Assembly: GCA_028867785.1 (NCBI GenBank) | Contig: JAGWFS010000004.1 | Span: 62,001 to 126,000 of the forward strand | Source: Nitrososphaerota archaeon | GTDB taxonomy: Archaea; Thermoproteota; Nitrososphaeria; Nitrososphaerales; Nitrosopumilaceae | Reading direction: 5' to 3' | Length of the DNA stretch: 64,000 bases | Part shown: positions 1 through 64,000 of the stretch, piece by piece | Numbering within the stretch: the first letter of the stretch is position 1 | How the letters are laid out: each line of letters starts with the position of its first letter | Translations under genes and position numbers: made by a program | The notes under the pieces: generated by a model | Seen by the model: the letters and a program-made list of their open reading frames with translations, nothing else | What the model was told of the DNA's origin: nothing | The model's database searches: none

Positions 1-1367
1 TTGTATATCGTTATTCCAACATCCTGGACAAAGGTGGAGCCTCCAACATCTTCCCCTATTGCCACAGGATACGTACCCAGGCTTGCGTTTACGGACGTAA
101 AATTGATTGTAAAAAAATACGGGATTGTAGGTGCCAGATCAAATGAAGGGTCAGGTATAGAGACTGAGAGCCAAGATGGCATCGGAAGAACCTTGGTCCC
201 GTTCTGCATGCCAAGCACGGACAGTTTCACTGGAAGCGGGTTGGTTGTATAGTCCGGCGGGTTGTATATCACCCCAAAGATTCCGCTTCCGGTGTGTCCA
301 TTGCCCCCAAACCTTCCATCAAATTCTATCTTTTGGGATGAACTGATTATGCTCATATTCTGGCCCTTTGCAATAGGGATATAGCTTGATGCGCTAGTGC
401 CATCCGGAGACTTGGCAACCAGCGTGACGACGGGTGTAAAAATTGCATTTGGAACTCCCGGCGTGACAATTCCAGAGGTTACCATCCTTACTTTTGATCC
501 TGTTTGGGTTGCAATTGTCTGGTTTGGAATGAACCGCAGATACTTGCCTGCAGGCAGGTCTTGTGCTGAGAGTGTGACCTTCTGGTCATTCCCGTATACA
601 GTTATTGGATATTCCTCGTAAGCTACAAAGCTTGTGCATCCGCCGCCGTGGCCATACTGCTGGCAGACATTTGCCCGATGGATCTCAGGCAGCCCCGCAT
701 CAAGCCAGATAGTTGCATTGCCTGATACCGTAAGATGCAGTATTCCTATAGGGGTCCGGTTTAGGTCGGTCTCATTTCCGGAAGGGCCCTTGAGAGAGCC
801 AGTTGCATCGATTAGAATGTCATAGGTTCCAGAAATTGCTGCAGAATCCACGTATACATGGATGGTGCCGTTTGATGTATTCTGGTTTGCCGGATCATGC
901 TTGAAAAAATCCGAGACCGACGGGTCTATCCATGCATTGACATGCGGCGGGATATCTACGGTTGAGAGCCTTGCATAATTCAGATGGTATCCGTTTGTAA
1001 CGTTAATCTTGACCGGAATTTGCATAGACTGTCCCCTGCTTACATCTGCCCCAATGGGACCTCCAGAATACGACAGGATTTGGAGCGGCGATTGTATGTT
1101 TTTTGGGACCTCCTGCCCTTGGCCCGCTGTTGCAGTGCCATTTGGGACATAGTCTTGGTATATGGCAGGGCCTGCCTTGGTTGCGCATTGCATGACATAG
1201 CCCTTGGGGTACAGCTGGGCATGCGGGGGAACCATGATTATCTTGTTAAGATATGCTTGGCTTAGGCACTGCGTCTTGGTAGAATTTTGTGAATAAGCAT
1301 CTGACATGACAGGCAGAAACGCCAGGGCTGCAAGCCCAATTGCAATCAAGATGTATGTGGAGTTCAC
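1..1367 (-). CDS. secreted protein with signal peptide, C-terminus outside window
   Basis: An open frame runs from a GTG at 1367 off the left edge, giving at least 455 residues. The start begins VNSTYILIAIGLAALAF and ends the leader near SDAYSQ, a typical signal peptide. The mature part is rich in Asn-x-Ser/Thr sites, Pro and Gly, with predicted beta-rich stretches and a few cysteines, as in archaeal surface or cell-envelope proteins. The frame is closed upstream by TAG at 1380-1382, so GTG is the only good start. A TATA element (TTTTTTAAA) sits 26 bases upstream, supporting a leaderless transcript. I do not recognise the family; an extracytoplasmic adhesion or sensor role is only a guess. 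Confidence 0.72.
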   Translation of the reverse strand, partial: MNSTYILIAIGLAALAFLPVMSDAYSQNSTKTQCLSQAYLNKIIMVPPHAQLYPKGYVMQCATKAGPAIYQDYVPNGTATAGQGQEVPKNIQSPLQILSYSGGPIGADVSRGQSMQIPVKINVTNGYHLNYARLSTVDIPPHVNAWIDPSVSDFFKHDPANQNTSNGTIHVYVDSAAISGTYDILIDATGSLKGPSGNETDLNRTPIGILHLTVSGNATIWLDAGLPEIHRANVCQQYGHGGGCTSFVAYEEYPITVYGNDQKVTLSAQDLPAGKYLRFIPNQTIATQTGSKVRMVTSGIVTPGVPNAIFTPVVTLVAKSPDGTSASSYIPIAKGQNMSIISSSQKIEFDGRFGGNGHTGSGIFGVIYNPPDYTTNPLPVKLSVLGMQNGTKVLPMPSWLSVSIPDPSFDLAPTIPYFFTINFTSVNASLGTYPVAIGEDVGGSTFVQDVGITIY

Positions 1368-1392
1368 TTTTGATTCGTACTAGACTTGTGTA

Positions 1393-1411
1393 GTTTAAAA
1401 AATTGGCGCAG
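1393..1411 (-). promoter_or_regulatory. BRE/TATA promoter of the secreted-protein gene
   Basis: Read on the minus strand this is CTGCGCCAATTTTTTAAAC, with the TATA part about 26 bases before the GTG start at 1367. The same 19 bases with one change occur at 6121-6139, also about 27 bases before a secreted-type start codon. Confidence 0.6.
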
Positions 1412-1442
1412 ATTTTCTAATCTATATTGATATACTAGAACA

Positions 1443-1450
1443 ATCTGACA
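1443..1450. repeat. left 8-bp target-site duplication (ATCTGACA)
   Basis: ATCTGACA lies directly outside the left inverted repeat and is repeated exactly at 3814-3821 directly outside the right one. An 8-bp duplication is the usual product of IS6-type transposition. Confidence 0.85.
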
Positions 1451-1512
1451 ACTTCCGTTAACTCATCGAGGTTTTCATAACTGAAATTCTTCGTGTTAAC
1501 TTTCGAGGTTTG
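1451..1512 (+). repeat. left terminal inverted repeat of the IS
   Basis: It starts ACTTCCGTTAAC and contains a second GTTAAC exactly 38 bases after the first. The reverse complement of 3752-3813 has the same layout; 45 of 62 positions match by hand count, with 19 of the innermost 20 identical. The two GTTAAC boxes per end could be transposase binding sites. Confidence 0.8.
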
Positions 1513-1553
1513 GGATCATTTTAAATCCAAATCCAAGCTTTCCAAACTGAGAA

Positions 1554-2138
1554 ATGAACCGAATAACACCACGAGAAATCATACTGACCATAATTTCAGT
1601 CATTCTGGCAGGGATTACGGGGTACATCGTAAATTGGAACGTTAGCACATTGATCGCAAATCAAACTGTTATTGCTTATTTTCTCTTAGGTGGAATCATA
1701 GCATCATTAGTTTATGGATGGAAGCCCCGACTAGAAAGATTCTTTGAGAAACATGAAAATCACGAAAAAAAGGAACTTTACAAGAAAATCCATGAGGAGT
1801 TGAAGGACGCCATAGAATCTCTTGATAATACCCTAGAGAGGGATACTTACAAAGTTGAGGTTCAAGGTAAGGAGATATACTGGAAACATATCTTCATGAA
1901 TCATGCAGTTTATGATAGTTCGATTTATTCAGGAGATTTTAACCAGATAGATCACAAATTACAACAACCTATACAAGACATCTATGGAAAAATCAACCTT
2001 CATTATCAAGGCGTGAAAAAAATAGTTGATGATCGTGAGAACGCTGTTGAACAAGCTCCAATTCTAGACGGATATGAAAAAGAATTACGCAAGGATATTC
2101 CTACAGTCATGAATGAATTAAAAAAATATTTTCAATAA
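1554..2138 (+). CDS. membrane-anchored coiled-coil passenger protein of the IS
   Basis: This 194-residue protein has two hydrophobic segments near the N-terminus (about residues 9-27 and 38-55), then a long charged, mostly helical cytoplasmic part rich in Lys and Glu. No catalytic motif is visible and I do not recognise a family. A TATA-like ATTTTAAAT lies about 28 bases before the ATG, inside the element and just past the left inverted repeat, so the gene has its own promoter. It converges on the small gene at 2143-2328. Its position makes it cargo; a role in host interaction or in an addiction or defence function is speculation. Confidence 0.7.
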   Translation: MNRITPREIILTIISVILAGITGYIVNWNVSTLIANQTVIAYFLLGGIIASLVYGWKPRLERFFEKHENHEKKELYKKIHEELKDAIESLDNTLERDTYKVEVQGKEIYWKHIFMNHAVYDSSIYSGDFNQIDHKLQQPIQDIYGKINLHYQGVKKIVDDRENAVEQAPILDGYEKELRKDIPTVMNELKKYFQ

Positions 2139-2142
2139 AGTG

Positions 2143-2328
2143 TTAGTCATCAGATATAGGTTTAGAACTAACCTTTGTTATTTTTGCACTCGTAACAGGT
2201 GGGGCATTTTGGCTCCCCTTGAATGGTATAGAAGGGGCATTCACTGATTCTTGTGCTTTTACTATTGAAGGTGCGTTTCCACTACCCCCAAGAGTTGATC
2301 GGCTAATCTTTGGTGTGTCGTCTGCCAT
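2143..2328 (-). CDS. small repeat-containing hypothetical protein (IS passenger)
   Basis: Sixty-one residues, low complexity, with three spaced copies of an N-A-P-(S/P)-(I/V) motif and many Ser, Lys and Pro residues; probably unstructured. A TTTAAATA box about 20 bases upstream and a GAGG before the ATG support expression. It ends four bases from the stop of the convergent membrane-protein gene. No family is recognised. Confidence 0.5.
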   Translation of the reverse strand: MADDTPKISRSTLGGSGNAPSIVKAQESVNAPSIPFKGSQNAPPVTSAKITKVSSKPISDD

Positions 2329-2380
2329 AAGACATATTCCTCATTTTCTTATTTAAAATGTGGGATTGATTGTTAGTAAA

Positions 2381-2521
2381 CTACTTGTTACTTCTTAGAT
2401 ATTCACTTAGAATAACTCTGATCGTTTCGGGTACCGTTTCAAGCAATCTTTCTTTACGCTCTCTTTCCAATACTTTTACCATCTCATCAGGTAGTGATAC
2501 CATTATTTTCTTCATTGCCAT
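2381..2521 (-). CDS. ribbon-helix-helix (CopG/Arc-type) DNA-binding protein
   Basis: This 46-residue protein starts MAMKKIMVSLPDEM and ends EYLRSNK. It has the ribbon-helix-helix plan: a short beta strand (KKIMVSLP), a helix (DEMVKVLERERKERL), a turn and a second helix (TVPETIRVILSEYL). Such proteins dimerise and bind short palindromes. Two perfect palindromes (2533-2546 and 2567-2584) lie between its start and the divergent transposase start, so it probably represses both itself and the transposase. It is also the size of antitoxins of this fold, but no toxin-like partner is adjacent. Confidence 0.8.
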   Translation of the reverse strand: MAMKKIMVSLPDEMVKVLERERKERLLETVPETIRVILSEYLRSNK

Positions 2522-2532
2522 AATACCATTAG

Positions 2533-2584
2533 ATACCAATCGGTATATTTATTAATTGCTATGTAGATACCTATTGGTAGGTAT
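2533..2584. promoter_or_regulatory. twin palindromic operators in the RHH/transposase divergent promoter
   Basis: Two inverted repeats share a core: ATACCAATCGGTAT at 2533-2546 and ATACCTATTGGTAGGTAT at 2567-2584. Both fit ATACC-N4-GGTA. The AT-rich stretch between them (TATATTTATTAAT) can serve as TATA box in both directions. The spacing places one site before each gene, as expected for autoregulation by the adjacent RHH protein. Confidence 0.7.
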
Positions 2585-2591
2585 TGGAATA

Positions 2592-3785
2592 ATGGTCATA
2601 AACAGAAAAGAGATCCAAACAAGAGAAATGAGAGCACTGACGATAGTTGGCCAGTCAGATCAAATCAAGCGGATTAACGCTGTCACTTACAAAGTAAAAT
2701 CCCAAAATTCTGATTGCTGGTATGATGTTATCCATGTATACAAACATGGGTGGACTTGCACGTGCAATGATTTTCTTTTCAGACATGAGAGAGTAGGCGA
2801 CTGCAAGCACATTCAGGCAGTCTACATTTCAAAGGAACTACGCCACAAGGTACTGGCAAACAATGACGTCAAGGAGATCGAATCAGACAACAAGCTAGTC
2901 TGCAACTGCGGTTCTCTTAACATAATCAAGATAGGAATCAGGCACAACAAGTCAGGCGATATGCAGGTTTTCAAGTGCAAGGAATGTAGCAAAAAGTGGT
3001 CTGATAATCTAGGTTTTGCAAAGAACAGGATAGATTCGAAGATAATTACTGTAGCACTAGACCTTTACTTCAAGGGAATATCACTTAGAAAAGTAAAGGA
3101 ACATGTCAAACTATTCTATGGAATCTCAGTAAGTCATGTAGCTATTCTAAAATGGATTCACAAGTTTGGCGAGGTAGTAGCACCCTTTGTTGATTCTTTA
3201 GTACCTAAAGATGTATCAGGCGTGTATCACGTTGACGAAATGATGGTTCACGTAAGAAAGGAACAACATGAAAAGGGTCACTATCAATGGCTTTGGAATA
3301 TGATGGATAACACAACACGCTTCTGGATTAGTTCAAAGGTATCTCAAAGAAGGGAAGTCTCAGATGCAAGGGCAGTCTTTCAGGATGCCAAGAGAAAGAC
3401 GCCAACACCAATAGCTATAGTTCATGATGGCCTACCAACATACAACGAAGCCTATTGGAAGGAATACTATACCATGGAAGGCAAGAGAGTCAAGAACATC
3501 AGATCGGTATCAGTAAGGCATGACGGTCTAAACCAAAAGATCGAGAGGCTAAACGGCGTCTTTAGAGACAGAGAGAAAGTAATGAGAGGCATGGATCACA
3601 AGGAATCCGCACAGAAGTTAATTGATGCTACTAGAATACACTACAATTTCATCAGAGAACACGGTTCAATCAAGAAGACTCCTGCGGAACAAGCTGGGAT
3701 TAATCTAGACTTGGGACAGAACAAAATTGAAGGCTTGATCAAGCTGGCCAGCAAACCCCGAAAGTTAACACAGACAACTTTATGA
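2592..3785 (+). CDS. DDE transposase with N-terminal SWIM zinc finger
   Basis: From the ATG at 2592 the protein is 397 residues. It opens with a SWIM-type zinc finger (C56, C58, C71, H73), followed by a zinc ribbon (C104, C106, C129, C132), a helix-turn-helix region, and a DDE catalytic core with D215 (HVDEM), D279 (VHDG) and E318 (QKIERLNG), the layout of IS6-type enzymes. A start at 2556 would put the second operator inside the coding region, so 2592 is preferred. The C-terminal codons overlap the right inverted repeat. The gene appears intact and the flanking duplication is perfect, so it may still be active. Confidence 0.9.
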   Translation: MVINRKEIQTREMRALTIVGQSDQIKRINAVTYKVKSQNSDCWYDVIHVYKHGWTCTCNDFLFRHERVGDCKHIQAVYISKELRHKVLANNDVKEIESDNKLVCNCGSLNIIKIGIRHNKSGDMQVFKCKECSKKWSDNLGFAKNRIDSKIITVALDLYFKGISLRKVKEHVKLFYGISVSHVAILKWIHKFGEVVAPFVDSLVPKDVSGVYHVDEMMVHVRKEQHEKGHYQWLWNMMDNTTRFWISSKVSQRREVSDARAVFQDAKRKTPTPIAIVHDGLPTYNEAYWKEYYTMEGKRVKNIRSVSVRHDGLNQKIERLNGVFRDREKVMRGMDHKESAQKLIDATRIHYNFIREHGSIKKTPAEQAGINLDLGQNKIEGLIKLASKPRKLTQTTL

Positions 3786-3813
3786 AGACAAATCTCATTA
3801 AGTTAACAGAAGT
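3752..3813 (-). repeat. right terminal inverted repeat of the IS
   Basis: Reverse complement begins ACTTCTGTTAAC and ends GGGGTTTG. It overlaps the last 34 bases of the transposase gene. See the left repeat for the match count. Confidence 0.8.
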
Positions 3814-3821
3814 ATCTGACA
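3814..3821. repeat. right 8-bp target-site duplication (ATCTGACA)
   Basis: Exact copy of 1443-1450, directly abutting the right inverted repeat. Confidence 0.85.
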
Positions 3822-4293
3822 GATATTTTATTAGCAAGAGATCTTGTTTTGCTTCTTGGTAGGTTGTGGGTACCCTACCCGTATTAGTGATTGTACATAT
3901 TTCTTCCCCAAAGTAACCAAACCCACGTTTTTATTTCTCTTATCAAGTTATCAATCTGCCTCAAAGAAAACATCATTTGTCTATTCATATGACTCACGCC
4001 TATAGGCTTCTCAATTACTACATTAACATGAGTAACTTCTAAATCCCGTACAAATGATTTCATGATATGAAAAACAGTTTTTGTATCAATGTAACAATAA
4101 TTTTATTATCTCCTTTCCACATTACATCTTGGAACAGAATGATACTTCAAAAACTAGAAAAATGTGAACCGTTTTCGTTCATTGAGAATTCAATCTGTCA
4201 TGTACTTCCCGGCGGGAGCATCTACATCCCCGGTACAGTTCCCTTCCGGCCAGGTGTCTTCCCGCTTTTAAGGGACGTACAGCTTGCAACCAC
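3822..4293. other. intergenic stretch right of the IS
   Basis: Holds one doubtful minus-strand reading frame (3884-4063), an imperfect hairpin (GGTAGG at 3858-3863 with CCTACC at 3874-3879), and a TATA-like CTTTTAAG near 4265 that would serve the integrase stub at 4294. I see nothing else. Confidence 0.4.
3884..4063 (-). CDS. doubtful small hypothetical protein
   Basis: A 59-residue ATG-initiated frame starting MKSFVRDLEVTHVNVVIEK. It has a Trp-rich C-terminus and no recognised motif. It lies alone in the gap right of the IS and may be the remnant of a larger gene. No clear promoter was found, and chance is possible. Confidence 0.25.
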   Translation of the reverse strand: MKSFVRDLEVTHVNVVIEKPIGVSHMNRQMMFSLRQIDNLIREIKTWVWLLWGRNMYNH

Positions 4294-4398
4294 ATGATAG
4301 ACATACACGGATACGCAAAGAGACTGGAGCAGGTGCTGGCCCGCATAAAAAAATCACAGGTCATGTCCACAAGTGACAAGGACCTGCTGAAAAGATAA
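4294..4398 (+). pseudogene. integrase (tyrosine recombinase) N-terminal remnant
   Basis: Thirty-four codons (MIDIHGYAKRLEQVLARIKK, then SQVMSTSDKDLLKR) resemble the extreme N-terminus of archaeal XerA-like integrases, the start of the SAM-like core-binding domain. A TATA box (CTTTTAAG, about 4265-4272) lies about 25 bases before the ATG, so the original promoter survives. The frame stops where a CDC48-like fragment begins in another frame. The catalytic domain is absent. The assignment rests on resemblance to the better preserved integrase remnant at 10754. Confidence 0.5.
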
Positions 4399-4721
4399 CT
4401 GTAAAACCGCTCGAGTCCATACCGCCTATTGATGAAAGATATCTTGCAGATGCACTAGAAAATGTTCCAGTGACAAAAAATGACAACATCATGGTTCCTT
4501 ATTTTGGAGGAAGATTGACATTTCAAGTTGTAGGTACAGAACCACATGATGACGTGGTAATTGATCAAAAAACTATCTTTACAATAACGAACAAAAGTAC
4601 TAGATCAACATATGTTATGTCACAATTTGTTTATCCAATGAACCATGTTGATTCTCGAATAACCATTCAAGGAAATCTTCCAAAAGAAGAATTAATTCAA
4701 GTTGGAGAGTCGATTAAATAA
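4377..4721 (+). pseudogene. CDC48 N-domain fragment fused to a foreign C-terminus
   Basis: From about 4386 the frame reads [20 protein letters not shown] and on through [19 protein letters not shown] to KTIFTIT. This closely matches the second half of the N-domain of the intact CDC48 at 15683. Both ATPase domains are missing. After NKSTRS the frame continues, without stop, into a tail ending GNLPKEELIQVGESIK that is not CDC48. It resembles the end of DUF4367-type or other lipoprotein-carrier-like proteins, though this is uncertain. A TGA at 4374 closes the frame upstream; GTG 4470 is the first standard start. Probably debris from recombination, though a small fusion protein could still be made. 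Confidence 0.6.
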
Positions 4722-4872
4722 AAAATGAAAACCCTGCACCTTACAAAAATTAATGCCCTCTATTGGATAGAAACCCTAGTGGAAATCTTATCAATCATCT
4801 GATTCAAGCCGGACATGGCATCGTTTAAATAAAATAAAGCTAGAATTTCAGCAGGCAAAGGTATCTAGTCAT

Positions 4873-5256
4873 ATGGAAGAATCAAAAACAAACATCAACC
4901 CAGAATTTCGAGCCATGTCACCTCGTTTTGTAGTCAAAAGCTTTGACAGAGCAATTGAACACTATGCGAAGATAGGCTTTCAAGTCATTTATCGAGGCGA
5001 AGGTTTCATGATTTTAGGACGAGATGCTGTGGAAATTCAGATGAATGAAGATGTAGACCAAGTTCGTGGAAGCTCTATTTGTTACATGACGGTTAGCGGA
5101 ATTGAAACAATCTACAAGGAAATCAGTTCGAAAATTCCAGTGGATCCATGTATGAGACGTAGCTATTCATTGAATAAACAGCCGTACGGGGTCAAGGAAT
5201 TTGCGCTGTACGATCCGTTTGGAAATCTGCTATTTTTTGCGGAACCAACTGATTGA
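4873..5256 (+). CDS. VOC-family (glyoxalase/bleomycin-resistance-like) protein
   Basis: A 127-residue single-domain vicinal-oxygen-chelate protein. It has the beta-alpha-beta-beta-beta repeats of the fold, with the strand MSPRFVVKSFDRAIEHYAKI near the start and EFALYDPFGNLLFFAEP near the end, which is typical of bleomycin-binding or glyoxalase-like members. Such proteins bind hydrophobic or electrophilic ligands or metals; the substrate cannot be read from the sequence. A TATA-like TTTAAATAAA lies about 45 bases upstream. The gene stands alone among remnants and could be transferred cargo. Confidence 0.75.
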   Translation: MEESKTNINPEFRAMSPRFVVKSFDRAIEHYAKIGFQVIYRGEGFMILGRDAVEIQMNEDVDQVRGSSICYMTVSGIETIYKEISSKIPVDPCMRRSYSLNKQPYGVKEFALYDPFGNLLFFAEPTD

Positions 5257-5330
5257 TGAAAGTCCAGATTGTCCAACCCATCGATTTGTTTCATTAAAAT
5301 TTAGCATGAAGGTATGTTTTCTATACGAAT

Positions 5331-5348
5331 TGGTCCAGAAATGGACCA
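5331..5348. repeat. perfect hairpin with GAAA tetraloop
   Basis: TGGTCCA-GAAA-TGGACCA forms a 7-bp stem closed by a GNRA-type tetraloop, 75 bases after the VOC gene. It is not followed by a T-run in either direction, so it is not a plain terminator. It may be an RNA structure or an operator. Confidence 0.4.
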
Positions 5349-5357
5349 TGATGGTAC

Positions 5358-5510
5358 CTAGTTCCCTCGAGCCCGCCATAACTGTTTTAGCGAATACCTT
5401 TGTCCGACTACAGAGTCATAGGTGAGCTTACAATACACACCTTCTCTGACTTTTCCTATTTCAGTAAGATGGTATCGAATTTGAGCTCTAAAGCAAACGT
5501 TACGTTGCAT
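5358..5510 (-). CDS. small basic hypothetical protein
   Basis: A 50-residue ATG frame starting MQRNVCFRAQIRYHLTEIGK and ending LWRARGN. It is rich in Arg, Lys and aromatic residues. The composition and the continuous frame look coding, but there is no recognised family. It is divergent from the AHSA1-type gene at 5550, sharing the intergenic TATA region. Could be a fragment. Confidence 0.35.
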   Translation of the reverse strand: MQRNVCFRAQIRYHLTEIGKVREGVYCKLTYDSVVGQRYSLKQLWRARGN

Positions 5511-5549
5511 AAGATGATTTTATAAACTCGGGATGAATTTTATTCTTAT

Positions 5550-5999
5550 ATGTCAAATAACAGCGTAACACTACACAGAGTTGTTAAAGCAACTCCAGAA
5601 AAAGTTTTTCGTGCCTTTACCGAACCCAGCGCTTTATCCTTTTGGCTTCCGCCTTATGGATACTTGTGTGTAGTTCATCAAATAGATCCGCGTGTAGGCA
5701 GCAGTTATAAAATGTCCTTTACTAATTTTTCTACCGGTAACGGACATTCTTTTGGCGGCAAGTTTTTGGAAATTAAACCGAATGAATTTTTAAAGTACAC
5801 CGGTAAATTTGACAACCCAAATTTGCCCGGAGAAATGACTACTTCAATCTGGCTCAAAAAAGTTTCTTGCGGCACAGAACTTAAGGTCGTTCAGGAAGGC
5901 ATTCCATCAGCCATTCCGACAGAAATGTGTTATTTAGGTTGGCAAGAGTCGTTAGAAAAATTGATAAAATTAGTTGAGCCGGAAATTCCAGCCGTTTAG
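5550..5999 (+). CDS. SRPBCC/AHSA1-family protein
   Basis: This 149-residue protein is a single START-like domain of the activator-of-Hsp90-ATPase-homolog type. It opens with a strand and KATPEKVFRAFTEPSALSFW, the usual signature, and ends with a long helix (GWQESLEKLIKLVEP). These domains bind hydrophobic ligands in a cavity; archaeal and bacterial members are often stress-linked, of unknown substrate. A TATA box (TTTTATAAAC) lies about 30 bases before the ATG. The length is normal for the family. Confidence 0.8.
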   Translation: MSNNSVTLHRVVKATPEKVFRAFTEPSALSFWLPPYGYLCVVHQIDPRVGSSYKMSFTNFSTGNGHSFGGKFLEIKPNEFLKYTGKFDNPNLPGEMTTSIWLKKVSCGTELKVVQEGIPSAIPTEMCYLGWQESLEKLIKLVEPEIPAV

Positions 6000-6013
6000 A
6001 TTTTAGGGCATGG

Positions 6014-6094
6014 TTATTCCTGTGCAAATGTATGATTTATGCCAAGAAAAATTCCAAAAAGTGTAGTCATGATAATAAGTTGTAGAATTTTCAT
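6014..6094 (-). pseudogene. signal-peptide stub of a secreted protein
   Basis: Twenty-six codons from ATG read MKILQLIIMTTLFGIFLGI, then NHTFAQE and a stop: an export signal with no mature protein. The promoter is well preserved (6121-6139). Either the gene was truncated by a stop or deletion, or this is a secreted or leader peptide. Pseudogene is more likely given the surrounding remnants. Confidence 0.45.
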
Positions 6095-6120
6095 GTATTA
6101 TTTCATACGGTACAAACATG

Positions 6121-6139
6121 GTTTAAAAAAGTGGCGCAG
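6121..6139 (-). promoter_or_regulatory. BRE/TATA promoter of the signal-peptide stub
   Basis: On the minus strand CTGCGCCACTTTTTTAAAC, matching 1393-1411 at 18 of 19 positions and at the same distance (about 27 bases) from the start codon. Confidence 0.55.
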
Positions 6140-6466
6140 CATTCTTCTGTTTTTCAGCACTCAATTGCAATCAAACGCAGTTCAGATCTGGTCAGTTTTA
6201 TTCAATGTTTCATAAGAGATGTGAAAATAGTATGCTATCTAATATTTCAATTTTGTACTGAGTGGGTACGAGCCGATGGTGTCTTGGTCCCCATATCCTT
6301 GAGGCAGGTCCTATCAAACACCGAGATGCCTGACGGATTTTCTGCAGTAGGAGATAACGTAGCAATGTTCCATGGAACTAGCGGTGGTCCGATGGGCGAT
6401 TTTGCATACCAATCCACAAGCCCAGCAGTCGGACCGCTTGTCATACAGGCTGCTCCAGTCAACTAG
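6131..6466 (+). pseudogene. possible C-terminal gene remnant
   Basis: The frame ends in a stretch that looks coding: MPDGFSAVGDNVAMFHGTSG, then GPMGDFAYQSTSPAVGPLV to APVN, rich in Gly, Pro, Ser and Ala. The upstream third looks like non-coding sequence, so the true upstream boundary is unknown. A T-rich run follows the stop after about 10 bases, as after a real gene. No family is recognised; it could be the end of an exported copper or other envelope protein, but that is a guess. Confidence 0.3.
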
Positions 6467-6475
6467 GAAGCAATT

Positions 6476-6497
6476 CCTTTTCTTTTTTTATTTTTGA
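6476..6497 (+). terminator. T-rich terminator
   Basis: CCTTTTCTTTTTTTATTTTT follows the remnant stop at 6466. Archaeal RNA polymerase commonly terminates at such T-runs. There is no stem-loop. Confidence 0.45.
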
Positions 6498-6594
6498 TAG
6501 ATGACAAGTAGTTGTGGATCTTGACATATTTGGATCAACATAGTCTTGAAAGAATAGAACTTTCATCGGATTCTGACCTGTGAGAGTTCAAACC

Positions 6595-7005
6595 TTAGGA
6601 TTTTTTCTTTGCTTTAGGTCGGGTCTTGGAAGTTTTCTTTTTCAAGGCAGCAGTATTGAGTGTGACAGCCGAGCGGATGAGATTTTTCAAAACGCGTCCA
6701 TTGATCTTGTCGCCCTGATAGAAATCGATCGCGCGCCATTTGTTGCCTTCTAGTCCCGCGTTGAAGACCTTCTCTGGATCTGGAAGACTTGCGCCGTGAG
6801 AAAAAGTCATCTTCACCTTGTCTTTGTGCGCATTTGCTACCACGAATATCCCATCATGCGACCATGCTGGGGTTCCCATCCATTTCCATTCCTCAATCAC
6901 TTTTGGATCAGCTTCATGGATGATTTTACGAAGTTTGGCAAGTACATCGCCACGCCAATCTGCTAATTCTGCGATTTGTTTGTCAATTTGTTGGGATGGG
7001 TTCAT
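6595..7005 (-). CDS. DUF1801 (YdhG-like) domain protein
   Basis: This 136-residue protein has a DUF1801 domain: an N-terminal helical part (DKQIAELADWRGDVLAKLRK), the conserved EEWKWMGTPAWSHDGIFVVA strand pair, and the HGASLPDPEKVFNAGLEGN region. A Lys-rich tail (KKKTSKTRPKAKKKS) follows. Members are small soluble proteins of unknown biochemical role, sometimes iron-related by fold. The ATG overlaps the TGA of a tiny upstream frame (7002-7061), implying it was once the second gene of an operon. Confidence 0.75.
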   Translation of the reverse strand: MNPSQQIDKQIAELADWRGDVLAKLRKIIHEADPKVIEEWKWMGTPAWSHDGIFVVANAHKDKVKMTFSHGASLPDPEKVFNAGLEGNKWRAIDFYQGDKINGRVLKNLIRSAVTLNTAALKKKTSKTRPKAKKKS

Positions 7006-7061
7006 CGAAATAACTTCCCTGACACTGCCTTTTTCTTACCTGTCTTGGCATCCTGACTCAA
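7002..7061 (-). pseudogene. probable C-terminal remnant upstream of DUF1801 gene
   Basis: A TTG-initiated frame of 19 residues (SQDAKTGKKKAVSGKLFR after the start) ends in a TGA that overlaps the ATG of the DUF1801 gene. The Lys-rich composition looks like the end of a larger protein whose body is gone. Confidence 0.25.
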
Positions 7062-7443
7062 CTGTTATGGAATACGCTACTTGGAATTTATGCATTTTGG
7101 AAATAATTTGTAGCGAACCTTACAAGTTCCGGTACAATATTTTTCTACTTTGGTTTGAATCTAGTAAGACTCGGTCATCAAGAGAGTTTGTACGTTCTGA
7201 CTAAAAGTTCAGGTCTGTTGAAACCTGCATCTAACTTTAACTTGCAAAAAGTTTATCCGAATCGATAACCATATACTTGATTATGACTTCCTCACGCATG
7301 CGGCGGGAGGGGGAAAACTGTACTCGGAATGATGAAACTCGGCGGGAGCATTAACTTGATTTTTATCAAACAGATTTATCGAAGCTTGGAATTACTGCAT
7401 CTCTTACAAGGTCTAAAATACCGGAGCGCAATACAATACACAG
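7062..7443. other. gene-free stretch
   Basis: No convincing gene. It contains CGGCGGGAG at 7301-7309 and CGGCGGGAGCA at 7340-7350; the latter 11-mer also occurs at 4210-4220. These are GC-rich islands in otherwise AT-rich DNA, and may be remnants of one repeated sequence. Confidence 0.3.
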
Positions 7444-7614
7444 ATGGTAGGTCCAAGAGACGGCGGCTTTGGTTTTGACGGGGGAAAGAAATATTCAGAC
7501 TTGGAGAATGCCGAGTCCATATGTGTGCAATGTCAGGCAGGTCAGCATCCAAAGTGTCTTGCCAAGGCAGACAGCAACGTTTCCTGCGACTGCGAGCTTT
7601 GCCTTCTTGGCTAG
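7444..7614 (+). CDS. Cys-rich zinc-binding microprotein
   Basis: A 56-residue protein starting MVGPRDGGFGFDGGKKYSDL. Its C-terminal half has CVQCQAGQHPKC and CDCELCLLG, six cysteines and a histidine arranged in pairs as in a small zinc-binding knuckle. It overlaps by four bases the end of the convergent gene at 7611. Related Cys-pair microproteins occur elsewhere in this window (13950, 47291). Function unknown; nucleic-acid or protein binding is plausible. Confidence 0.65.
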   Translation: MVGPRDGGFGFDGGKKYSDLENAESICVQCQAGQHPKCLAKADSNVSCDCELCLLG

Positions 7615-8231
7615 CTTGCAAAGAAGCTTGTCAGGTACAGGTTGTTTTGATACTGCAAGATGACAGCACCATTTGGATTTTCAGTTACAGAGACCCCCCT
7701 TATTGAAAACACAGAGTCTGAGAATTTGTCTGCAAGATCCCCAGGCATGTTCAGTATTGCCTTGTATGCATATCCATATTGAGTAGGACATGTCACCGTG
7801 ACTGATTCTCCGCTGCCATATGCAAGACAGTTCTGCAGGGAGTCATGCACGGTCGAATCATATCTCACTTGAGGCATCTGGATATTATCAGGATTCACCA
7901 TTTCAGCACTAGGCGGCTGACTTTGAAATATGTCAAGATATGCGGCAGTGGTAAAACCAAGCATGAAAAACCCGATAATTCCAACAGATATTGCAATAGA
8001 ACGAACCGGATAGGATCTTTTAACGTATGTTTTCTTCTGGACGGCTTCCAGCACACATCCATTCCGCATGTTCAAGACAGGTTCTTGCCTGTTACATGTG
8101 TCATGAAACTGCTCGCGCGTAATAGCATTGCAGGTTTGGCATATTTTTTGCGTGGTCTTTCTGCACTTGCCACACTGTGAACGTATGGCAAGGCTTCCAC
8201 CGCACAATCTACATGATTCGTCTGGCATCAC
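7611..8231 (-). CDS. zinc-ribbon membrane-anchored hypothetical protein
   Basis: This 206-residue protein has three visible parts. Residues 7-60 carry four Cys pairs (CRLCG, CGKC, CQTC, with further single Cys), a zinc-ribbon-like cytoplasmic head. A single transmembrane segment (about 78-100, SIAISVGIIGFFMLGFTTAA) follows. The remaining 105 residues lie probably outside the membrane, with two cysteines. The plan resembles an archaeal zinc-ribbon sensor or scaffold. No family name can be given. The downstream end overlaps the convergent Cys-rich gene. Confidence 0.65.
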   Translation of the reverse strand: MMPDESCRLCGGSLAIRSQCGKCRKTTQKICQTCNAITREQFHDTCNRQEPVLNMRNGCVLEAVQKKTYVKRSYPVRSIAISVGIIGFFMLGFTTAAYLDIFQSQPPSAEMVNPDNIQMPQVRYDSTVHDSLQNCLAYGSGESVTVTCPTQYGYAYKAILNMPGDLADKFSDSVFSIRGVSVTENPNGAVILQYQNNLYLTSFFAS

Positions 8232-8329
8232 AGACCCGCAAGTTTTATCTTAATTAAGCAATACGAAGAATTTGTACTGCAAAATTCTACTTAAGATTTA
8301 AATTTAGATTCTGCAGATCCTGCTGTTTT

Positions 8330-8749
8330 CTAGCCCTGTACGATGATCTGTTTTTCAATGACATTTGTGAGCGGAACGGCTGAAGCAAGACCATTCCAGA
8401 CAAATACCTGAACGGTGTATGTTCCAGGATCCTTTGGAATCCATGCTTGCACGACAGTGAAAGATTGGTTGCCTAGCAGGGAGGCAGAAGATGCCTCAAA
8501 GTAATCCGTTTCGCCGGCACTGCCAACTACTTGAACCATGTAAGCATAGTTTTGATCTGTTGTTCCATGATTGGTCAGTACGGATTGTACACCAATATCT
8601 TGACCCACCTGATAACTTGAAAGTGCGTGCCCGGTTGAATCCACCATTGTAGGATCCGATATCGAGATATCGCTATAACTTGCATGCGCCACCTGTAGTG
8701 TTCCTATGGACAAGATCAAGCCTAAAACCAGAACAAGCGATAATCTCAA
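8330..8749 (-). CDS. secreted Ig-like (CARDB-type) protein
   Basis: A 139-residue protein with a clear signal peptide (LVLVLGLILSIGTLQVAHA) and one beta-sandwich domain with the QVGQDIGVQSVLTNHGTTDQ pattern typical of CARDB or similar Ig-like domains. It is exported and small, so it probably acts as an envelope-bound binding module. The start is a TTG at 8749 with TTTATAT about 26 bases upstream, supporting a leaderless message. Confidence 0.65.
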   Translation of the reverse strand: MRLSLVLVLGLILSIGTLQVAHASYSDISISDPTMVDSTGHALSSYQVGQDIGVQSVLTNHGTTDQNYAYMVQVVGSAGETDYFEASSASLLGNQSFTVVQAWIPKDPGTYTVQVFVWNGLASAVPLTNVIEKQIIVQG

Positions 8750-8840
8750 CGGATCAGACGAGTCATCTTTAGATATAAAACAGTTACTATGGAATCATAC
8801 TATACGAAAATATCCAGCAATAATTTGCACGCAAACTTGA

Positions 8841-9002
8841 TCAGGCAGTTATCCGTCGTACTACAATCTCGTGTCCTTCATACACGTGTGTGGAGTGGTT
8901 TGCCTTTATTATCTCGCCCATTTTTTGATCTGAGAAATATTTGTCGCTGTATCTGCCCAGACTTTTCTTGCAGTTGAAGCAATAGATCTCCTTGAATTCC
9001 AT
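8841..9002 (-). CDS. small CxxC/His hypothetical protein
   Basis: From the ATG at 9002 the protein is 53 residues: MEFKEIYCFNCKKSLGRYSD and a C-terminal part with three His (ANHSTHVYEGHEIVVRRI). CxxC with His suggests one zinc site. An upstream ATG at 9029 exists, but a TATA box (CTTAAATA, about 9027-9034) sits about 28 bases before 9002, which favours the shorter form. It lies 36 bases downstream of EndA on the same strand and may be cotranscribed. Confidence 0.55.
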   Translation of the reverse strand: MEFKEIYCFNCKKSLGRYSDKYFSDQKMGEIIKANHSTHVYEGHEIVVRRITA

Positions 9003-9037
9003 TATACTGTATTGGGTCATGCTCACCATATTTAAGA

Positions 9038-9634
9038 TTAGAATTCTATGCTTGAGAAACTTGGCTGGTCTTTGTTTTGATGAAACTGGATCTTTGATAC
9101 CTTGTAGTAAATTACTTCCCCCCTCCTCTCAATTACGGCAAGGACTGGCTCTTTTCCCATTGTGACAATCTGCTCTATCTGTTTTTGCAGTATGCCAATT
9201 TTTTGTCTTCTTCCTTCTGTGAGTCCAAATATGACATATTTTGCTCCTTTCTCCCCAAATTGGCCTCTTTCATAGACACGAAAATCAGAGCCAAATCCAA
9301 ATCCATCTTTTGCCACATATCCTCTGGTTCGCAAGTCTCGATAAATCAAGAACTTGGTAAAAGCCTCACTGTCCTGTTTGATGCATTCGTCCAGCAGATA
9401 ATCAAAAAGTACAGGCTGCTTGCCTTTGACTAGTTTTAGCTTGTCAACGTACAATAGATACAAGGACTCGAAGGGTTTGAGAAAAAATTTCTGTTTTATA
9501 GTTTCCCCAAACCCTTTTTGCTCCAGGCTGCGTTGCATGTTTTTATCTGAAATCAAGACATGATCTTTTACCAGTACTCCCTCTACCTTTGATTCCAATT
9601 CGGACATTAGGGGTTCGATATATCCGATCAACAT
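9038..9634 (-). CDS. endA: tRNA-splicing endonuclease subunit (EndA-like), catalytic His absent
   Basis: This 198-residue protein has the N-terminal domain and C-terminal nuclease fold of EndA, which cuts bulge-helix-bulge introns from archaeal tRNAs. Visible are YRDLRTRGYVAKDGFGFGSD, the catalytic-Tyr motif FRVYERG, and the Lys region GKEPVLAVIERRGEVIYYKV. The usual His in the motif that normally reads HAKY or HSKY is replaced; here it reads KGAKYVIF. Tyr and Lys are present. That is expected of a structural subunit in (alpha-beta)2 enzymes, or this may be a variant enzyme. A substrate, intron-containing tRNA-Ser, lies at 48799. Confidence 0.82.
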   Translation of the reverse strand: MLIGYIEPLMSELESKVEGVLVKDHVLISDKNMQRSLEQKGFGETIKQKFFLKPFESLYLLYVDKLKLVKGKQPVLFDYLLDECIKQDSEAFTKFLIYRDLRTRGYVAKDGFGFGSDFRVYERGQFGEKGAKYVIFGLTEGRRQKIGILQKQIEQIVTMGKEPVLAVIERRGEVIYYKVSKIQFHQNKDQPSFSSIEF

Positions 9635-9754
9635 ATAACATTACTCCATATTTTGTTTGAATGTACGTTTGCGGTCGCGTTTACGAATAATATAGAGAAT
9701 AAACGATCTTACGGTTAAAATATGGGCATAAAATAAGAATGAAAAAGTGTCATT

Positions 9755-10270
9755 ATGCACGGAGCAAACTATCGAACTGGCAATGGTCAGCCCTATACAA
9801 GAAAAGAATTCATCAAGGGCAAGCCTCAGATAAAAATAGCCAAGTTTTCAGGCGGAAAAAGAGATGGAGATTACGATTATTGCATTCAGCTATTATCTAA
9901 TGAAAAGGCTCAGGTAAGACACATGGCAATAGAGTCGGCCAGACTAGCTGCAAACAAATCCATAGAACAAGTTGCAGGAGAGACAGGATATTTCTCAAAC
10001 CTCAGAATATACCCGCATATCTTGCTCAGAGAAAACAAGATGATTGCAACTGCAGGTGCAGACAGACTTCAGGAAGGAATGAGAGGAGCTTTTGGCAAAG
10101 CCATCAGTTTGGCAGCACGTGTCGACAGAGGTCAGATACTCATGGAGGCATTTGTCAAAAAGGAGCACTTAGATGCAGCAAAGAAGGCCATGCATGGAGC
10201 TGCGGTAAAACTTCCAATAACACCTACAATCAAGGTAATTCCGTTAAAGCCAGCATCAGTCAAGGCTTAG
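9755..10270 (+). CDS. rpl10e: 50S ribosomal protein L10e (uL16)
   Basis: A 171-residue archaeal uL16/L10e protein of the large-subunit central region near the peptidyl-transferase site. Diagnostic stretches are MHGANYRTGNGQPYTRKEFI, the GADRLQEGMRGAFGKAIS loop and GETGYFSNLRIYPHILLREN. Full length. It stands as a single gene with AT-rich upstream sequence. Its last 15 bases overlap the convergent gene at 10256. Confidence 0.95.
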   Translation: MHGANYRTGNGQPYTRKEFIKGKPQIKIAKFSGGKRDGDYDYCIQLLSNEKAQVRHMAIESARLAANKSIEQVAGETGYFSNLRIYPHILLRENKMIATAGADRLQEGMRGAFGKAISLAARVDRGQILMEAFVKKEHLDAAKKAMHGAAVKLPITPTIKVIPLKPASVKA

Positions 10271-10546
10271 CGCATCCAGAATTTCCTTTTGTTTTTTGTT
10301 CAGCATTTCAAGAAATTCTGAAAATTCTTCGTTTGTAGGATTGCGTTTCAATATTCTTCTGCATTGATAGTAGAACGAGTTGTACAGCCTTCCAACAGCT
10401 ATGCCATAAGCAAAAGAATCAGAATGAGTTCTCAGATCTTCTAGTGAATTTATTATCTCAAATATTTCATCTGATTTTTCAGTTACCTCTTTTATTTTCT
10501 GGTTTACTTTTTCTTCCAGCTGCGGATTCATGATATTACTTGGCAT
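10256..10546 (-). CDS. conserved-looking helical hypothetical protein
   Basis: Ninety-six residues, mostly alpha-helical and Glu/Lys rich, with SFAYGIAVGRLYNSFYYQCR in the middle and a TNEEFSEFLEMLNKKQKEIL C-terminus. No family recognised. It is convergent and overlapping with rpl10e; the ATG at 10531 is an alternative start. Confidence 0.6.
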   Translation of the reverse strand: MPSNIMNPQLEEKVNQKIKEVTEKSDEIFEIINSLEDLRTHSDSFAYGIAVGRLYNSFYYQCRRILKRNPTNEEFSEFLEMLNKKQKEILDALSLD

Positions 10547-10613
10547 GCCGATGTTAAAAAATTGTGTTTGTAAACATACCCTTTAATAGACTAGAAAATT
10601 CTAAATCGATTGA

Positions 10614-10687
10614 GCGGTTGTAGTACAGCTTGGTTAATATGCGGGATTGCCAATTCCGCGACCCGGGTTCAAATCCCGGCAACCGCA
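10614..10687 (+). tRNA. trnG: tRNA-Gly (anticodon GCC)
   Basis: Acceptor GCGGTTG pairs with CAACCGC, discriminator A. The T arm CCGGG-TTCAAAT-CCCGG is perfect. The anticodon stem CGGGA/TTCCG encloses TTGCCAA, giving anticodon GCC. No intron and no encoded CCA. A broken integrase starts 67 bases downstream, so this tRNA may have been an attachment site. Confidence 0.93.
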
Positions 10688-10753
10688 TACTAATCTATGC
10701 ATTCAAATTGCAGATTTGATTACGCCTTACAAAGAAAACAATCTCCATACAGT

Positions 10754-11281
10754 ATGAGATCCGTAGACGAGATATACAATTACAAGTACACACTGCAAAA
10801 CGCCTACAAGTGTCTTGACGAGTCCAGTATATCACAGCATGACAGGGATTATAATCAGAAGGTTCATCTACCATCTATCCAGCATGGGTGTAAGCAAGGG
10901 AAGACTTGCCGAGTATCTCTTTCACCTAAAGAACTTTGCAGGGCACCTTGGTACTACAATCGAGGATGCAAGACGTGCAGATATAGAACGCTTTGTGTAG
11001 TGGCTTAATAGCTCAGGATATGTACCGCATACTGCATCAGATTATATCCTTGCAGTAAAAAGATTCTACAAGTTTGTAAGGTATGGCAATGTCGACAAGG
11101 AGACGCCGTGGCCGGACGAGTAAGGTAGATGCACAAGGCCATCAAGCCAAACGAGAGAAGGCAGCCGGAATTTTTCACAAGCTCCGAGGTTGAGACCATG
11201 ATAAAGACTACATCTACGTTACGGGACAAGGCCATGCTCTCAGTTGGCTTTGAGGCCAGACTTTGTCAAGTGATGCATTAA
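10754..11281 (+). pseudogene. broken XerA-like tyrosine recombinase (integrase)
   Basis: The pieces read MRSVDEIYNYKYTLQNAYKC, then in a second frame FIYHLSSMGVSKGRLAEYL and HLKNFAGHL up to DIERFV followed by an in-frame stop (TAG at 10998-11000), then WLNSSGYVPHTASDYILAVK and RFYKFVRYGN. A further frame change leads to KPNERRQPEFFTSSEVETM and MLSVGFEAR. These are the core-binding domain and the start of the catalytic domain of archaeal integrases. The fragment ends before the first catalytic Arg, and the rest is missing. At least two frameshifts and one stop make it dead. Confidence 0.75.
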
Positions 11282-11344
11282 TTTCAATTGAAGCTCGAAT
11301 CTCGGCCATGTCTTGACAGGTCCTATCTTCCCATTTATTATATT

Positions 11345-12388
11345 TTATATCTCATTTGACTTGGTAAGTGCTATCATTTGGATCATTGAGCTCATGAATT
11401 TTTCAGGGCGACCAAGCTTTGAATTCAATTTGTCTGGCATTTTTATATCTAGTAATTCTCGTAATCCTTTGCACCTGTTTCTTATTGTAACTTCTGTAAC
11501 TCCAGCTGCTAAAGCGATAACTTTTTGCGTTGTATCTTCTTTATTTATGACGCATGAAAGATACAATGCGGCTGCAGCTAACCCCATAGGATCCTTTCCT
11601 GCTGTAATTTCCATCCTGTTTGCGCCTTCTAAAATTGTAAGAGCTTGTCGTTTTACTTTTTCATTTAGACCAGCCTGACTTGCTATCCGTGACATGCATT
11701 TTATAGGATCTAACACTGGCATTTTCAGATCAAGCTCTTTTAAAAGTAATCGGTAACATCTTGACACATCTTTTCTTTTTATGTTAATCTGACGTGCTAC
11801 TTCATTCAATGTTCTTGGAGTGCCAGTATCCCTGCATGCCAAGTACATTGCTGCGGCAATTAGTCCAGGAATTGATCTGCCTCTTGCAAGATTTTTCTCT
11901 AATGCTTTTCTGTAAATGTATGCAGTCTTTTCAACCACTGAATCAGACAGTGCAAGTTTGTCTTTCATTCTGTTAAGCTCGCTGAATGCCTGTCTGAAGT
12001 TTCTCTCTTGGGACTCGTGAACTTGACTTCTGCTATCCCATGTTCTAAGGCGTGTTATAGTACTCTTCATTGAAGTTGAAAGCGGCTTTCCGGTCGCATC
12101 CTTATTGTCATGTCCTATCATTGTTGCAAGACCCATGTCATGTATTGCAAGAGATGATGGTCCACCTGTTCTTGACCTATCCTCATGTTCGTCTTTTGAG
12201 AATGAACGTCTCTCAGGACCAGAATCTTCTATTCGCTCATTGACAACAAAACCGCATACTCCACAAAATCTCTCTCCTGTGGAACCGTCAGTTACCATGG
12301 CACTCTTTCCACAGCGAGCACATTTCATGTATGCATCAGAATCAAGAGAAAGCATAAGGTTATCACCTATTGCATATCTGTCAAGCAA
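11345..12388 (-). CDS. tfb: transcription initiation factor TFB (TFIIB homolog)
   Basis: This 347-residue protein has the N-terminal zinc ribbon (CARCGKS and CGVCGFV), a B-finger or linker region (SGPERRSFSKDEHEDRSRTG), and two cyclin-like repeats (about 140-235 and 240-330). It bridges TBP-bound promoters and RNA polymerase. The start is probably TTG at 12388, with AAATAAAG about 26-30 bases upstream; ATG 12355 is an alternative. Thaumarchaea usually carry several TFB genes, and this is one of them; its promoter class cannot be told from the sequence. Confidence 0.93.
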   Translation of the reverse strand: MLDRYAIGDNLMLSLDSDAYMKCARCGKSAMVTDGSTGERFCGVCGFVVNERIEDSGPERRSFSKDEHEDRSRTGGPSSLAIHDMGLATMIGHDNKDATGKPLSTSMKSTITRLRTWDSRSQVHESQERNFRQAFSELNRMKDKLALSDSVVEKTAYIYRKALEKNLARGRSIPGLIAAAMYLACRDTGTPRTLNEVARQINIKRKDVSRCYRLLLKELDLKMPVLDPIKCMSRIASQAGLNEKVKRQALTILEGANRMEITAGKDPMGLAAAALYLSCVINKEDTTQKVIALAAGVTEVTIRNRCKGLRELLDIKMPDKLNSKLGRPEKFMSSMIQMIALTKSNEI

Positions 12389-12459
12389 TAAGAACGGTGG
12401 TATTGTGCATCCTTTATTTTTGGAATTCCATGATCAAATTTCAACAAAAAGGAAGAGTT

Positions 12460-12682
12460 CTATTTTGTTAGAACTGCAGTGACGATTCCAGCTCCGATAA
12501 ACCCACCAAGTATCATGGACAGAAGGTCAAATGCAATGACTTTCTTAAATGGGGATGTATCTCTTTTTCCATACTGATGGTTTTATTACTTCAAGTACAT
12601 CAACCAGAGAGTAGAATCGAATTTTTCCTACTAGTTGTTTTCCAGTTTCGTAGTGATTCTTACTTTCATGTATTTTGTTCAA
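12460..12682 (-). pseudogene. frameshifted small membrane-protein gene
   Basis: From a TTG at 12682 one frame reads MNKIHESKNHYETGKQLVGK to SLVDVLEVIKPSV, then runs out at 12545. From about 12573 another frame continues YGKRDTSPFKKVIAFDLLSM and a hydrophobic end ILGGFIGAGIVTAVLTK. One missing or extra base near 12570-12574 would join them into a roughly 74-residue protein with a C-terminal transmembrane helix. TTATATTATAG lies just upstream. It could also be a sequencing error. Confidence 0.4.
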
Positions 12683-12817
12683 CTATAATATAACGCGTCG
12701 GTACCACTTAAGAAAGCACTACCAAAATAGGACAAGTTGTACTCTTTGCAACTGCAAATGACACATTACACCGCTTTATTAGGGACAAGGACATAATAGA
12801 GTTGGAGAAATTATACT
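12683..12817. other. promoter-containing gap before the Lrp-type gene
   Basis: AT-rich sequence including CTTTATTAGGG about 50 bases and TAATAGAG about 20 bases before the ATG at 12818. Nothing else is seen. Confidence 0.3.
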
Positions 12818-13108
12818 ATGACACAAATTCAACTAGATATAGAACGAGGTAAAAAAATTCACGACGATAAAACATGTCCAACATTTGCATTCATTAGCTG
12901 TCAACCAAGGAAAGAGACGCTTGTAATAAGAAAACTTCAGACTCTTAAATCAGTAAAGGAAATTCAGCGAACGCATGGAAGATATGATATCCTTGTCAAA
13001 TTGGAAAATATGACTGAAGCAGAACTGAGAGAATTGATAAACAACGAGATATTGAACATGAAGAACGTTCTATCTATCATGAACCTGACGTCTACATGTG
13101 TGGCATAG
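12818..13108 (+). CDS. stand-alone Lrp/AsnC ligand-binding (RAM) domain protein
   Basis: Ninety-six residues consisting only of the RAM domain of Lrp/AsnC regulators: TFAFISCQPRKETLVIRKL, KSVKEIQRTHGRYDILVKLE and the final LSIMNLTSTCVA strand. The DNA-binding HTH is absent. Such stand-alone RAM proteins bind amino acids and can modulate Lrp-type regulators by hetero-oligomerising. The gene at 13124 follows by 15 bases and is probably cotranscribed. Confidence 0.8.
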   Translation: MTQIQLDIERGKKIHDDKTCPTFAFISCQPRKETLVIRKLQTLKSVKEIQRTHGRYDILVKLENMTEAELRELINNEILNMKNVLSIMNLTSTCVA

Positions 13109-13123
13109 TTACGAGAATTAGTT

Positions 13124-13360
13124 ATGGAAGAAATCTCATGGGATGTAATCGAGCAAGTCTTTAGTCAAACTGTCAGGGAGACTGGAATAGTTGATTACAG
13201 CCTTCAACAAAAGATTTTCAGCGATATCAAGAAAGAACTTACTTGCCAGATTGAGGAAAGTTTGGGTAGAAATGTAGAAAGTATGACATATGAGGATCTA
13301 AAGGACATCATAAGAAAAGCAATAGACAAAGTGAACAAGTCACATATTGAATTGATTTAG
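13124..13360 (+). CDS. small helical hypothetical protein
   Basis: Seventy-eight residues, acidic and helical (ISWDVIEQVFSQTVRETGI, MTYEDLKDIIRKAIDKV). No known domain. It follows the RAM-domain gene closely on the same strand, so the two probably share a transcript. Confidence 0.55.
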   Translation: MEEISWDVIEQVFSQTVRETGIVDYSLQQKIFSDIKKELTCQIEESLGRNVESMTYEDLKDIIRKAIDKVNKSHIELI

Positions 13361-13434
13361 TCTAAACTATTCATAAATTACAGTCTAACTATGCGCTTTC
13401 TTCTGTTGATTTACTCAATCTGAAATTGATTCCA

Positions 13435-13752
13435 TCATTTTTTGTAGTCGGGAAGACCATTCAATAATTGGATTACTTTGTCTGTTCTTGGCTGTAACTC
13501 GTATTTATCACTCCTTTTATCCACATGCATCAGAATATATCCAAATTCTTCATCAGTCCAAAGTGCATAAACCGGTTTTTCTGATTTATCTCGTTTACCC
13601 TGTTTGATTTCATTAAAAATTCTAACCTGATTCCCGTATACCTCTTTCAAATCAAGATATGTGTTTTTACCAAATTCGGTTATTCCAATTCCAATAATTT
13701 CTGAATCATTTCTCTTGAGTGATGTTACTATGCGTAAACTCATAGTAATCAT
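13435..13752 (-). CDS. hypothetical protein
   Basis: One hundred and five residues starting MITMSLRIVTSLKRNDSEII. Mixed alpha/beta with the segments YALWTDEEFGYILMHVDKR and KVIQLLNGLPDYKK. No recognised family. The alternative start is ATG 13743. It stands alone between short fragments. Confidence 0.5.
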   Translation of the reverse strand: MITMSLRIVTSLKRNDSEIIGIGITEFGKNTYLDLKEVYGNQVRIFNEIKQGKRDKSEKPVYALWTDEEFGYILMHVDKRSDKYELQPRTDKVIQLLNGLPDYKK

Positions 13753-13802
13753 AACGTTGAACTAAGATTTAAACGGGCGGACCCTATTATCATTGGTGCT
13801 GA

Positions 13803-13928
13803 CCCCGCTACAAGGAGAACAACCAAACAAATTCAAAGGATCTACAAAAATGTAAGGCTGAATTTGAAGATGACAATGGTTATCCAGTATGTAATTATCG
13901 TCTAGAATTACTTGATGATTGGGAATAG
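13803..13928 (+). pseudogene. possible C-terminal gene fragment
   Basis: A 41-codon open frame without a start codon, following a TGA at 13800, reads KDLQKCKAEFEDDNGYPVCN then YRLELLDDWE. The amino-acid composition looks coding, but there is no start or promoter. Probably the tail of a lost gene. Confidence 0.25.
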
Positions 13929-13949
13929 TTTTGATAATTGATCCTCGCC

Positions 13950-14054
13950 TCATCGATTCTTGTCCCAATGACAATCACAATTGCATTCCTCTTTACATTT
14001 CGTTCTTTTACAATCAGAACACATGTTTTGTCTCCAAAAATGATCTCTTTCCAT
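13950..14054 (-). CDS. 34-residue Cys-rich microprotein
   Basis: ATG-initiated, MERDHFWRQNMCSDC followed by KRTKCKEECNCDCHWDKNR. Six cysteines and a histidine (C12, C15, C20, C24, C26, C28, H29) in 34 residues suggest a metal-binding knot. It is too regular for chance and resembles in style the microproteins at 7444 and 47291. Function unknown. Confidence 0.5.
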   Translation of the reverse strand: MERDHFWRQNMCSDCKRTKCKEECNCDCHWDKNR

Positions 14055-14102
14055 GAAATTAGCCCCTAGAATTAGGCATGGGTTTTCGATATTACTACAG
14101 AA

Positions 14103-14267
14103 TCATTCTTCATCTTCTGTTTCCCTGATGTCTTCTTGCGCATCTTGCTCGACTTGCTCTAACTCATGTGTCTCTTCTTTCATTTCTTCACTATCGATTT
14201 GGCGTATTTCTCTAGATTTCTCATGTTTGGGTTTCCACATTGATTTGAAAAAATTCTTCATGTACAT
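14103..14267 (-). CDS. small acidic hypothetical protein
   Basis: From ATG 14267 the protein has 54 residues: a short Phe/Lys/Trp-rich start (MYMKNFFKSMWKPKHEKSRE) and a very acidic C-terminus (EEMKEETHELEQVEQDAQED and onward). CTTAAGTA lies about 25 bases upstream. A frame extending up to 14324 exists but would overlap the RIO1 gene end. No family recognised. Confidence 0.45.
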   Translation of the reverse strand: MYMKNFFKSMWKPKHEKSREIRQIDSEEMKEETHELEQVEQDAQEDIRETEDEE

Positions 14268-14320
14268 ATGATATTCATACGTGATGATACTACTTAAGAT
14301 AGATGAGGGGTAGCAAAAAC

Positions 14321-15121
14321 TCAATTTGTTATCCTTGCCATTACATCTGATGGATGTTCAACAGTCAGGCCTCTTTTGACAAAAAATCTTGAAATATTTG
14401 TGATATCTCTTTGAAGAAATTCTTTTGCGTTTCTATGTCGTATGTCAACAGCTGATCCTAGATCAAAAAGAACCAAACCATTTTCTGTTTTGAAAATATT
14501 GTATTCTGAGAAATCTGCATGTACAAGTTCAGCTTTTTTGTAAAGCTGGGAAATGATTGAAATTGAATTTTTATAGTCATTTTCATCAATTTCTGATTCT
14601 ACCAGAGTTTTTGCTGGAATGCCGTTCTTCCCTACAAATTCTAATACCAAGACATTTTTTAGAATACGAATTGGTTTGATTGATTGAATATCGTGTTTAA
14701 CACACTGAGTCAGATTGCGAAATTCCTTTTGTGCCCAGATCTCGACCATGTTTCTTGTGCCTTTTTTTATGCGAGTAAATCTTGGATCATCTACAAGGTA
14801 GGGTTTTCTTTTTTTAAAATTTGAAGTCGTTACTAGGTATATCTTGAGAGCAAGATCCTTTCCATCACGATCTACTGCCCAATACATTTTGGCTTCTTTA
14901 CCAGAACCGACTACTCCATTGACATATGCTATGGTTCCTGAATTTATCAATTTGGACAAGGTCATTATTGAGGTCCTGTCCAAGACGTCATCCATGACCT
15001 TTTTCTTGTCAAAGACATCTTTCTCGGATGTTCCACGTCTTTCATTTTTTAAAAGGTGGTTATCAACACGTTTTGCTAATTTTTTTCCAAGGTCATCTGG
15101 TAACAGAGTGGATTCTGACAT
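14321..15121 (-). CDS. rio1: RIO1-type serine/threonine protein kinase
   Basis: A 266-residue atypical kinase involved in late small-subunit ribosome maturation. Visible are the flexible P-loop GSGKEAKMY (residues 72-80), ATP-binding Lys93 (ALKIY), the catalytic loop HADFSEYN (201-208, Asp203) and the metal-binding FDLGSA (Asp220). Length and motifs match RIO1 rather than RIO2, since the N-terminal winged helix is absent. It stands apart from other ribosome-maturation genes in this window (Nob1 at 28331, SBDS at 33368). Confidence 0.92.
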   Translation of the reverse strand: MSESTLLPDDLGKKLAKRVDNHLLKNERRGTSEKDVFDKKKVMDDVLDRTSIMTLSKLINSGTIAYVNGVVGSGKEAKMYWAVDRDGKDLALKIYLVTTSNFKKRKPYLVDDPRFTRIKKGTRNMVEIWAQKEFRNLTQCVKHDIQSIKPIRILKNVLVLEFVGKNGIPAKTLVESEIDENDYKNSISIISQLYKKAELVHADFSEYNIFKTENGLVLFDLGSAVDIRHRNAKEFLQRDITNISRFFVKRGLTVEHPSDVMARITN

Positions 15122-15183
15122 CTATTGTATACGTGTTGATCACTAATAATGATATGTAAGAGACATCATTTGTGATATGACAA

Positions 15184-15399
15184 TCAGAGACTCTTCTCAT
15201 GTCGATATCTGTTTTTGATGTATCTAGCATGATATTGTTCATGTGATAAAACAGATTTCATCAATCCATCATAGATCTTTTTTGGAACTCCAAAGTACTG
15301 ATAAACTCCACCATGATGAAATTCTATTTCCAATATTTGCATTGATTCATCATAGCCAACAGATTTTAGATCATTGGATTTGATTCGCATTCTATCCAT
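15184..15399 (-). CDS. KTSC-domain protein
   Basis: Seventy-one residues matching the KTSC domain: SNDLKSVGYDESMQILEIEF, HHGGVYQYFGVPKKIYDGLM and SHEQYHARYIKNRY. The domain is named for a lysyl-tRNA synthetase C-terminal context and its stand-alone forms have no established role. It lies about 60 bases upstream of RIO1 on the same strand. Confidence 0.8.
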   Translation of the reverse strand: MDRMRIKSNDLKSVGYDESMQILEIEFHHGGVYQYFGVPKKIYDGLMKSVLSHEQYHARYIKNRYRHEKSL

Positions 15400-15598
15400 G
15401 ATTAATCATATGTTACGCAATCATCTAAATCATTGGTTCAAGTCATGCAAAACTGGTACGGACCCCACTAGAATAGGAGCACCTATCAAGTTATACTTTG
15501 GAGGAGAGGATGTTTTTCATGACTAGACACTGGAACAGCGAGGAGAAGATTAGAATAAGATAATGATGCAAACAAAACAAATAACGAAGGTATAAGGT

Positions 15599-15682
15599 AT
15601 GGTGTAACTCAACAGATCCATAACCAAAAATGAAATTCCGTTAAAAATTTTAGAAGCATATACTCGTGATGTCGGTAGAGCC
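15599..15682 (+). other. conserved CDC48 N-terminal codons upstream of the usable start
   Basis: In frame with the ATG at 15683, upstream codons read NEIPLKILEAYTRDVGRA, the first strand of the CDC48 N-domain. The frame goes back to ATG-GTG-TAA at 15599-15607, so an apparent original start is followed by a stop as its third codon. No ATG, GTG or TTG lies between that stop and 15683. Confidence 0.65.
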
Positions 15683-17818
15683 ATGGCACGAATCGATTAT
15701 GATTCCATGGAGTCTCTTGGCGTATCAACCGGTGACATCTTAGAAATCAAAGGAAAGCGAAGATCCGTTGCAAAATGCCTTCCACTTTATCCCTCTGATG
15801 AAGGAAAAGGAATCATTCGAATAGATGGTCTTGGAAGAAACAACATAGGCATAGCAATAGGAGACACTGTCACAGTATCCAAGATAAAGACGGTTGGTGC
15901 TGAAAAAATCATAGTTGCACCGCTCGAGTCTATTCCACCGATAGATGAGAGATATCTTACTGACTCGCTTGAAGGCATTCCTTTGATAAAGGGTGATAAC
16001 GTCATGGTTCCCTACTTTGGTGGCAGGCTCACATTTCAGATAATTGGATTGACACCTGCTGCAGACGCCGCGCTTGTAACGTCAAAGACAATATTTCACA
16101 TTGCTGAAAAGGGAGATACTTTGCGCGGAGTTCCTCAGGTCTCATACGAAGACATCGGAGGCCTTACAGATGAGATAAAAAAGGTTCGGGAAATGATTGA
16201 GCTTCCTTTGAGACATCCAGAGATTTTTGAGAAACTAGGAGTTGAGGCTCCAAAGGGAGTATTACTTTTTGGAGTGCCTGGCACAGGCAAGACACTTTTG
16301 GCAAAGGCTGTGGCAAACGAGAGCAATGCTAACTTTCTTAGCATATCAGGACCTGAGATAATGAGCAAATTTTATGGAGAAAGCGAAGCAAGACTTCGAG
16401 AAATTTTCAAGGACGCACGGGAGAAGGCACCTTCTATTATATTCATAGATGAAATTGATTCCATTGCACCTAAACGCGAAGAAGTGACAGGCGAGGTTGA
16501 AAGAAGAGTGGTATCTCAAATGCTTTCACTCATGGACGGCTTGGAGGGAAGAGGCAAAGTAATCGTGATTGCTGCAACAAACAGGCCAAATGCACTGGAC
16601 CCTGCCTTGAGAAGGCCCGGGAGGTTTGACAGAGAAATTGAAATTAGAGTACCAGATAAGAAAGGACGACATCAGATTCTCTTGATTCATACAAGAAACA
16701 TGCCGCTTGATGAAAATGTTAACTTGGAAAAAATTGCGGCAGTAAGCCATGGATATGTAGGAGCAGACTTGGAATATCTGTGCAAGGAAGCTGCAATGAA
16801 GTGTTTGAGAAGACTATTGCCAGAAATCAATCTAGCGGATGAAAAAATTCCAACCGAGACACTTGACAAGCTTGTTGTAAACGACGAGGATTACCAGTTT
16901 GCATTCCGCGAAGTCACACCAGCTGGAATGCGCGAAGTTTACATTGAAAAACCTGACGTAAAATGGAGCGAAATTGGAGGATTGGAAAATGTAAAACTTG
17001 AACTGCAGGAAGCAGTCGAGTGGCCAATGAAATATCCCGTATTGTACTCTATGCTCGGCCACAGAATGCCCAAGGGGATTTTGCTTTATGGTTCAAGTGG
17101 TACAGGCAAGACACTTTTGGCAAAAGCTGTGGCAACAGAGAGTGAGGCAAACTTTATCTCCGTAAAGGGTCCTGAGCTTTTGTCAAAATGGATTGGAGAA
17201 TCCGAGCGGGGGATAAGAGAGGTATTTCGAAGGGCAAGGCAGGCCTCACCGTGTGTCATATTCTTTGATGAGATTGATTCAATTGCACCAGTGAGAGGAT
17301 TTGTGGATAGTTCGGTTACTGAAAAAGTTGTCAGCCAGCTATTGACTGAGCTTGATGGCATTGAGAGCCTCAATGGGGTCGTAGTCATTGCAGCAACAAA
17401 CAGGGCAGACATGATAGACAGGGCATTAATTAGACCGGGAAGATTTGACAAGCTAGTACTGGTACCAATGCCCGACAAGCCTGGAAGACTCAAAATATTG
17501 GAGATTAGCTCAAGAGACATTCCAATGGATACAGAAGATGGAACTGCGAATGATGCAAATCCCGATTATGTCAACCTTGAAAAGATTGCCGAGTCCACCG
17601 ACGGATTTTCAGGAGCAGATGTTGCTGCAATTGCAAATACAGCTGCATCAATTCTCATAAACGAGTTCATTAACAAGTATCCAGATCCAAAGGAGGCCGA
17701 GAAGCAGGCAGAAATAGCCAAAGTTACTATGAAACACTTTGAAGAAGCAATCAAGAAAGTCAGAGCTCAAAAAGATCTAAAGATTGGGCAAAAATTATCG
17801 GTATCGCACTTTAGATAA
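15683..17818 (+). CDS. cdc48: CDC48/VCP-type AAA+ ATPase
   Basis: The 711-residue product has most of an N-domain (1-140) and two AAA+ modules. D1 has Walker A GVPGTGKT (197-204), Walker B IIFIDEID and arginine fingers in [17 protein letters not shown]2 has Walker A GSSGTGKT, Walker B VIFFDEID and ALIRPGRF. It is a hexameric unfoldase feeding proteasomal and quality-control pathways. The ATG at 15683 removes the first N-domain strand, which is still encoded upstream; see 15599-15682. A second, partial N-domain copy lies at 4377-4721. Confidence 0.93.
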
Positions 17819-17889
17819 TTCTAGCGGTATTGTTTGAAAAGCAGCAGCTTGTGTTTTTCTACACTTGACAAACATTGAATTTTTGGAGG

Positions 17890-17915
17890 AAAAATGAAAA
17901 GACCATTTTCAGGTC
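17890..17915 (-). terminator. stem-loop plus T-run
   Basis: On the minus strand GACC-TGAAAAT-GGTC is followed by TTTTCATTTTT, just after the stop of the mini-gene at 17924. This looks like an intrinsic terminator of a short transcript. Confidence 0.45.
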
Positions 17916-17923
17916 GATTTTTC

Positions 17924-17980
17924 TTATCTTTTACTTTTACCTTTACTTTTTGATTTTGATTTTGCTTTGGCTTTTGCCAT
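17924..17980 (-). CDS. 18-residue Lys/Ser/Ala mini-protein or small transcript
   Basis: ATG-initiated MAKAKAKSKSKSKGKSKR, ending right before a stem-loop terminator. The extreme Lys bias could mean a nucleic-acid-binding peptide, the stump of a histone-like or ribosomal tail, or just low-complexity DNA. The terminator is the main support for a real short transcript. Confidence 0.3.
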   Translation of the reverse strand: MAKAKAKSKSKSKGKSKR

Positions 17981-18248
17981 GCAAAGTAAGAATTTACATC
18001 GCTATTAAGCCTGTTGAGTACTGTCGATCAAACGTAACAGTTCCTACTGACAGATGCTTTAAAAAAAGAAAAAAATGAATGATTTGTTGTTACGGAACTG
18101 ATTTATTTATTCTTGTGAGGCTTCTATTTCCTCAAAAAGTTTACACTTTGAATCACCGATATATCATAAAAATGAAAATGGCCCAGCAACATCGAGTTTT
18201 TGCCATGGATTTTGACCCCTTCGTGGCGGCACGCCGGCAACCGCATTT

Positions 18249-18671
18249 TTACATTTTAAGGCCTTTCTTGATTATTTCCAGGGCGTTTTCCGTTCTTTCA
18301 GGCTTTGGAAGCTGGATCATAAACACGTTGGAACGCCCATATTCAGAATGAGGAGATGAAATGGCCAGCATCGATGTAGCAGTCAACGCTTCAAAAAATT
18401 CCAAGGACTCGTTTGCATACAATAGTATTTTTTCCTCAATCTGCCCCTGGGAAAAAACCAGCGTCATCCGGACAAACACGTGACCCAAGCCGTCTTGCAG
18501 TATGTTGAGGTTGGTCTCTACAGATACAGGTTTCCCTGCAATGGCCCTAATTATCTCGTCGAATCGTTTTTCCTCCATTATGATGCACGGTACTTTTTTC
18601 CCCTCAAGATCAAAGAGGGTCACGTCCTTGTGTCTCTGAGCCAAAAATTTGTCAAGTTCGCTTTCCACCAT
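18249..18671 (-). CDS. conserved-looking hypothetical protein
   Basis: One hundred and forty residues starting MVESELDKFLAQRHKDVTLF. Alternating beta/alpha pattern with VETNLNILQDGLGHVFVRMT and ESLEFFEALTATSMLAISSP; soluble, and no catalytic motif seen. TTTTTAAAAT about 25 bases upstream gives it its own promoter, separate from the ATPase operon that ends at 18715. I do not recognise the family. Confidence 0.6.
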   Translation of the reverse strand: MVESELDKFLAQRHKDVTLFDLEGKKVPCIIMEEKRFDEIIRAIAGKPVSVETNLNILQDGLGHVFVRMTLVFSQGQIEEKILLYANESLEFFEALTATSMLAISSPHSEYGRSNVFMIQLPKPERTENALEIIKKGLKM

Positions 18672-18714
18672 GTGCTAGAGAATGGTTGCCCTTATTTTAA
18701 AAATATATATAGAT

Positions 18715-20316
18715 TTAGATGATGCACAGAGTTTTTGCCAGCATCTCTGCCCGCTCATTGTCTGATTCGGTGATTTTTTTGCCGTTGTACTTGTTGTTAA
18801 AGTAGATCAAATCAATGGTCTTTGACTTGTCTACGTTTATCACCGTAGAATTGTAGGGGTTCGGAATCTTCCTGTTGGTCAGTATTATCAGCTTGTCCAC
18901 AACTGCTGACTTTGATATGTTAGAGATTTGATCCAGATTTTCTTCATTGTTCGAGTTTGTGACTATGGCCACCCCAATCTTGGCTCCAAACGGATCTTGA
19001 TATACAATGTCAAGAGGCAGGTTTTGCTTCTCTAGTTTACATATGCTGCCCATTTCATGTGCAAGGTTTGTCAGGTTGTGTACTGCTTCGCGCAGGTCTT
19101 TTTCAGAGGATGACTCGTAGTTTTTTCGTATTGCAATAAAATCAGAAATTGGAATGTCCATTATGCTTCCCCGCACTTTCAGTCCCGGGTATGTTTGCTT
19201 TATTGCGTCATCAATTACATTTTCATCGATCTTGTCAAGTGTCAGCTGTTCTGATTTTTCCATTGCATGATACAGGATGTTTATGACGGATCTGACGCTC
19301 CTAAATTCCGGAAACTCTTCGTAAAGCACTTGAATCTTGTCAGTTAGTTCCTCTTCTGACTTGGAGCCAAGCTTGCCGTGCTTGTCGTTATGTTTTATGT
19401 ACTCGACAGCAATTTCTGCAAGCTCGTCCTTGGAGTTTGATCCTGCCAGATCAATCTTGTAATTTGCCTTTTCAAGCCTATCAAAGACAGACGAATTGAC
19501 TCCCTGTACTTCTGCATATCCCGATGGGGTTGAAATTAAAAGCAACACACAGGCCGGAAGATGTGAGTTTATTATTCCCTTTACAAATTCTATCGAACCT
19601 TCATTTCCATCAAATTCATCTACCTCGAAAAGCGTGATCTTTCCCAAGAACCTATGTGTGAGTTTTGATATGGCAGATATCATTCCAATCATCTCCTCAA
19701 GGTTCTGTATGCTTTCAAAAGAGTTTGTGATTATGTTTCTGATCAACACGGACTCGTGATAATTGAACCTCTGGACAAGAAACTGCCTTAGGTTTTCAAC
19801 AGAAACAGACTCTTTTCCAGATATTATATCGTCTACTTTTTCTTTGATTGTCAGTCCCATCAGTCTGTTCATCATCGTATAGTTGATGGCCTTCTTTGCA
19901 GAGTTGTCACCCTGTTCTGCCCTCTCTTTTAGATATGCAAGAAATTTTGTACGCAGTTGTACAAAAAATTCGTTGTCAAACCCCTTGATTATTGCATTGT
20001 AGATACTCGGCATGGTCTTGGGGGATATCGTAGACAGGTCAACAAACGAGCATTCGGTGTTATGACGGCCCTTCAAGTTTTTGATGTGCAGTGCCAAGTG
20101 CGTCTTTCCAGATCCCACATCCTGGATTACAGTGATTACTCTAAAGTCATTATCAGACGAGTCTCTTCCGTGGACTTTGGCATTCAGCTCTTTCATGCAT
20201 TCCACTATGGCAGACTTGGCTTCCTTGTGTCTTTTTCCCCCAAGTATCCTTGCGTCTTTTTCAGTTGGTGTCGGGCTGCTAGGATACGGGTTGTCTTCCA
20301 ATCCATACGCGTACAT
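18715..20316 (-). CDS. ORC/Cdc6-like AAA ATPase with extra C-terminal domain
   Basis: A 533-residue protein opening with GLEDNPYPSSPTPTEKDARI. It has a Walker A (VGSGKTHLAL, 67-76) and Walker B (ITLFEVDEFD, 227-236), the sensor-like region LLLISTP, and a helical lid. Residues from about 400 on form a separate alpha/beta domain (LDIVYQDPFGAKIGVAIVTN and VDKLIILTN) that recalls degenerate nuclease folds, an unproven idea. It is translationally coupled to the winged-helix gene upstream (stop and start share one base). It does not look like the canonical replication initiator. The role is unknown; DNA-linked NTPase is the safest statement. Confidence 0.65.
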   Translation of the reverse strand: MYAYGLEDNPYPSSPTPTEKDARILGGKRHKEAKSAIVECMKELNAKVHGRDSSDNDFRVITVIQDVGSGKTHLALHIKNLKGRHNTECSFVDLSTISPKTMPSIYNAIIKGFDNEFFVQLRTKFLAYLKERAEQGDNSAKKAINYTMMNRLMGLTIKEKVDDIISGKESVSVENLRQFLVQRFNYHESVLIRNIITNSFESIQNLEEMIGMISAISKLTHRFLGKITLFEVDEFDGNEGSIEFVKGIINSHLPACVLLLISTPSGYAEVQGVNSSVFDRLEKANYKIDLAGSNSKDELAEIAVEYIKHNDKHGKLGSKSEEELTDKIQVLYEEFPEFRSVRSVINILYHAMEKSEQLTLDKIDENVIDDAIKQTYPGLKVRGSIMDIPISDFIAIRKNYESSSEKDLREAVHNLTNLAHEMGSICKLEKQNLPLDIVYQDPFGAKIGVAIVTNSNNEENLDQISNISKSAVVDKLIILTNRKIPNPYNSTVINVDKSKTIDLIYFNNKYNGKKITESDNERAEMLAKTLCII

Positions 20317-20903
20317 TAGACAGCCCTCACAAAACCATGAACCATCCCGCGGATGAGGATGCCTTCCCGTCCTCCAGACGAGACTTCGTATTTATTGTGA
20401 TGTTTTTCAACCAGATCGCTTGCAAGTGCGTAGAACTTTTCTTTTGGAAGGTCTTGCGTCTGGCATATTTTTTCTCGCACCTTTGAGAAGGAAGTCCATC
20501 CTATCGAGGTACCTCCTTCCCTTAGGCATTTGTCAAACACTTTTTCAAAGTCTATAGTATAACTGGGATTATCCTGTAACGACATTCGTTCCATCTCCTC
20601 TCTTAGATTCTGGGTATGATCTTTCAGCCTGGCAACAGAGTGGCTTACGCCAACTAGCATATTGAGCATGAGCTTGAATTTTGGGTCATTCTCGGTCAGA
20701 TGCAGGATATAGTTTTCCCTGCTCCAGACAAAATAGGCAACTCCTTTTTTCTCAATGAAGGCCTTTTCTTCTTGCGACAACCTCTCAAGTACCTCATCAC
20801 ATTCCTTGCCAAATTCTTTTTTGAGGTCTGTCTTTTTGACGCCTGTAATTCCTGCCGATTCCACCCTGCGGATAATCTCCGATATCACAGACAAGACTCT
20901 CAT
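20316..20903 (-). CDS. winged-helix-like partner of the AAA ATPase
   Basis: This 195-residue protein begins with a winged-helix pattern: ISEIIRRVESAGITGVKKTD then LKKEFGKECDEVLERLSQEE and a beta wing KKGVAYFVW. A helical middle and a second helical/wing-like part (TSFSKVREKICQ to GILIRGMVHGFV) follow. TAATG overlap couples it to the ATPase. TTAAATAAAA upstream of the ATG is the likely promoter. Together they form a two-gene operon of DNA-binding protein plus ATPase. Confidence 0.6.
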   Translation of the reverse strand: MRVLSVISEIIRRVESAGITGVKKTDLKKEFGKECDEVLERLSQEEKAFIEKKGVAYFVWSRENYILHLTENDPKFKLMLNMLVGVSHSVARLKDHTQNLREEMERMSLQDNPSYTIDFEKVFDKCLREGGTSIGWTSFSKVREKICQTQDLPKEKFYALASDLVEKHHNKYEVSSGGREGILIRGMVHGFVRAV

Positions 20904-21204
20904 GAAATTTTATTTAATACCAAGCGTAGTCTAGACCGACAATTTGGTGAAAAAAATCTCAGCTTATTACATCTGACCATGAGTAGGTTCGCAGACCCTG
21001 CCCTGACCGGTCACATTATAAAGCACATTTAGGTAACATGGCTTGCAGAATGATGATCGGGTTTTCTGACTAATGATGAATTATACCTGGGGTATCTGAC
21101 TGCTTTTTGAAGATACAGATGGCAAATTTTTGAAAAACAGGCTTTTGCATGTCCAGATTTTGTTTTAAAGGTTAATATCTCAAGAGCGAGGATTTTCTAT
21201 CAGT
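20904..21204. other. intergenic region carrying a C/D box sRNA
   Basis: Between the divergent winged-helix and msrB genes. Beside the sRNA (21045-21103) and AT-rich promoter sequence nothing else is recognised. Confidence 0.5.
21045..21103 (+). ncRNA. C/D box sRNA (2'-O-methylation guide)
   Basis: All four boxes are present in order: C box ATGATGA (21050-21056), D' box CTGA (21066-21069), C' box ATGATGA (21073-21079) and D box CTGA (21096-21099). The D'-C' spacer is 3 bases. A terminal stem GCAG (21045-21048) pairs with CTGC (21100-21103), and a T-run follows. The guides are TCGGGTTTT before D' and ATTATACCTGGGGTAT before D. Archaeal sRNAs of this class direct fibrillarin to methylate rRNA or tRNA at the base paired to the fifth position upstream of D or D'. 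The target was not determined. Confidence 0.87.
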
Positions 21205-21579
21205 ATGTCCGAGGACGAGTGGAAGACAAAGCTTACAGTTGACCAGTATTCCGTTTGCAGAATGAAGGGCACGGAACCGCCATTTTCTGGCAAGTATAAT
21301 GATTGTAAAGAAAAGGGAGTTTACCAGTGTGTTTGCTGTGGCGCGGATTTGTTCAGCTCTGAGACGAAATTTGACTCTGGTACAGGATGGCCAAGTTTTT
21401 GGAAGCCTGCATCAGACAACATACAGAGTGAGACTGATACCAGCCAGGGCATGATGAGAACCGAAGTCATGTGTAAAAAATGCGGCTCTCACTTGGGGCA
21501 TGTTTTTGACGATGGGCCTGCACCCACCGGATTGCGGTACTGCATAAATTCGGCATCGCTCAGGCTTCAGAAAGAGTAA
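21205..21579 (+). CDS. msrB: peptide methionine-R-sulfoxide reductase
   Basis: This 124-residue enzyme repairs oxidised methionine (R form). It has the structural zinc site in two CxxC pairs (C42/C45 in CVCCG and C90/C93 in CKKCG), the [10 protein letters not shown] motif and catalytic Cys113 in RYCINSASL. The length is the usual one for stand-alone MsrB. It has its own promoter and no MsrA partner nearby. Confidence 0.95.
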
Positions 21580-21620
21580 AGGATCTCTTGGTAATACCAG
21601 AGTTACCCTAGTGTTAATAG

Positions 21621-21637
21621 TACCGTATGGTACGGTA
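21621..21637. promoter_or_regulatory. palindromic operator-like element
   Basis: TACCGTA-TGG-TACGGTA is a perfect 7-bp inverted repeat ending 5 bases before the ATG at 21642. There is no T-run, so an operator is more likely than a terminator for msrB. Its TACC/GGTA half-sites resemble those of the IS operators at 2533-2584. Confidence 0.45.
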
Positions 21638-21641
21638 AGAT

Positions 21642-21749
21642 ATGCTAAGTTGTGAATTCTGTCCAAGGCAGTTCTTCGAGACTGCCAACGGTTTAGTAGA
21701 AAAAACGCTTCATGAAGTATTACACGATCCAGAGCTAGTCAACAACTAA
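21642..21749 (+). CDS. 35-residue C2H2-type zinc-finger microprotein
   Basis: Starts MLSCEFCPRQFFETANGLVE and continues KTLHEVLHDPELVNN. It has Cys-x2-Cys and, 16 residues later, His-x3-His, close to a single C2H2 finger although the linker is longer than the usual 12. Single-finger C2H2 microproteins are common in Thaumarchaea. It lies directly after a perfect palindrome, so it may bind its own operator. Confidence 0.5.
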   Translation: MLSCEFCPRQFFETANGLVEKTLHEVLHDPELVNN

Positions 21750-21816
21750 TTCTGGCTATTTTTTGAAGAAAATCAAAACCGAACTTTTTTATCGGTTATG
21801 CTTGTTGTAATTTAAA

Positions 21817-23220
21817 GTGAAGCAGGCAAAATCGCAGGAAGGCAAAAGATCGTCCAAGGATCCCACTGCAGAGACGCTCAAGAAGATGAATTCGATTTCA
21901 GAGGCAACCAAGGTTCTGGCCTCAGAAGTAAAGACAATGTCAAAGATTTTCACCGAGAATCAGAAAATACTGATCTCATTAAAAAACATGATAGACGGAG
22001 TAAACTCTTCACTAGACCAGATACAGAAAAACTCCAGACAGATGAACATACTTGAAGAGGATACCCAGAGGCTTTTCCACGGGATGAACCAGGTAAAGGC
22101 GCATTCCAACATCATAGAGAAGATCAATGAGCAGATAAATCGTTTACAAGATCAGGTCAGCAAGATCCATCAGAAACAGGCAGACATTCCTGATTCCGGT
22201 AAGCTCATGCAGAATGTGGCAGACAATCTCGATTCCATCAGAAACAACACAAAAATGATAATGCACATATCCGAAAAGACAGAAAAGATACGTGAGGACA
22301 TAAAGGCAGTATCAAGCAAGGCAGAATCATTAGCAAATATAGGTTCGGAAATTGAAGAGGTAAAGAAAAGCACAAAGGAATTTTCCGCAAAGGCAGAGTT
22401 ACTCTCAGGCCTGCATGTCGAGATAGACGAGGTAAAAAAGAGTACCAAAGCCATGATTGAAAAATCTGAAAAAATGTCTCACTTGGAAGAGAGCATATCA
22501 AACATCAAGACAGAGATTGGAAAAATTGTTGCAAAGACAGAGCCCATAATCGGTCTTGATTCTCAGATTAGAAATGTAGGAACAGAGATTGATTCGCTAG
22601 TAAAGAAGACAGAGTCTCTCGGTACGTTAGGCAGTGACATTAGAAATGTAAATTCCGAGTTTAGTAGCTTCAAGAACAACGTCCTAAGCAAGACAAAGGA
22701 GATAGAGGAAAAGATGTCGGACTTTGCGGAACTGCTCAACAGAAACTCTGCGTCAATATCTGAATTTAACAAGACCACTCATGAAATTTCCCAGCAACTA
22801 AACGACATAAGGAGCGTGACTCACAAGACTTCACAGAACACTTCAAGAGAGGTCATGGGATTGCTTCGCCTCTCAGAATTCCAGTCCAACATACGCATGA
22901 GATCAGAATCAAAATACGGCACGTTAGAAGACATAGAAAAAATGGTGTCACAGGCTGTTGACATGGTCAATCTATTTGACAGGCTTTCCATCGAGGCTGA
23001 GACAAAGATGTCCCTTCCCCTGGAGGTAAAACAATGGAGCATATCCAAGATCTTGGATTGTGCAGACAGGTGGGAAATCAGGTTCACTGATGTATTCAGA
23101 ATGCTAACAAGTGAGCTAGGAGCTGATCTTGTAAAGGAATCACTTAGAATGGAACAGGTCCGAGACCTGTTTGGAATCAGAGCTGTGGACGAAGTAAGGC
23201 ACGAACTGAATATTTCCTAG
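21817..23220 (+). CDS. long coiled-coil protein
   Basis: The 467-residue product starts at a GTG (MKQAKSQEGKRSSKDPTAET). Residues about 20-340 are near-continuous heptads with recurring units of the form IEEVKKSTK and SEKxxxL. The last 120 residues are globular and helical (YGTLEDIEKMVSQAVDMVNL, KQWSISKILDCADRWEIRFT). No transmembrane segment or ATPase motif is present. It could be a cytoskeletal, chromosome-organising or receptor-like scaffold; the family is not recognised. It is convergent with the glycosyltransferase gene, overlapping four bases. Confidence 0.65.
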   Translation: MKQAKSQEGKRSSKDPTAETLKKMNSISEATKVLASEVKTMSKIFTENQKILISLKNMIDGVNSSLDQIQKNSRQMNILEEDTQRLFHGMNQVKAHSNIIEKINEQINRLQDQVSKIHQKQADIPDSGKLMQNVADNLDSIRNNTKMIMHISEKTEKIREDIKAVSSKAESLANIGSEIEEVKKSTKEFSAKAELLSGLHVEIDEVKKSTKAMIEKSEKMSHLEESISNIKTEIGKIVAKTEPIIGLDSQIRNVGTEIDSLVKKTESLGTLGSDIRNVNSEFSSFKNNVLSKTKEIEEKMSDFAELLNRNSASISEFNKTTHEISQQLNDIRSVTHKTSQNTSREVMGLLRLSEFQSNIRMRSESKYGTLEDIEKMVSQAVDMVNLFDRLSIEAETKMSLPLEVKQWSISKILDCADRWEIRFTDVFRMLTSELGADLVKESLRMEQVRDLFGIRAVDEVRHELNIS

Positions 23221-25244
23221 TTATCTTCAACTTCGTAGGCTCGCAATCGCTCTCTTTTCCTCTTTAGCATTGCAAATATTCCAATTATTACGCCAACCCA
23301 TATGCAGCCAAACAGCATGTTCGATATGCTCACATACATGTATGGCGTGGCATCAAGCAGATTGAATACAATTGTGCTAGCTTGGTAGTGAACATTCAGC
23401 ATTCCAGTATGAAACGCTGCGCTGTCAGGAGATGTAGTTGCAATCTTATCAGTGGTTGCAAGCATTGTAGTCAGATCACCTTGCATTAGTCCAAAGTCAG
23501 TGTCGTCTGTTGGGAATATCCATACAGGGTTTCCAGATGGCGGAAGTAATGTTTTTACAGCCTTTAGATCATTGTGGATGGATTGTGGATCAGATGTGGC
23601 CTGAATTCTTAACAGCAGACCCCTAGCTTGGTCAAGCGGGTATATTGTTGTACTATATTCTTCAAAGGCCATAACTACTCCCAAGAGTATGAGTCCCATG
23701 ATTCCGCCCATTGCAAACTTGTAGTATGTATTTGCCATTCTTTGATTACCTGATGTAACAGGCATATTTCTTGATTTGCCTTTTTTAAATGTTGAATGAG
23801 ATATGCTAAGATATGCTATATAGAAGAATCCTATAGTTTGGATTCCAATTATTGGAGCAAAGATAGGATTTTCTGAAAAGATTGCAATGAATATACCTAT
23901 GATTCCATATACTCCAAAGAATAGCTCAAGCAATGTGGTTTTTGTGAAAGGCAGCGCATAGGCCTTGTCTCTCCAATCGTCACTCTTTTTTATTATTCCA
24001 AACTTTGGAGTGCGCAGAAATTCATTTTTCTTTCCAAATAATGCGTCAAATACGGCTACAGTGTTATTCACAGACATACCTGCAGAATAAAACACCATGT
24101 AAAAGTATGACAGCGCTTTAGACTTCCAGCTTGTGTTATACAGATCTCGAATTATCATAATGTACACCAATGGCCCCATGGCAAGATATGCCAGTATCGT
24201 GAGAGCTGGCAGGCCACTTACTATATAGAGGTTGATTTTTGTAGCCAGCAATACTGGTAAAATTAAGAATTGCATCAGCATTAGCGGAAATGCAATATGC
24301 CTTGTGAGTTGAACAAAAGCCTGGATTTTTGTGTCAACCGGTATTTTCTTTATCACTACATCTCCAAGTAATTTTATGGCACACTGGATAGACCCCTTTG
24401 CCCACCTGAACTGCTGTCTCTTTGCAGCATTCATCTGTACAGGAAGTTCTGCATCTACCACTATATCTGGTATAAATACACATTTCCATCCTTTCATCTG
24501 TGCTCTATAGCTAAGGTCTAGATCCTCCACCAACGTTGCAGTATGCCACCCCCCAGCATCTTCAATGCAGTCCCTTCTCCAGACCCCAGCAGTACCGTTG
24601 AAATTCATGAACAGGTGGGAATTACTTTTTGCTTGTTGTTCTATCAGAAAATGAAAGTCCAAGCTTAGTGCCTGGGCCATGGTCAATGCAGAATATTTTT
24701 CATTTACATGACCCCACCTGCATTGTACCAGACCTATCTCAGGCTTGCAAAAATATGAGAGCGCTTTTTTTAGGAACCATGATGGAGGAATAAAGTCTGC
24801 GTCAAATATGGCAACAAAGTCTCCCTTTGCAAAACTCATTGCATGACGAAGCGCCCCTGCCTTGTACCCTTTTCTATTTCCCCGCCTTACATGCATTATG
24901 TCAAATCCTTTCTTTTTGTAATCATTTACCAGATCTTCCAGTATAGTGAATGTGTCATCATCAGAGTCATCCAGTACCTGGATGCATAGTTTCTCTTTTG
25001 GATAGTCTTGTGCACATACCGCGTTCACAAGTCTGGCAGCCACATACTTTTCATTGTAAATTGGAAGCTGGATTGTAACGGTGGGAATCTCTTTTAGTTC
25101 AACAGATTTTGTCTTCTTTTTTTGTCTGGCCAGAAAGACAAGATAGTAAAAATTGCACGTATACAGAGTTATGACAAGGGCTATTCCGATAAAGAGATTC
25201 CACAAGAATTGGGTTAAAGGCGTTGGTACAGGATGTATCAGCAT
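23217..25244 (-). CDS. family-2 glycosyltransferase, cellulose-synthase-like membrane protein
   Basis: The 675-residue protein has a transmembrane helix at the N-terminus, a GT-A domain with the processive-enzyme signature (DDSDD, FDADF, a third Asp in TLVEDLDLSYR, and QQFRWAKG), then about six transmembrane helices. A long extracytoplasmic loop lies before the last helix. Such enzymes polymerise and export beta-linked polysaccharides from nucleotide sugars; the exact glycan is unknown. No polysaccharide cluster surrounds it, so a housekeeping surface glycan is possible. Confidence 0.9.
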   Translation of the reverse strand: MLIHPVPTPLTQFLWNLFIGIALVITLYTCNFYYLVFLARQKKKTKSVELKEIPTVTIQLPIYNEKYVAARLVNAVCAQDYPKEKLCIQVLDDSDDDTFTILEDLVNDYKKKGFDIMHVRRGNRKGYKAGALRHAMSFAKGDFVAIFDADFIPPSWFLKKALSYFCKPEIGLVQCRWGHVNEKYSALTMAQALSLDFHFLIEQQAKSNSHLFMNFNGTAGVWRRDCIEDAGGWHTATLVEDLDLSYRAQMKGWKCVFIPDIVVDAELPVQMNAAKRQQFRWAKGSIQCAIKLLGDVVIKKIPVDTKIQAFVQLTRHIAFPLMLMQFLILPVLLATKINLYIVSGLPALTILAYLAMGPLVYIMIIRDLYNTSWKSKALSYFYMVFYSAGMSVNNTVAVFDALFGKKNEFLRTPKFGIIKKSDDWRDKAYALPFTKTTLLELFFGVYGIIGIFIAIFSENPIFAPIIGIQTIGFFYIAYLSISHSTFKKGKSRNMPVTSGNQRMANTYYKFAMGGIMGLILLGVVMAFEEYSTTIYPLDQARGLLLRIQATSDPQSIHNDLKAVKTLLPPSGNPVWIFPTDDTDFGLMQGDLTTMLATTDKIATTSPDSAAFHTGMLNVHYQASTIVFNLLDATPYMYVSISNMLFGCIWVGVIIGIFAMLKRKRERLRAYEVEDN

Positions 25245-25293
25245 CGGAGTCTTTCAACTCACAAGTCCTTATAGCCCTACCGTTGTTTTCTCA

Positions 25294-26250
25294 CTAGCCT
25301 CTCTTTGAGATCTTGATTGCTTGCACAGGGCAAACATTCTCACATGATAAGCAGAATATACAGTCAATCTCTCTTGCCATAAGGGGTTTTTTCTCAGATG
25401 AAGGGTTTCCTGCAAACTCGGCCCATTCATAGACCTTGACAGGACAGGCATCTATGCAGGCACCGTCTCCCACACATATATCAAAGTCAACTGAGACAAA
25501 TTCTCCCCAGATTCCCAATACTTCGTTTCCTTTTCTTGGTCCATAGACCTTTATCTTGCCGCCACTGGATGGGGCGGTGAATGTTTCTGATACCTTTAGT
25601 TTTTTCTTAAATTCTACATCTATTGGCCCCGGTTTTGCTCCAGATGGAGTCTCTATCTCTGCGGGTTGTTGTGCCTCCTGTCCAGGCGGAGGAGATGCCG
25701 GTTTTGGTTTGGGCTTGGCATTTAGAACTATCTGTGCAAGCGGTGTCATCTCTTCCAGTTCTTTTAAAGCTGCTTCCGGAGTTGCTTGTTTGGTTTTTAC
25801 AAGATGTTCAATCATCTTGTCGGCAAGAACACTGTTACGCAGTATAGTATCAATCATCATCTTGGCATTTGCATCTGCTTTTCTCCTGTAGTCTTTTACC
25901 CAGAGGCCGTCGCCATATTTCTCTACTGGGTAAATTTGGTATATCATATCAACTACCTCTCCGGTTACAACTTCAACTTGTACCTCAAGCTCAATCTGCT
26001 TGTATCCTCTGTCATCAGGATCAGGTGTACTCTCTTCTTTCCATCGGTATGTCGCATAAACCCTGTCAGCAAATTGATCCATGACAAAAACTTTCTTGAA
26101 TCCACTAACAATAGAATCAATTTCGTACTTGTCTTCCAGTTTTACTGGCAGGCGATAAAGTCCCAGCTTGTAGCTGTGCAATGGATATATTCCTCTCTTC
26201 GAAGTCCCAGACTGGACTGTGTAGACCTTGTCTTTTAGAAGAAGGGACAT
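25294..26250 (-). CDS. ferredoxin-domain fusion protein (3Fe-4S/4Fe-4S type)
   Basis: The 318-residue protein has an unknown N-terminal domain (about 1-170), a Pro/Lys/Ala-rich linker (AKPKPKPASPPPGQEAQQPA) and a C-terminal ferredoxin of the archaeal zinc-ferredoxin type. Its first cluster motif CVGDGACIDACPV has Asp in place of the second Cys, typical of a 3Fe-4S or labile 4Fe-4S site. The second, CIFCLSCENVCPV, is a full 4Fe-4S site. The zinc-binding His of Sulfolobus-type zinc ferredoxin (before VYGP and in GIHG) are not seen here; the equivalents read GGKIKVYGP and GIWG. Electron carrier role is likely; the N-domain is unexplained. Confidence 0.8.
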   Translation of the reverse strand: MSLLLKDKVYTVQSGTSKRGIYPLHSYKLGLYRLPVKLEDKYEIDSIVSGFKKVFVMDQFADRVYATYRWKEESTPDPDDRGYKQIELEVQVEVVTGEVVDMIYQIYPVEKYGDGLWVKDYRRKADANAKMMIDTILRNSVLADKMIEHLVKTKQATPEAALKELEEMTPLAQIVLNAKPKPKPASPPPGQEAQQPAEIETPSGAKPGPIDVEFKKKLKVSETFTAPSSGGKIKVYGPRKGNEVLGIWGEFVSVDFDICVGDGACIDACPVKVYEWAEFAGNPSSEKKPLMAREIDCIFCLSCENVCPVQAIKISKRG

Positions 26251-26286
26251 GTTATTATTATTGGAAAAAGTCTTTAAAAACCCTTC

Positions 26287-26616
26287 TTAGTAATCTGGGC
26301 ACGTCTCTTCACGGATCTTTCGATATCTTTCTTCCATCTCTTTAGCATGCACCAGTACATTTTCAAGAGTGTACTTGTCTTTAGGAAAGAACCACCGTAT
26401 TCCTACTTTATGGCCAATTCCGTCCATGTCGTAGATCATGCCTTTTTCCGAGTCTACATTGTATTTTTCATCAATTGATCGCTCTTGTACTGTAAGACCT
26501 CTCTTGGTTTTGTCTTCCATGATTAGATCAATCGGTCCATCTCTTATTGCATAAAATATTCCCTTTTGCAATACAGGAAGTTCTCGGCCTTCGTTATTTT
26601 TCAATCGGGTTTCCAA
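26287..26616 (-). CDS. hypothetical protein downstream of rhodanese
   Basis: One hundred and nine residues starting METRLKNNEGRELPVLQKGI. Mixed alpha/beta, with a Trp/Phe/Lys-rich RWFFPKDKYTLENVLVHAKE segment. It overlaps the end of the sulfurtransferase by 23 bases on the same strand, so translation is probably coupled and a shared sulfur-related role is reasonable. No family recognised. Confidence 0.6.
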   Translation of the reverse strand: METRLKNNEGRELPVLQKGIFYAIRDGPIDLIMEDKTKRGLTVQERSIDEKYNVDSEKGMIYDMDGIGHKVGIRWFFPKDKYTLENVLVHAKEMEERYRKIREETCPDY

Positions 26617-27439
26617 TCATATTACCCCATTCAGTCCAGGAGCCATCATAGTTTCTAACTTGCGGATATCCTAACAAGTATTTCAGGACAAACCAGCTGT
26701 GGGAAGATCTTTCCCCTATCCTACAATAACAGATTACATCTTTATCTGGCGTGACTCCTTTAGTCTCGTAATTCTTCTTTAGTTCCTCAACAGTTTTGAA
26801 GGTGCCGTCAGTGTCATTTATAGCCGTTGCCCACGGTATGTTATTTGCACCAGGAATATGCCCACCTCTTTGCGCATGTTCCATTGGATATTCCGGAGGA
26901 GCAGTGATTTCGCCTGAGAATTCCTTGGGAGAACGCACGTCAACTAGGACGGTATCTTTTTTGTCAAGAGATCTTCTCACATCAAACAGATAAGCTCGTA
27001 TTCCTTCGTTTGGGGGTTGTGACACATACTTTGTCTTTTGAATCTGTGGCTCTTCCTTTGTGTATGGTCTTTTCTCCATTTCCCATTTCTTTCTTCCCCC
27101 ATTCATGATCTTTATTTTTTCATGTCCATAGTACTTGAATATCCAAAATACAAAGGCGGCAAACCAGTTGTTGAAATCTCCGTAAAGAACCACCTCAGAA
27201 TCAGCGGTGATTCCATTTCTGGACATTAGGTCTTCAAATTGTGATTTGCTGACAATATCCCGTGTTACTGGATCGTTGATGTCTCTTTTCCACCAGATAA
27301 GACTGGCATTTTGAATGTGCCCTTGTCTGTAAGCATTTTCCGGATCATAATCGACCTCGACAAGCTTGATTGTATTATTTCCCATATTTTTTGCAACAGT
27401 CTCAGTATCGGTTAGAACTTCAGGATGCACGTAATTCAT
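26594..27439 (-). CDS. thiosulfate sulfurtransferase (tandem rhodanese)
   Basis: The 281-residue protein carries two rhodanese domains. The N-terminal one lacks an active Cys (VVLYGDFNNWFA region). The C-terminal one has the active loop CYCRIGERS with Cys239 and the upstream VDVRSPKEFSGE and GHIPGANNIPW motifs. It transfers sulfane sulfur to cyanide or thiol acceptors. Gene order with 26287 and the ferredoxin fusion suggests a small redox/sulfur operon. ATG start at 27439. Confidence 0.9.
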   Translation of the reverse strand: MNYVHPEVLTDTETVAKNMGNNTIKLVEVDYDPENAYRQGHIQNASLIWWKRDINDPVTRDIVSKSQFEDLMSRNGITADSEVVLYGDFNNWFAAFVFWIFKYYGHEKIKIMNGGRKKWEMEKRPYTKEEPQIQKTKYVSQPPNEGIRAYLFDVRRSLDKKDTVLVDVRSPKEFSGEITAPPEYPMEHAQRGGHIPGANNIPWATAINDTDGTFKTVEELKKNYETKGVTPDKDVICYCRIGERSSHSWFVLKYLLGYPQVRNYDGSWTEWGNMIGNPIEK

Positions 27440-27525
27440 AACGCTTCAGCCATGATACAGAAAAGGTTCTTAATATTTTATACTTATCATATGCTTTTTA
27501 AGCGAAATTAGAATAGTACTTTTGT

Positions 27526-28341
27526 TTGGAACTCAACAATGTAGCAGTTGTCAGCAAGGTAGGCTCAAAAGAGGCAGAAGATGCTGCAAAGAAAGTAGCA
27601 AAAAAACTTCTTGGTAAAAAAATTCGAGTTTACACAGTTTCACCGGTCGAGGTGGAGGGAGCCAAGAGAGTGAGCGACTTGGAAGACCTAAAAGCTGCAA
27701 AGCTTGATCTGACAATAACACTTGGAGGTGACGGCACAACATTACGAACTTTCAGATACTTGGAAGATGAGACCCCGAACTTGGCCATCAACGTAGGCGG
27801 CAACAGGGGGATCCTGTCAGAAATAACTTTGCCAGAGATAGATGCCGCAGTAGAACAGATAAGATCAGACAACATATTTCTCGATAAGAGAATCAGGGTG
27901 ATCGCATCCTGTGCAGGCCAAGAGTTTCCCCCTGCGCTCAATGAGATATACATCAACAGACAAAATCTCACCAAGACATCACTTTTTGAGATAAGATTCC
28001 AAAATGACACGGTTACACAAAGAATGGATGGAGCCATAGTTTCAACCCCGAGTGGTTCAACAGGACACTCGTATTCCCTTGGAGGCCCGATTCTTCACGA
28101 AAGTTTGGATGTGTTGATAATTACTCCAGTGGCCCCGGTCAACAAATTGCCATCAATTGTGGTACCAGATGAGAAAATCGAGATAATAAGCAACCACGAT
28201 TCCAACATAATCATGGATGCACAGGTGATCAAAAATGCACGAGTTGACGAAGTGATCACGATAAGAAAATACAAGAAACAGGCAGTGTTTGTTAGACTGA
28301 AGAAAAGAGGCCTAAGACAGATGAGTAAGCTTGGTTTTTAG
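27526..28341 (+). CDS. nadK: NAD kinase
   Basis: The 271-residue enzyme phosphorylates NAD to NADP. It has the Gly-rich GGDGT motif (67-71), the NxGxxGILSE stretch and the conserved STPSGSTGHSYSLGGP loop. The start is TTG at 27526, about 26 bases after CTTTTTAAGC, so it is probably leaderless. The downstream nob1 gene overlaps its stop. Confidence 0.94.
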   Translation: MELNNVAVVSKVGSKEAEDAAKKVAKKLLGKKIRVYTVSPVEVEGAKRVSDLEDLKAAKLDLTITLGGDGTTLRTFRYLEDETPNLAINVGGNRGILSEITLPEIDAAVEQIRSDNIFLDKRIRVIASCAGQEFPPALNEIYINRQNLTKTSLFEIRFQNDTVTQRMDGAIVSTPSGSTGHSYSLGGPILHESLDVLIITPVAPVNKLPSIVVPDEKIEIISNHDSNIIMDAQVIKNARVDEVITIRKYKKQAVFVRLKKRGLRQMSKLGF

Positions 28342-28834
28342 GATTTTGGATTCCACCTCGTTTTATGCAGGCATACCATTCTCATCACAAGATGTTAGCT
28401 ATACCACTCCTCTAGTTTTTGAAGAGATCAAGCATATCAAAAAAGATCAAGGTGCAATAGATGTGTTAATAGAATCAGACAGACTGAAAATTATAGAACC
28501 TGAAAAAAAGTTTGTAGACATCACACTTGGAAAAGCAGAGGAAACAGGGGACTACCAGAGCCTTTCCAAGGAGGACGTTTCTGTCATAGCATTATGTTTA
28601 CAGACTGGCGGAGAGTTGGTAACCGATGACTTTGCAGTTTCAAATGTGGCAAAGCACATGAATTTGAAAGTTTTGCCAGTCATGACAAAGGGGGCAGACA
28701 AGATAAAATGGATTTATTTTTGCGCAGGCTGTAGAACAAGTTTTTCCAAAGATTCTATTTGTCCAATGTGCGGAAACAAGCTGGTACGCAAGTCATCCAA
28801 GAGCAAGTCCTCTTCCGACCCAGTCGGCCAGTGA
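28331..28834 (+). CDS. nob1: rRNA endonuclease Nob1
   Basis: The 167-residue protein joins a PIN nuclease domain (LDSTSFYAG near the start, catalytic acidic residues in SKEDVSVIALCLQ and VTDDFAVSNVA) to a zinc ribbon (CAGC and CPMCG). It cleaves the 3' end of 16S rRNA during 30S maturation. The TTG start at 28331 overlaps the nadK stop; TTG 28346 is an alternative. The tail is Ser/Lys-rich. Its end overlaps the convergent rhodanese pseudogene by 42 bases. Confidence 0.88.
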   Translation: MVFRILDSTSFYAGIPFSSQDVSYTTPLVFEEIKHIKKDQGAIDVLIESDRLKIIEPEKKFVDITLGKAEETGDYQSLSKEDVSVIALCLQTGGELVTDDFAVSNVAKHMNLKVLPVMTKGADKIKWIYFCAGCRTSFSKDSICPMCGNKLVRKSSKSKSSSDPVGQ

Positions 28835-29553
28835 GCCATCATACAGTCTCACATTTTCATATCCTGCAATTCTAAGCTGGACAAATACATTTGCCGCCCT
28901 ATGACCCAGGGTACAATAACACACTAGTTCTTTGTCTTTTGGAATTTTTTGCTCCTCAAAGATAGATACAAGCTCATCTTTTTCCTTGAAAAGAGAGCCA
29001 TGCTCACCTACTCCGTCTGTGAATGGAAAGAGAATAGAGTTCGGTATCCTGCCAGCGATGTACTCCTGAGGGGATCGGGCATCCAAGATAAAAGCAGACT
29101 CGAGATTCTTTTGCAGTTCTTTGGCCTCTATTCTTATTGACGAGTTTATTTTTGGTGCAAAAGTAGCAGGAGTTGTCTTGTGAACCTCCCTTGTGATTGG
29201 GAGTCCTTTTTGATGCCAACTTGTGATTCCAGTGTCTAGGATCTTTGTTTTTCATGTCCAAAGTACAAAAACGTCCAAGCTATTCGGGCGGCAGACGGGT
29301 CCATATAGTCACCACATATCACAACGGTTTTTGTGTCATCAATTCCAAGCGACCCAAACAAGGCTACGGCGTTTTCAGTCTCCAATACAGGATTTGCGCC
29401 AGTATCAGCAGCCTCGACTACTACCTTTTCCACCTCCAGAGGTTGAGACTTGGGGATGTGTCCATATGAATATGCCACATTTCCTCTTGAATCCAGCATT
29501 ACCAAATCTGGATCATCGTAATGCCCTGCCAGCCAAGAATGTGAAATTATCAT
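28793..29553 (-). pseudogene. frameshifted tandem rhodanese (thiosulfate sulfurtransferase)
   Basis: One frame reads MIISHSWLAGHYDDPDLVML to WTFLYFGHE. Another continues TKILDTGITSWHQKGLPITR through LDARSPQEYIAGRIP to the active loop CYCTLGHRA, then DWVGRGLALG. The break is at a T5 homopolymer (29248-29252); one more base restores a full-length two-domain sulfurtransferase of about 253 residues. It could be a true pseudogene or a homopolymer sequencing error. A second, intact rhodanese lies at 26594. Confidence 0.8.
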
Positions 29554-29590
29554 GTGTGGTTCAGATCAGCGAGTAATATTTTATTTTATA

Positions 29591-30295
29591 TCAAACGTCG
29601 TGTAAAGTCTTCTGGTTAGTTTTTTTATCAGTCTTGTTCTTTGTGTCAAGTAGTTTTCGCATTTTTTGTGCACGTGATTCTCCCATTCCTTCAATCTTTG
29701 AAAGCTCTGCCACAGATGCATTAAGGGAATTACTTGGAGACCCAAATTTTTCCAACATTCTGGATGCAATCTTTTCACCAACTCCGGGCAGACTGCATAA
29801 AACAGACAGTTGCTGGCGGTTTATATCGCCTGACTTTCGAATTTTTTTAAGAAATGGCCCTTTGGTCTTACCTTGTCTTGCGCACATTGCTACCAGTAGC
29901 TTGGCTGTGTTTGATGCATTTGGAGTTGGTACAACTGGTATCCTAAAATCTAGTGCTACAGCGGAAATTGCACCATAGAAGACTAGCGGATTCTCAGTAA
30001 TTTGCGCAATCTCATCCACATTGCCTTCAATAATTATGGCTGGATGTTCAAAATGTTCCCGTAATCTGCTACATTGATCAAACAGTCTCCCATCAAAAAC
30101 AGACGAAATGAAATCATGTACACTTTTTCGTTCAATTACAGTTTCCGAGGCAACGATGTAGTCTCCTACAGGCAGGTTTTTCATTTCAATTTTTACCCCA
30201 ACCTCTTTTAAAAGATCGGGAATTCCGCTCTTTTTCTCACGTTCGTCAATTACCATTCTCAGGTCTTCTATCTTCATAGAACTGCTGAAATTCAT
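29591..30295 (-). CDS. xpf: XPF/ERCC4-type structure-specific nuclease
   Basis: The 234-residue protein has the ERCC4 nuclease domain with GDY (Asp45) and ERKSVHDF (Glu55, Lys57, Asp61), followed by a helix-hairpin-helix pair (SLPGVGEKIASRML and KIEGMGESRAQKM). No helicase domain, so this is the short crenarchaeal/thaumarchaeal XPF. It cuts branched DNA in repair and replication, usually with PCNA. Last gene of the exosome operon direction, 8 bases after the prefoldin gene. Confidence 0.93.
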   Translation of the reverse strand: MNFSSSMKIEDLRMVIDEREKKSGIPDLLKEVGVKIEMKNLPVGDYIVASETVIERKSVHDFISSVFDGRLFDQCSRLREHFEHPAIIIEGNVDEIAQITENPLVFYGAISAVALDFRIPVVPTPNASNTAKLLVAMCARQGKTKGPFLKKIRKSGDINRQQLSVLCSLPGVGEKIASRMLEKFGSPSNSLNASVAELSKIEGMGESRAQKMRKLLDTKNKTDKKTNQKTLHDV

Positions 30296-30303
30296 CCAGT
30301 ATT

Positions 30304-30708
30304 TTATTTAGGAGTATCTGTCTTTTGACCTGCCGGAGCTTGCGGTGCACGCAGCATCTCCCTGATCTTTGTTTCAGCTTCTTTGAGATTTTCCTTTAGT
30401 CTGGTTTCCTGTTTTGCCAGTACGGTTAGACGTGTGTTTGCAAGTTCCTTTTTTTCTTCTAGCTCTGAAATCAGAGTTGCTTTTGTGGATTTGACAAGAA
30501 TTGAGCCTGCTGCCTTGTAGACAGTATCCGCATCGCCTGCCTTTTTCAGTGCCTCAAGGGCTCTTTCCGTTTCGAGTTGTTCTGTTTCAAGATGTTGTTT
30601 TTGAACCATAATGGATTGAAGATTTTGTTGTAATTGTTGTAATCTGCCCACTTGTTCTTGTAACCATGGTGGGATTTGTTCTCCTGCAGACATGTTTGTA
30701 TCACTCAA
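30304..30708 (-). CDS. pfdB: prefoldin beta subunit
   Basis: The 134-residue protein is a coiled-coil hairpin: an N-terminal helix (PPWLQEQVGRLQQLQQNLQS), a beta turn with DADTVYKAAGSILVKSTKAT, and a C-terminal helix. Prefoldin delivers unfolded proteins to the thermosome. It has a Pro/Ala/Lys tail. The alpha subunit is encoded at 58174. Placement after pcc1 follows the conserved archaeal exosome superoperon. Confidence 0.92.
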   Translation of the reverse strand: MSDTNMSAGEQIPPWLQEQVGRLQQLQQNLQSIMVQKQHLETEQLETERALEALKKAGDADTVYKAAGSILVKSTKATLISELEEKKELANTRLTVLAKQETRLKENLKEAETKIREMLRAPQAPAGQKTDTPK

Positions 30709-30717
30709 TTGTTTTGC

Positions 30718-30963
30718 TTATATTTTTACCGATTCGATTGAATCGTTGCTTGTTTGGAGAAGGCGCAGTGTTGAATTCAAGTTTGCTCTAAGATGCGAAA
30801 GTTCCTGGGTATCAATCAGGATTGTAATGTTTTTGTCAAGAGACATCTTTGTCTGAGTAGGATTCTCGTCATAGAATTTGTTGTCAGTTTCCAGAGATTT
30901 GAAAATTGCTTTATTTTTTTTACCGGCAGAAATTTCGATTTTTGCACTATAGTTTGATGTCAT
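30718..30963 (-). CDS. pcc1: KEOPS complex subunit Pcc1
   Basis: From ATG 30963 the protein is 81 residues (MTSNYSAKIEISAGKKNKAI then the IDTQELSHLRANLNSTLRLL helix), the usual Pcc1 size. It dimerises Kae1 in the KEOPS complex that makes t6A37 in tRNAs. The frame extends further upstream but only through the L37Ae gene; starting at 30963 gives a 17-base overlap with it. Gene order supports the call. Confidence 0.85.
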   Translation of the reverse strand: MTSNYSAKIEISAGKKNKAIFKSLETDNKFYDENPTQTKMSLDKNITILIDTQELSHLRANLNSTLRLLQTSNDSIESVKI

Positions 30964-31162
30964 AGGCCATGCCTGCCACTTTGAAACCGCATTTCTTGCA
31001 TGTCCATATGCCAACTGCCTGTCTGCCAAATCGTATAGAGCCACAGTCTGGACATCTTCGCTTGGTCTTCAGTAGCCTGTGTACCGCAGTGAATTTTTTG
31101 CGTGGTTTCAGCCCATATTTTTGACCGAGACCCTTGAGTGAAGATCCTTTACCTTTTGCCAT
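30947..31162 (-). CDS. rpl37ae: 50S ribosomal protein L37Ae (eL43)
   Basis: Seventy-one residues with N-terminal basic part (KGLGQKYGLKPRKKF) and a zinc ribbon CPDC and CKKC. It is a structural part of the large subunit. One base separates it from the rrp42 stop. Confidence 0.93.
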   Translation of the reverse strand: MAKGKGSSLKGLGQKYGLKPRKKFTAVHRLLKTKRRCPDCGSIRFGRQAVGIWTCKKCGFKVAGMAYDIKL

Positions 31163-31163
31163 C

Positions 31164-31967
31164 TTACATCAGCTGCTCAAATTTCTTCCTTATTTTTGTT
31201 CCTACAGAAAGTGCCATTTCTGAACACTTGATAAGCTGTTCAACTGAAAATCCATCACTTCCTCCTTTTTGCAACGCACAGATGTTGCCTGCAGAGTTTG
31301 TAGTAATAGTAATTCTTGCATCCATGCAAATTTCCTCTTCCTTGCTAGGATCTACAATTATGTAATCGCCTATTCTTGCCATTGTAACCGATACTGGGAG
31401 AGTCTTTACTGGAGGTTTTGACGTAATTCCTTCAACTAGAACAGGTGCTTCATCCTTGATTTCATATTTTGGAATAGTAGAGGAAAGAACTGCTGCTACT
31501 GAAGCATATGAACATGCATCAAAAAGATTTCCTGCCGAATCAATAACACTGCTGTCAATGAATATTCCCACTACAGATTTGTCCTCAATTAGAACAAGTT
31601 GATGCAGATCAATCATTTCAGTCTCACGTATGCCCCTATCCACAACTCTAGCAAGCTCGATTACCCCTTCCGTAGGAGGTCCCGGTTCCACATATGGATC
31701 TGCAAGTGGAAGAATCTCAGCAGTACAGATCAGTATTCCCTTGTCTCCCAAGTCAGGAAACGGTTTGTCTGGTTGAACCTTGACTCCTGTGATAACCTCT
31801 GTATTTCCCAGTTTTATTCTCGCAGAACCATTTGCTTTTGGAATTACTCCGGTTTCTATGGTCAGAGGTCGTTGCTCATCAAGAGATCTGCCGTCAAGCC
31901 TCTTTCCTTGTTTGAGCAATTCCAAGATTTTGTCTGATCTTAATTGATCAAGTATAGCGGATTCCAA
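31164..31967 (-). CDS. rrp42: exosome subunit Rrp42
   Basis: The 267-residue RNase-PH-fold subunit lacks the catalytic residues and forms the hexameric ring with Rrp41. Visible are GKRLDGRSLDEQRPL, the SARIKLGNTEVITGVKVQPD strands and DEAPVLVEGITSKPP. Two bases separate it from the rrp41 stop, as in all archaeal exosome operons. Confidence 0.94.
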   Translation of the reverse strand: MESAILDQLRSDKILELLKQGKRLDGRSLDEQRPLTIETGVIPKANGSARIKLGNTEVITGVKVQPDKPFPDLGDKGILICTAEILPLADPYVEPGPPTEGVIELARVVDRGIRETEMIDLHQLVLIEDKSVVGIFIDSSVIDSAGNLFDACSYASVAAVLSSTIPKYEIKDEAPVLVEGITSKPPVKTLPVSVTMARIGDYIIVDPSKEEEICMDARITITTNSAGNICALQKGGSDGFSVEQLIKCSEMALSVGTKIRKKFEQLM

Positions 31968-31969
31968 TT

Positions 31970-32695
31970 TTACTTATCTCCGCTTTCAAAATATTTTTCA
32001 ACCAAGGCTTTTCTCTGAATTTCATACACGGTTCTACAGCCGCCGATGGCAGTTTGTAGACATGTCTTGTATTCTTCTGTCGTTAAAATTCCATCAAGTT
32101 GCATCAAAGTAACTTTGCCTACATTTGGCATTATTGCTACTGGCATATCTGCTTGGCCTTCCTGATCTTCCTCATTGTTGACATCCAAGACAATCCTGTC
32201 TGCCACCTTGCCTGCCGCACAGGCAGATACTAGATCTCTCATCGGTATACCTGCATCTGCCAATGCTACTGCGGCTGCATCAAGAGCGGCACATCTAGAG
32301 CCCCCATCAGCTTGGAGAACCTCTACAAAGACATCGATTACAGTCCTTGGAAAATCCTTCAAGATCAGGGCAGGTTGAAGTGCTTCTTTTAGAACTTTGG
32401 ATATCTCAATTTCTCTTCTAGATGGGGCTGGGTTTTTTCTTTCAGTTACAGAAAATGGTGACATGTGATATCTACAACGCAGTATTCCCGTATCCTGATT
32501 TGCCATGTGTTTTGGATGTACATCCCTGGGTCCAAAGACTCCGGCTAGAATCTTGTTTTTGCCAAATTCAATATACGCTGACCCATCAGCGTTCTTTAGA
32601 ACACCAACTTTAATCGAAATATTCCTTAGTTGGTCTACACGTCTACCATCGCATCTAATTCCATCTTCAGTCATTAATTGTGTCATTATTTTCAC
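31970..32695 (-). CDS. rrp41: exosome catalytic subunit Rrp41
   Basis: The 241-residue RNase-PH-fold subunit is the phosphorolytic active subunit of the RNA-degrading exosome. It has DGRRVDQLRN, YIEFGKNKILAGVFGPR and the catalytic ALDAAAVALADAGIPMRD and DMPVAIMP regions. It overlaps rrp4 by 29 bases; ATG 32683 is a possible alternative start. Confidence 0.95.
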   Translation of the reverse strand: MKIMTQLMTEDGIRCDGRRVDQLRNISIKVGVLKNADGSAYIEFGKNKILAGVFGPRDVHPKHMANQDTGILRCRYHMSPFSVTERKNPAPSRREIEISKVLKEALQPALILKDFPRTVIDVFVEVLQADGGSRCAALDAAAVALADAGIPMRDLVSACAAGKVADRIVLDVNNEEDQEGQADMPVAIMPNVGKVTLMQLDGILTTEEYKTCLQTAIGGCRTVYEIQRKALVEKYFESGDK

Positions 32696-33371
32696 CTTCT
32701 GGTACTCCTAGCATGGATTTGACTCTTTCAGTCAAGTTAGGTGTATGCGCTAGGGCATCCACCATTTTTACTGCTTCAATCGCCTTTAATAATCCCTCGG
32801 AATTTTCACACGATACTACTATCCATCCGTTCTGTCCTATTGTTATCATTGCCTTTGTAGCCATTTCTATAGTTTGAATCATAGAACCTCGCTTTCCTAT
32901 CAATCGAGGTACTTTGCTTGGAGATATCTCGATTAGCTCACCTGAATCAATCTTACCAAGATCTCTGTCCTGAACTGTCAGGAGAGGATCTCGCGATCTG
33001 TCAAAATTTGCCACTCTTGCAGCTACCAAGTCTCCTATGTTCAGTCGTTGTTTTAGTTCATCCTTGGTTGGAGAATAGTCCCTGCCAAAGACATCTTGTG
33101 CAGGTAAAAATCCTATGAAACAAGAATTAATGTCAAACTCCCAAGACAATGGCGAAGTGCCAACCACTTTTCCAATTACCAAGTCATTTGTTTTTGGTAC
33201 ATACACGCCTGTTAATGGTATAACTCTTACCGCATTTTCAAAAATTTCCGATATGCCTACGCAAGTAGAAATTATTCTGTCTCCTTCCTGGTACACATTT
33301 TGTTCTGGTCTTAGTGGCCCACTTGCAATGACATCGCCTGGAATAACATATCTTCTTTTTACGTCCATCAT
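32667..33371 (-). CDS. rrp4: exosome RNA-binding subunit Rrp4
   Basis: The 234-residue cap protein has an N-terminal domain (RRYVIPGDVIASGPLRPEQN), a central S1 domain and a C-terminal KH domain (KVPRLIGKRGSMIQTIEMAT). It threads RNA into the Rrp41/42 ring. It overlaps SBDS by 4 bases. Confidence 0.94.
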   Translation of the reverse strand: MMDVKRRYVIPGDVIASGPLRPEQNVYQEGDRIISTCVGISEIFENAVRVIPLTGVYVPKTNDLVIGKVVGTSPLSWEFDINSCFIGFLPAQDVFGRDYSPTKDELKQRLNIGDLVAARVANFDRSRDPLLTVQDRDLGKIDSGELIEISPSKVPRLIGKRGSMIQTIEMATKAMITIGQNGWIVVSCENSEGLLKAIEAVKMVDALAHTPNLTERVKSMLGVPEGENNDTIND

Positions 33372-34054
33372 TTCGAAACCTCAACAGAAGCAGTGCCTTT
33401 TGTTACCGAGCCCAATCTATCGATCACATTTGACCTTGCCGCAGCCGGTATATCTAGTATTACTTTGAGAGATCCGTTTGATTGCCAATCTTCCTTTTTC
33501 AAAGAGCCAAATGACTTTAACACAGAGTAAGATTGGGCCGCAAATTGTGCAGGTACAATAATTTCAAGCAACATGTTTTCAGACTTTAGCGGTATAATGG
33601 GACGAAGTTGTTCAACTATTTCTTTGGTTTGTTCATCTACACTCTTGAATGGATCTATAGAGATTCTGGCATCGTCCATTGCCTGTTCGATTCTCAGCGG
33701 AGGATGTGGAAGGTGAGATCTTGGATCAACAAAGCTTTTTGCTATAAAGTCTACAATTTGTTTACGTTTTTCTGATACCATCTTTCTTCGCTGGTCAGTA
33801 GTAAGATTGAGGTCGCCTTTTTGCAGTATAAGAGTTGCAATAGAATTGGAATCAGTGGTTTTGAATGCCTTCATTAGCTTCTCTGTAGATGCCCTTGTGC
33901 CTTTGTTGGAGTCGGAGTAAATTTCGTCAGAGACTAGAACACCTGAAATTTCCTTTCTTTTACCAAGCTTAAACTCAAGGGCCGGATCTGGCTTGACAAT
34001 AATCTCAAACTTTTCACCTTCCACGGTAAACCTGACCACTGTGACTTTATCCAT
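33368..34054 (-). CDS. sdo1: SBDS/Sdo1 ribosome maturation protein
   Basis: The 228-residue protein has the three SBDS domains: FYSH (about 1-85, KPDPALEFKLGKRKEISGVL), the central helical domain and a ferredoxin-like C-terminus. It helps release anti-association factor aIF6 from the large subunit. It is the first gene of the exosome operon and is divergent from rpoD. Confidence 0.93.
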   Translation of the reverse strand: MDKVTVVRFTVEGEKFEIIVKPDPALEFKLGKRKEISGVLVSDEIYSDSNKGTRASTEKLMKAFKTTDSNSIATLILQKGDLNLTTDQRRKMVSEKRKQIVDFIAKSFVDPRSHLPHPPLRIEQAMDDARISIDPFKSVDEQTKEIVEQLRPIIPLKSENMLLEIIVPAQFAAQSYSVLKSFGSLKKEDWQSNGSLKVILDIPAAARSNVIDRLGSVTKGTASVEVSK

Positions 34055-34141
34055 GTCTGAGAGGTACTCATTATTGGTATTTATCTATACAGAAAAACTC
34101 GCTAGATTTTTATTTGGAATTTCAACCTACACCCGTAAGGT
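34055..34141. promoter_or_regulatory. divergent promoter of exosome and rpoD operons
   Basis: An 87-base AT-rich gap between two outward-pointing operons. TTTTTATTTGG lies about 30 bases before the rpoD TTG; on the other strand AATAAATACC lies about 20-30 bases before the sdo1 ATG. Confidence 0.5.
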
Positions 34142-34777
34142 TTGACTTCTTTTGAAATAATTGAGGAAAGTGAAAACAACATTGTTGTTAAGCTAAAAGG
34201 CGTTCCTCTTCAGTATGCCAACGCACTTAGAAGAATTTGTCTTTCAGGCATACCTACATTTGCAATTGATGACGTCGTGATAATCGAAAACACATCAGTC
34301 TTGGCTGATGAGGGCGTGTCTCACAGACTTGCCATGCTACCATTAAAAACAGACTTGGCCAGATTTGTAGAGCCTTCTGCATGTGATTGCCACAGTGATC
34401 TGGGTTGCAGTCGTTGCAGAGTTTTGATGATGCTAGATTCTGGCAATTCAGATACAACCCGCACTATTACATCGCAAGATCTAAGTTCAGAAGACGAAGT
34501 TGTTAAACCAGTAAATCCCAGCGTTCCCATTGTTGCTCTGGCGCCAGGTCAAAAGCTGAAAGTTGAGGCATATGCCAGACTTGGGCGCGGTAGCGAACAT
34601 GCCAAATGGAACTCTGCAACAGTTGCAGTTCTAACTCAAGGCAACAATGCTGATGAGCACATTCTGGCCATAGAGACTGTAGGAAGCCTTACTGCGGGCC
34701 AGGTAGTCAAAAACGCGGTAGAAGAGTTAGAGAAAAGGCTAGACGAGTTCCAGCAGACAATAGCGGCACTTAGTTGA
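34142..34777 (+). CDS. rpoD: DNA-directed RNA polymerase subunit D
   Basis: The 211-residue homolog of eukaryotic Rpb3 assembles with subunit L in the polymerase platform. It has the PLQYANALRRICLSGIPTFA motif and the Cys cluster CDCHSDLGCSRC. No second Cys cluster of the sulfolobal 3Fe-4S type is present. TTG start at 34142. First gene of the rpoD-rpl18e-rpl13-rps9 operon. Confidence 0.94.
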   Translation: MTSFEIIEESENNIVVKLKGVPLQYANALRRICLSGIPTFAIDDVVIIENTSVLADEGVSHRLAMLPLKTDLARFVEPSACDCHSDLGCSRCRVLMMLDSGNSDTTRTITSQDLSSEDEVVKPVNPSVPIVALAPGQKLKVEAYARLGRGSEHAKWNSATVAVLTQGNNADEHILAIETVGSLTAGQVVKNAVEELEKRLDEFQQTIAALS

Positions 34778-34819
34778 AGCATATATTATATTTGGGTAAA
34801 AATTGGCATAATTACACAC

Positions 34820-35167
34820 ATGACCAATCAAGTCGTTATACAAATGGCAAAAGATCTTCAAGTAGCTTCAAAGAAGAACAAGGCCCCCATTTGGTCAAAG
34901 CTTGCAGAAATGGCATTAAAACCATCCAGAGCAAAAAGAGTGCTCAATCTAGGTCAGATTAACAAATTTGTCAGTGATAATGACATAGTCGTGGTACCAG
35001 GAAAGGTCCTAGGCACTGGAAGTATGTCACACAAGATAACATTATGCTCATTCTCAATTTCAACAACAGGGGCAAAGAAGGTAACACAGTCTGGTGGAAA
35101 GATAATAGACTTTGCACAGCTGATCAAAAGCAACCCAACAGGTAAGGGAGTGAAAATAGTTGGCTAA
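34820..35167 (+). CDS. rpl18e: 50S ribosomal protein L18e (eL18)
   Basis: One hundred and fifteen residues; KNKAPIWSKLAEMALKPSR and the KVLGTGSMSHKITLCSFSIS signature. It overlaps the start of rpl13 by 8 bases. The ATG at 34820 was preferred to the internal Met. Confidence 0.94.
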   Translation: MTNQVVIQMAKDLQVASKKNKAPIWSKLAEMALKPSRAKRVLNLGQINKFVSDNDIVVVPGKVLGTGSMSHKITLCSFSISTTGAKKVTQSGGKIIDFAQLIKSNPTGKGVKIVG

Positions 35168-35636
35168 GCAAGAACAGGCTCAGGTTAAATCAGAGTCAAA
35201 AAGTTCCCAAGACATAATTGTAGACGGTACAAACCAGATTGCGGGAAGACTATGCTCCCATGTTGCAAAGATGCTGATTAATGGTTCAAGAGTTTCAATT
35301 GTCAATTCCGAAAACATCATGTTTAGTGGAAGTAAGGAAATGGTAGTTGAGGAATACAAAAAATTTCTTGAGATAGCAAGTATCAATAATCCCAAGTTTG
35401 GGCCATTCCATCCGCGTCAACCTGATACAATGATCACAAAAATGGTACGCGGAATGCTTCCAAAGAACAAGCCTTCAGGCAAGACAGCACTGAAGAGACT
35501 GCGAGCATACTTGGGGGTTCCAAATGAATTAAAATCAAAAAAGACGACCCAGTTTGAGGATGCAAAAATACGAAAACCCGCTCCGTATTATACTACTCTT
35601 GGAGATTTGTTCAGAACAATGGGGTGGCACGAATAA
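35160..35636 (+). CDS. rpl13: 50S ribosomal protein L13 (uL13)
   Basis: The 158-residue protein starts at a TTG, with a Gln/Lys/Ser-rich extension, then DIIVDGTNQIAGRLCSHVAK, the RGMLPKNKPSGKTALKRLRA signature and KSKKTTQFEDAKIRKP. The N-terminal extension of about 18 residues is longer than in many archaea. The stop overlaps the rps9 start. Confidence 0.94.
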   Translation: MAKQEQAQVKSESKSSQDIIVDGTNQIAGRLCSHVAKMLINGSRVSIVNSENIMFSGSKEMVVEEYKKFLEIASINNPKFGPFHPRQPDTMITKMVRGMLPKNKPSGKTALKRLRAYLGVPNELKSKKTTQFEDAKIRKPAPYYTTLGDLFRTMGWHE

Positions 35637-36079
35637 TGGCAAAGCTTGAAAGTTATTACGCATCAAGAAAGACCGCACGTGCACACGCATTTATCACAAA
35701 AGGAGTAGGCAAGGTAAGAATTAACAATGTGCCAGTAGAAATGATGCAACAAGAGATAGCAAGAGAAATAATCCTTGCCCCTCTTGAAATTACAGGAGAC
35801 CTTAGAAACAGGGTTGACCTCTCTGTCAAGGTGCGAGGCGGAGGATACATGGGGCAATCATATGCCAGCGCAGTTGCAATATCAAGAGCTCTGACTGGAT
35901 GGACTAAGACTAGAAAGGAGCCAAAAGAGCACCCATTTACAAGAACAGTTCGCGAGGATCTAAAAAAGAGGCTATCAGAGTACGATAAACATTTGCTTAG
36001 TGGCGACGATAGGAGAAAAGAACCAAAGAAATTTGGTGGACCTAGCGCCAGAAGAAGAAAACAAAAGTCTTACCGATAG
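35636..36079 (+). CDS. rps9: 30S ribosomal protein S9 (uS9)
   Basis: From ATG 35636 the protein is 147 residues (MAKLESYYASRKTARAHAFI) and ends in the Arg/Lys-rich tail GGPSARRRKQKSYR, which reaches the decoding centre. The ATG overlaps the rpl13 TAA by one base, which fixes this start rather than the GTG at 35624. Confidence 0.94.
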   Translation: MAKLESYYASRKTARAHAFITKGVGKVRINNVPVEMMQQEIAREIILAPLEITGDLRNRVDLSVKVRGGGYMGQSYASAVAISRALTGWTKTRKEPKEHPFTRTVREDLKKRLSEYDKHLLSGDDRRKEPKKFGGPSARRRKQKSYR

Positions 36080-36081
36080 CC

Positions 36082-36807
36082 TTGAAAGCTGTCGTTCTGG
36101 CCGGCGGGCGTGGAACACGGGGAAGACCATTCACTGATTACATCCCAAAGGCAATGATACCGATTGATGGAAAACCGTTAATTGCTCACATTGTCAGGCA
36201 TCTTTCTTCATTTAAAATCATCAGCGAGATAATAGTCCTTGCAGACTTTGACGGACTGGGCAAGCAAATCGAGCGATATTTTGAAAATAACACGGAAATA
36301 AAAAAGCCTCTCAAATTCGTTCAGGATTCACAAAGTGGAACAGGAGGGGATCTAATACACCTAGAAAAAGCATTAGGAAAAGACTCGGAATTTCTGCTAT
36401 GGTTTGTGGACAACCTAACTCCACTTGACATCAGAAACATGCATCAATTTCACATGCAGAAAAGGACTTTGGCTACGATAGCTACAAGAAAATACAGAAA
36501 AGAAGAGACAGGTTATGCCATAGTAGAAGACGGGATCGTGGTGGAATTCAAGGAAAAGCCTACAATAAAACTGGAAATGGCTGAATGTTTGGGAATATAC
36601 ATGCTTGATTCTAGAATACTGAGGATCATCAAGTCAAAAAAGACAAGAAAGCAAGTAAATCTCTCATATGACATACTTCAGTCGCTATCAAAAAAAGGTC
36701 AGATTAGCGCGTATGATATTGGCAAGCAACCTTGGATTGACGTAGATTCCCCAAGTCGTGTTGAAAGGGAAAAAGACTTGGTGGATTCAATAATTAGGAA
36801 GATCTAG
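36082..36807 (+). CDS. sugar-1-phosphate nucleotidyltransferase
   Basis: The 241-residue protein has an NTP-transferase fold with the signature AVVLAGGRGTRGRPFTDYIP and the KAMIPIDGKPLIAHIVRHL motif, and a metal-binding Asp in LLWFVDNLTP. There is no C-terminal left-handed beta-helix, so it makes the nucleotide sugar only. The sugar (mannose or glucose) cannot be told. The TTG start is two bases after the rps9 stop, so it is cotranscribed with ribosomal genes, where rpoN and rpoK often sit in other archaea. Confidence 0.85.
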   Translation: MKAVVLAGGRGTRGRPFTDYIPKAMIPIDGKPLIAHIVRHLSSFKIISEIIVLADFDGLGKQIERYFENNTEIKKPLKFVQDSQSGTGGDLIHLEKALGKDSEFLLWFVDNLTPLDIRNMHQFHMQKRTLATIATRKYRKEETGYAIVEDGIVVEFKEKPTIKLEMAECLGIYMLDSRILRIIKSKKTRKQVNLSYDILQSLSKKGQISAYDIGKQPWIDVDSPSRVEREKDLVDSIIRKI

Positions 36808-37381
36808 GATTAGAAACCTGTTTTTCTTCATACTTTGAAATAGCGTCATTGTGCTTTAGCGTAACCGCAATATCATCAAGGCCTTCAAGAAGAATTTTTT
36901 TCCAATACGGTTCTATGTGAAACTGCAGACTCACATTATCATTTTTCACGGTTTGTTTTTCCAAATCTATTTCGATTTCAGATTTGCTTTCAAACAATTT
37001 CTGTAATGCTTGTTCATCCACGGTTATTGGCAGTATTCCATTTTTGAAGCAGTTGTTATAGAAGATGTCGGCAAAGGATGTGGAGATTATTGCTCTGAAT
37101 CCAAAGTCTAATAGCGCCCAGGCTGCATGCTCCCTGCTTGAACCGCAGCCAAAGTTGTTTCTTGCGAGTAGTATCACAGATCCCTTGTATCTAGAGTCGT
37201 TTAGGACAAAATCTTTGCGCGGTGTTCCGTCTTTCTCGTATCTCCAGTCATAGAAAAGATATTGTCCAAACCCGGTCTTTTGAATTAGTTTTAAAAATTG
37301 TTTTGGGATTATCTGATCCGTATCCACGTTGACCTTGTCAAGTGGAGTTGCAATACTGTAGATTCGCCTGAAAGGTTCCAT
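36794..37381 (-). CDS. leuD: 3-isopropylmalate dehydratase small subunit, bacterial-type
   Basis: The 195-residue swivelling-domain subunit of the leucine-synthesis isomerase. It has VDTDQIIPKQFLK, the NNFGCGSSREHA motif and IFYNNCFKNGILPI. The bacterial-type length (about 200) differs from the archaeal-type subunit at 38863. It lies one base after leuC on the same strand, and converges with the nucleotidyltransferase, overlapping 14 bases. Confidence 0.93.
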   Translation of the reverse strand: MEPFRRIYSIATPLDKVNVDTDQIIPKQFLKLIQKTGFGQYLFYDWRYEKDGTPRKDFVLNDSRYKGSVILLARNNFGCGSSREHAAWALLDFGFRAIISTSFADIFYNNCFKNGILPITVDEQALQKLFESKSEIEIDLEKQTVKNDNVSLQFHIEPYWKKILLEGLDDIAVTLKHNDAISKYEEKQVSNPRSS

Positions 37382-37382
37382 C

Positions 37383-38798
37383 TCAGTTCAAATCCAACTC
37401 TCGTACATCTACAAAGTGTCCTTTGATTGCTGCAGCTGCAGCCATGACAGGGCTAACCAGATGAGTCCTGCCACCAGCACCTTGTCTTCCTTCAAAGTTT
37501 CTATTAGAAGTGCTAGCACATCTCTCCCCTGCAGATAATATGTCAGGGTTCATTCCAAGGCACATGCTACATCCAGATTCTCTCCATTCAAATCCGGCAT
37601 CTTTGAAGATCTTGTCTAGTCCTAGATCTTCTGCCTGTTTCTTTACACGCTGTGATCCTGGTACGACCATCGCCCGAATTTTTTGCGATATTTTCTTACC
37701 CTTGACTACCTTTGCAGCTTCTGTCAAGTCTTCCAATCTTGAATTTGTACAGGAACCGATGAATACCCGATTTAGTTCAATTTCTGTAACCAGAGTTCCC
37801 GGTTTGAGATCCATGTACTGAAGCGCTTTGGCTGCAGCCTTTTCTTCCTCTACGTTTCCTTTTGCATATTCATCGGGAAACGGAATCCTTCCTGTTACAT
37901 CTATAGTCATGGCAGGATTTGTTCCCCAGCTCACCTGTGGCACAATGTCATCCACATGTAATGTAAAGCTCTTGTCAAATCTTGCATTACCATCAGTTTT
38001 CAAGTTCTCTTTCCAGTCCTCAACTAGACTGTCATAATTTTCTGGAATGTATCTTCTACCTCGTAGATAATCAAATGTTTTTTCATCAGGAGCTACGAGT
38101 CCTGCTCTTGCACCACCCTCAATGGACATATTGCATATTGTCATTCGTTGTTCCATGCTTAGCTCTGAAACTGCTTCTCCACGATATTCGAATGCAGTAC
38201 CTGTACCTCCAGCAGTTCCAATTCGCTTTATTATTGAAAGTATTATGTCCTTGGCAGTTATTGCGTGAGAGTTTCTTCTTTTTCCCTCTACTCTGATTTC
38301 GAATGTTTTTGGCTTTTCCATCCATATGCATTGCGTTGCCAAGACGTGCTCTACATCACTTGTACCTATTCCAAAGGCAAGGGCTCCAAAAGCGCCGTGG
38401 GTTGAAGTATGGCTGTCGCCACAGACAATAGTACTGCCCGGCAGAGTTATTCCAAGCTCTGGCCCTATAACATGAACTATGCCTTGATTCGGGCTGTTTA
38501 TGTCAAAAAGCTCTATTCCAAATTCTTTGCAGTTTCTTTCAAGCGCTTTTACCTGCATAGCGGAGGTTTGGTCTACAATGGGCAATGATCTGTTGCTTGT
38601 AGGTACGTTATGATCCATGGTTGCAAAGGTCAGGTCAGTGCGTCTCACTTTTCTCTTGTTTGCACGCAATCCATCAAAGGCCTGTGGTGACGTAACTTCA
38701 TGTACCATATGCCTGTCAACATACAACAGAGAACGGCCATTTCCCTCATCTACTACAGTATGCGCATCCCATATTTTTTCAATCAAGGTCTTTGTCAT
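37383..38798 (-). CDS. leuC: 3-isopropylmalate dehydratase large subunit, bacterial-type
   Basis: The 471-residue [4Fe-4S] aconitase-family subunit has the cluster cysteines in [10 protein letters not shown] and [12 protein letters not shown] and the conserved [20 protein letters not shown]. It isomerises 2- to 3-isopropylmalate. Length and motifs match bacterial LeuC, and it is paired with leuD. Confidence 0.95.
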
Positions 38799-38862
38799 CT
38801 AATTATTCGCCTCGAATCACAGATATAATGGTATAACAGACAGTTTCCTAACACGTCAGAGC

Positions 38863-39345
38863 CTATGGTTTATAGTTGAACAGTCCGCCTGCGGAAATTA
38901 TTTTTCCTATCAGTTCTGGAAATGGTTTCATTTTGTAGGTCTTGTTTTTTGTCAGGTTTCTTATTTCATTCTTAGATGTCTCTATATCAAGCTGATCTCC
39001 TTCAGAAATGTCTTTGTAAGCGTCTTCTTCCACTTCAATTGGCAGCAAGAATGCCCCATCAACTGCATTTCTGTAAAATATTCTAGCAAATGATATAGCC
39101 ACAACTGCCTTGATTCCAGAATATGATAGAGCTATCGGTGCGTGTTCTCTTGAAGAGCCACAGCCAAAGTTTCTGCCTGCAACTATGAAATCTCCCGGTT
39201 TTACTTTTTTGTGGAAATCTTTGTCAATTCCTTCCATGGCATGTTTTGCGAGCTCGTTGTAATCATGAATTTTAAGATATGGGCCTGGCAATATTACGTC
39301 CGTGTCAATGTTGTCTCGCTCATATTTTATTGCAGAGCCCTTCAT
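38863..39345 (-). CDS. archaeal-type isopropylmalate dehydratase/homoaconitase small subunit
   Basis: From ATG 39345 the protein is 160 residues: MKGSAIKYERDNIDTDVILP, RNFGCGSSREHAPIALSYSG and IFYRNAVDGAFLLPIEVEED. It overlaps the large subunit by four bases (ATGA). It is shorter than the leuD product, as expected for archaeal-type subunits serving leucine or 2-aminoadipate lysine synthesis. Frames extending upstream run through the large-subunit gene and are not the start. Confidence 0.9.
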   Translation of the reverse strand: MKGSAIKYERDNIDTDVILPGPYLKIHDYNELAKHAMEGIDKDFHKKVKPGDFIVAGRNFGCGSSREHAPIALSYSGIKAVVAISFARIFYRNAVDGAFLLPIEVEEDAYKDISEGDQLDIETSKNEIRNLTKNKTYKMKPFPELIGKIISAGGLFNYKP

Positions 39346-40619
39346 TTGAGATCCCTCGGGTCTGTAATCTTTCCTGTCACTGCAGATGCAGCCGCTACAA
39401 GTGGAGAGGCAAGGTATGTTTGCGATTCTACATGGCCCATGCGTCCCGGGAAGTTTCTGTTGGTTGTACTGATACATACTTCGTCTTTTGCCAGAACCCC
39501 CATGTGTGCTCCACAGCAGGCACCACATGTTGGAGGTCCTACCATGACTCCCGCATCCATGAAAATTTTCACCAAGCCTTCATCCATTGCCTTTCTGAAT
39601 ATAGATATAGCGGCAGGAAGTATTTCTGTCCTGATCTTCACAGTTCTTCCCTTGAGAATTTTTGCTGCTGCTCTCAAGTCATCAAGTTTTGCACCAGTAC
39701 ACGATCCTATGTATGCCTTGTCAAGCGGTATTGATGACAATTCACGTGCAGCAGTTACATTTTCAGGCGAAAAAGGCTTGGCCACGGTTGGTTCAAGTTC
39801 AGATATCTCATACTCATAGACTTTGGCATATTGAGCATTGGCATCTCCGTGAATTTCATTGTAGTTGCCAGCTCCACGCTGTGCTAGATAATCTCGTATT
39901 TTTTGATCAGGTTCGATTATTCCACTCTTTGCACCAGCTTCTGTAGTCATATTGGTCAGAGTCAATCGTTCCTCGACAGACATTTCAGAGACACCTGTTC
40001 CCCCAAACTGCATTGTCTTGTATGCAGCTCCATCCGTACCAATGTCTCCAATTATCTTCAATATCAAATCCTTTGCCATTGCATAATCAGGCAATTTTCC
40101 ATTCAGTTTAAAGTACAATGTTTCAGGTACCTTGAACCAGATCTTGCCGTTTAGTAGAACGTATGCTACGTCAGTGTGGCCAAGCCCTGCCGCAAATGCC
40201 CCGAGTGCTCCCGTAGTATTGGTATGCGAATCCCCGCCGACATAAACCTCCCCTGGTAAAACCATTGCTTCCTCGTGAGATAAGGTATGGCATATTCCAT
40301 ACTGCCCCATCCCATATTTGAAATGCTTACTGATGCCATAATCTTTCGTGAATTGCGTTAGCAGTACCACGTTCTGGGCAGATATTTTGTCAGCTGCTGG
40401 CACAAAATGATCTTCTGCAACCCATACTTTTTTCGGATCCCATAGTTTTTCAATTTTCATTCCAGTTTTCTTTAATTTTTCAAATACTGCAATCACGCCT
40501 GGCCCTGACACATCATGCATCATTACTTTGTCCACATTAGCAAATACAACATCGTCTGGCGAAACCTTGTTTTTGCCTGATGCTCTTGCTAGGATCTTTT
40601 CAGTAATATTCAACAGCAT
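39342..40619 (-). CDS. archaeal-type isopropylmalate dehydratase/homoaconitase large subunit
   Basis: The 425-residue aconitase-family subunit has Fe-S ligands in AYIGSCTGAKLDDL and PPTCGACCGAHMGVLA, and VGGDSHTNTTGALGAFAAGL. It is the archaeal HacA/LeuC type, about 45 residues shorter than bacterial LeuC. Because a bacterial-type LeuCD is next door, this pair is more likely the homoaconitase of lysine synthesis; that is an inference. The promoter region is shared with the divergent gene at 40721. Confidence 0.9.
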   Translation of the reverse strand: MLLNITEKILARASGKNKVSPDDVVFANVDKVMMHDVSGPGVIAVFEKLKKTGMKIEKLWDPKKVWVAEDHFVPAADKISAQNVVLLTQFTKDYGISKHFKYGMGQYGICHTLSHEEAMVLPGEVYVGGDSHTNTTGALGAFAAGLGHTDVAYVLLNGKIWFKVPETLYFKLNGKLPDYAMAKDLILKIIGDIGTDGAAYKTMQFGGTGVSEMSVEERLTLTNMTTEAGAKSGIIEPDQKIRDYLAQRGAGNYNEIHGDANAQYAKVYEYEISELEPTVAKPFSPENVTAARELSSIPLDKAYIGSCTGAKLDDLRAAAKILKGRTVKIRTEILPAAISIFRKAMDEGLVKIFMDAGVMVGPPTCGACCGAHMGVLAKDEVCISTTNRNFPGRMGHVESQTYLASPLVAAASAVTGKITDPRDLK

Positions 40620-40720
40620 AAATAGCGTTTTTTAGAAATTAAAACGTTTGCCGAAATGAACTACTCCAAACCTTTACATTCCATCAAAAGCCATTTAAAA
40701 AATAATTGGCATCTGGTCTT

Positions 40721-41329
40721 TTGAAATTGTCATCTTTGATCATATTTGCTTCAATACTCCAGTGTACAGTATATGCACAAGAAGAGTCGGCCCCGCAGAT
40801 CAGGCTGTCAACCAAGGGACTGGCATATGTCAATCTTTCAACCTCCCCAGCGAATCCTGTCTCCGGACAACCTACAATAATTCTTATCCAATTTTTGGAT
40901 CCGCAGAGCAAAGCGCCTAGGGGAGACATTTACTACAGGCTGGTAATAAGAAACGAAACAAGTCCTGTATTTGTGATGCCTGGCGGATCCACAATAGCTG
41001 GAAAGGTAGGCATACCATACCAATTTGACAATCCCGGCAATTACCAAGTTGAGGTTGACCTAAATGACACCGATATCTCAAAGGTTACTACTGCCCCACT
41101 TGACACAGTAACCTTCCCAATTTATGTAACAAAAGGGGAGCCGCAGGAGGATAACCAGACAAGTTTGAATACAACTCAGAGCGGCTCTCCAGTCAATACA
41201 GACACAACCAATACAGGCAATGGACATCTTTTGGTTGATGCAGTACTAGTTGCAATTGCTGCAGGGCTGGCAATATTCATAGTTAGAAGAAAAGTCATTT
41301 CAAGGCAAAGAAACAACCCCTCAGAATGA
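40721..41329 (+). CDS. exported, C-terminally anchored protein
   Basis: From TTG 40721 the protein is 202 residues. It has a signal peptide (LSSLIIFASILQCTVYAQ), a beta-rich domain (LAYVNLSTSPANPVSGQPTI onward), an Asn/Thr/Ser linker with many N-glycosylation sites, and a single C-terminal transmembrane helix (LLVDAVLVAIAAGLAIFIV) before a basic tail. CATTTAAAAA sits 25 bases before this TTG, so the earlier TTG at 40706 is less likely. It is a cell-surface protein of unknown role. Confidence 0.7.
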   Translation: MKLSSLIIFASILQCTVYAQEESAPQIRLSTKGLAYVNLSTSPANPVSGQPTIILIQFLDPQSKAPRGDIYYRLVIRNETSPVFVMPGGSTIAGKVGIPYQFDNPGNYQVEVDLNDTDISKVTTAPLDTVTFPIYVTKGEPQEDNQTSLNTTQSGSPVNTDTTNTGNGHLLVDAVLVAIAAGLAIFIVRRKVISRQRNNPSE

Positions 41330-41377
41330 TGGTTTTCTGGCAGAACGCTAAATAGTAAACTCAATCACGAAACACCA

Positions 41378-42148
41378 TTGGTGCTTTCAGTATTTCCCAT
41401 AAAGTCAACTCCAAAGATGGAAAGTTTTGATCTGTTTGAGAGTCTAAAGTCAGATCTTGAAGCTAATGACACAAGACCTCAAACCGGGGATGTAGTCGTA
41501 ATATCAAGCAAATATGTTGCAAACTCCCAAGGAAGAATAGTAGAATATGACACTGTGATTCCATCTCCAGACGCCAAATCTATTGCGTTAAAATTTCAAA
41601 TCAAGCCAGAAATAGCTGAGATCATACTAAGAGAATCTGACGTCATCTTTGGCGGCATACCAGGATTTGTCATAACATCGTCAGATTACATTATGGCACC
41701 AAATGCAGGCATAGACAAATCCAACGCAAAAAAGGGCTCTGTGATTTTGTACCCGATTGATCCCTATACTGTATCAGAACAACTCAGGCGCAAATTTCTT
41801 CTCACATATCGGGCTCATGTCGGAATAATCATGGCGGACAGCAGACTGATGCCTGCCAGGGTTGGAACTGTAGGTGTTGCAATTGCATGTGCAGGAGTAG
41901 AGCCGCTATCGGATCTCAGAGGTCAAAAAGATATGCATGGAAATCCACTCAAGGTTACACTGCAGGCTGTTGCAGATAATTTGGCATCCATTGCAAACCT
42001 AAAGATGGGAGAAGGAGCGGAAGCCATTCCTGCCGCGCTCATAAGAGATTCAAATGTCAGACTCACAGATAGGCAAATTCAGGAAAATGAGATGGCTATC
42101 TCTTATGATCAATGTGTGTATGTTCGTGGACTAAGAACAGGAATCTGA
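41378..42148 (+). CDS. cofE: coenzyme F420-0:L-glutamate ligase
   Basis: The 256-residue enzyme adds gamma-linked glutamates to F420-0 using GTP. It has GDVVVISSKYVANSQGRIVE near the start, the GVIxADS-like GIIMADSRLMPARVGTVGVA and LKMGEGAEAIPAAL motifs. TTG start at 41378 with CTAAATAG about 26 bases upstream. Its presence means the organism makes F420. No other cof gene is in the window. Confidence 0.93.
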   Translation: MVLSVFPIKSTPKMESFDLFESLKSDLEANDTRPQTGDVVVISSKYVANSQGRIVEYDTVIPSPDAKSIALKFQIKPEIAEIILRESDVIFGGIPGFVITSSDYIMAPNAGIDKSNAKKGSVILYPIDPYTVSEQLRRKFLLTYRAHVGIIMADSRLMPARVGTVGVAIACAGVEPLSDLRGQKDMHGNPLKVTLQAVADNLASIANLKMGEGAEAIPAALIRDSNVRLTDRQIQENEMAISYDQCVYVRGLRTGI

Positions 42149-42189
42149 TACAACTATAGTTTTAATAGAGGTAAATTTGACGGCAGATT

Positions 42190-42738
42190 ATGGAATTCCT
42201 CACGCGATATCCAAAGACAGTGTCGCTTCTAGACGGTATGAAGGCCATGGTCAAGGTAGACACAAACGGAGTAGAGCAACTTACGATTGTAGTAAAAAAG
42301 AGCGTGGAGGAGATGTTAAAGATCTTTGCGCATGAGGGTTTTACGCATGTCAAGTTCGAGCACAAGCAGACAACGCAGATAGGTCATGGCTTGTCATTGA
42401 AGCTGAAAAAACCTTGGGAAATGCACGTAAGGCTACTTGAAATGAAAAAAGGACTGGTTGCAATACATGCAGAAGTAGAGGTTTCGCGAGACTATCTTCA
42501 ACACCTGTTCTGCCAGCGCACACCAGTATTATACGAGATTGAGGTAATGCTCAAGAAACATCAAATTGAATACAAGATCTGGAATGAGAGAATTAGAAAG
42601 TATGTTAAAACAGTTGTAGATAATTATCTGGTTCAGCTCAAGACCCCTAGTTTCCCGGTTTTGGCTTGGAAGCCCATGGTATTTTTCATAGGAGCAACAG
42701 GTGTTCTATATCTCTTCAAATACCTGCTAACAATCTAG
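42190..42738 (+). CDS. hypothetical protein with C-terminal membrane anchor
   Basis: The 182-residue protein has a soluble alpha/beta domain (VDTNGVEQLTIVVKKSVEEM, KGLVAIHAEVEVSRDYLQH) and a hydrophobic C-terminal segment (KPMVFFIGATGVLYLFKYLL). Tail-anchored topology is likely. The family is not recognised. It lies 41 bases after cofE. Confidence 0.6.
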   Translation: MEFLTRYPKTVSLLDGMKAMVKVDTNGVEQLTIVVKKSVEEMLKIFAHEGFTHVKFEHKQTTQIGHGLSLKLKKPWEMHVRLLEMKKGLVAIHAEVEVSRDYLQHLFCQRTPVLYEIEVMLKKHQIEYKIWNERIRKYVKTVVDNYLVQLKTPSFPVLAWKPMVFFIGATGVLYLFKYLLTI

Positions 42739-42803
42739 TCTCTTAAAACAGGATAGCCATACTTTCATTCAATTCTTAAATCAATGTTCTACCAATACAA
42801 TGC

Positions 42804-43232
42804 ATGGCAATGTCGCACAAGGACAATGACCATATTCCAGGTGTGCATGAGTTAGAATATCTTAATAAAATTGGCTGGTTATGGGATCGCCTTTCTTCCC
42901 AACAGAGATCCAAAATAGAATCTTCAGTGTTCAACAATACATTAAGGCAGGAAAACAGCAGACATTGCCTTATTGGGGAAGCAGTTGGCGTAAGTAGAAC
43001 AGGTACAATTCAACATGATAGCTTGATCCTGGATGCGGTTTTTGGGCTGGTCAGAACCATATTTTATGACGGACCAAACTATAATCACTTGTTTGACAGA
43101 AAAATAACAAAAAAAGAGAAGGAGGTTTTAAATGACATTTACTATGCAAAGATAGGAAATAGAGAGCATCAATACAGGCGTGCAAATGAATTGATTAGAT
43201 TCTACATAGCAAATCATGTTTCTATATTCTAG
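42804..43232 (+). CDS. hypothetical protein
   Basis: The 142-residue soluble, helical protein has IPGVHELEYLNKIGWLWDRL near the start and TKKEKEVLNDIYYAKIGNRE in the second half. An all-alpha fold seems likely. No family recognised. It has its own spacing from its neighbours and probably its own promoter. Confidence 0.6.
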   Translation: MAMSHKDNDHIPGVHELEYLNKIGWLWDRLSSQQRSKIESSVFNNTLRQENSRHCLIGEAVGVSRTGTIQHDSLILDAVFGLVRTIFYDGPNYNHLFDRKITKKEKEVLNDIYYAKIGNREHQYRRANELIRFYIANHVSIF

Positions 43233-43313
43233 ATGTTTTTTACGCACAAAGACGAACAGATGACTCTTCGTAGAGTTGAAGCTTTAATTAGAATTTTTTA
43301 GAATAAGATATGA

Positions 43314-43814
43314 ATGAGTATCTCCAAGCTTCCGCTCTCATTGAGATTCTATGGTGTATCTCCCTGGGAATTAGAAGTGCTATACAGCCTTCTTAACAGT
43401 CTTTTTCTGGTAGAAGAAGATCCGCAAGAACAGCCAGATGAGGATTTTACTACGTTGATTGACATCGTTTTTCCTCTTGCTTTCAATGATGCTTTTTTCA
43501 AATGGTTTGGAAGAGATAGGTGGGACAAGGCCAAGGCAATACTGAAGGAGTTTAAAAGAAGACGCGGGGGAGGAAAGGCTCTTCGGGTTTACATCAAATT
43601 TGTCGGAAAACCAAGCATAAAGTTCGTGCTGGATATAGGCGACAGGAGCCTGTTTGATTCTGCAATGGAAAAGATGGACTTTGTTTTAGAATTACTTCCG
43701 TATCATCTCGACCCGCAAAAAATACCCAAAAATGTTTCCGAAGTGACGTACCACTTTGATGAGAGAACACAGAGATGGAATATTGACTATGGAATGCCTG
43801 AGGACGGCATATAG
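43314..43814 (+). CDS. hypothetical protein
   Basis: The 166-residue protein starts MSISKLPLSLRFYGVSPWEL. It has an acidic loop (EEDPQEQPDEDF), a basic GRDRWDKAKAILKEFKRRRG segment and an alpha/beta C-terminus (VYIKFVGKPSIKFVLDIGDR). No family recognised. Confidence 0.6.
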   Translation: MSISKLPLSLRFYGVSPWELEVLYSLLNSLFLVEEDPQEQPDEDFTTLIDIVFPLAFNDAFFKWFGRDRWDKAKAILKEFKRRRGGGKALRVYIKFVGKPSIKFVLDIGDRSLFDSAMEKMDFVLELLPYHLDPQKIPKNVSEVTYHFDERTQRWNIDYGMPEDGI

Positions 43815-43841
43815 TAGATTTTTTCCAAAATAGACAAAATG

Positions 43842-44297
43842 TTACTTTATTTCCTTTTCTAGAGGTTCAAGCATAGAATTCAGTTCACGATATTTTTTCT
43901 CTATAAAATCAAGAGATTCTTCAAGTTTCTTTGATTTGCCGTATTTGTATCTGATAAGTTCCCTGTGTCTCCAAAAGTTTTTTCCTTCTCCTACAGACAT
44001 TGTACTAAAGTAATCGGGGCCTTTCAGGTTGTCAGGAAGCTTGAGATTGTGAGGGAAGAGAAACTCGGCCATGAACCATTCGTCCCCATCAGGGTAATCA
44101 GAGCCTGTATCAATATCAAAGAAAAGATGAAGTAGGTTTGTCTGCATGAGTCCGTCGTCTCTTATAGTCGGATGTTTTATGCCTGATTTTTTGAAATCAA
44201 GGTTCAAAAGGCTGGGCTCAAAGTACCCCTTGATAATTGATTTACGAAATATCTTGTTAACTTCCTCTAAATTCAATGTAGGACTACTCTTCTGCAC
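43842..44297 (-). CDS. hypothetical protein
   Basis: The 151-residue protein starts MQKSSPTLNLEEVNKIFRKS, has an acidic middle (FFDIDTGSDYPDGDEWFMAE) and a helical C-terminus (YGKSKKLEESLDFIEKKYRE). Soluble; no family recognised. It is convergent with the gene ending at 43814. Confidence 0.55.
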   Translation of the reverse strand: MQKSSPTLNLEEVNKIFRKSIIKGYFEPSLLNLDFKKSGIKHPTIRDDGLMQTNLLHLFFDIDTGSDYPDGDEWFMAEFLFPHNLKLPDNLKGPDYFSTMSVGEGKNFWRHRELIRYKYGKSKKLEESLDFIEKKYRELNSMLEPLEKEIK

Positions 44298-44368
44298 ATC
44301 ATGCTAATAACTTATATCATTACTTTTACAGCGCTTGACAAATTTGGTTTAGTGCGAGAGGATATTTC

Positions 44369-45334
44369 CTATACCTTAAGTGAATCTAGAACTTTTGATA
44401 TATCAGTTATGGATTTGCCATTAGATGAAATCACTTGATAGGCAGGAGGGTTTTCCACATAATTTGGAATCCTGTCAGCTATTCTTTCGTCATATGGTGC
44501 AATTATTTCATTTTTGTAGAATATTCCAGTTGGAATTTTGTCATCCCATTCATTTGATTTTATGAGAGCCTGTGTTAATTTTTCATTCTCCTCATCTGGC
44601 GAATCAATGTGTACTATAGGATCATATCCTGCGTCTTCCAACTTGTAAATTCTTGGTCGCGGTTTTTTGGTTACCTCATCAAGATGGTCCATGCCTGCAA
44701 ACCAATCTCTTGTGTTAATGTCATTGTAGGTAGGACAGGGCTGCAAGACGTCAAGGAAGGAAAGTCCCTTGTGTTTTACTGCTGCAATTATCAGATCTTT
44801 TAGTTGTCTGACATCATACGCATATCCTCGCGCGACAAATGTGAAACCGCTTGCTATTGCCAAAGCGATTGGATTTACAGATTGGTTTACATTTGGTTCT
44901 GGAAGTGATTTTGTTTTCAGCCCAAGTTTCAGCGTTGGCGAAGCTTGGCCCTTTGTAAGCCCGTATACAGCATTATTGAATATGAGATAAGTCATGTCCA
45001 CATTCCTCCTTCCTGCAGCCACAAAGTGGCCAGCACCTATCCCAAGGCCGTCACCGTCTCCTCCCGCTGCAACCACCGTCATCTCGGGATTTGCCAGTTT
45101 TGCGCCTTGTGCAAATGGCAACACCCTCCCATGCAAGGTGTGTATTCCATAGACGTTTACGTAGTGAGATGTCTTGCCGGAACATCCTACGCCTGAAAAT
45201 ATCGCAGCCTTGTGCCTTGGTATGGCCATTTCTGCCAGTGCCATCTGGATTGCACTTACGATTCCAAAATCGCCGCATCCGGGACACCAATCGTTATGTA
45301 CTTCAGTCTTGTAATCTGACAGGTTAGACGCCAT
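44369..45334 (-). CDS. korB: 2-oxoacid:ferredoxin oxidoreductase beta subunit
   Basis: The 321-residue thiamine-diphosphate subunit has WCPGCGDFGIVSAIQMALAE, a Cys in SGVGCSGKTSHYV, the ThDP/Mg motif GDGDGLGIGAGHFVAAGRRN and MTYLIFNNAVYGLTKGQASP. With the alpha subunit it oxidises 2-oxoacids (2-oxoglutarate or pyruvate) to acyl-CoA, reducing ferredoxin, or runs in reverse for CO2 fixation. It overlaps korA by 11 bases. Confidence 0.93.
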   Translation of the reverse strand: MASNLSDYKTEVHNDWCPGCGDFGIVSAIQMALAEMAIPRHKAAIFSGVGCSGKTSHYVNVYGIHTLHGRVLPFAQGAKLANPEMTVVAAGGDGDGLGIGAGHFVAAGRRNVDMTYLIFNNAVYGLTKGQASPTLKLGLKTKSLPEPNVNQSVNPIALAIASGFTFVARGYAYDVRQLKDLIIAAVKHKGLSFLDVLQPCPTYNDINTRDWFAGMDHLDEVTKKPRPRIYKLEDAGYDPIVHIDSPDEENEKLTQALIKSNEWDDKIPTGIFYKNEIIAPYDERIADRIPNYVENPPAYQVISSNGKSITDISKVLDSLKV

Positions 45335-47237
45335 ATGATAACACCTGTCTTTTTTCAGCTTTCCCGTCTATGATCTTTTTTATCGACTCGTACAATTCCG
45401 AACAAGTCATCGCTCTTCCAGTGTACTTGACAATATAATAATCAACTTTGCGATCTAAATGTTCGTTTAACAGTTTCCCAAGCTGTGCGGAATAGTTTGC
45501 CTCTACATCTACGATAGTTTTGGCATTTTGAAGCAATGATTTGACATGAGCTTCTGGGAATGGCTCCAGTAGTTTCACCTGTACAAATCCAATATCATAG
45601 TTGTCTTTTTTTAGCATCTCAATTGCGTCAAGTATTGGTCCTTTGGTAGAGCCCCAGCTTACAACGCAAAAGTCAGAAATTCCATGATTTACTGCCTGGT
45701 CCTCCTTTGGAATGGATTCCAATGCGACTTCGACCTTTTTTGCCCGTTTATCCATCTTGTAGATCCTGTTTCCCGGATCTTCAGAGATATGCCCCTCTTC
45801 ATCGCTTTCGTCACCCGTATTCCAGAATATACCATTTTCAAGTCCCAGCCTAGACCGCGGGGATACGCCGTCCTGAGAGGGGGTGAAACGCTTGTAGCTG
45901 CCGTCGTCTATTTTGTCCAAGAGTTTTCCCCTTTCAATTGTGATCTGTGTAGGATCAAATCTTTTCACAGTGGCTACGGTGCTTGCAATGAATTTATCCA
46001 TCATGTGTATTACGGGCATTTGAAACTTTTCTGCAAAGTTGAAACATTTCCCGGTATCATAAAATCCCTCTTCAATGTCTCCGGAAGCGTAAACAATTCT
46101 CGGAAAGTCGCCGTGTCCTGCGTGTATTGCAAAAAGCAGATCGTCCTGTCCGTGTCTTGTAGGCAGTCCTGTTGACGGGCCACTTCGTTGGTAAAGTGTG
46201 ACGACGATTGGAACCTCATTTATTCCAGCCCAGCCAAGTGCTTCTGCCATGAGGGAAAATCCAGGTCCCGAAGTGCTGGTGGCAGCTCTTGTGCCGGTCA
46301 GTGCCGCACCTATCAGCATACCTATTGCAGAAATTTCGTCTTCGGTTTGCACAATGATAGTAGAGCCCGGCCTGTTGTTTTCAACGTCAAATGTTTCGTG
46401 GGATTCCAAGAAGACACTCTCATCTGACGCGGGAGTGATTGGATAATATGATTGGAACCTGCAGCCGGCGGCCATTTTTCCAAGACCCGTGGATTGAAAA
46501 CCCTGAACGAGGATAGTATCCTGGGTTTTTTGTACTGGAAACAATTGGCGTTTGAATTTTTGATACTTGGCAGTTGCAAAAGTATATGCATAGTTTGCCG
46601 CATGTTTGTTCATCTCAGCAACCTTTGGCTTGCTTGAAAATACTCCTTCTACCGATCGTAGTAAGGTATCTGGCGGCAGGCCCAGAAGTCCGATTGATAC
46701 AGATACGGACAGGACATTTAACATCCTAAACATTCCTCGAATAGCAGGATTTTTCATCTCATCTGCCAGTGTAGAAAGAATTGTCTTAAATGATACAGGA
46801 TAAAGAGTAATTCCCCTTTCCCTTGCTTCCTCGAGTATTCCCTTTACAGTAAATGGTTTGTTTTTTGATGAAAGATATTTTTCCAATCTGTCTTTGAACG
46901 GTTTGTCAAGGGTGGGCACTTCATCAGTTTTAATCGATTCAAGATCAGATTCGTATACAATTGCCCCATCATTGTACACGTCATCCACATGTCTGAATAG
47001 TGTTTCTGCATCAAATGCAGCAAGCATTGTAATTCCGTTTACATTGGAATGGACTGGCTTGTCAGATATCCTGACCCCAAAATAGCTGTGTTCACCCTTG
47101 ATGTTAGAGTAATATTCTCTTTTTCCAAACACTTTCAGTCCACAACCGGCGCATGCTCCGGCAAATATGTTGGCAGCAGATTCAACACCTCCACCCTGTG
47201 GACCGCCGATAACCCAAGTTAGATCTATCGAGGTCAT
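45324..47237 (-). CDS. korA: 2-oxoacid:ferredoxin oxidoreductase fused gamma-alpha subunit
   Basis: The 637-residue protein has an N-terminal gamma domain (WVIGGPQGGGVESAANIFAG) fused to the alpha (pyrimidine-binding) domain (GCRFQSYYPITPASDESVFL, RAATSTSGPGFSLMAEALGW). The two-subunit layout is typical of archaeal enzymes. The 2-oxoacid cannot be fixed from the sequence. First gene of the pair. Confidence 0.93.
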   Translation of the reverse strand: MTSIDLTWVIGGPQGGGVESAANIFAGACAGCGLKVFGKREYYSNIKGEHSYFGVRISDKPVHSNVNGITMLAAFDAETLFRHVDDVYNDGAIVYESDLESIKTDEVPTLDKPFKDRLEKYLSSKNKPFTVKGILEEARERGITLYPVSFKTILSTLADEMKNPAIRGMFRMLNVLSVSVSIGLLGLPPDTLLRSVEGVFSSKPKVAEMNKHAANYAYTFATAKYQKFKRQLFPVQKTQDTILVQGFQSTGLGKMAAGCRFQSYYPITPASDESVFLESHETFDVENNRPGSTIIVQTEDEISAIGMLIGAALTGTRAATSTSGPGFSLMAEALGWAGINEVPIVVTLYQRSGPSTGLPTRHGQDDLLFAIHAGHGDFPRIVYASGDIEEGFYDTGKCFNFAEKFQMPVIHMMDKFIASTVATVKRFDPTQITIERGKLLDKIDDGSYKRFTPSQDGVSPRSRLGLENGIFWNTGDESDEEGHISEDPGNRIYKMDKRAKKVEVALESIPKEDQAVNHGISDFCVVSWGSTKGPILDAIEMLKKDNYDIGFVQVKLLEPFPEAHVKSLLQNAKTIVDVEANYSAQLGKLLNEHLDRKVDYYIVKYTGRAMTCSELYESIKKIIDGKAEKRQVLSYGV

Positions 47238-47290
47238 GCTGAGCCTAGACTTTCATCAGATATTAACAATGCTATAATTCCTGATTCAGC

Positions 47291-47425
47291 CTAACCGCCA
47301 GTAGCTGCATCAAACAAAGCACATTCACATTTGTCTCGTTCGCCACAGAATGGGCATACGCAAACACATTTTTCAATGGGATTTCTGCATTGAACACAAA
47401 CTGCAAATTCTTCTTTGTGTTTCAA
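47291..47425 (-). CDS. 44-residue Cys-rich microprotein
   Basis: From TTG 47425: MKHKEEFAVCVQCRNPIEKC, then VCVCPFCGERDKCECALFDA. Eight cysteines in CxxC and CxC pairs suggest one or two zinc sites. TTTATAATAA lies about 25 bases upstream, which supports this start over an upstream frame that would overlap the divergent dehydrogenase gene. Similar in style to 7444 and 13950. Confidence 0.6.
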   Translation of the reverse strand: MKHKEEFAVCVQCRNPIEKCVCVCPFCGERDKCECALFDAATGG

Positions 47426-47488
47426 TTTGATATAACTACACAGAGTTATTATAAATGAGTTATCATCATCAGGTAAGTGTCTTTCTGA

Positions 47489-48475
47489 ATGGAAATTCTT
47501 CTTACACGACGTTTGCACGACTTTGCAATAAAAGAGCTAAAGAAAAGACATCGGGTTGAGATCCATACGGGAAAGATCCCCATGCCTAAGAATCTTCTCA
47601 TGTCCAAGATAAGAGACAAGGATGGCATGATTTGTTATCCATATGACAGGATTGACAAAGATGTCATAGATGCTGGAAACAAGCTCAAGGCAATATCCAC
47701 TTTTAGCGTTGGATACGATCATGTTGATGTCAATGCGGCATCACAGAAAGGAATTGTTGTAAGCTATACGCCCGAGGCGCTCACAAGGGCCACAGCAGAT
47801 CTTACTGTAGCACTCATGCTAGATCTGTTTCGCAGGGTCAATGAGGGAGACAAGATTATCCGGGGAGGAAAATGGAAGACAATACTTGGGCCGTATGAAT
47901 TTCTAGGTTCAGACCTGCATGGAAAAACTCTTGGAATATTTGGCATGGGAAGAATAGGCATGGCTGTTGCAAAAAGGGCACGGGGATTTGAGATGAACGT
48001 ACTATATCACAACAGAAAAAGAATCTCCCCTCAACGGGAAAAAAGTTTGAACGTGAGATATGTTTCTCTTGGGGAATTGTTCAGAAGAAGCGATGTTGTG
48101 AGCATTCATGCACCGCACACTCCAAAAACACACGAGATGGTGAACCTAAGATTGCTCAGAAAAATGAAAAGAACTTCGTTTCTAGTGAACACCGCGCGTG
48201 GTAAAATAATAAACGAGCAAGATCTTGTCACGGCCCTGAAACGAAAAATCATTTCTGGTGCTGCATTGGATGTATTTGGCAGTGAACCAATAAAAAGTTC
48301 CAATCCTTTGACAAAACTAGCAAATGTTGTAATAACTCCGCATATTGGAAGCGCTACGATAGAGACTAGGAAAAAGATGGCTGAGATAGCAGTGCAAAAC
48401 CTAGTCCTATCACTTTCAGGAAAAAAACCAATCTACCAGGTCAGAGCTGAATCAAGTCGTCCGGGTCTACCTTGA
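47489..48475 (+). CDS. D-isomer-specific 2-hydroxyacid dehydrogenase
   Basis: The 328-residue NAD(P)-dependent enzyme has the Rossmann motif GIFGMGRIGMAVAKRA, catalytic Arg in NTARGKIINEQDL, and Glu/His in DVFGSEPIK and VITPHIGSATIETR. Glyoxylate/hydroxypyruvate reductase is the closest functional class; phosphoglycerate dehydrogenase is less likely as no ACT domain exists. It is divergent from the Cys-rich microprotein. Confidence 0.9.
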   Translation: MEILLTRRLHDFAIKELKKRHRVEIHTGKIPMPKNLLMSKIRDKDGMICYPYDRIDKDVIDAGNKLKAISTFSVGYDHVDVNAASQKGIVVSYTPEALTRATADLTVALMLDLFRRVNEGDKIIRGGKWKTILGPYEFLGSDLHGKTLGIFGMGRIGMAVAKRARGFEMNVLYHNRKRISPQREKSLNVRYVSLGELFRRSDVVSIHAPHTPKTHEMVNLRLLRKMKRTSFLVNTARGKIINEQDLVTALKRKIISGAALDVFGSEPIKSSNPLTKLANVVITPHIGSATIETRKKMAEIAVQNLVLSLSGKKPIYQVRAESSRPGLP

Positions 48476-48725
48476 TGCAGCTTGTACCCACCGGTTTGAG
48501 CTCTCCAAAATGAATAGAGCCTTGCGGGACTTTGCCTTCTTTCTGTAGGGATTCAAGCTTGTCTCCAAACATTTTTTTGTGGCTGTCACATGCGACTCCC
48601 ACCATATATTCATCAGAATCTGATTTCACAGAAATAACAAACTCTGGAGGCATTTGGCAGTCTTTGCCATTTTCTCTAACAGAACAATGTTCTGGAAACA
48701 CGATCTTTTTTGCATTATTTAACAA
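48441..48725 (-). CDS. hypothetical protein
   Basis: Ninety-four residues starting MLNNAKKIVFPEHCSVRENG, with Cys in CSVRENGKDC, a segment VGVACDSHKKMFGDKLESLQ, and CIKVDPDDLIQL at the end. Cys/His spacing hints at a metal site. It overlaps the dehydrogenase end by 35 bases, convergent. No family name recognised. Confidence 0.6.
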   Translation of the reverse strand: MLNNAKKIVFPEHCSVRENGKDCQMPPEFVISVKSDSDEYMVGVACDSHKKMFGDKLESLQKEGKVPQGSIHFGELKPVGTSCIKVDPDDLIQL

Positions 48726-48798
48726 TATTAAGTTTGGTCAATACAAAGTACACAATACTTCCCAGATTCCATTTTTCAAATCAAGTTTTTAGAAAAGG

Positions 48799-48895
48799 CG
48801 CCGGGAGAGAGATTTGAACTCTCGAACCCTTGCGAGTACGCGCTTTATGGTTTACATTTCCAGGCGCGCGCCCTACCAGGCTAGGCGACCCCGGC
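48799..48895 (-). tRNA. trnS: tRNA-Ser (anticodon GGA) with 13-base intron
   Basis: Acceptor GCCGGGG pairs with TCCCGGC, discriminator G. D arm GCC...GGC, long variable arm ACTC-GCAA-GGGT typical of tRNA-Ser, and T arm GAGAG-TTCAAAT-CTCTC. The anticodon stem CGCGC/GCGCG encloses CTGGAA, a 13-base insert (48845-48857) and a final A. The insert sits at the canonical 37/38 site and can pair TGG with CCA to make a relaxed bulge-helix-bulge. It is presumably removed by the EndA enzyme, a subunit of which is at 9038. Confidence 0.92.
48845..48857 (-). other. 13-base tRNA intron
   Basis: ATGTAAACCATAA on the minus strand, between anticodon-loop positions 37 and 38 of the tRNA-Ser gene. Confidence 0.8.
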
Positions 48896-49005
48896 ATCAA
48901 ATTCGCCACGTCAATCTCGTTGTAAAAATTGACCATATATTACTGTAAACTAGGCATTTCGTAGATTATACGACTTCAAGTCAGGAGTTTTTACTATGAT
49001 TTTGG

Positions 49006-49311
49006 TCAGGTTTGTGGTTCTATTGTAACGTAATGCAACCAACAAAATTCAGTCTTTTCCATAAACTGATTTGTGGTCGCAGACTCGTAACAATACAATA
49101 ACATTGTCTCCGTATTGTATGTCATAGAGCATCTGTCACCCCTGCCCAGCTCATACGCAAAAACGCGTATGTTGCTTTTGTATTGGCCTTTTGTTGCAGG
49201 ATTTGTAGAATACGCCAGGTCTAGAATTGCATCGTCTGCCTTTTTTTGGCGTTCACTGCCAAGGAGCCGGTACTGTTTTTCAAACTGATTTTTTCTTACT
49301 ATTTGCCACAT
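49006..49311 (-). CDS. RelE/ParE-like toxin
   Basis: The 101-residue protein fits the RelE/ParE fold: IVRKNQFEKQYRLLGSERQK (helical start), KSNIRVFAYELGRGDRCSMT with the strand pair, and ETMLLYCY. Such toxins cleave ribosome-bound mRNA or poison gyrase. It overlaps its upstream partner (49280-49438) by 32 bases, as is typical for toxin-antitoxin pairs. The Arg-rich active residues are suggestive, not proven. Confidence 0.6.
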   Translation of the reverse strand: MWQIVRKNQFEKQYRLLGSERQKKADDAILDLAYSTNPATKGQYKSNIRVFAYELGRGDRCSMTYNTETMLLYCYESATTNQFMEKTEFCWLHYVTIEPQT

Positions 49312-49438
49312 TTTTGTGCAAGTCCTCTATCAATTCTTCAGGGGTGTTAAACAATTTGCCCTTGCTTTTTCGTGCCTGTTCAACATCCTTAATTTCTGCC
49401 GTAGAAAGTGGCGGTGATGAGAATTTAGTTTTTGACAT
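49280..49438 (-). CDS. probable antitoxin of the RelE-like toxin
   Basis: From ATG 49438 the protein is 52 residues (MSKTKFSSPPLSTAEIKDVE to GKLFNTPEELIEDLHKNVAN, then a Lys tail). The C-terminal helix would neutralise the toxin. No clear DNA-binding fold is seen; ATG 49441 is an equal alternative start. It is cotranscribed with the toxin. Confidence 0.5.
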   Translation of the reverse strand: MSKTKFSSPPLSTAEIKDVEQARKSKGKLFNTPEELIEDLHKNVANSKKKSV

Positions 49439-49460
49439 CATGTTTTTTTCTTGATGGTTT

Positions 49461-49541
49461 CTAATCAAGATTGTGGATGCCTTCTTCATGGAGTAGTTTA
49501 TCCCAGTTCTCCTTTGAGACTCGAATAGTCTTGTAACGCAT
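49461..49541 (-). CDS. leader mini-ORF or remnant of an RHH-type antitoxin
   Basis: A 26-codon ATG frame, MRYKTIRVSKENWDKLLHEE then GIHNLD. The first 12 residues look like the strand of VapB or RHH antitoxins (KTIRVS). TTTTATAG lies about 18-25 bases upstream, making this the first start on the toxin-antitoxin message. It may be a truncated antitoxin or a regulatory leader. Confidence 0.4.
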   Translation of the reverse strand: MRYKTIRVSKENWDKLLHEEGIHNLD

Positions 49542-49637
49542 TGTATATTACTATAAAATGCAAATATATCAAAAAGTGCTACACTTTTTTAATGAACAAA
49601 GTGTCCCAAATTCCTATATGGGATGTAATTTCAAAAC

Positions 49638-50087
49638 TTATTGGAAGATGTTTATTGTAACTGATTTTTTCAACACGTTACCAGCATCAGGAGATGTGCT
49701 GGACTCAATTTTGTATCGTCCCTCAAAGACCTTTCCTCCCCCGGTCCTTGTCTGATTCCAGACAAACAGTTTTTCCTCATGTGATGATAGCGTGGATTCT
49801 GTCTGCACGGATGCTGGAGAGTAGATTATCGTACCATCCAGGCCCCTGATCTTCAGTCCAAACGAAGAATCAGAAAATATCAGGCTGGTGGTTCCCGAAT
49901 TGATTATCCTTATGTGAACTGGCTCTCCCATGTGATAGTTTATCTTTTCAGGTATGATTGAAAGCGACGGCCCATCTTGGTAGACCAGCGTTGGCGCCTG
50001 ACTTGCAATTTGGAACAAAAAGGCCCCGATCGCTCCGGCACCTATTACTCCTATAACAAAACAAATGGTAGCCCCTTTTGGGATCAA
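49638..50087 (-). CDS. membrane-anchored Ig-like hypothetical protein
   Basis: The 149-residue protein has one N-terminal membrane anchor (ICFVIGVIGAGAIGAFLF) and an exported beta-sandwich domain (EKINYHMGEPVHIRIINSGT, GRYKIESSTSPDAGNVLKKS). Ig/BsuPI-like fold suggested by the MGEPVHIRIINSG pattern. Function unknown. It is 27 bases downstream of cbf5 and may share its transcript. Confidence 0.65.
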   Translation of the reverse strand: MIPKGATICFVIGVIGAGAIGAFLFQIASQAPTLVYQDGPSLSIIPEKINYHMGEPVHIRIINSGTTSLIFSDSSFGLKIRGLDGTIIYSPASVQTESTLSSHEEKLFVWNQTRTGGGKVFEGRYKIESSTSPDAGNVLKKSVTINIFQ

Positions 50088-50114
50088 CTTTCAAAAGGTG
50101 AATTTGATTCCTTT

Positions 50115-51113
50115 TTAATTGTTAACTACGGCCCTTGAGCGCCAGTTCTTAGGATATGTGTTAGGGGCCATGATTATTCTTTTTATCTGAAAAGCAAATC
50201 CTTTTGTATTTTCAACTATCTCGTCTTCTGACATTATGGCTTCTGCAAGGGCCACAATTTCCCCCTTTAGCGTATAGATGCCAACCAGATCGCCTTTTTT
50301 GAGCCCGTTTGAGATTTCCAGTATTCCAGGTATCGCAAGCTGAGCTCCATGACAGAGTGCATCTACTGCAGAATCTCGTATGATTACAGATTTTATCTCA
50401 CTTAGGCAGTATTCTATTGGCATGAGTATTCTTCGCAGTTTTGATTCATCGTTCTTTTCCTTCCACAGTGCATACGCATCTACAAGATCATGCATCTTCA
50501 CAAGGTTAGAATCCTCGTTGAACTGTCCCACTCTAGTCCTTCTAAGCTCTATCATTGTAGCTCCAGACCCTAGGATCTCGCCCATGTCATAGAAAATTTT
50601 TCTAATATACGTTCCAGCCTCGCATAAAATACGCGAGAGTAAGAGCCTCTCTTTTTGTTCTATGATTTCAATCTCGTAAACGGTTCTTACTCTGGTCTGT
50701 CTTGATACGGCTGATCGTTGTGGGGGTTTTTGATAGATCTTTCCAGTTAATAGCTTGAGCACCTCGTCTAGCTTCTCTTTGGGAGGCAGGGAGTGCAGCC
50801 TTCCCAGAGCGTGATATTCCTTTGGTCCCAGTAGAAGAACTATCAATGCCTTTGTTGCCTCGCCAAAACCAATAGGTAGGATTCCCGACACTTGAGGATC
50901 AAGTGTACCACTATGTCCTGCCTTTGGAACGCTGAGTATTTTCTTTACCCATGCAACAGTTTCATGACTTGTGGGACCGTTTGGTTTGTCCAGCAATATG
51001 AAACCATAATCTAGTAATTGCTCGATCGATCTCTTGTCATAGTAGGTACCATACGAATCATTTGGTATGTCTTGGTCTATGACCCTAAGATTTTCTAGTT
51101 GTTTGAGTGTCAT
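50115..51113 (-). CDS. cbf5: H/ACA RNA-protein pseudouridine synthase Cbf5
   Basis: The 332-residue protein has a TruB catalytic core with the active-site GTLDPQVSG (Asp72) and the LDKPNGPTSHETVAWVKK motif, and a C-terminal PUA domain (IIRDSAVDALCHGAQLAIPG onward). It converts uridines guided by H/ACA RNAs, also acting in tRNA. It overlaps cmk by 29 bases. Confidence 0.94.
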   Translation of the reverse strand: MTLKQLENLRVIDQDIPNDSYGTYYDKRSIEQLLDYGFILLDKPNGPTSHETVAWVKKILSVPKAGHSGTLDPQVSGILPIGFGEATKALIVLLLGPKEYHALGRLHSLPPKEKLDEVLKLLTGKIYQKPPQRSAVSRQTRVRTVYEIEIIEQKERLLLSRILCEAGTYIRKIFYDMGEILGSGATMIELRRTRVGQFNEDSNLVKMHDLVDAYALWKEKNDESKLRRILMPIEYCLSEIKSVIIRDSAVDALCHGAQLAIPGILEISNGLKKGDLVGIYTLKGEIVALAEAIMSEDEIVENTKGFAFQIKRIIMAPNTYPKNWRSRAVVNN

Positions 51114-51681
51114 AATGATTTTTCACTGTCTTTTTTGCAAGTTCAAGAACTTGTCCCGGTCCCAGTCCATCCGTGTTTATTATTTCGTCAAACACGGATA
51201 AATCGTCTCCGAAATTAAATCCATACAGTTTTTTGTATATCATTTTATTTTCTTCATATCTTTTCTTCACAATCCCGGAAGCATCATCATATGATATATT
51301 GTCTCGCGTAGTCATTCTTTTTGCACTAATTTCCTGCGAGCCTGCAAGCCATATCTTGATTCCTTCCTTGACCAGCCATGGAAGTGTATAGCTGGTCATT
51401 ACCACGTCTTCAGTTACAAACATCTTCTTTAGTTTCTCGTCAACTACCTTGTCAAACTCTGGATTTCCTTTCCTCATGTTTAGAAACTTCATTCCCGCTT
51501 CAGTGTCCCAAAAATCATCCCGCTCTGTTTCAAATCCCTCTTCTTTTGCCATGTCTTTAAGTACGTCTCCTCCACTAAGATACTTTAGGCCAAACTCCTT
51601 TGCAAGGCCTTTTGCTATAGTGGTCTTTCCAATGGCTGGAGGACCTGATATTATTACTGATCTGAGCAATTTAGTTTGCAT
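51085..51681 (-). CDS. cmk: cytidylate kinase (archaeal type)
   Basis: The 198-residue enzyme has a P-loop GPPAIGKT (13-20), a GGDVLKDMAKEEGFET segment and the RDNISYDDASGIVKKRY lid. It phosphorylates CMP. Neighbour order secY-adkA-cmk-cbf5 is conserved in archaea. Confidence 0.92.
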   Translation of the reverse strand: MQTKLLRSVIISGPPAIGKTTIAKGLAKEFGLKYLSGGDVLKDMAKEEGFETERDDFWDTEAGMKFLNMRKGNPEFDKVVDEKLKKMFVTEDVVMTSYTLPWLVKEGIKIWLAGSQEISAKRMTTRDNISYDDASGIVKKRYEENKMIYKKLYGFNFGDDLSVFDEIINTDGLGPGQVLELAKKTVKNHYDTQTTRKS

Positions 51682-51737
51682 CCATTATGATCTTGGTAAG
51701 TTGTGTGGTTATGCCTCTAAAGGAAACAGGTGCCAAG

Positions 51738-52352
51738 TCAGATGGTATGATTTGTTCCATTGTTAAACCCCATTGCACTCACAATTCCTCTTGCCGCATC
51801 ATCAATTTTGCCTTCAGTGTTAAGAACCATCTTTATCGGAGAGCCGCACAGTATTGAACAGGTCGATAGCATCGCGCTTGTAACGTCAAGTTCTTTCTTT
51901 ATGGCATCGATTGATACAATGTCACGGTTTCTTGTAGTGTCTTTCATTCTTCGGTTGTATATCTCCTCTGGCCTTGCGGTGATCATAATAAAGCTGTCAG
52001 GCACTAGGATTTCCAATACATTATGGGGCAGACCTGGATAGAATCCCTCCTTTGTAGAGATAAACGCGTGAGTGTCTACAATCACAGCCTCATCTGTTAT
52101 TGAAGCAATTTTCCTTGCCGCCATCGATTGGAGATCTTTTTGTTCCTTTACTGTTAATCTGCGAAGATCATCCCTGCTTTGTATCCCCTTGGTCTTTTTT
52201 GCTTCGTCAAACATCACAGTGCCAAATATTGATACGCTAACGCTGATGTTTTTTTCTTTTAGTATACCAACAACTTTGGAAACAACGGTGGTTTTTCCAA
52301 CGCCGGGTATTCCGACAATTATGACTCTCTTACTTTCTGCCAAGTAGAGCAC
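51738..52352 (-). CDS. adkA: adenylate kinase (archaeal type)
   Basis: The 204-residue AMP kinase has the P-loop GIPGVGKT (14-21) and the DEAVIVDTHAFISTKEG and TARPEEIYNRRMKD motifs. The archaeal AdkA type has no zinc lid. It overlaps secY by 23 bases and is followed by cmk, so nucleotide kinase genes ride on the secretion/ribosome operon. Confidence 0.92.
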   Translation of the reverse strand: MLYLAESKRVIIVGIPGVGKTTVVSKVVGILKEKNISVSVSIFGTVMFDEAKKTKGIQSRDDLRRLTVKEQKDLQSMAARKIASITDEAVIVDTHAFISTKEGFYPGLPHNVLEILVPDSFIMITARPEEIYNRRMKDTTRNRDIVSIDAIKKELDVTSAMLSTCSILCGSPIKMVLNTEGKIDDAARGIVSAMGFNNGTNHTI

Positions 52353-53763
52353 CCAAGGTAGGCATCACTTCTTCTACTCTTTCTCTTACTAGCAAGTTGT
52401 AATAGTTAATCAAGATGTCAACTGTAAGTAGCATACCTGTCCCTGAGCCAAATGTTCCAAGTACGTTTGATATACCAGCCAACAATCCCAGAATGATGGA
52501 ACCAATTATTGTAACAGATGGGATGTATTTTTGCAGTAAGTTTTCAACTGGTTGGTTAGAACGCCTAAAACCAGGTATCTGTACTTCGGCATCAAGCAGG
52601 TTCTTTGCCGCACTTTTTGCAGACAAGCCACCAAGCTCAATCCAGAGTCTTCCAAAGAGAACAACAATTCCCACCATGAATAAGATGTATGCGACAGCAC
52701 GTCCAGGATCCAGTGCAACTATATCAAGACCTAGCGGAGCCGTTACATAGTAGAGTATGCCTCCGGTCGGAGTGGAAGGCGAGGTCGGATCAAACATTCC
52801 CAAGAAATTCAAAATCTGGTTCGAGTTTCTGGGATTAAAGTTGGCCCACATTATCTGGCCAATGAACACGGCGTTAGCGGTAAGTGCAGACGCCAAGATG
52901 ACAGGAATGTTTGAGACGTACATCAATTTGATTGGGTATACTGCGGAAAATCCTCGGTATTTTGTTGATACAATAGGAATCTCGACTTTGATTCCCTGAG
53001 TATACACTAGGATCAGCAATACAGCAGCCGTAATCGCTAGGCCAAAGATGCTAGGTATTTGGTTGGCCCTAAACAGCAGATTACTAAAGTCATGGTGCAG
53101 AAATGCCGAGATGATATTTGCAATAACTCCTACCGGGCCTCCGTCGCCTGCCGGAATTGGGCTAATTAGAGCCCAAACAACCTGCTGGGCCACACCTGCT
53201 GCAATAAACAAGCTGATTCCGCTTCCGATTCCCCATCCCTTCTGAACCAGTTCGTCTAGCAACATGATGATTATTGATGCACCTACAAGTTGTCCAATCA
53301 GAATAATGGCAGCTTCGTGACTTGGAAGTCTTGGACCATATACGGCCATGCCATACAGTGAAGATTCGGCAATGATTACAATGTATGTTACAATCTTTGT
53401 TGCTGTTTGATAGAGTTCTCTGTCTTCTGGTTTTTTAAAGTCCAAGTGGAATATTTCTGAACCTTTCAAGAGCTGCATCAAGAGCCCGGCCGTTACTATG
53501 GGCCCTATACCAAGTTCTACAAGCGTACCTTGCTGTGATGCAAAAATTACTCTGGCAAAAGCAAGAAAGTCAAATGCAGGAGTTGATGCGCCGTATAGCG
53601 GTGTCTGCCCCATTATCATGTATATGAAAAGGGCTACACCACACCAGATCAGCCTTATATGCAGCGGGATTTTTTTCTTGGGTTTTGGTACCTGTGGAAT
53701 ATAGGTCTCTGCCTTTGAAATTATTGTCCTGAGAAAACCCTTTGATGTCTCTTCTTCACTCAT
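52330..53763 (-). CDS. secY: preprotein translocase subunit SecY
   Basis: The 477-residue channel subunit has ten transmembrane segments, with the plug region after the first helix (GQTPLYGAS) and the conserved WIELGGLSAKSAAKNLLDAE cytosolic segment before helix nine. It is the core of the Sec translocon with SecE and Sec61-beta. It overlaps rpl15 by four bases. Confidence 0.95.
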   Translation of the reverse strand: MSEEETSKGFLRTIISKAETYIPQVPKPKKKIPLHIRLIWCGVALFIYMIMGQTPLYGASTPAFDFLAFARVIFASQQGTLVELGIGPIVTAGLLMQLLKGSEIFHLDFKKPEDRELYQTATKIVTYIVIIAESSLYGMAVYGPRLPSHEAAIILIGQLVGASIIIMLLDELVQKGWGIGSGISLFIAAGVAQQVVWALISPIPAGDGGPVGVIANIISAFLHHDFSNLLFRANQIPSIFGLAITAAVLLILVYTQGIKVEIPIVSTKYRGFSAVYPIKLMYVSNIPVILASALTANAVFIGQIMWANFNPRNSNQILNFLGMFDPTSPSTPTGGILYYVTAPLGLDIVALDPGRAVAYILFMVGIVVLFGRLWIELGGLSAKSAAKNLLDAEVQIPGFRRSNQPVENLLQKYIPSVTIIGSIILGLLAGISNVLGTFGSGTGMLLTVDILINYYNLLVRERVEEVMPTLGALLGRK

Positions 53764-54182
53764 GCTTCTGCGAGCACCTCGCCACCAGATTTCTTGATTT
53801 TTTCTTCTGCAGAAACAGAGAATCGCTCTACTTTTACAAGGTAAGCATTCTTTGTTTGTCCTCCTCCTAACAACTTGTCATAGCCAAGTTCTGAGAGATC
53901 TATTACCTTCTTTCCGCCTTCTTGTTTTCCATGTTTTGCATAGATATCATCTAGATCTCTTACACTTGCCCATTTTCTTACCAGGTTTGGATGTGGCGGG
54001 TGAGTAGAATCATGACCAAAATGATTCGGATCCGTTAAGAGCATTCTGATAAAGTGATGTTTATGCATGCCAGATTTTCCCAGTCCTCCCTTGTGACCGC
54101 TAGATCTGTGCTGCCCTATCTGTCCCCAGCCGTGGTTTCTTCCTCCCCTGTATTTTCTTGTCTTGCGCAGCCTAGTTGCCAT
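53760..54182 (-). CDS. rpl15: 50S ribosomal protein L15 (uL15)
   Basis: The 140-residue protein has the Gly/Arg/His-rich start (TRKYRGGRNHGWGQIGQHRS) and the conserved GHKGGLGKSGMHKHHF. It lies between rpl30 and secY, one base after rpl30. Confidence 0.94.
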   Translation of the reverse strand: MATRLRKTRKYRGGRNHGWGQIGQHRSSGHKGGLGKSGMHKHHFIRMLLTDPNHFGHDSTHPPHPNLVRKWASVRDLDDIYAKHGKQEGGKKVIDLSELGYDKLLGGGQTKNAYLVKVERFSVSAEEKIKKSGGEVLAEA

Positions 54183-54183
54183 T

Positions 54184-54660
54184 TTACATCATTAGCCTCA
54201 CTTGTGCAAGAAGTTCTTTGTGATTTCCCAAAATACCCCCTTCCCCATACATTTTCTTGGTACTTCTCTTGAATCCATGTTTTGGAGGAGCTAGGGCAAA
54301 CCAAGGTTTAAGCGGCTTTAGCTTTGATAAAGCGGCAGATCCTTCTGCTAACGACTTGGCCAGATCGTCCGTAGTCTTGAATCCTAGTTTTGCAATGTCT
54401 TCAGAAGTAAGTTTTCGATATCCTGATTTTCTAGCCCTCTTTTCTAAAAGCTCTTTTGCAGTAGGGGTGTCAATTTCTTGCCAAGAGACATAGTGCTTAA
54501 TCTTGTTCAGCATTCCTTTGGTATTGTCTTTTTCCGGGATTATGGTTGCCCTGAATCTTTTATCCAGATGAAGTAAATCCAGCGTAGTGTTTGCCCAGTG
54601 GGGAACATTGATTGTTCCCTTCATTCTAACTACCAAGAAAGCTTTTCCCATTGCACTCAA
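54184..54660 (-). CDS. rpl30: 50S ribosomal protein L30 (uL30)
   Basis: The 158-residue archaeal-type uL30 has VVRMKGTINVPHWANTTLDL, the KHYVSWQEIDTPTAKELLEK region and the C-terminal APPKHGFKRSTKKMYGEGG. It overlaps rps5 by four bases. Confidence 0.94.
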   Translation of the reverse strand: MSAMGKAFLVVRMKGTINVPHWANTTLDLLHLDKRFRATIIPEKDNTKGMLNKIKHYVSWQEIDTPTAKELLEKRARKSGYRKLTSEDIAKLGFKTTDDLAKSLAEGSAALSKLKPLKPWFALAPPKHGFKRSTKKMYGEGGILGNHKELLAQVRLMM

Positions 54661-55286
54661 CCTTGACTAAATGTTTGTCTCAAGCAATTCAAAACTGCTC
54701 GTGATGTGGATGTCATTGTATTTGTTGAACCCGTACTTTTTGTCCATGCGTCTTTCAAACCTGCTAATTTCAATAGATTTCTAATATTACCACCTGCTAC
54801 AAGTCCTAGACCTCTGGGGCCTGGAATAATCTCCACTGTTACGCTACCACCCCTGCCTCTAACCTTGAAAGGTACAGAGTGATGCTGATCACACTTGCAT
54901 TCCCAGCTTCCACAGCCCAATTTTACTGGACTTACGTTAAGATATGCTTGGTTGGTAGCCTTTTCAATAGCAATTCGCATTTGTTTTGATTTTCCCTGTC
55001 CGATTCCAAGCCAGCCGTTCTCATCCCCTGCGGCTACAAGTGCCTTGAATCTAGTATATTCTCCGTTAGTAGTCTGCTTTTGTACAATACCGACATCAAT
55101 AACTTCAGTCTTGATTCCCGGCAACAATTTCTTAATAATTCCCGCTTCTTGAATTCGATAACCATTTTCATAGATTTCTTTCATGGTAGTAATCTTGTCA
55201 GTAGCAACTAGCTTTCCCAGGGTAGTCCTTGGTACCCACACCACTTCTGGTTCTCGTGATCTTTGTCTTGTTTCTGATCTGCTCAT
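54657..55286 (-). CDS. rps5: 30S ribosomal protein S5 (uS5)
   Basis: The 209-residue archaeal uS5 has an N-terminal extension (VWVPRTTLGKLVATDKITTM), the KALVAAGDENGWLGIGQGKS double-stranded-RNA-binding fold and RGRGGSVTVEIIPGPRGLGL. Overlaps rpl18 by four bases. Confidence 0.94.
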   Translation of the reverse strand: MSRSETRQRSREPEVVWVPRTTLGKLVATDKITTMKEIYENGYRIQEAGIIKKLLPGIKTEVIDVGIVQKQTTNGEYTRFKALVAAGDENGWLGIGQGKSKQMRIAIEKATNQAYLNVSPVKLGCGSWECKCDQHHSVPFKVRGRGGSVTVEIIPGPRGLGLVAGGNIRNLLKLAGLKDAWTKSTGSTNTMTSTSRAVLNCLRQTFSQG

Positions 55287-55771
55287 TTAGTTTTTACCTC
55301 GCTGTCTATCGCTGATTTCACTTTATCGATCTCATTTGTAACTTTGAGATGCTTTCCGGTAATCCTCTCTGTAGAGGGAAAAGTTTCCTCATCTGCGGGT
55401 ACCTCAAGTCCAGCATCTATTATTCCTTTCAATGCGGCTGCGATTCTTTGAGTATATCTTCTGGTACCAACATAAAGGACCGCACTATCAATTCCATGAG
55501 CCAGTGCTTTTTTACCTGCCAGATATCCTGTCAGATAAGCAGCAGGAATGCTTTTTCTTGAACCCTTCCAGCCCTTTTTCAAAAGAGATCGAGAATGAGC
55601 TGACGATAGAACTTTGTCTCCTGCCAGTTCTGGCTTGTGAATCTGTACAAGTGTATTTTCGTTTGATATCTGAACTGTGATAAAGTCTCGCCTACCCATG
55701 AGAAGATTCCTTCTTCTTCCATAGTTGGTTTTTTCTTCACGAGACCTGCGTAATATTTGCGAATATGCCAT
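55283..55771 (-). CDS. rpl18: 50S ribosomal protein L18 (uL18)
   Basis: The 162-residue protein binds 5S rRNA. It has KTNYGRRRNLLMGRRDFITV and AAYLTGYLAGKKALAHGIDS. It lies 46 bases downstream of the argF stop and heads the ribosomal part of the operon in this window. Confidence 0.94.
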   Translation of the reverse strand: MAYSQILRRSREEKTNYGRRRNLLMGRRDFITVQISNENTLVQIHKPELAGDKVLSSAHSRSLLKKGWKGSRKSIPAAYLTGYLAGKKALAHGIDSAVLYVGTRRYTQRIAAALKGIIDAGLEVPADEETFPSTERITGKHLKVTNEIDKVKSAIDSEVKTK

Positions 55772-55817
55772 CTATACTACCTGTTTACAAAAAATTTTGG
55801 TGAAGCTCTTATAAACG

Positions 55818-56735
55818 TTAGACTCGTCGCAGCAATGCTACCATAAGAGCCTTTTGAGCGTGGAGTCTATTTTCAGCTTCGTCCCAAACCACGGACTGTG
55901 GACCGTCAATTACTTCGCTTGTAACCTCCTGACCTCTTTTAGCAGGCAGACAGTGCATGAAAATTGCAGACGGATTAGCTTTTTTCATCAAGGACGAGTT
56001 TACCTGAAAGCGTGGAAGAAAATCATTTGTCCTGTCAGTTGTTTGATGGTGTATGGAAACAAAAGTGTCAGTAACTACTATGTCGGCTCCATTTACAGCA
56101 GTCTCTGGATGATTTGACATTTTGACTTCTGTCAGTTTGGAAGATGCTTTTATTACATCTGGATTTGGTTCGTATCCCTTCGGAGTTGCAATACTAATGC
56201 TGATGCCAGTCTTTGCACAACCATATATCATAGAGCTGCATACGTTGTTACCATCTCCTATCCATGCAAGCTTGAGGCCTGCCAACTTCTTCTTTTTTTC
56301 TTTTATCGTCATAAGATCCGCCAGTATTTGACATGGATGAAAAGAATCAGAGAGGCCATTTATTACAGAAACAGGCGAGTTTTTTGCAAGTAATTCCAAT
56401 TCATCATGAGAATAAACCCTGGCCATTATCAAGTCCACATATCGTGAAAGCGTTTTTGCCGTGTCTTCTATGGTTTCTCCCCTTTTTAGCTGCAATTCGT
56501 CAGCAGACAGATTCAAAGCGTGTCCACCTAGTTGAAACATTCCAGTTTCAAAGCTTACTCTTGTCCTAGTAGATGGCTTTTGAAAGATCATTGCAAGAGT
56601 TTTATTTTTAAGAAGAGGTTTTGAAACTCCCTTTTTTAGATCCTTTTTCATCTTTATTGCGTCATCTATTATTCCAAGCAGTTCGGATTTTCCAAGCTCG
56701 TTTAATGTTAACAGATCCTTTGTTTTTAATTTCAT
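55818..56735 (-). CDS. argF: ornithine carbamoyltransferase
   Basis: From ATG 56735 the protein is 305 residues. It has the carbamoyl-phosphate site KPSTRTRVSFETGMFQLGGH, the ornithine-binding HCLPAKRGQEVT and SHDELELLAKNSP. It makes citrulline for arginine synthesis. The ATG overlaps the ftsY TGA (ATGA), which favours it over ATG 56747. Confidence 0.94.
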   Translation of the reverse strand: MKLKTKDLLTLNELGKSELLGIIDDAIKMKKDLKKGVSKPLLKNKTLAMIFQKPSTRTRVSFETGMFQLGGHALNLSADELQLKRGETIEDTAKTLSRYVDLIMARVYSHDELELLAKNSPVSVINGLSDSFHPCQILADLMTIKEKKKKLAGLKLAWIGDGNNVCSSMIYGCAKTGISISIATPKGYEPNPDVIKASSKLTEVKMSNHPETAVNGADIVVTDTFVSIHHQTTDRTNDFLPRFQVNSSLMKKANPSAIFMHCLPAKRGQEVTSEVIDGPQSVVWDEAENRLHAQKALMVALLRRV

Positions 56736-58162
56736 TTCTTCATCCATCCAAACATAGAATGCTTCTTTTTTGGTTTTTCATCTTCAGATACTTTTTCGTT
56801 AATTTCCTCTTCAATAACATCTTTCTCTTCTTCTTTTGTTGATTTTGGCCTACCATCAGAAATCCATCGTCGTATCTTTGATGCAAGTTTTCTTGCCTCA
56901 TCATCACTTTCAGGAGGCTGAACATCATACAAATCTGAGTACTTTTCAATGTCCTTAGTTGTAATTCCAGCGAACGGATCACTATCTTCACCAAGTATTT
57001 CTTCCGTGGGTTTAGTTTTTACATCTTGTTTGATCTTTGGTTCAGGTTTTGACACGATCTCTTTTTCAACAGCAGCCTCGGTTTTCTCCACAGGTGGCGA
57101 CATGGGTTTGGCTACAGCAACATCCGGCTTTACTTCCCTTATCTCGACTTTTGGCTCTTCTTCCATGTCTTTCTTTTCTTCAACAATGCTCACTTTTTCT
57201 TCTACTTGTTGCAGGGGTTTTTCCTTTTGAGTTGCATGTATTTCAGGCAAAGGCTCTTGCAACCCAAACAAGGATTCCAAGAACGAGTCTTTGTCAAACG
57301 GTTTTAGATCTTTGTATTCCTGGCCCACCCCCAAGTAGAGAATTGGGCTTGATGTTATTTTCACTATGGATATTGCAGCTCCCCCGCGTGCATCTGCGTC
57401 GCTTTTGGTAAGTATTGCTCCGTCAAACTTGGTGTAATTGTGGAACTCCCTTGCCTGGCTGACCGTATCATTTCCCGCAAGCGAATCACCTACAAATAAT
57501 TTCAGATCGGGGTTTACTACCTTGTTGATTTTTGATATCTGGTCCATCAGATTCTTGCTTGTCTGCATCCTTCCTGCAGTATCTATCAGTACACAGTCTA
57601 CCTTGTGAGACTTTGCATATAATACAGCGTCTCGAGATACCGCAGCAGGATCAGAACCATAGTTTTGTGCTACAACTTTGATGTTTAGTCTTTTTCCGTG
57701 CTCACTTATCTGTTCAATCGCTCCAGCCCTGTAAGTATCCGCTGCTGCAATTACTGCTGAAAACTTGTTTTCACGCAAAAGATTTGCAAACTTTGCTATG
57801 GTAGTGGTTTTTCCAGTTCCGTTTATGCCCATAAATGAGATAATGTATGGTTCTCCCTTTTCCTTCTTTTTTTGGATATTAGATAGAATGTCGATTTTTG
57901 CTGTGGAGTCAAACATGCTTGAAATGCTTTTCCGAAGGCTTTGCTTGACAAATTCATCTATGGTATCTTTTTGTACAGTTGTGCCAATTAGTTGTTTTTT
58001 CAAGTCAGACTTTAGTAGATCGATTACTTCAGTTGCGACATCAGATTCTAGCAGAGCTATCTCTAGCTCAAATAAAACCTCATCAATGTCTTTTTCCTTT
58101 AGTTCTTTCTCTCCAAGGCTCTTGACTGCTGATGAAAACGCATTTCGTAGCTTATCAAACAT
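56732..58162 (-). CDS. ftsY: signal recognition particle receptor FtsY, long C-terminal extension
   Basis: The 476-residue protein has the N-domain (1-90) and GTPase domain with G1 GINGTGKTT, DTYRAGAI, G3 DTAGRMQ, G4 TKSDADARG and GVGQEYKDLKPFD, ending near residue 297. A charged, acidic extension of about 180 residues follows and ends in a basic/aromatic tip (KKKHSMFGWMKK). The canonical acidic A domain is N-terminal in most FtsY. It docks ribosome-SRP complexes at the translocon. Confidence 0.93.
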   Translation of the reverse strand: MFDKLRNAFSSAVKSLGEKELKEKDIDEVLFELEIALLESDVATEVIDLLKSDLKKQLIGTTVQKDTIDEFVKQSLRKSISSMFDSTAKIDILSNIQKKKEKGEPYIISFMGINGTGKTTTIAKFANLLRENKFSAVIAAADTYRAGAIEQISEHGKRLNIKVVAQNYGSDPAAVSRDAVLYAKSHKVDCVLIDTAGRMQTSKNLMDQISKINKVVNPDLKLFVGDSLAGNDTVSQAREFHNYTKFDGAILTKSDADARGGAAISIVKITSSPILYLGVGQEYKDLKPFDKDSFLESLFGLQEPLPEIHATQKEKPLQQVEEKVSIVEEKKDMEEEPKVEIREVKPDVAVAKPMSPPVEKTEAAVEKEIVSKPEPKIKQDVKTKPTEEILGEDSDPFAGITTKDIEKYSDLYDVQPPESDDEARKLASKIRRWISDGRPKSTKEEEKDVIEEEINEKVSEDEKPKKKHSMFGWMKK

Positions 58163-58173
58163 GACAGATTTCC

Positions 58174-58599
58174 TTATTGCGTAGAACTGCGACTTGATTG
58201 TATAAGTTTGTTCATTTCTTGCTGCCCTTGCTCAAGTCTAATAGATACCTCTTGTCTCTGGGCTGCTAGTTGTTGAAGTACAATTTCCAACTCTTTTATT
58301 CTAGATTCCACATAGTTAATTGCAGAGTCTTTATCTTGTTCAATTGAGGTACCAGCTCCTACGTGTATGATCATTTTTTGGTTTGGTTCTATCTTTGCTT
58401 TTACATAGGCTCCCAGACCCACTGGCACAAGCGTCTCATTGACTGAATCTCCTATTGCTTTCATGGATTCAATAGCACTCACTGCTTCTTGCAAAAGCCT
58501 CATCACAGATTCTTCCTTCTGTACTACGTCTGCCAAGTATCCCTCAAGTGCCTGAAGCTGCTGCATTAAGGCCTGAGCTTGTTCTTCACTCATTTGCAA
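58174..58599 (-). CDS. pfdA: prefoldin alpha subunit
   Basis: The 141-residue protein is a coiled coil with the hairpins of the alpha type: QALEGYLADVVQKEESVMRL, VNETLVPVGLGAYVKAKIEP and IRLEQGQQEMNKLIQ. It partners the beta subunit (30304). It sits 11 bases before ftsY, as in many archaea. ATG 58593 is an alternative start. Confidence 0.9.
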   Translation of the reverse strand: MQMSEEQAQALMQQLQALEGYLADVVQKEESVMRLLQEAVSAIESMKAIGDSVNETLVPVGLGAYVKAKIEPNQKMIIHVGAGTSIEQDKDSAINYVESRIKELEIVLQQLAAQRQEVSIRLEQGQQEMNKLIQSSRSSTQ

Positions 58600-59038
58600 A
58601 AAACTCTCTTACCCGCCTATAAATGCATTCTGGAAAATGACGCAGTTTAGCCCACTGATTTGCCGCTTTGATATTTACTACCTTGTTGTCAAATCAGCTC
58701 ATGTCAATAGTTCTTATTGAGTAGAAAAGAATGAAAGTCATGTCATCAGACAGACAAATGCATCCTGCCACTTGTGCAGACTGCAAGAAAGAAACACAGG
58801 TACCTTTCCAACCAAAAGAAGGAAGGCCAGTATATTGTCGTGATTGTTTACCAAAACATCGTGGCGAAAGAAGATTTTAAGCTGAAATATGCTTAAATTC
58901 GTTTTTTATCACTAACAGTTTCAAGGGATCACCGAAAATTCCAACCACAAAACTTTCTTCCACCCATGTCCAGATGTCAACCAAGAGATCTCCACATGCG
59001 GGCTCATTTCTGGAAAACAATACAAAAAAGAAAGAGGG
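58600..59038. other. gap between pfdA and sod
   Basis: Apart from the zinc-binding microprotein gene (58731-58880) this stretch holds AT-rich promoter sequence of pfdA and about 150 bases after that gene in which I see only a doubtful 28-codon frame on the minus strand. Confidence 0.5.
58731..58880 (+). CDS. CxxC...CxxC zinc-ribbon microprotein
   Basis: The 49-residue protein MKVMSSDRQMHPATCADCKK continues ETQVPFQPKEGRPVYCRDCL and PKHRGERRF. Two CxxC pairs form one zinc site, as in the small CxxC-x17-CxxC proteins common in archaea, with a basic C-terminus that may bind RNA. ATG 58740 is an alternative start. Role unknown. Confidence 0.65.
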   Translation: MKVMSSDRQMHPATCADCKKETQVPFQPKEGRPVYCRDCLPKHRGERRF

Positions 59039-59662
59039 TTATGCTTTTGCCTTTGATAGTCTTGCGTCTATTTCATCCCAGTTTACGACATTCCACCATG
59101 CACCGACATAATCGGCTCTGCGATTTTGGTACTTGAGATAGTACGCATGTTCCCAAACATCCAATCCCAGCAATGGAATCAAACCTTTGGTTCTAGGACT
59201 TGTCTGGTTCGGCATTGTGACAAATTCGGTTTTCTTGCTTTGTGGATTGTATGCTAGCCAGCCCCAACCGCTTCCCTGAATAGCAATTGTATCCTTGGTG
59301 AATTTCTCTTTGAAACTATCAAAGCTGCCAAATGTTGCGTTAATTTCGTCGGCCAGTTTTCCACCCGGCTTTCCGCCACCGTTTGATTTCATGCTGGTCC
59401 AAAACAGCGAGTGATTGTCAAATCCCCCGCCATGGAAATTCACTGCGCCCCTCGTGTTTTCTGGAACTTTGTCCAGGCTTGCAAGCAGCTTTGTCAACTC
59501 CATGTTTTGCAGTTCAGAACTTAGAGTATCTAGGGCCTTGTTCAAGCCGTCAGTATAGGCTTGGTGATGTTTTGAGTGGTGTATTTCCATTGTCTTGGCA
59601 TCAATATGTGGCTCCAACGCGCCATATGCATATGGTAACTTTGGAAGTTCGTATTTTGCCAT
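59039..59662 (-). CDS. sod: superoxide dismutase, Fe/Mn type
   Basis: The 207-residue enzyme has the metal ligands in MEIHHSKHHQAYTDGLN, GGGFDNHSLFW and LLGLDVWEHAYYLKYQNRRA. It removes superoxide formed in aerobic respiration. Metal preference (Fe or Mn) is not certain from motifs; GSGWGWLAYNP and a Gln upstream are compatible with either. Confidence 0.93.
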   Translation of the reverse strand: MAKYELPKLPYAYGALEPHIDAKTMEIHHSKHHQAYTDGLNKALDTLSSELQNMELTKLLASLDKVPENTRGAVNFHGGGFDNHSLFWTSMKSNGGGKPGGKLADEINATFGSFDSFKEKFTKDTIAIQGSGWGWLAYNPQSKKTEFVTMPNQTSPRTKGLIPLLGLDVWEHAYYLKYQNRRADYVGAWWNVVNWDEIDARLSKAKA

Positions 59663-59738
59663 AAAATTCCACCACAGTTCTTTCCATTTATGGCTTTGGT
59701 TGCAAATGCATTTTATCTAGTCAAATTTCAGGTAGTTT

Positions 59739-61781
59739 GTGGTTAACAGGTTACTGATTTTTTCTCTCTTTTTCATTTTCTGCTTATTTCTGTTTGTATC
59801 AGAATCAAATGAACAAAAAATTTCAAACGGCCTACAGAAAAGCATAGAGCTTGTAGGCACTAAAGACGCTAGGCTTGATGGCCTTGAGGGCCAAGGAATC
59901 AAGATAGGAGTAATAGATACAGGAATAGACTACAACCATCCCGATCTATTGGGGTACGGACCATCTGGCAAGGTTTCTGGAGGGTACGACTATGTCAATG
60001 CAGGCAAAGAACCTCTAGACACCAATGGACATGGAACCGAAGTGGCAGGAATCATTTCTGGAGACGGTAACTTTACAGGAATAGCTCCCAAAGCAAGGCT
60101 GTATGCATATGAAGTTTCATCAACAGGCGAGGCAGTGTCATCAGATTACATAGTCAGAGCCATACAGCAGGCAGTTCAAGATGGCGTTAATGTCATAAAC
60201 ATTAGTTTAGGAATTAACAAGACAAATGATCAAATTGACAATGCGATTGATAATGCAGTAAAGAAAGGAATTGTTGTAGTTGTAGCGGCAGGAAACAATG
60301 GCCCGCAGACAGACACAATTGGAAGTCCGGGAAAAGACATTAACGCAATTACTGTCGGTGCAACATACAACAACCTGACATCCAGCATGGTGGCAACTTT
60401 TGAGGTTGGCAAAAAGCAATACCAAGTTCTTCCAATGGTTGGAGTCAGTAATTTGCCAGGTCCCATACAGAGCAGGATAGTGTATGGTGGATATGGAAGG
60501 GTAGAGGATCTGCAAAAGCTGGATGTCAAAAACTCCATACTTCTTGAGGAAAGGGGAAGCAATATCAAAGGACAAAAAGTATACTTTTCAGAAAAAGAAA
60601 AAAACGCGGCAGATTTTGGTGCAAAGGCACTGGTAGTGTTCAACAATGAGAGCGGAATATTTTTTGGGGAACTGGTAGAACCAAACAAGACATCAGGCTA
60701 TACTCCAAGAATACCCGTCATCTCAATGTCAGGAGAAGACGGGCTGGCCCTCAAGTCGGCGCTGACTGCAGACACTGTAGGAAGTTTGAACATGTTTTAC
60801 CATCCAGATTTCATGGCGTCTTTTAGCTCTCAAGGACCGGTATCCCCGTTCTACATAAAACCAGATCTTGTTGCACCAGGGGTCTTTGTAAACTCTACAA
60901 CTCTCGGAGGAAAATACAATCTTACAAGTGGCACAAGTTTTGCAGCACCTCATGTAGCAGGTGCGGCCGCAATTATTTTACAGAAATATCCCGGCCTACC
61001 TCCCGCAGATGTGGCATCATTACTTGCTACAACAACAGATCCTGTCACTGATGCATATGGCAAGCTCTTTCCCATTTATGCAGCAGGAAGCGGGCGATTG
61101 AATATTACAAGAGCCCTAGAATCCAACCTAATAGTAACCCCACACAGTCTGGTTTTCTACCTGTCTTTTGACAACCAGACACAAACAAGGACACTTTATA
61201 TCAGGGCACTTGACGGCTCTGCCATACCTCGACTAAAAGCAGGTTTTTCTTCTAATGAATCCAGTTTGAGTTTTGATTATTCTCAATCAAATGACGTTCT
61301 GAACGTAAAAATTTCTGACAGTGCTAGAAAAAGCGGAAATTATGACGGATTTCTCACCCTAACCGATTCCAAGACAGCCTATCGAATCCCTATTGTGATT
61401 CACGTAACGCGCGGAACGCTTTTGGTAGAACAAAAAAACGGAACACTTTACTTTTCACTTGATTATCCAGGCAACTGGTCTTATGCAAAGATTTCACTCA
61501 TAGAGGCAGAGACTGGTAAGACTACAAGCGCTTCCATCACCCCACAAGATACAAGTTTCCTGCCTGCATATGAAAAAGGCCAATACTGGGTTTTAGCTCA
61601 GATAACAGATTCAAACAAGACAGACGAAGCGTATCAGACGGTTCTTGTCAGTCAAACATCCCAAAGAAACATGCTAAATCCTCAAAATATCGGAATTCCT
61701 ACAAAACAGGCCGCGATAATTTCAGGAATAATTGCGGTAACAACGATAGTAGGCTTGGCTGCTAGGCGTAAAAGAAACTAG
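59739..61781 (+). CDS. surface subtilisin-like serine protease (S8)
   Basis: The 680-residue protein has a signal peptide (FSLFFIFCLFLFVSESNE) and the catalytic triad Asp60 (VIDTGIDYNHPD), His98 (NGHGTEVAG) and Ser in SGTSFAAPHVAGAA near residue 400. A protease-associated-like insertion sits between His and Ser. A beta-rich C-terminal half leads to a C-terminal transmembrane helix (AAIISGIIAVTTIVGLAA) and a basic tip, so it is anchored outside the cell. GTG start. Targets unknown. Confidence 0.9.
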   Translation: MVNRLLIFSLFFIFCLFLFVSESNEQKISNGLQKSIELVGTKDARLDGLEGQGIKIGVIDTGIDYNHPDLLGYGPSGKVSGGYDYVNAGKEPLDTNGHGTEVAGIISGDGNFTGIAPKARLYAYEVSSTGEAVSSDYIVRAIQQAVQDGVNVINISLGINKTNDQIDNAIDNAVKKGIVVVVAAGNNGPQTDTIGSPGKDINAITVGATYNNLTSSMVATFEVGKKQYQVLPMVGVSNLPGPIQSRIVYGGYGRVEDLQKLDVKNSILLEERGSNIKGQKVYFSEKEKNAADFGAKALVVFNNESGIFFGELVEPNKTSGYTPRIPVISMSGEDGLALKSALTADTVGSLNMFYHPDFMASFSSQGPVSPFYIKPDLVAPGVFVNSTTLGGKYNLTSGTSFAAPHVAGAAAIILQKYPGLPPADVASLLATTTDPVTDAYGKLFPIYAAGSGRLNITRALESNLIVTPHSLVFYLSFDNQTQTRTLYIRALDGSAIPRLKAGFSSNESSLSFDYSQSNDVLNVKISDSARKSGNYDGFLTLTDSKTAYRIPIVIHVTRGTLLVEQKNGTLYFSLDYPGNWSYAKISLIEAETGKTTSASITPQDTSFLPAYEKGQYWVLAQITDSNKTDEAYQTVLVSQTSQRNMLNPQNIGIPTKQAAIISGIIAVTTIVGLAARRKRN

Positions 61782-63382
61782 ATTTTTGGCCCTGCGTCAA
61801 TTATTTCCTTTGAAACGGTTCCAAATTTTCTAAAGTTTTCCACAAACATCTGAGCAAGTTTCTTTGCAGAGCTGTCGTATGCATCTTTCTCAGACCAGGT
61901 GTTGCGCGGATTCAATACCTCAGACGGCACGCCTGGGCATTCAGTTGGTACGTCCAAATTGAACACGTCGTCTCTCCTGTATTTTACAGCATCAAGTTCG
62001 CCTGTCAATGCTGCAGTAACCATTCTTCTCGTGTAGTTTATGTTCATTCTCTTTCCTATTCCGTATGGACCTCCTGACCATCCCGTATTGACAAGATACA
62101 CAGTAGTCCTGTGTTTTGTTATCTTTTCTCCAAGAAGTTTTGCATAAACAGATGCATGTCTTGACATGAATGGTGCTCCAAAGCATTCTGAAAATGTGGC
62201 CTTGGGTTCTGTTATTCCTCTCTCAGTACCTGCAAGCTTGCTTGTATAACCAGACATAAAGTGATACATTGCACTTTCTTTTGTCAGCCTAGCAATGGGC
62301 GACATTACACCAAATGCATCAGCTGTTAGAAAGATAATGACATTTGGATTTCCCCCTAGACTTGGAATGACTGCGCCTGGAATATAATCAAGGGGATACG
62401 CCGCGCGAGTATTTTCTGTCAGGCTGCTATCGTTGAAGTTTGGCGCCATTGTTTCCTTGTCAAGCACTACGTTTTCCAGCACGGTACCAAATCTTATTGC
62501 ATCCCAGATCTGCGGTTCGGCATCTTTGTTGAGATTGATGCATTTTGCATAACATCCTCCTTCAAAATTGAATACTCCTCTGTCGGACCAGCCATGTTCG
62601 TCGTCACCTATTAGCATCCTGTTGGAATCTGCAGATAGTGTCGTCTTTCCAGTTCCTGAGAGTCCAAAGAACAATGCAGTCTCCCCATTCTTGCCAATAT
62701 TAGCAGAGCAGTGCATTGGAAAGACCCCCTTTGATGGAAGAGAATAATTCATGACAGAAAACATTGCTTTTTTTATCTCTCCAGCATACGGAGTACCTCC
62801 AATCAGTACAATCTTTTTTGTATAATTGAGTATGATAAAGACATCAGTCCTAGTTCCATCAATTTCAGGAACGGCTTTGAAATCATTTATTGCAAGAAGT
62901 GTGTATTCGGGTTTATGCGATTCGAGCTCTGCCGCAGTTGGCCTTATGAACAGCTGTCTTACAAACAAATTTTGCCAAGCATGATCAGTGATTATTCTAA
63001 TTGGCAACCTGTGTTCCTTGTCTGCACCAACAAATCCATCAAAAACAAATATTTCCTTGTTTTCAATGTGTTTTTTCATCTTTGCAAGCAGGTTGTCAAA
63101 TTTGTCACCGGGAAAGGGATGGTTTATCTTTCCCCAGTCTACTGTGCCGTGAGTCTGATCATCATCAACTATGAACCGGTCGTCAGGTGATCTTCCGGTA
63201 TATTTGCCAGTCTTGACAGATATAGATTTATTTGCGGTTAGAATGCCCTCGTTTTTTCCAACAACAAGATCAACCAGATTCTGGACTTGTAAATTTTGCT
63301 GTATCTTTCCTGGTTTGATGCCAATTTGCTCCAATTGAGATACAAGTAGACTAGTACTGGCGGGCTCCAAATCCTCAATCAT
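61778..63382 (-). CDS. pckA: phosphoenolpyruvate carboxykinase (ATP)
   Basis: The 534-residue enzyme interconverts oxaloacetate and PEP using ATP. It has the kinase loop FFGLSGTGKTTLSADSNRML, GRSPDDRFIVDD, and the FNFEGGCYAKCINLNKDAEP and GTVLENVVLD motifs. Such ATP-type enzymes occur in thaumarchaea; the gene may serve gluconeogenesis. It is convergent with the protease gene, overlapping four bases. Confidence 0.95.
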   Translation of the reverse strand: MIEDLEPASTSLLVSQLEQIGIKPGKIQQNLQVQNLVDLVVGKNEGILTANKSISVKTGKYTGRSPDDRFIVDDDQTHGTVDWGKINHPFPGDKFDNLLAKMKKHIENKEIFVFDGFVGADKEHRLPIRIITDHAWQNLFVRQLFIRPTAAELESHKPEYTLLAINDFKAVPEIDGTRTDVFIILNYTKKIVLIGGTPYAGEIKKAMFSVMNYSLPSKGVFPMHCSANIGKNGETALFFGLSGTGKTTLSADSNRMLIGDDEHGWSDRGVFNFEGGCYAKCINLNKDAEPQIWDAIRFGTVLENVVLDKETMAPNFNDSSLTENTRAAYPLDYIPGAVIPSLGGNPNVIIFLTADAFGVMSPIARLTKESAMYHFMSGYTSKLAGTERGITEPKATFSECFGAPFMSRHASVYAKLLGEKITKHRTTVYLVNTGWSGGPYGIGKRMNINYTRRMVTAALTGELDAVKYRRDDVFNLDVPTECPGVPSEVLNPRNTWSEKDAYDSSAKKLAQMFVENFRKFGTVSKEIIDAGPKI

Positions 63383-63483
63383 TGGATAAACCGTTTCTTT
63401 GGAATTTCCTTATTATCTCTTCGGATCACTCACGGATCAATCAAGAAACGTATTTATTGTAAAATTCAGGCAGAGACCTCTAC

Positions 63484-63885
63484 ATGCCGATCAACAAAGA
63501 AGCTTTGGAACTTAGAAGAAAAGTGTTACAGAACAAGCCTAGCTTTGTAAGACAGGAAAGCTGGAGATATGCCAGACTTGCTCCATCATGGAGAAAACCA
63601 AAAGGCATAGACAACCACCAAAGAAAACAAAAGAAGGGGTGGCCCTCTCTTGTAAAGGCAGGCTATGGAGGACCAAAGATCGCAAGGGGACTGCACCCAT
63701 CAGGTTATACGGATAACCTAGTTTACAATTTGAAAGATTTGACAAAACTCAATCCTAAGACAGACGGTGTTAGGTTTGGCCATGGCGTAGGAAAGAAAAA
63801 AAGGCTTGAGATCATAGCCAAGGCAAAAGAGATGAACTTTAAAGTTTTCAACGCGAGAGTGTCAACAAGTGGTAGTAAATCTTAA
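63484..63885 (+). CDS. rpl32e: 50S ribosomal protein L32e (eL32)
   Basis: The 133-residue protein has RRKVLQNKPSFVRQESWRYA, GIDNHQRKQKKGWPSLVKAG and GYGGPKIARGLHPSG. It begins an operon continuing into rpl19e, but the rest of the spc cluster is on the opposite strand 8 kb away. Confidence 0.93.
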   Translation: MPINKEALELRRKVLQNKPSFVRQESWRYARLAPSWRKPKGIDNHQRKQKKGWPSLVKAGYGGPKIARGLHPSGYTDNLVYNLKDLTKLNPKTDGVRFGHGVGKKKRLEIIAKAKEMNFKVFNARVSTSGSKS

Positions 63886-64000
63886 AACAAAAAGACAGCT
63901 AGTCTCCAGAATTCTTGGAGTTGGCATGGACAGGATTAAGTTTGATCCGACTTACCTAGATGATGTTACAGATGCCATTACGCGTCAAAACATACGAAGT
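63869..64000 (+). CDS. rpl19e: 50S ribosomal protein L19e (eL19), 5' part
   Basis: A GTG at 63869, overlapping the end of rpl32e by 17 bases, starts VVVNLKTKRQLVSRILGVGM and the frame runs to the window edge (about 44 codons). The MVNLK-x-RRL style start is diagnostic for L19e. The rest of the gene is outside the window. Confidence 0.88.
   Translation, partial: MVVNLKTKRQLVSRILGVGMDRIKFDPTYLDDVTDAITRQNIRS

Follow-up and report, generated by a model that had tools for sequence, protein, structure and literature searches.

A probable exchangeable repressor–operator cassette in an archaeal IS6-like transposon

The window, i.e. the whole 64,000-nucleotide stretch of DNA from an ammonia-oxidising Nitrososphaerota archaeon that was analysed here, contains a transposon of 2,363 bp at positions 1451–3813. 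The element has the ends ACTTCYGTTAAC, imperfect inverted repeats of 62 bp and an exact 8-bp duplication on its flanks. The gene for a 46-residue ribbon-helix-helix (RHH) protein is therefore located inside an insertion sequence, as had been claimed in an earlier reading made from the sequence alone. This gene diverges from the transposase gene, and the gap between the two is filled by palindromic sites. The features of the locus are as follows.

1443–1450: left copy of the 8-bp target-site duplication ATCTGACA, repeated exactly at 3814–3821
1451–1512, plus strand: left terminal inverted repeat (ACTTCCGTTAACTCATCGAGG...), pairing with the reverse complement of 3752–3813
1554–2138, plus strand: passenger gene (ORF) for a 194-aa protein with N-terminal membrane segments and a coiled region
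2143–2328, minus strand: small Ser/Pro-rich ORF of 61 aa beside the RHH gene
2381–2521, minus strand: RHH regulator of 46 aa (MAMKKIMVSLPDEM...; profile matches, conserved start), predicted to repress itself and the transposase
2523–2535: candidate third operator site ATACCATTAGATA, degenerate, fitting the conserved consensus ATAYC-N4-GRTA
2533–2546: putative operator palindrome ATACC-AATC-GGTAT on the RHH side, based on window search, shuffles and conservation in relatives
2548–2556: TATA-like AT-rich box TTTATTAAT, a candidate promoter element (forward match, conserved in the promoter alignment)
2567–2579: putative operator palindrome ATACC-TATT-GGTA on the transposase side, based on window search, shuffles and conservation in relatives
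2592–3785, plus strand: IS6-like DDE transposase of 397 aa with an N-terminal SWIM zinc finger and a zinc ribbon (Pfam, NCBIfam)
3752–3813, minus strand: right terminal inverted repeat, pairing with 1451–1512
3814–3821: right copy of the target-site duplication ATCTGACA, an exact repeat of 1443–1450

The transposase, which starts at the ATG at 2592, matched Pfam DDE_Tnp_IS240 with 48.5 bits (cut-off 27). It was also aligned over its full length with NCBIfam transpos_IS6 (E=1e-29), but with 103.5 bits it remained below the cut-off of 125. The CxC...CxH and CxxC motifs, as well as D215, D279 and E318, were invariant in 24 relatives. Like the IS6 family (IS26, IS257, IS240; PMC7986276), the elements described here have the IS240/IS6 DDE domain and 8-bp target duplications, and their ends GGTTCTGTnAAG bear some resemblance to the GG...TGT ends of IS6 elements. 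In contrast to that family, they measure 2–5 kb instead of ~0.8 kb, they encode transposases of ~370–400 aa with a SWIM and zinc-ribbon N-terminus, and they carry a divergent predicted repressor gene along with variable passenger genes. A single short transposase ORF that fills the element is an IS6 trait, whereas the 2,363 bp of the present element hold a 397-aa transposase and three other ORFs, and it is therefore termed IS6-like and passenger-carrying. For the 194-aa passenger, no Pfam or NCBIfam match above cut-off and no confident family were found, and a homologue with 56% identity is encoded in the related element L016. The 61-aa ORF, which may also be a passenger gene, had neither a Pfam or NCBIfam family match nor a homologue in the other elements. 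At the same place, L016 has a 54-aa ORF of similar composition with a 'SVNAP' stretch in common, the match not being significant. In its host genome the full-length element is single-copy, and a deletion remnant of a related element, consisting of a left inverted repeat (76%) plus the C-terminal part of a transposase (68–73%), occupies ~500 bp on contig C66 of this genome (23751–24237; L002, L003).

The sequence-only reading had reported ATACC-N4-GGTA twice between the divergent genes, and this was confirmed at 2533–2546 and 2567–2579. Matches to ATACCNNNNGGTA were located at 2533–2545 (plus strand)/2534–2546 (minus strand) and at 2567–2579 (plus strand), and these were the only ones in the 64-kb window. 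By chance, 0.17 matches to ATACC-N4-GGTA would be expected in the window, and three matches were reached in 0 of 100 shuffles. The two palindromes stood, but a third site, ATACCATTAGATA (2523–2535), overlaps the first palindrome, and the consensus is looser than originally given (ATAYC-N4-GRTAT). The offset of the overlapping sites is 10 bp, which would be the spacing expected of RHH dimers packed on successive helical turns. The TTTATTAAT box sits between both operator groups and is usable from either strand. Throughout the set of related elements, TATA-like boxes between palindromes were not enriched (21 versus 17.4 in shuffles), and the promoter geometry is therefore specific to the RHH group of the window element. 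A host-wide regulon of the RHH protein was rejected, since GATACCN4GGTA is present three times in the whole 2.55-Mb genome and just once outside 2533–2546 and 2567–2579.

The RHH gene starts with the ATG at 2521, which is conserved in 13 relatives, and the predicted length of 46 residues was borne out. The assignment to the RHH family agrees with profile matches: the protein matched Pfam RHH_1 with E=9e-4 and 19.5 bits, just below the curated cut-off of 20.5, and a close relative scored 20.8 bits, above this cut-off. PDB profile matches were obtained with AvtR (E=0.006) and MetJ (E=0.04). An AlphaFold model of the monomer, one long helix (pTM 0.36), was uninformative, the RHH fold being one that needs a dimer. 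The predicted strand aligns with KKITVSIP of MetJ, in which Lys23 and Thr25 contact bases. With MetJ, Arc, CopG and the archaeal virus protein AvtR (4hv0), the protein has in common a strand-helix-helix sequence with a KKITVSIP-like recognition strand and tandem palindromic sites spaced by roughly one turn of the helix. It differs from them in its size of 46 aa, the lack of an effector domain and its dedication to a transposon, and from MetJ also in that the position equivalent to Thr25 varies with the operator type. A chromosomal RHH paralogue (MVKKYFLTVTDEM...; 54–55% identical) is present in the same genome (L180:1498-1635, contig C88) and at L239, L240, L242 and L243. Several genomes of the genus contain it, with neither a transposase nearby nor ATAYC-N4-GRTAT sites, and it is possibly a domesticated copy.

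Relatives of the element were found in Nitrosotalea, Nitrosopumilus, other Thaumarchaeota, Bathyarchaeota, Methanoperedens and Thermoplasmatota, and the comparison set consisted of 110 non-redundant related archaeal elements, many of them from metagenome assemblies. Terminal inverted repeats with an exact 8-bp duplication were detected for 36 of these 110, versus 1 of 110 in a control with the right flank reversed. The ends mostly read GGTTCTGT..., and the subclade of the window element (ACTTCYGTTAAC) keeps CTG/CYG without the GG tip. A divergent small predicted DNA-binding protein was encoded in the same position in 90 of the 110 elements, the clusters being RHH-, AbrB/MazE- or zinc-ribbon-like. 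The promoter contained a significant tandem palindrome in 56 of 110 elements, versus 1 of 110 in the coding control, and in about half of the set the strict scan gave no significant tandem palindrome. Examples of the palindromes are TAGGTACCTA, TCTACGTAGA, TCCACGTGGA, TACTAnTAGTA and ATCGTACGAT. Regulators of the KLQK and SLRTT types scored above the MazE_antitoxin cut-off. The PKWKK type had no Pfam match; its model was beta-beta-alpha-beta-beta, with weak top Foldseek matches to VapB, MazE and AbrB-N. The AbrB-like regulator of L155 and L163 matches or clusters with DUF2080, 'putative transposon-encoded protein' (PF09853), and an association with archaeal transposons has thus already been noticed for one regulator type. 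At the repressor position of 14 elements, including L057, L070, L076, L134 and L174, a zinc-ribbon protein (CxxCxHxW.PR...CPKCKSPYWNKPR) was observed, with ACCTAnTAGGT/TAGTAnnnTACTA sites nearby.

Relatives that retain the RHH gene also keep the palindromes, as the M-type RHH elements preserve ATAYC-N4-GRTAT even when their transposases are 36–41% identical to that of the window element. Across 19 M-type elements, the half-site columns were better conserved than the remaining promoter (0.83 versus 0.59, p=9e-5), and the motif was present in 0.6% of shuffled promoters. The position equivalent to Thr25 of MetJ proved to be informative: with Met, Leu, Val or Ile at this position, 20 of 25 promoters contained the motif, compared with 0 of 8 for Thr (Fisher p=9e-5, which is optimistic because the sequences are related). 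L099, L100 and L039, which are of the Thr type, carry candidate sites of the GCTATAGC kind although their transposases share 79–81% identity with that of the window element. Close relatives lacking ATAYC-N4-GRTAT thus have both a changed RHH recognition strand and another candidate site, GCTATAGC, as the idea of operator–RHH pairing predicts. Both RHH types are even found in one genome (L038 versus L065), on transposases that are 84% identical. Together, the half-site conservation and the residue switch support, at the level of sequence, the earlier suggestion of a built-in transposition control by a putative self-repressing regulator inside an insertion sequence.

The pairing of operator and regulator extends beyond the RHH group. 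Among 51 elements, operator similarity tracked regulator similarity with the transposase removed (partial Mantel r=0.52, p=0.0002), although kinship among the sequences inflates some p-values and part of the correlation is linkage, because the cassettes are inherited as blocks. With the regulator removed, operator similarity was unrelated to the transposase (r=-0.04, p=0.77). The KLQKQ-type AbrB regulator is found with TAGGTACCTA in Nitrosopumilus, Bathyarchaeota and Methanoperedens, on distant transposases, while the KLQKRF/VNR AbrB type pairs with TAGGYRCCTA-type sites, KLQKRFAYKY with TATGGYRCCATA and KLQK..DH with TATGACCCCATA. Strong operators next to the transposase but no divergent regulator characterise L126, L094 and L132; as predicted, a search with the KLQK profile located a KLQK-type regulator elsewhere within each of these elements. 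In L126 and L132, the same operator precedes the distal regulator gene, at a distance of 1.8 kb (L126) and 1.06 kb (L132) from the promoter of the transposase; in L094 the exact motif was not found at the promoter of the regulator. Distal regulators that share the operator of the transposase suggest that the transposase promoter is a target of the regulator and not just adjacent to it.

With 10 regulator classes mapped by parsimony onto a quick tree of the transposases, a minimum of 54 changes of family was counted, or 39 if only changes of fold are considered. Where the transposase DNA was homologous but the regulators were unrelated (400 pairs), the median onset of homology was +52 nt relative to the transposase start, and only 1 pair matched at all upstream; in 78 pairs with like regulators, the median onset was -192 nt. 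Even in the best-conserved pairs with mismatched regulators (82–87% DNA identity), homology started between +6 and +48. The reverse situation was encountered between the window element and L016: the identity of their transposases is 41%, but they have in common the passenger gene, the RHH gene and the operator (69–76% DNA identity), with the similarity ending beside the transposase start. These breakpoints, together with the L016 case, indicate that the exchanged unit is a cassette of ~200 bp comprising regulator and operators. The locus first noticed belongs to a system that spans the archaea and whose exchangeable regulators are of several folds. If these regulators defined immunity groups, coexisting elements would be predicted to avoid the same regulator, but 4 of 47 within-genome pairs shared one, versus 4.2 expected, and at the strictest threshold there was an excess of near-identical copies. 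Escape from resident repression, attractive as it is as the driver of exchange, was therefore not supported by the within-genome test. That this archaeal IS6-like clade is controlled by interchangeable repressor–operator cassettes of unrelated folds, swapped repeatedly at the transposase start codon because the new repressor would free an element from silencing by relatives already present, may be true, but we propose it only tentatively.

In our view, the locus is likely to be an IS6-like transposon with a built-in exchangeable repressor cassette, and we infer that the RHH protein binds, represses and affects transposition in the following way. RHH dimers would insert their beta-ribbon into the ATAYC-N4-GRTAT sites that flank the TATA-like box (2548–2556), and the bound protein would shut both its own promoter (autoregulation) and that of the transposase. 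Low basal expression would then yield a self-limited repressor and a silent transposase. The latter would be made mainly in a burst, either upon entry into a repressor-free cell or when the repressor falls. The cassette of ~200 bp, with the regulator gene and the operators and ending at the transposase start codon, would be the exchangeable module, and related archaeal elements combine this kind of transposase with different cassettes, in which the regulator is another RHH protein, AbrB/MazE-like or a zinc ribbon.

Conceivably, the palindromes could instead be bound by the transposase itself, as subterminal or autoregulatory sites, with the RHH gene as a bystander. Some transposases, such as IS1 InsA and OrfA of the IS3 type, do repress their own promoter, and the palindromes adjoin the transposase start. 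However, the palindrome sequence tracks the regulator and not transposase similarity, transposases that are 80% identical have different sites, and the same operator lies before distal regulator genes. The transposase as the binder was rejected by the partial Mantel test, and we regard this explanation as highly improbable. It is very unlikely, too, that the small proteins serve as the antitoxins of a type II toxin–antitoxin cargo and that transposase control is incidental, even though RHH and AbrB/MazE are antitoxin folds and Tn3 elements carry exchanged toxin–antitoxin pairs by their transposition genes (PMC7157771). No toxin family was detected among the neighbouring ORFs in the window (Pfam/NCBIfam), the scanned passengers of sister elements are mostly non-toxin, the exceptions being two elements that carry a Fic protein and an AAA ATPase, and the operators are positioned directly at the transposase start. 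Chance palindromes or functionless inherited remnants could be suspected in an AT-rich region for which only two exact copies had been reported, but the shuffle tests, the coding-region control, the conserved half-sites and the residue–operator switch make this hardly credible. Finally, the direction of regulation is unreadable from sequence, and the RHH protein might activate the transposase promoter or act mainly on its own gene. We consider this quite unlikely: the sites separate the TATA-like box from each of the two start codons, a position from which archaeal regulators usually obstruct polymerase or transcription factors, and RHH proteins of such small size that have no additional domain, like CopG, Arc and MetJ, generally act as repressors.

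Compared with known systems, a repressor cassette exchanged as a block is reminiscent of the immunity regions of lambdoid phages, where repressor and operators are swapped together in a constant background and with different specificities. Here, too, the predicted repressor gene and its operators are exchanged together, but in an insertion sequence, not a phage, and the within-genome test gives no evidence of selection for different specificities. In the open-licence literature, we found no description of repressor exchange in insertion sequences, but only of toxin–antitoxin exchange in Tn3. To our knowledge, the exchange of operator and regulator has not been described for DUF2080 elements. 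The Tn3 study (PMC7157771) describes small RHH, AbrB and other regulators by the transposition genes that were acquired and exchanged several times, as is the case here. The Tn3 modules differ in that their breakpoint is a res site and not the transposase start, and operator–regulator covariation is not reported in the parts consulted; moreover, no toxin partner was found here. As far as consulted, a thaumarchaeal mobilome survey lists insertion sequences without such regulators, and a review of the IS6 family describes the control of transposase expression as little known and lists one passenger-carrying member (PMC7986276). We therefore rate self-regulated insertion sequences as a known kind and exchangeable repressor–operator cassettes as the new feature. 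Bacterial IS6-family elements spread much antibiotic resistance while the control of their transposase is little known, and a large group of archaeal relatives now offers an apparent and testable control circuit with dozens of natural repressor–operator pairs. From such pairs, rules for the specificity of very small RHH and AbrB proteins could be derived, and they could serve as ready-made orthogonal switches in archaea. They also open a first opportunity to examine if transposons, like temperate phages, diversify their repressors as a means of escaping one another.

The passenger genes differ in nearly every element (L164, L100, L114, L062 and L081 among the sister elements). They encode, for instance, an N6-methylase-like protein of 705 aa, a Fic protein, a proteasome-like subunit and many membrane proteins, as well as an AAA ATPase near the NsnB/AriA defence families and a GmrSD-HNH nuclease near NsnA. 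IS6-like elements may thus be carriers of defence and other cargo. One element of the archaeal group, L138, was found on a contig labelled Gammaproteobacteria bacterium BBSC-SA02, reflecting either contamination or cross-domain transfer.

Follow-up and report, generated by a model that had tools for sequence, protein, structure and literature searches.

A probable iron-sulfur electron carrier of AOA: a zinc-ferredoxin-type module with replaced zinc ligands, joined to a domain of no recognised fold

A gene on contig JAGWFS010000004.1 of a Nitrososphaerota archaeon encodes what is probably, judging from its sequence, an iron-sulfur electron carrier of ammonia-oxidizing archaea (AOA), which a low-complexity linker connects to a domain of no recognised fold. 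The protein, called FdN here, is 318 aa long and is encoded at 25294..26250 on the minus strand of the window, the whole stretch of 64,000 nucleotides that was analysed; it was delimited by its open reading frame, by phmmer and by a profile of its N-terminal domain. This N-domain (residues 1-173; 25732..26250, minus strand), found only in AOA families in the samples searched, is followed by a linker and lead-in set by alignment of orthologues (residues 174-232; 25555..25731, minus strand) and by a zinc-less dicluster ferredoxin module (residues 233-316; 25303..25554, minus strand). The reading favoured here, with somewhat better than even confidence, is that FdN serves as a tethered low-potential electron carrier of AOA, composed of a redox-active head, a linker and a partner-docking N-domain, with a hydrophobic core in place of zinc.

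The best solved relatives of the module are the zinc-ferredoxins of Sulfolobales, a class characterised by one zinc per molecule alongside [3Fe-4S] and [4Fe-4S] clusters. Residues 233-314 align to 1xer (E 3.2e-27) and 2vkr (E 1.9e-26) in a phmmer search of the PDB, without a gap over 82 residues, and FdN shares with these proteins part of the N-terminal extension, both cluster sites and the Asp in cluster I. Cluster I is intact as C259-x2-D262-x2-C265-x3-C269-P (motif CxxDxxCxxxC, residues 259-269; 25444..25476, minus strand by alignment), as is cluster II as C297-x2-C300-x2-C303-x3-C307-P (motif CxxCxxCxxxC, residues 297-307; 25330..25362, minus strand by alignment). The Asp replaces the second Cys of cluster I, which reads CVGDGAC in the window and CxxDGxC in the complete sequences among those listed. 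The best NCBIfam match of FdN is NF041165 (ZFX_Thplmales; E 6.3e-17), with a score of 62.2 bits that is far below the family cut-off of 280 bits. The initial annotation had recognised a zinc-ferredoxin layout with an Asp-substituted first cluster at the C-terminus, and the alignment to the solved structures agrees.

What sets FdN apart from the Sulfolobales zinc-ferredoxins is that all four zinc ligands are replaced, and that the 173-residue N-domain and the linker stand in front of the module. In 1xer, zinc is bound by His16, His19, His34 and Asp76 (PMC2946596). Alignment puts F224 (25579..25581), I233 (25552..25554), W248 (25507..25509) and L290 (25381..25383), all on the minus strand, at these four places in turn; the equivalence of F224 and His16 is less certain, because it depends on the alignment across an insertion. 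The initial annotation had noted that the zinc-binding His residues are missing, which is borne out at the first three positions, and the Asp ligand is gone as well. Because the equivalent ligands surround a single buried zinc in the Sulfolobus structure, the four replacing residues probably pack together. They would then make up a small hydrophobic core tying the N-terminal extension to the body of the ferredoxin without a metal, by analogy with the zinc-lacking Sulfolobales isoforms. Zinc loss with a hydrophobic core has a precedent in principle, since it is reported from such isoforms: those of Sulfolobus metallicus and Acidianus ambivalens (FdB) have enhanced thermal stability without a zinc site, according to PMC2946596, which also cites a paper whose title describes a hydrophobic core replacing a metal site. 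The four positions of FdN are hydrophobic, and its residues there might form a core like that described for FdB; no N-domain or tether is mentioned for the isoforms in the accessible portions of the source.

The N-terminal part of FdN has no such relatives. Residues 1-173 have no Pfam match at E up to 1 and none among the NCBIfam matches listed (25 of 73), and score only weakly against PHROG (best E 0.072). A profile of the domain found nothing better than E 0.22 among PDB sequences; the weak scores of 1jop (E 0.22) and 8v2b (E 0.46) were judged to be chance. A scan of viral contigs for relatives of the domain returned 61 pattern matches, of which none was confirmed. AlphaFold, given the FdN of the window and 29 orthologues that are 82-96% identical, produced models with a mean pLDDT of 43.7 for full FdN and 32.8 for the N-domain alone, too poor for a fold search. 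The initial annotation had left about 170 N-terminal residues unassigned, as they stay after these searches, and had described the linker as Pro-rich. The linker is indeed rich in P, A, Q and K, and its low-complexity first part spans 35 aa in the window, compared with 33-74 aa among 41 measured orthologues. Two genomes carry the domain more than once: in G249 it is duplicated nearby, with two FdN genes about 4 kb apart (L133:5051-6004 and 9309-10265), and G240 likewise has two N-domain matches.

The N-domain is strongly conserved, with 33 invariant residues in an alignment of 56 rows, among them K18, H25, R33, D62, R63, W70, E93, D101, W117, Y121, R122 and D134. A mere tether would hardly seem to require so many, which suggests an alternative in which the N-domain is an enzyme in its own right and the attached ferredoxin supplies or accepts its electrons. 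Such an arrangement is considered unlikely, given that no similarity to an enzyme family emerged from the Pfam, PHROG and PDB profile searches or from the NCBIfam matches listed, and that the predicted models are too poor to suggest a fold. The same alignment bears on the idea that FdN still binds zinc through ligands located elsewhere in the protein. The invariant His, H25, and the invariant acidic residues could contribute to such a site, but H25 is the only invariant His and 53 of the 56 rows contain no Cys, and a moved site would not require the old ligand positions to be hydrophobic, as they are across the two families described below as f1 and f8. A relocated zinc site is therefore very improbable.

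In the tethered carrier that is preferred here, the ferredoxin module would remain redox-active, as its cluster motifs suggest, the N-domain would dock the carrier to one putative AOA partner, and the linker would let the ferredoxin head swing between an electron donor and the docked partner. By homology, the first candidate for the donor is the (alpha-beta)2 2-oxoacid:ferredoxin oxidoreductase (OFOR), which is described as reducing zinc-ferredoxin (PMC2946596) and as present in all extant AOA (PMC7554672). Counting against the tethered carrier, AOA genomes encode further zinc-ferredoxin-like paralogues besides FdN, and these rather than FdN could be the main carriers for OFOR. The genome of the window itself has a tandem pair of paralogues of this kind, with longer loops, at L078:5106-6130.

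FdN is found well beyond the window. The genome of the window belongs to the genus of Ca. Nitrosotalea devanaterra, as the match in LN890280.1 (L055) shares its coordinates with the match in G035, a genome listed under the window's own genus. At E 1e-20 it is matched in 227 of 250 genomes of the window's family, and in 129 of the 131 good ones, some of the matches being fragments, and it is thus not a Nitrosotalea oddity. At a loose threshold of E 0.001, 59 of 61 relatives match FdN, a count that includes ferredoxin paralogues. The N-domain profile matches 274 of 400 genomes of the order, and AmoA (PF12942) is matched in 264; among the matches listed, both are confined to the families f1, f2, f3 and f8. 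Both occur together in 237 genomes, the N-domain alone in 37, AmoA alone in 27 and neither in 99, such that the agreement of the N-domain with AmoA is strict by family and loose by genome. The 27 genomes with AmoA alone comprise 15 of f1, one of f3 (G054) and 11 of f8. Gaps in metagenome-assembled genomes may conceal real absences of FdN: seven of the 27 (G189, G267, G344, G354, G362, G370 and G380) are listed at a completeness of at least 90%, and FdN is therefore called widespread rather than universal in AOA. In a phylum-wide sample of 300 genomes, the N-domain is present in 50, all of f1, f2 or f8; a further match in G595, at E 0.002 and with three in-frame stops, was taken as chance. From AmoA, 16S G+C and tree position, f2 is probably Nitrosocaldales, f3 Nitrosomirales and f8 Nitrososphaeraceae.

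The state of the zinc site differs among these families. The ligand positions were read in 76 rows, 1xer included. The canonical ligands (HHHD) are present in six of seven f2 modules and in the one f3 module, or seven of eight sequences for the two families together; the seventh f2 module, from G292, has SYHA. All five standalone zinc-ferredoxins from non-AOA genomes of the order (L080, L082-L085) have HHHD as well; these are the same module in proteins of 104-117 aa that have no N-domain. In f1 and f8, all 62 modules have a hydrophobic replacement, mostly F/Y-I-W-L/F and always with W at the third position, with H at the first position in two and one sequence truncated. Among the 24 rows of f1, the third and fourth positions are invariably W and L, the second is I in 22 and otherwise L or V, and the first, which is aligned across the insertion and is the least certain column, shows F or Y in 22 rows but H in the other two. 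The 24 FdN rows of f8 have F or Y, I, W and then F, with I in one and one sequence truncated. The four positions thus change in a coordinated manner, with G292 as the sole intermediate row. The initial annotation was right that a zinc-less fusion exists, although its picture was incomplete: the fusion is widespread in AOA, and some families retain the canonical ligands.

Because the same fusion occurs in some AOA families with canonical ligands, the zinc site was lost within the FdN family. A tree of the N-domain separates f1 (support 100/99), f8 (96/94) and f2 with f3 (100/98), the last being the same pairing as in PMC10811736, where Nitrosomirales are described as the sister of Nitrosocaldales. 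In a tree of the module, the zinc-less rows of f1 and f8 lie on one side of a branch with support of 100/99; the branch retains 85/82, and appears in 78% of bootstrap trees, when the ligand columns and the whole extension are dropped to leave 67 columns. The standalone non-AOA zinc-ferredoxins fall outside the AOA fusions (83/83), and the trees place the AOA zinc loss inside those fusions. The simplest reading is probably a single loss on the way to the common ancestor of f1 and f8, and the broken site in G292 (L140:4748-5686) is possibly a separate and independent decay. Four f2 genomes with HHHD have a 16S G+C content of 59.9-61.2%; the value is 57.5% in the f3 genome G038, 52.6-54.6% in six f1 genomes and 53.8-58.2% in eight f8 genomes; G292, at 54.5%, is the lowest of the five f2 genomes measured. 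The values for f3 and f8 overlap, and temperature alone may or may not explain why the site was lost. Compared with the Sulfolobales precedent, the lineage and the fusion differ, as does the occurrence of both zinc states within a single family; the AOA-specific tether is the new element.

The DnaJ-Fer proteins of Thaumarchaeota (PMC3564930) are a known case in AOA of a ferredoxin domain combined with a different one. As described there, DnaJ-Fer has a J domain and a ferredoxin with CXXCXXC or CXXFXXC, and FdN differs, with no J-domain match in Pfam at E up to 1. In the literature searched, in which subscription journals are thinly covered and some sources are represented only in part, neither the FdN fusion nor a loss of zinc from AOA ferredoxins is mentioned.

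The genes around FdN suggest a further alternative. Upstream in the same gene run are a two-domain rhodanese (PF00581; 26594..27439, minus strand, by Pfam and NCBIfam) and a small protein, U109 (26287..26616, minus strand, from its reading frame and the phylum-sample search), whose longest open reading frame overlaps the rhodanese gene by 23 bases. Downstream is a family 2 glycosyltransferase (23217..25244, minus strand, by Pfam), which also lies next to FdN in f1 stretches, in five of six f2 stretches, in the f3 stretch and in two f8 stretches examined. The initial annotation had placed FdN beside a pair of rhodaneses. The one at 26594-27439 is intact, while the second, at 28793-29553, occupies two different frames in the window; it is a single open frame in L065 (2693-3451), and is either a decayed gene or an assembly error. 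Most f1 stretches examined have the order rhodanese, U109, FdN and glycosyltransferase, flanked on the other side by genes for NAD kinase and a NOB1-like PIN protein, an order that is preserved in part in the f2, f3 and f8 stretches examined. U109 ends in a C-terminal TCPD motif and has no match in the PDB.

FdN might accordingly act on sulfane sulfur together with its neighbours, the rhodanese and U109, for instance by reductively releasing sulfide from a persulfide. Rhodanese, U109 and FdN are close together on one strand, their order recurs in most f1 and f8 stretches and in the sole f3 stretch examined, and U109 is near FdN in six f2 stretches. U109 also shares the family range of the N-domain, being found in 46 of the 50 AOA genomes of the phylum sample and in none of the other 250. 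Against this, G112, G156, G268 and G279 have the N-domain and no match to U109 in the phylum-sample search, and their best rhodaneses are only 31, 34, 52 and 60% identical; in other genomes of f1, f3 and f8, the rhodanese next to FdN reaches 71-80%. L132 has neither a rhodanese nor U109 between the NAD kinase and FdN, the best rhodanese of five f2 genomes (61-63%) is located elsewhere in the genome, and close rhodaneses occur in non-AOA genomes too (G041, 67%; G049, 61%). FdN is separable from U109 and a close rhodanese, because it stays where both tend to go missing together. A role in sulfur chemistry is thus distinctly unlikely, and the hint of sulfur redox chemistry in the initial annotation is weak: the gene order does recur in relatives, but the N-domain persists without these partners.

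The genomes of f8 contain a second gene, of 202-228 aa in the sequences listed, that has the FdN-type module behind a different N-terminus (L077:4968-5621; also L185-L198). In its 14 rows, the ligand positions are of the same hydrophobic type as in f8 FdN. The N-terminus contains CxxC...HxxxxC, which may be read as a C2HC zinc finger, and a Pfam scan of two of the proteins matched no zinc finger. Such an N-terminus, together with the fusion of FdN to an unrecognised domain, would suit a regulator in which the module no longer carries electrons and is instead a sensor of redox state, oxygen or NO, or a scaffold. This is improbable, slightly more so than the sulfur chemistry, as the cluster ligands are preserved in the complete sequences among those listed and no DNA-binding family is among the Pfam matches.

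Within each of 14 genomes, the module DNA of the two f8 genes is 81-100% identical, whereas either kind averages 76% across genomes. In 13 of 14 pairs this within-genome value is higher than that to the closest module of the same kind from another genome, the exception being G340 (0.81 compared with 0.84), and the two genes of five genomes agree at every fourfold-degenerate site compared. By eye, most pairs lose this identity no more than about 40 bases before the module. The f8 module pair is under concerted evolution, most simply explained by gene conversion; repeated re-duplication onto the old N-terminus would give the same pattern.

A broader form of the tethered-carrier reading, which is unlikely as a whole, would make FdN a dedicated carrier of AOA-specific redox metabolism, in which a standard head must fit one partner. 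The probable Nitrososphaeraceae would then have two different tethers for the same head, whose copies gene conversion would keep alike within a genome, and the exchange of zinc for hydrophobic residues would be a shared zinc-sparing step towards mesophilic AOA. In short, a structural metal site has given way to what is probably a hydrophobic core, a single protein family shows both states, and a near-identical redox module follows two different N-termini.
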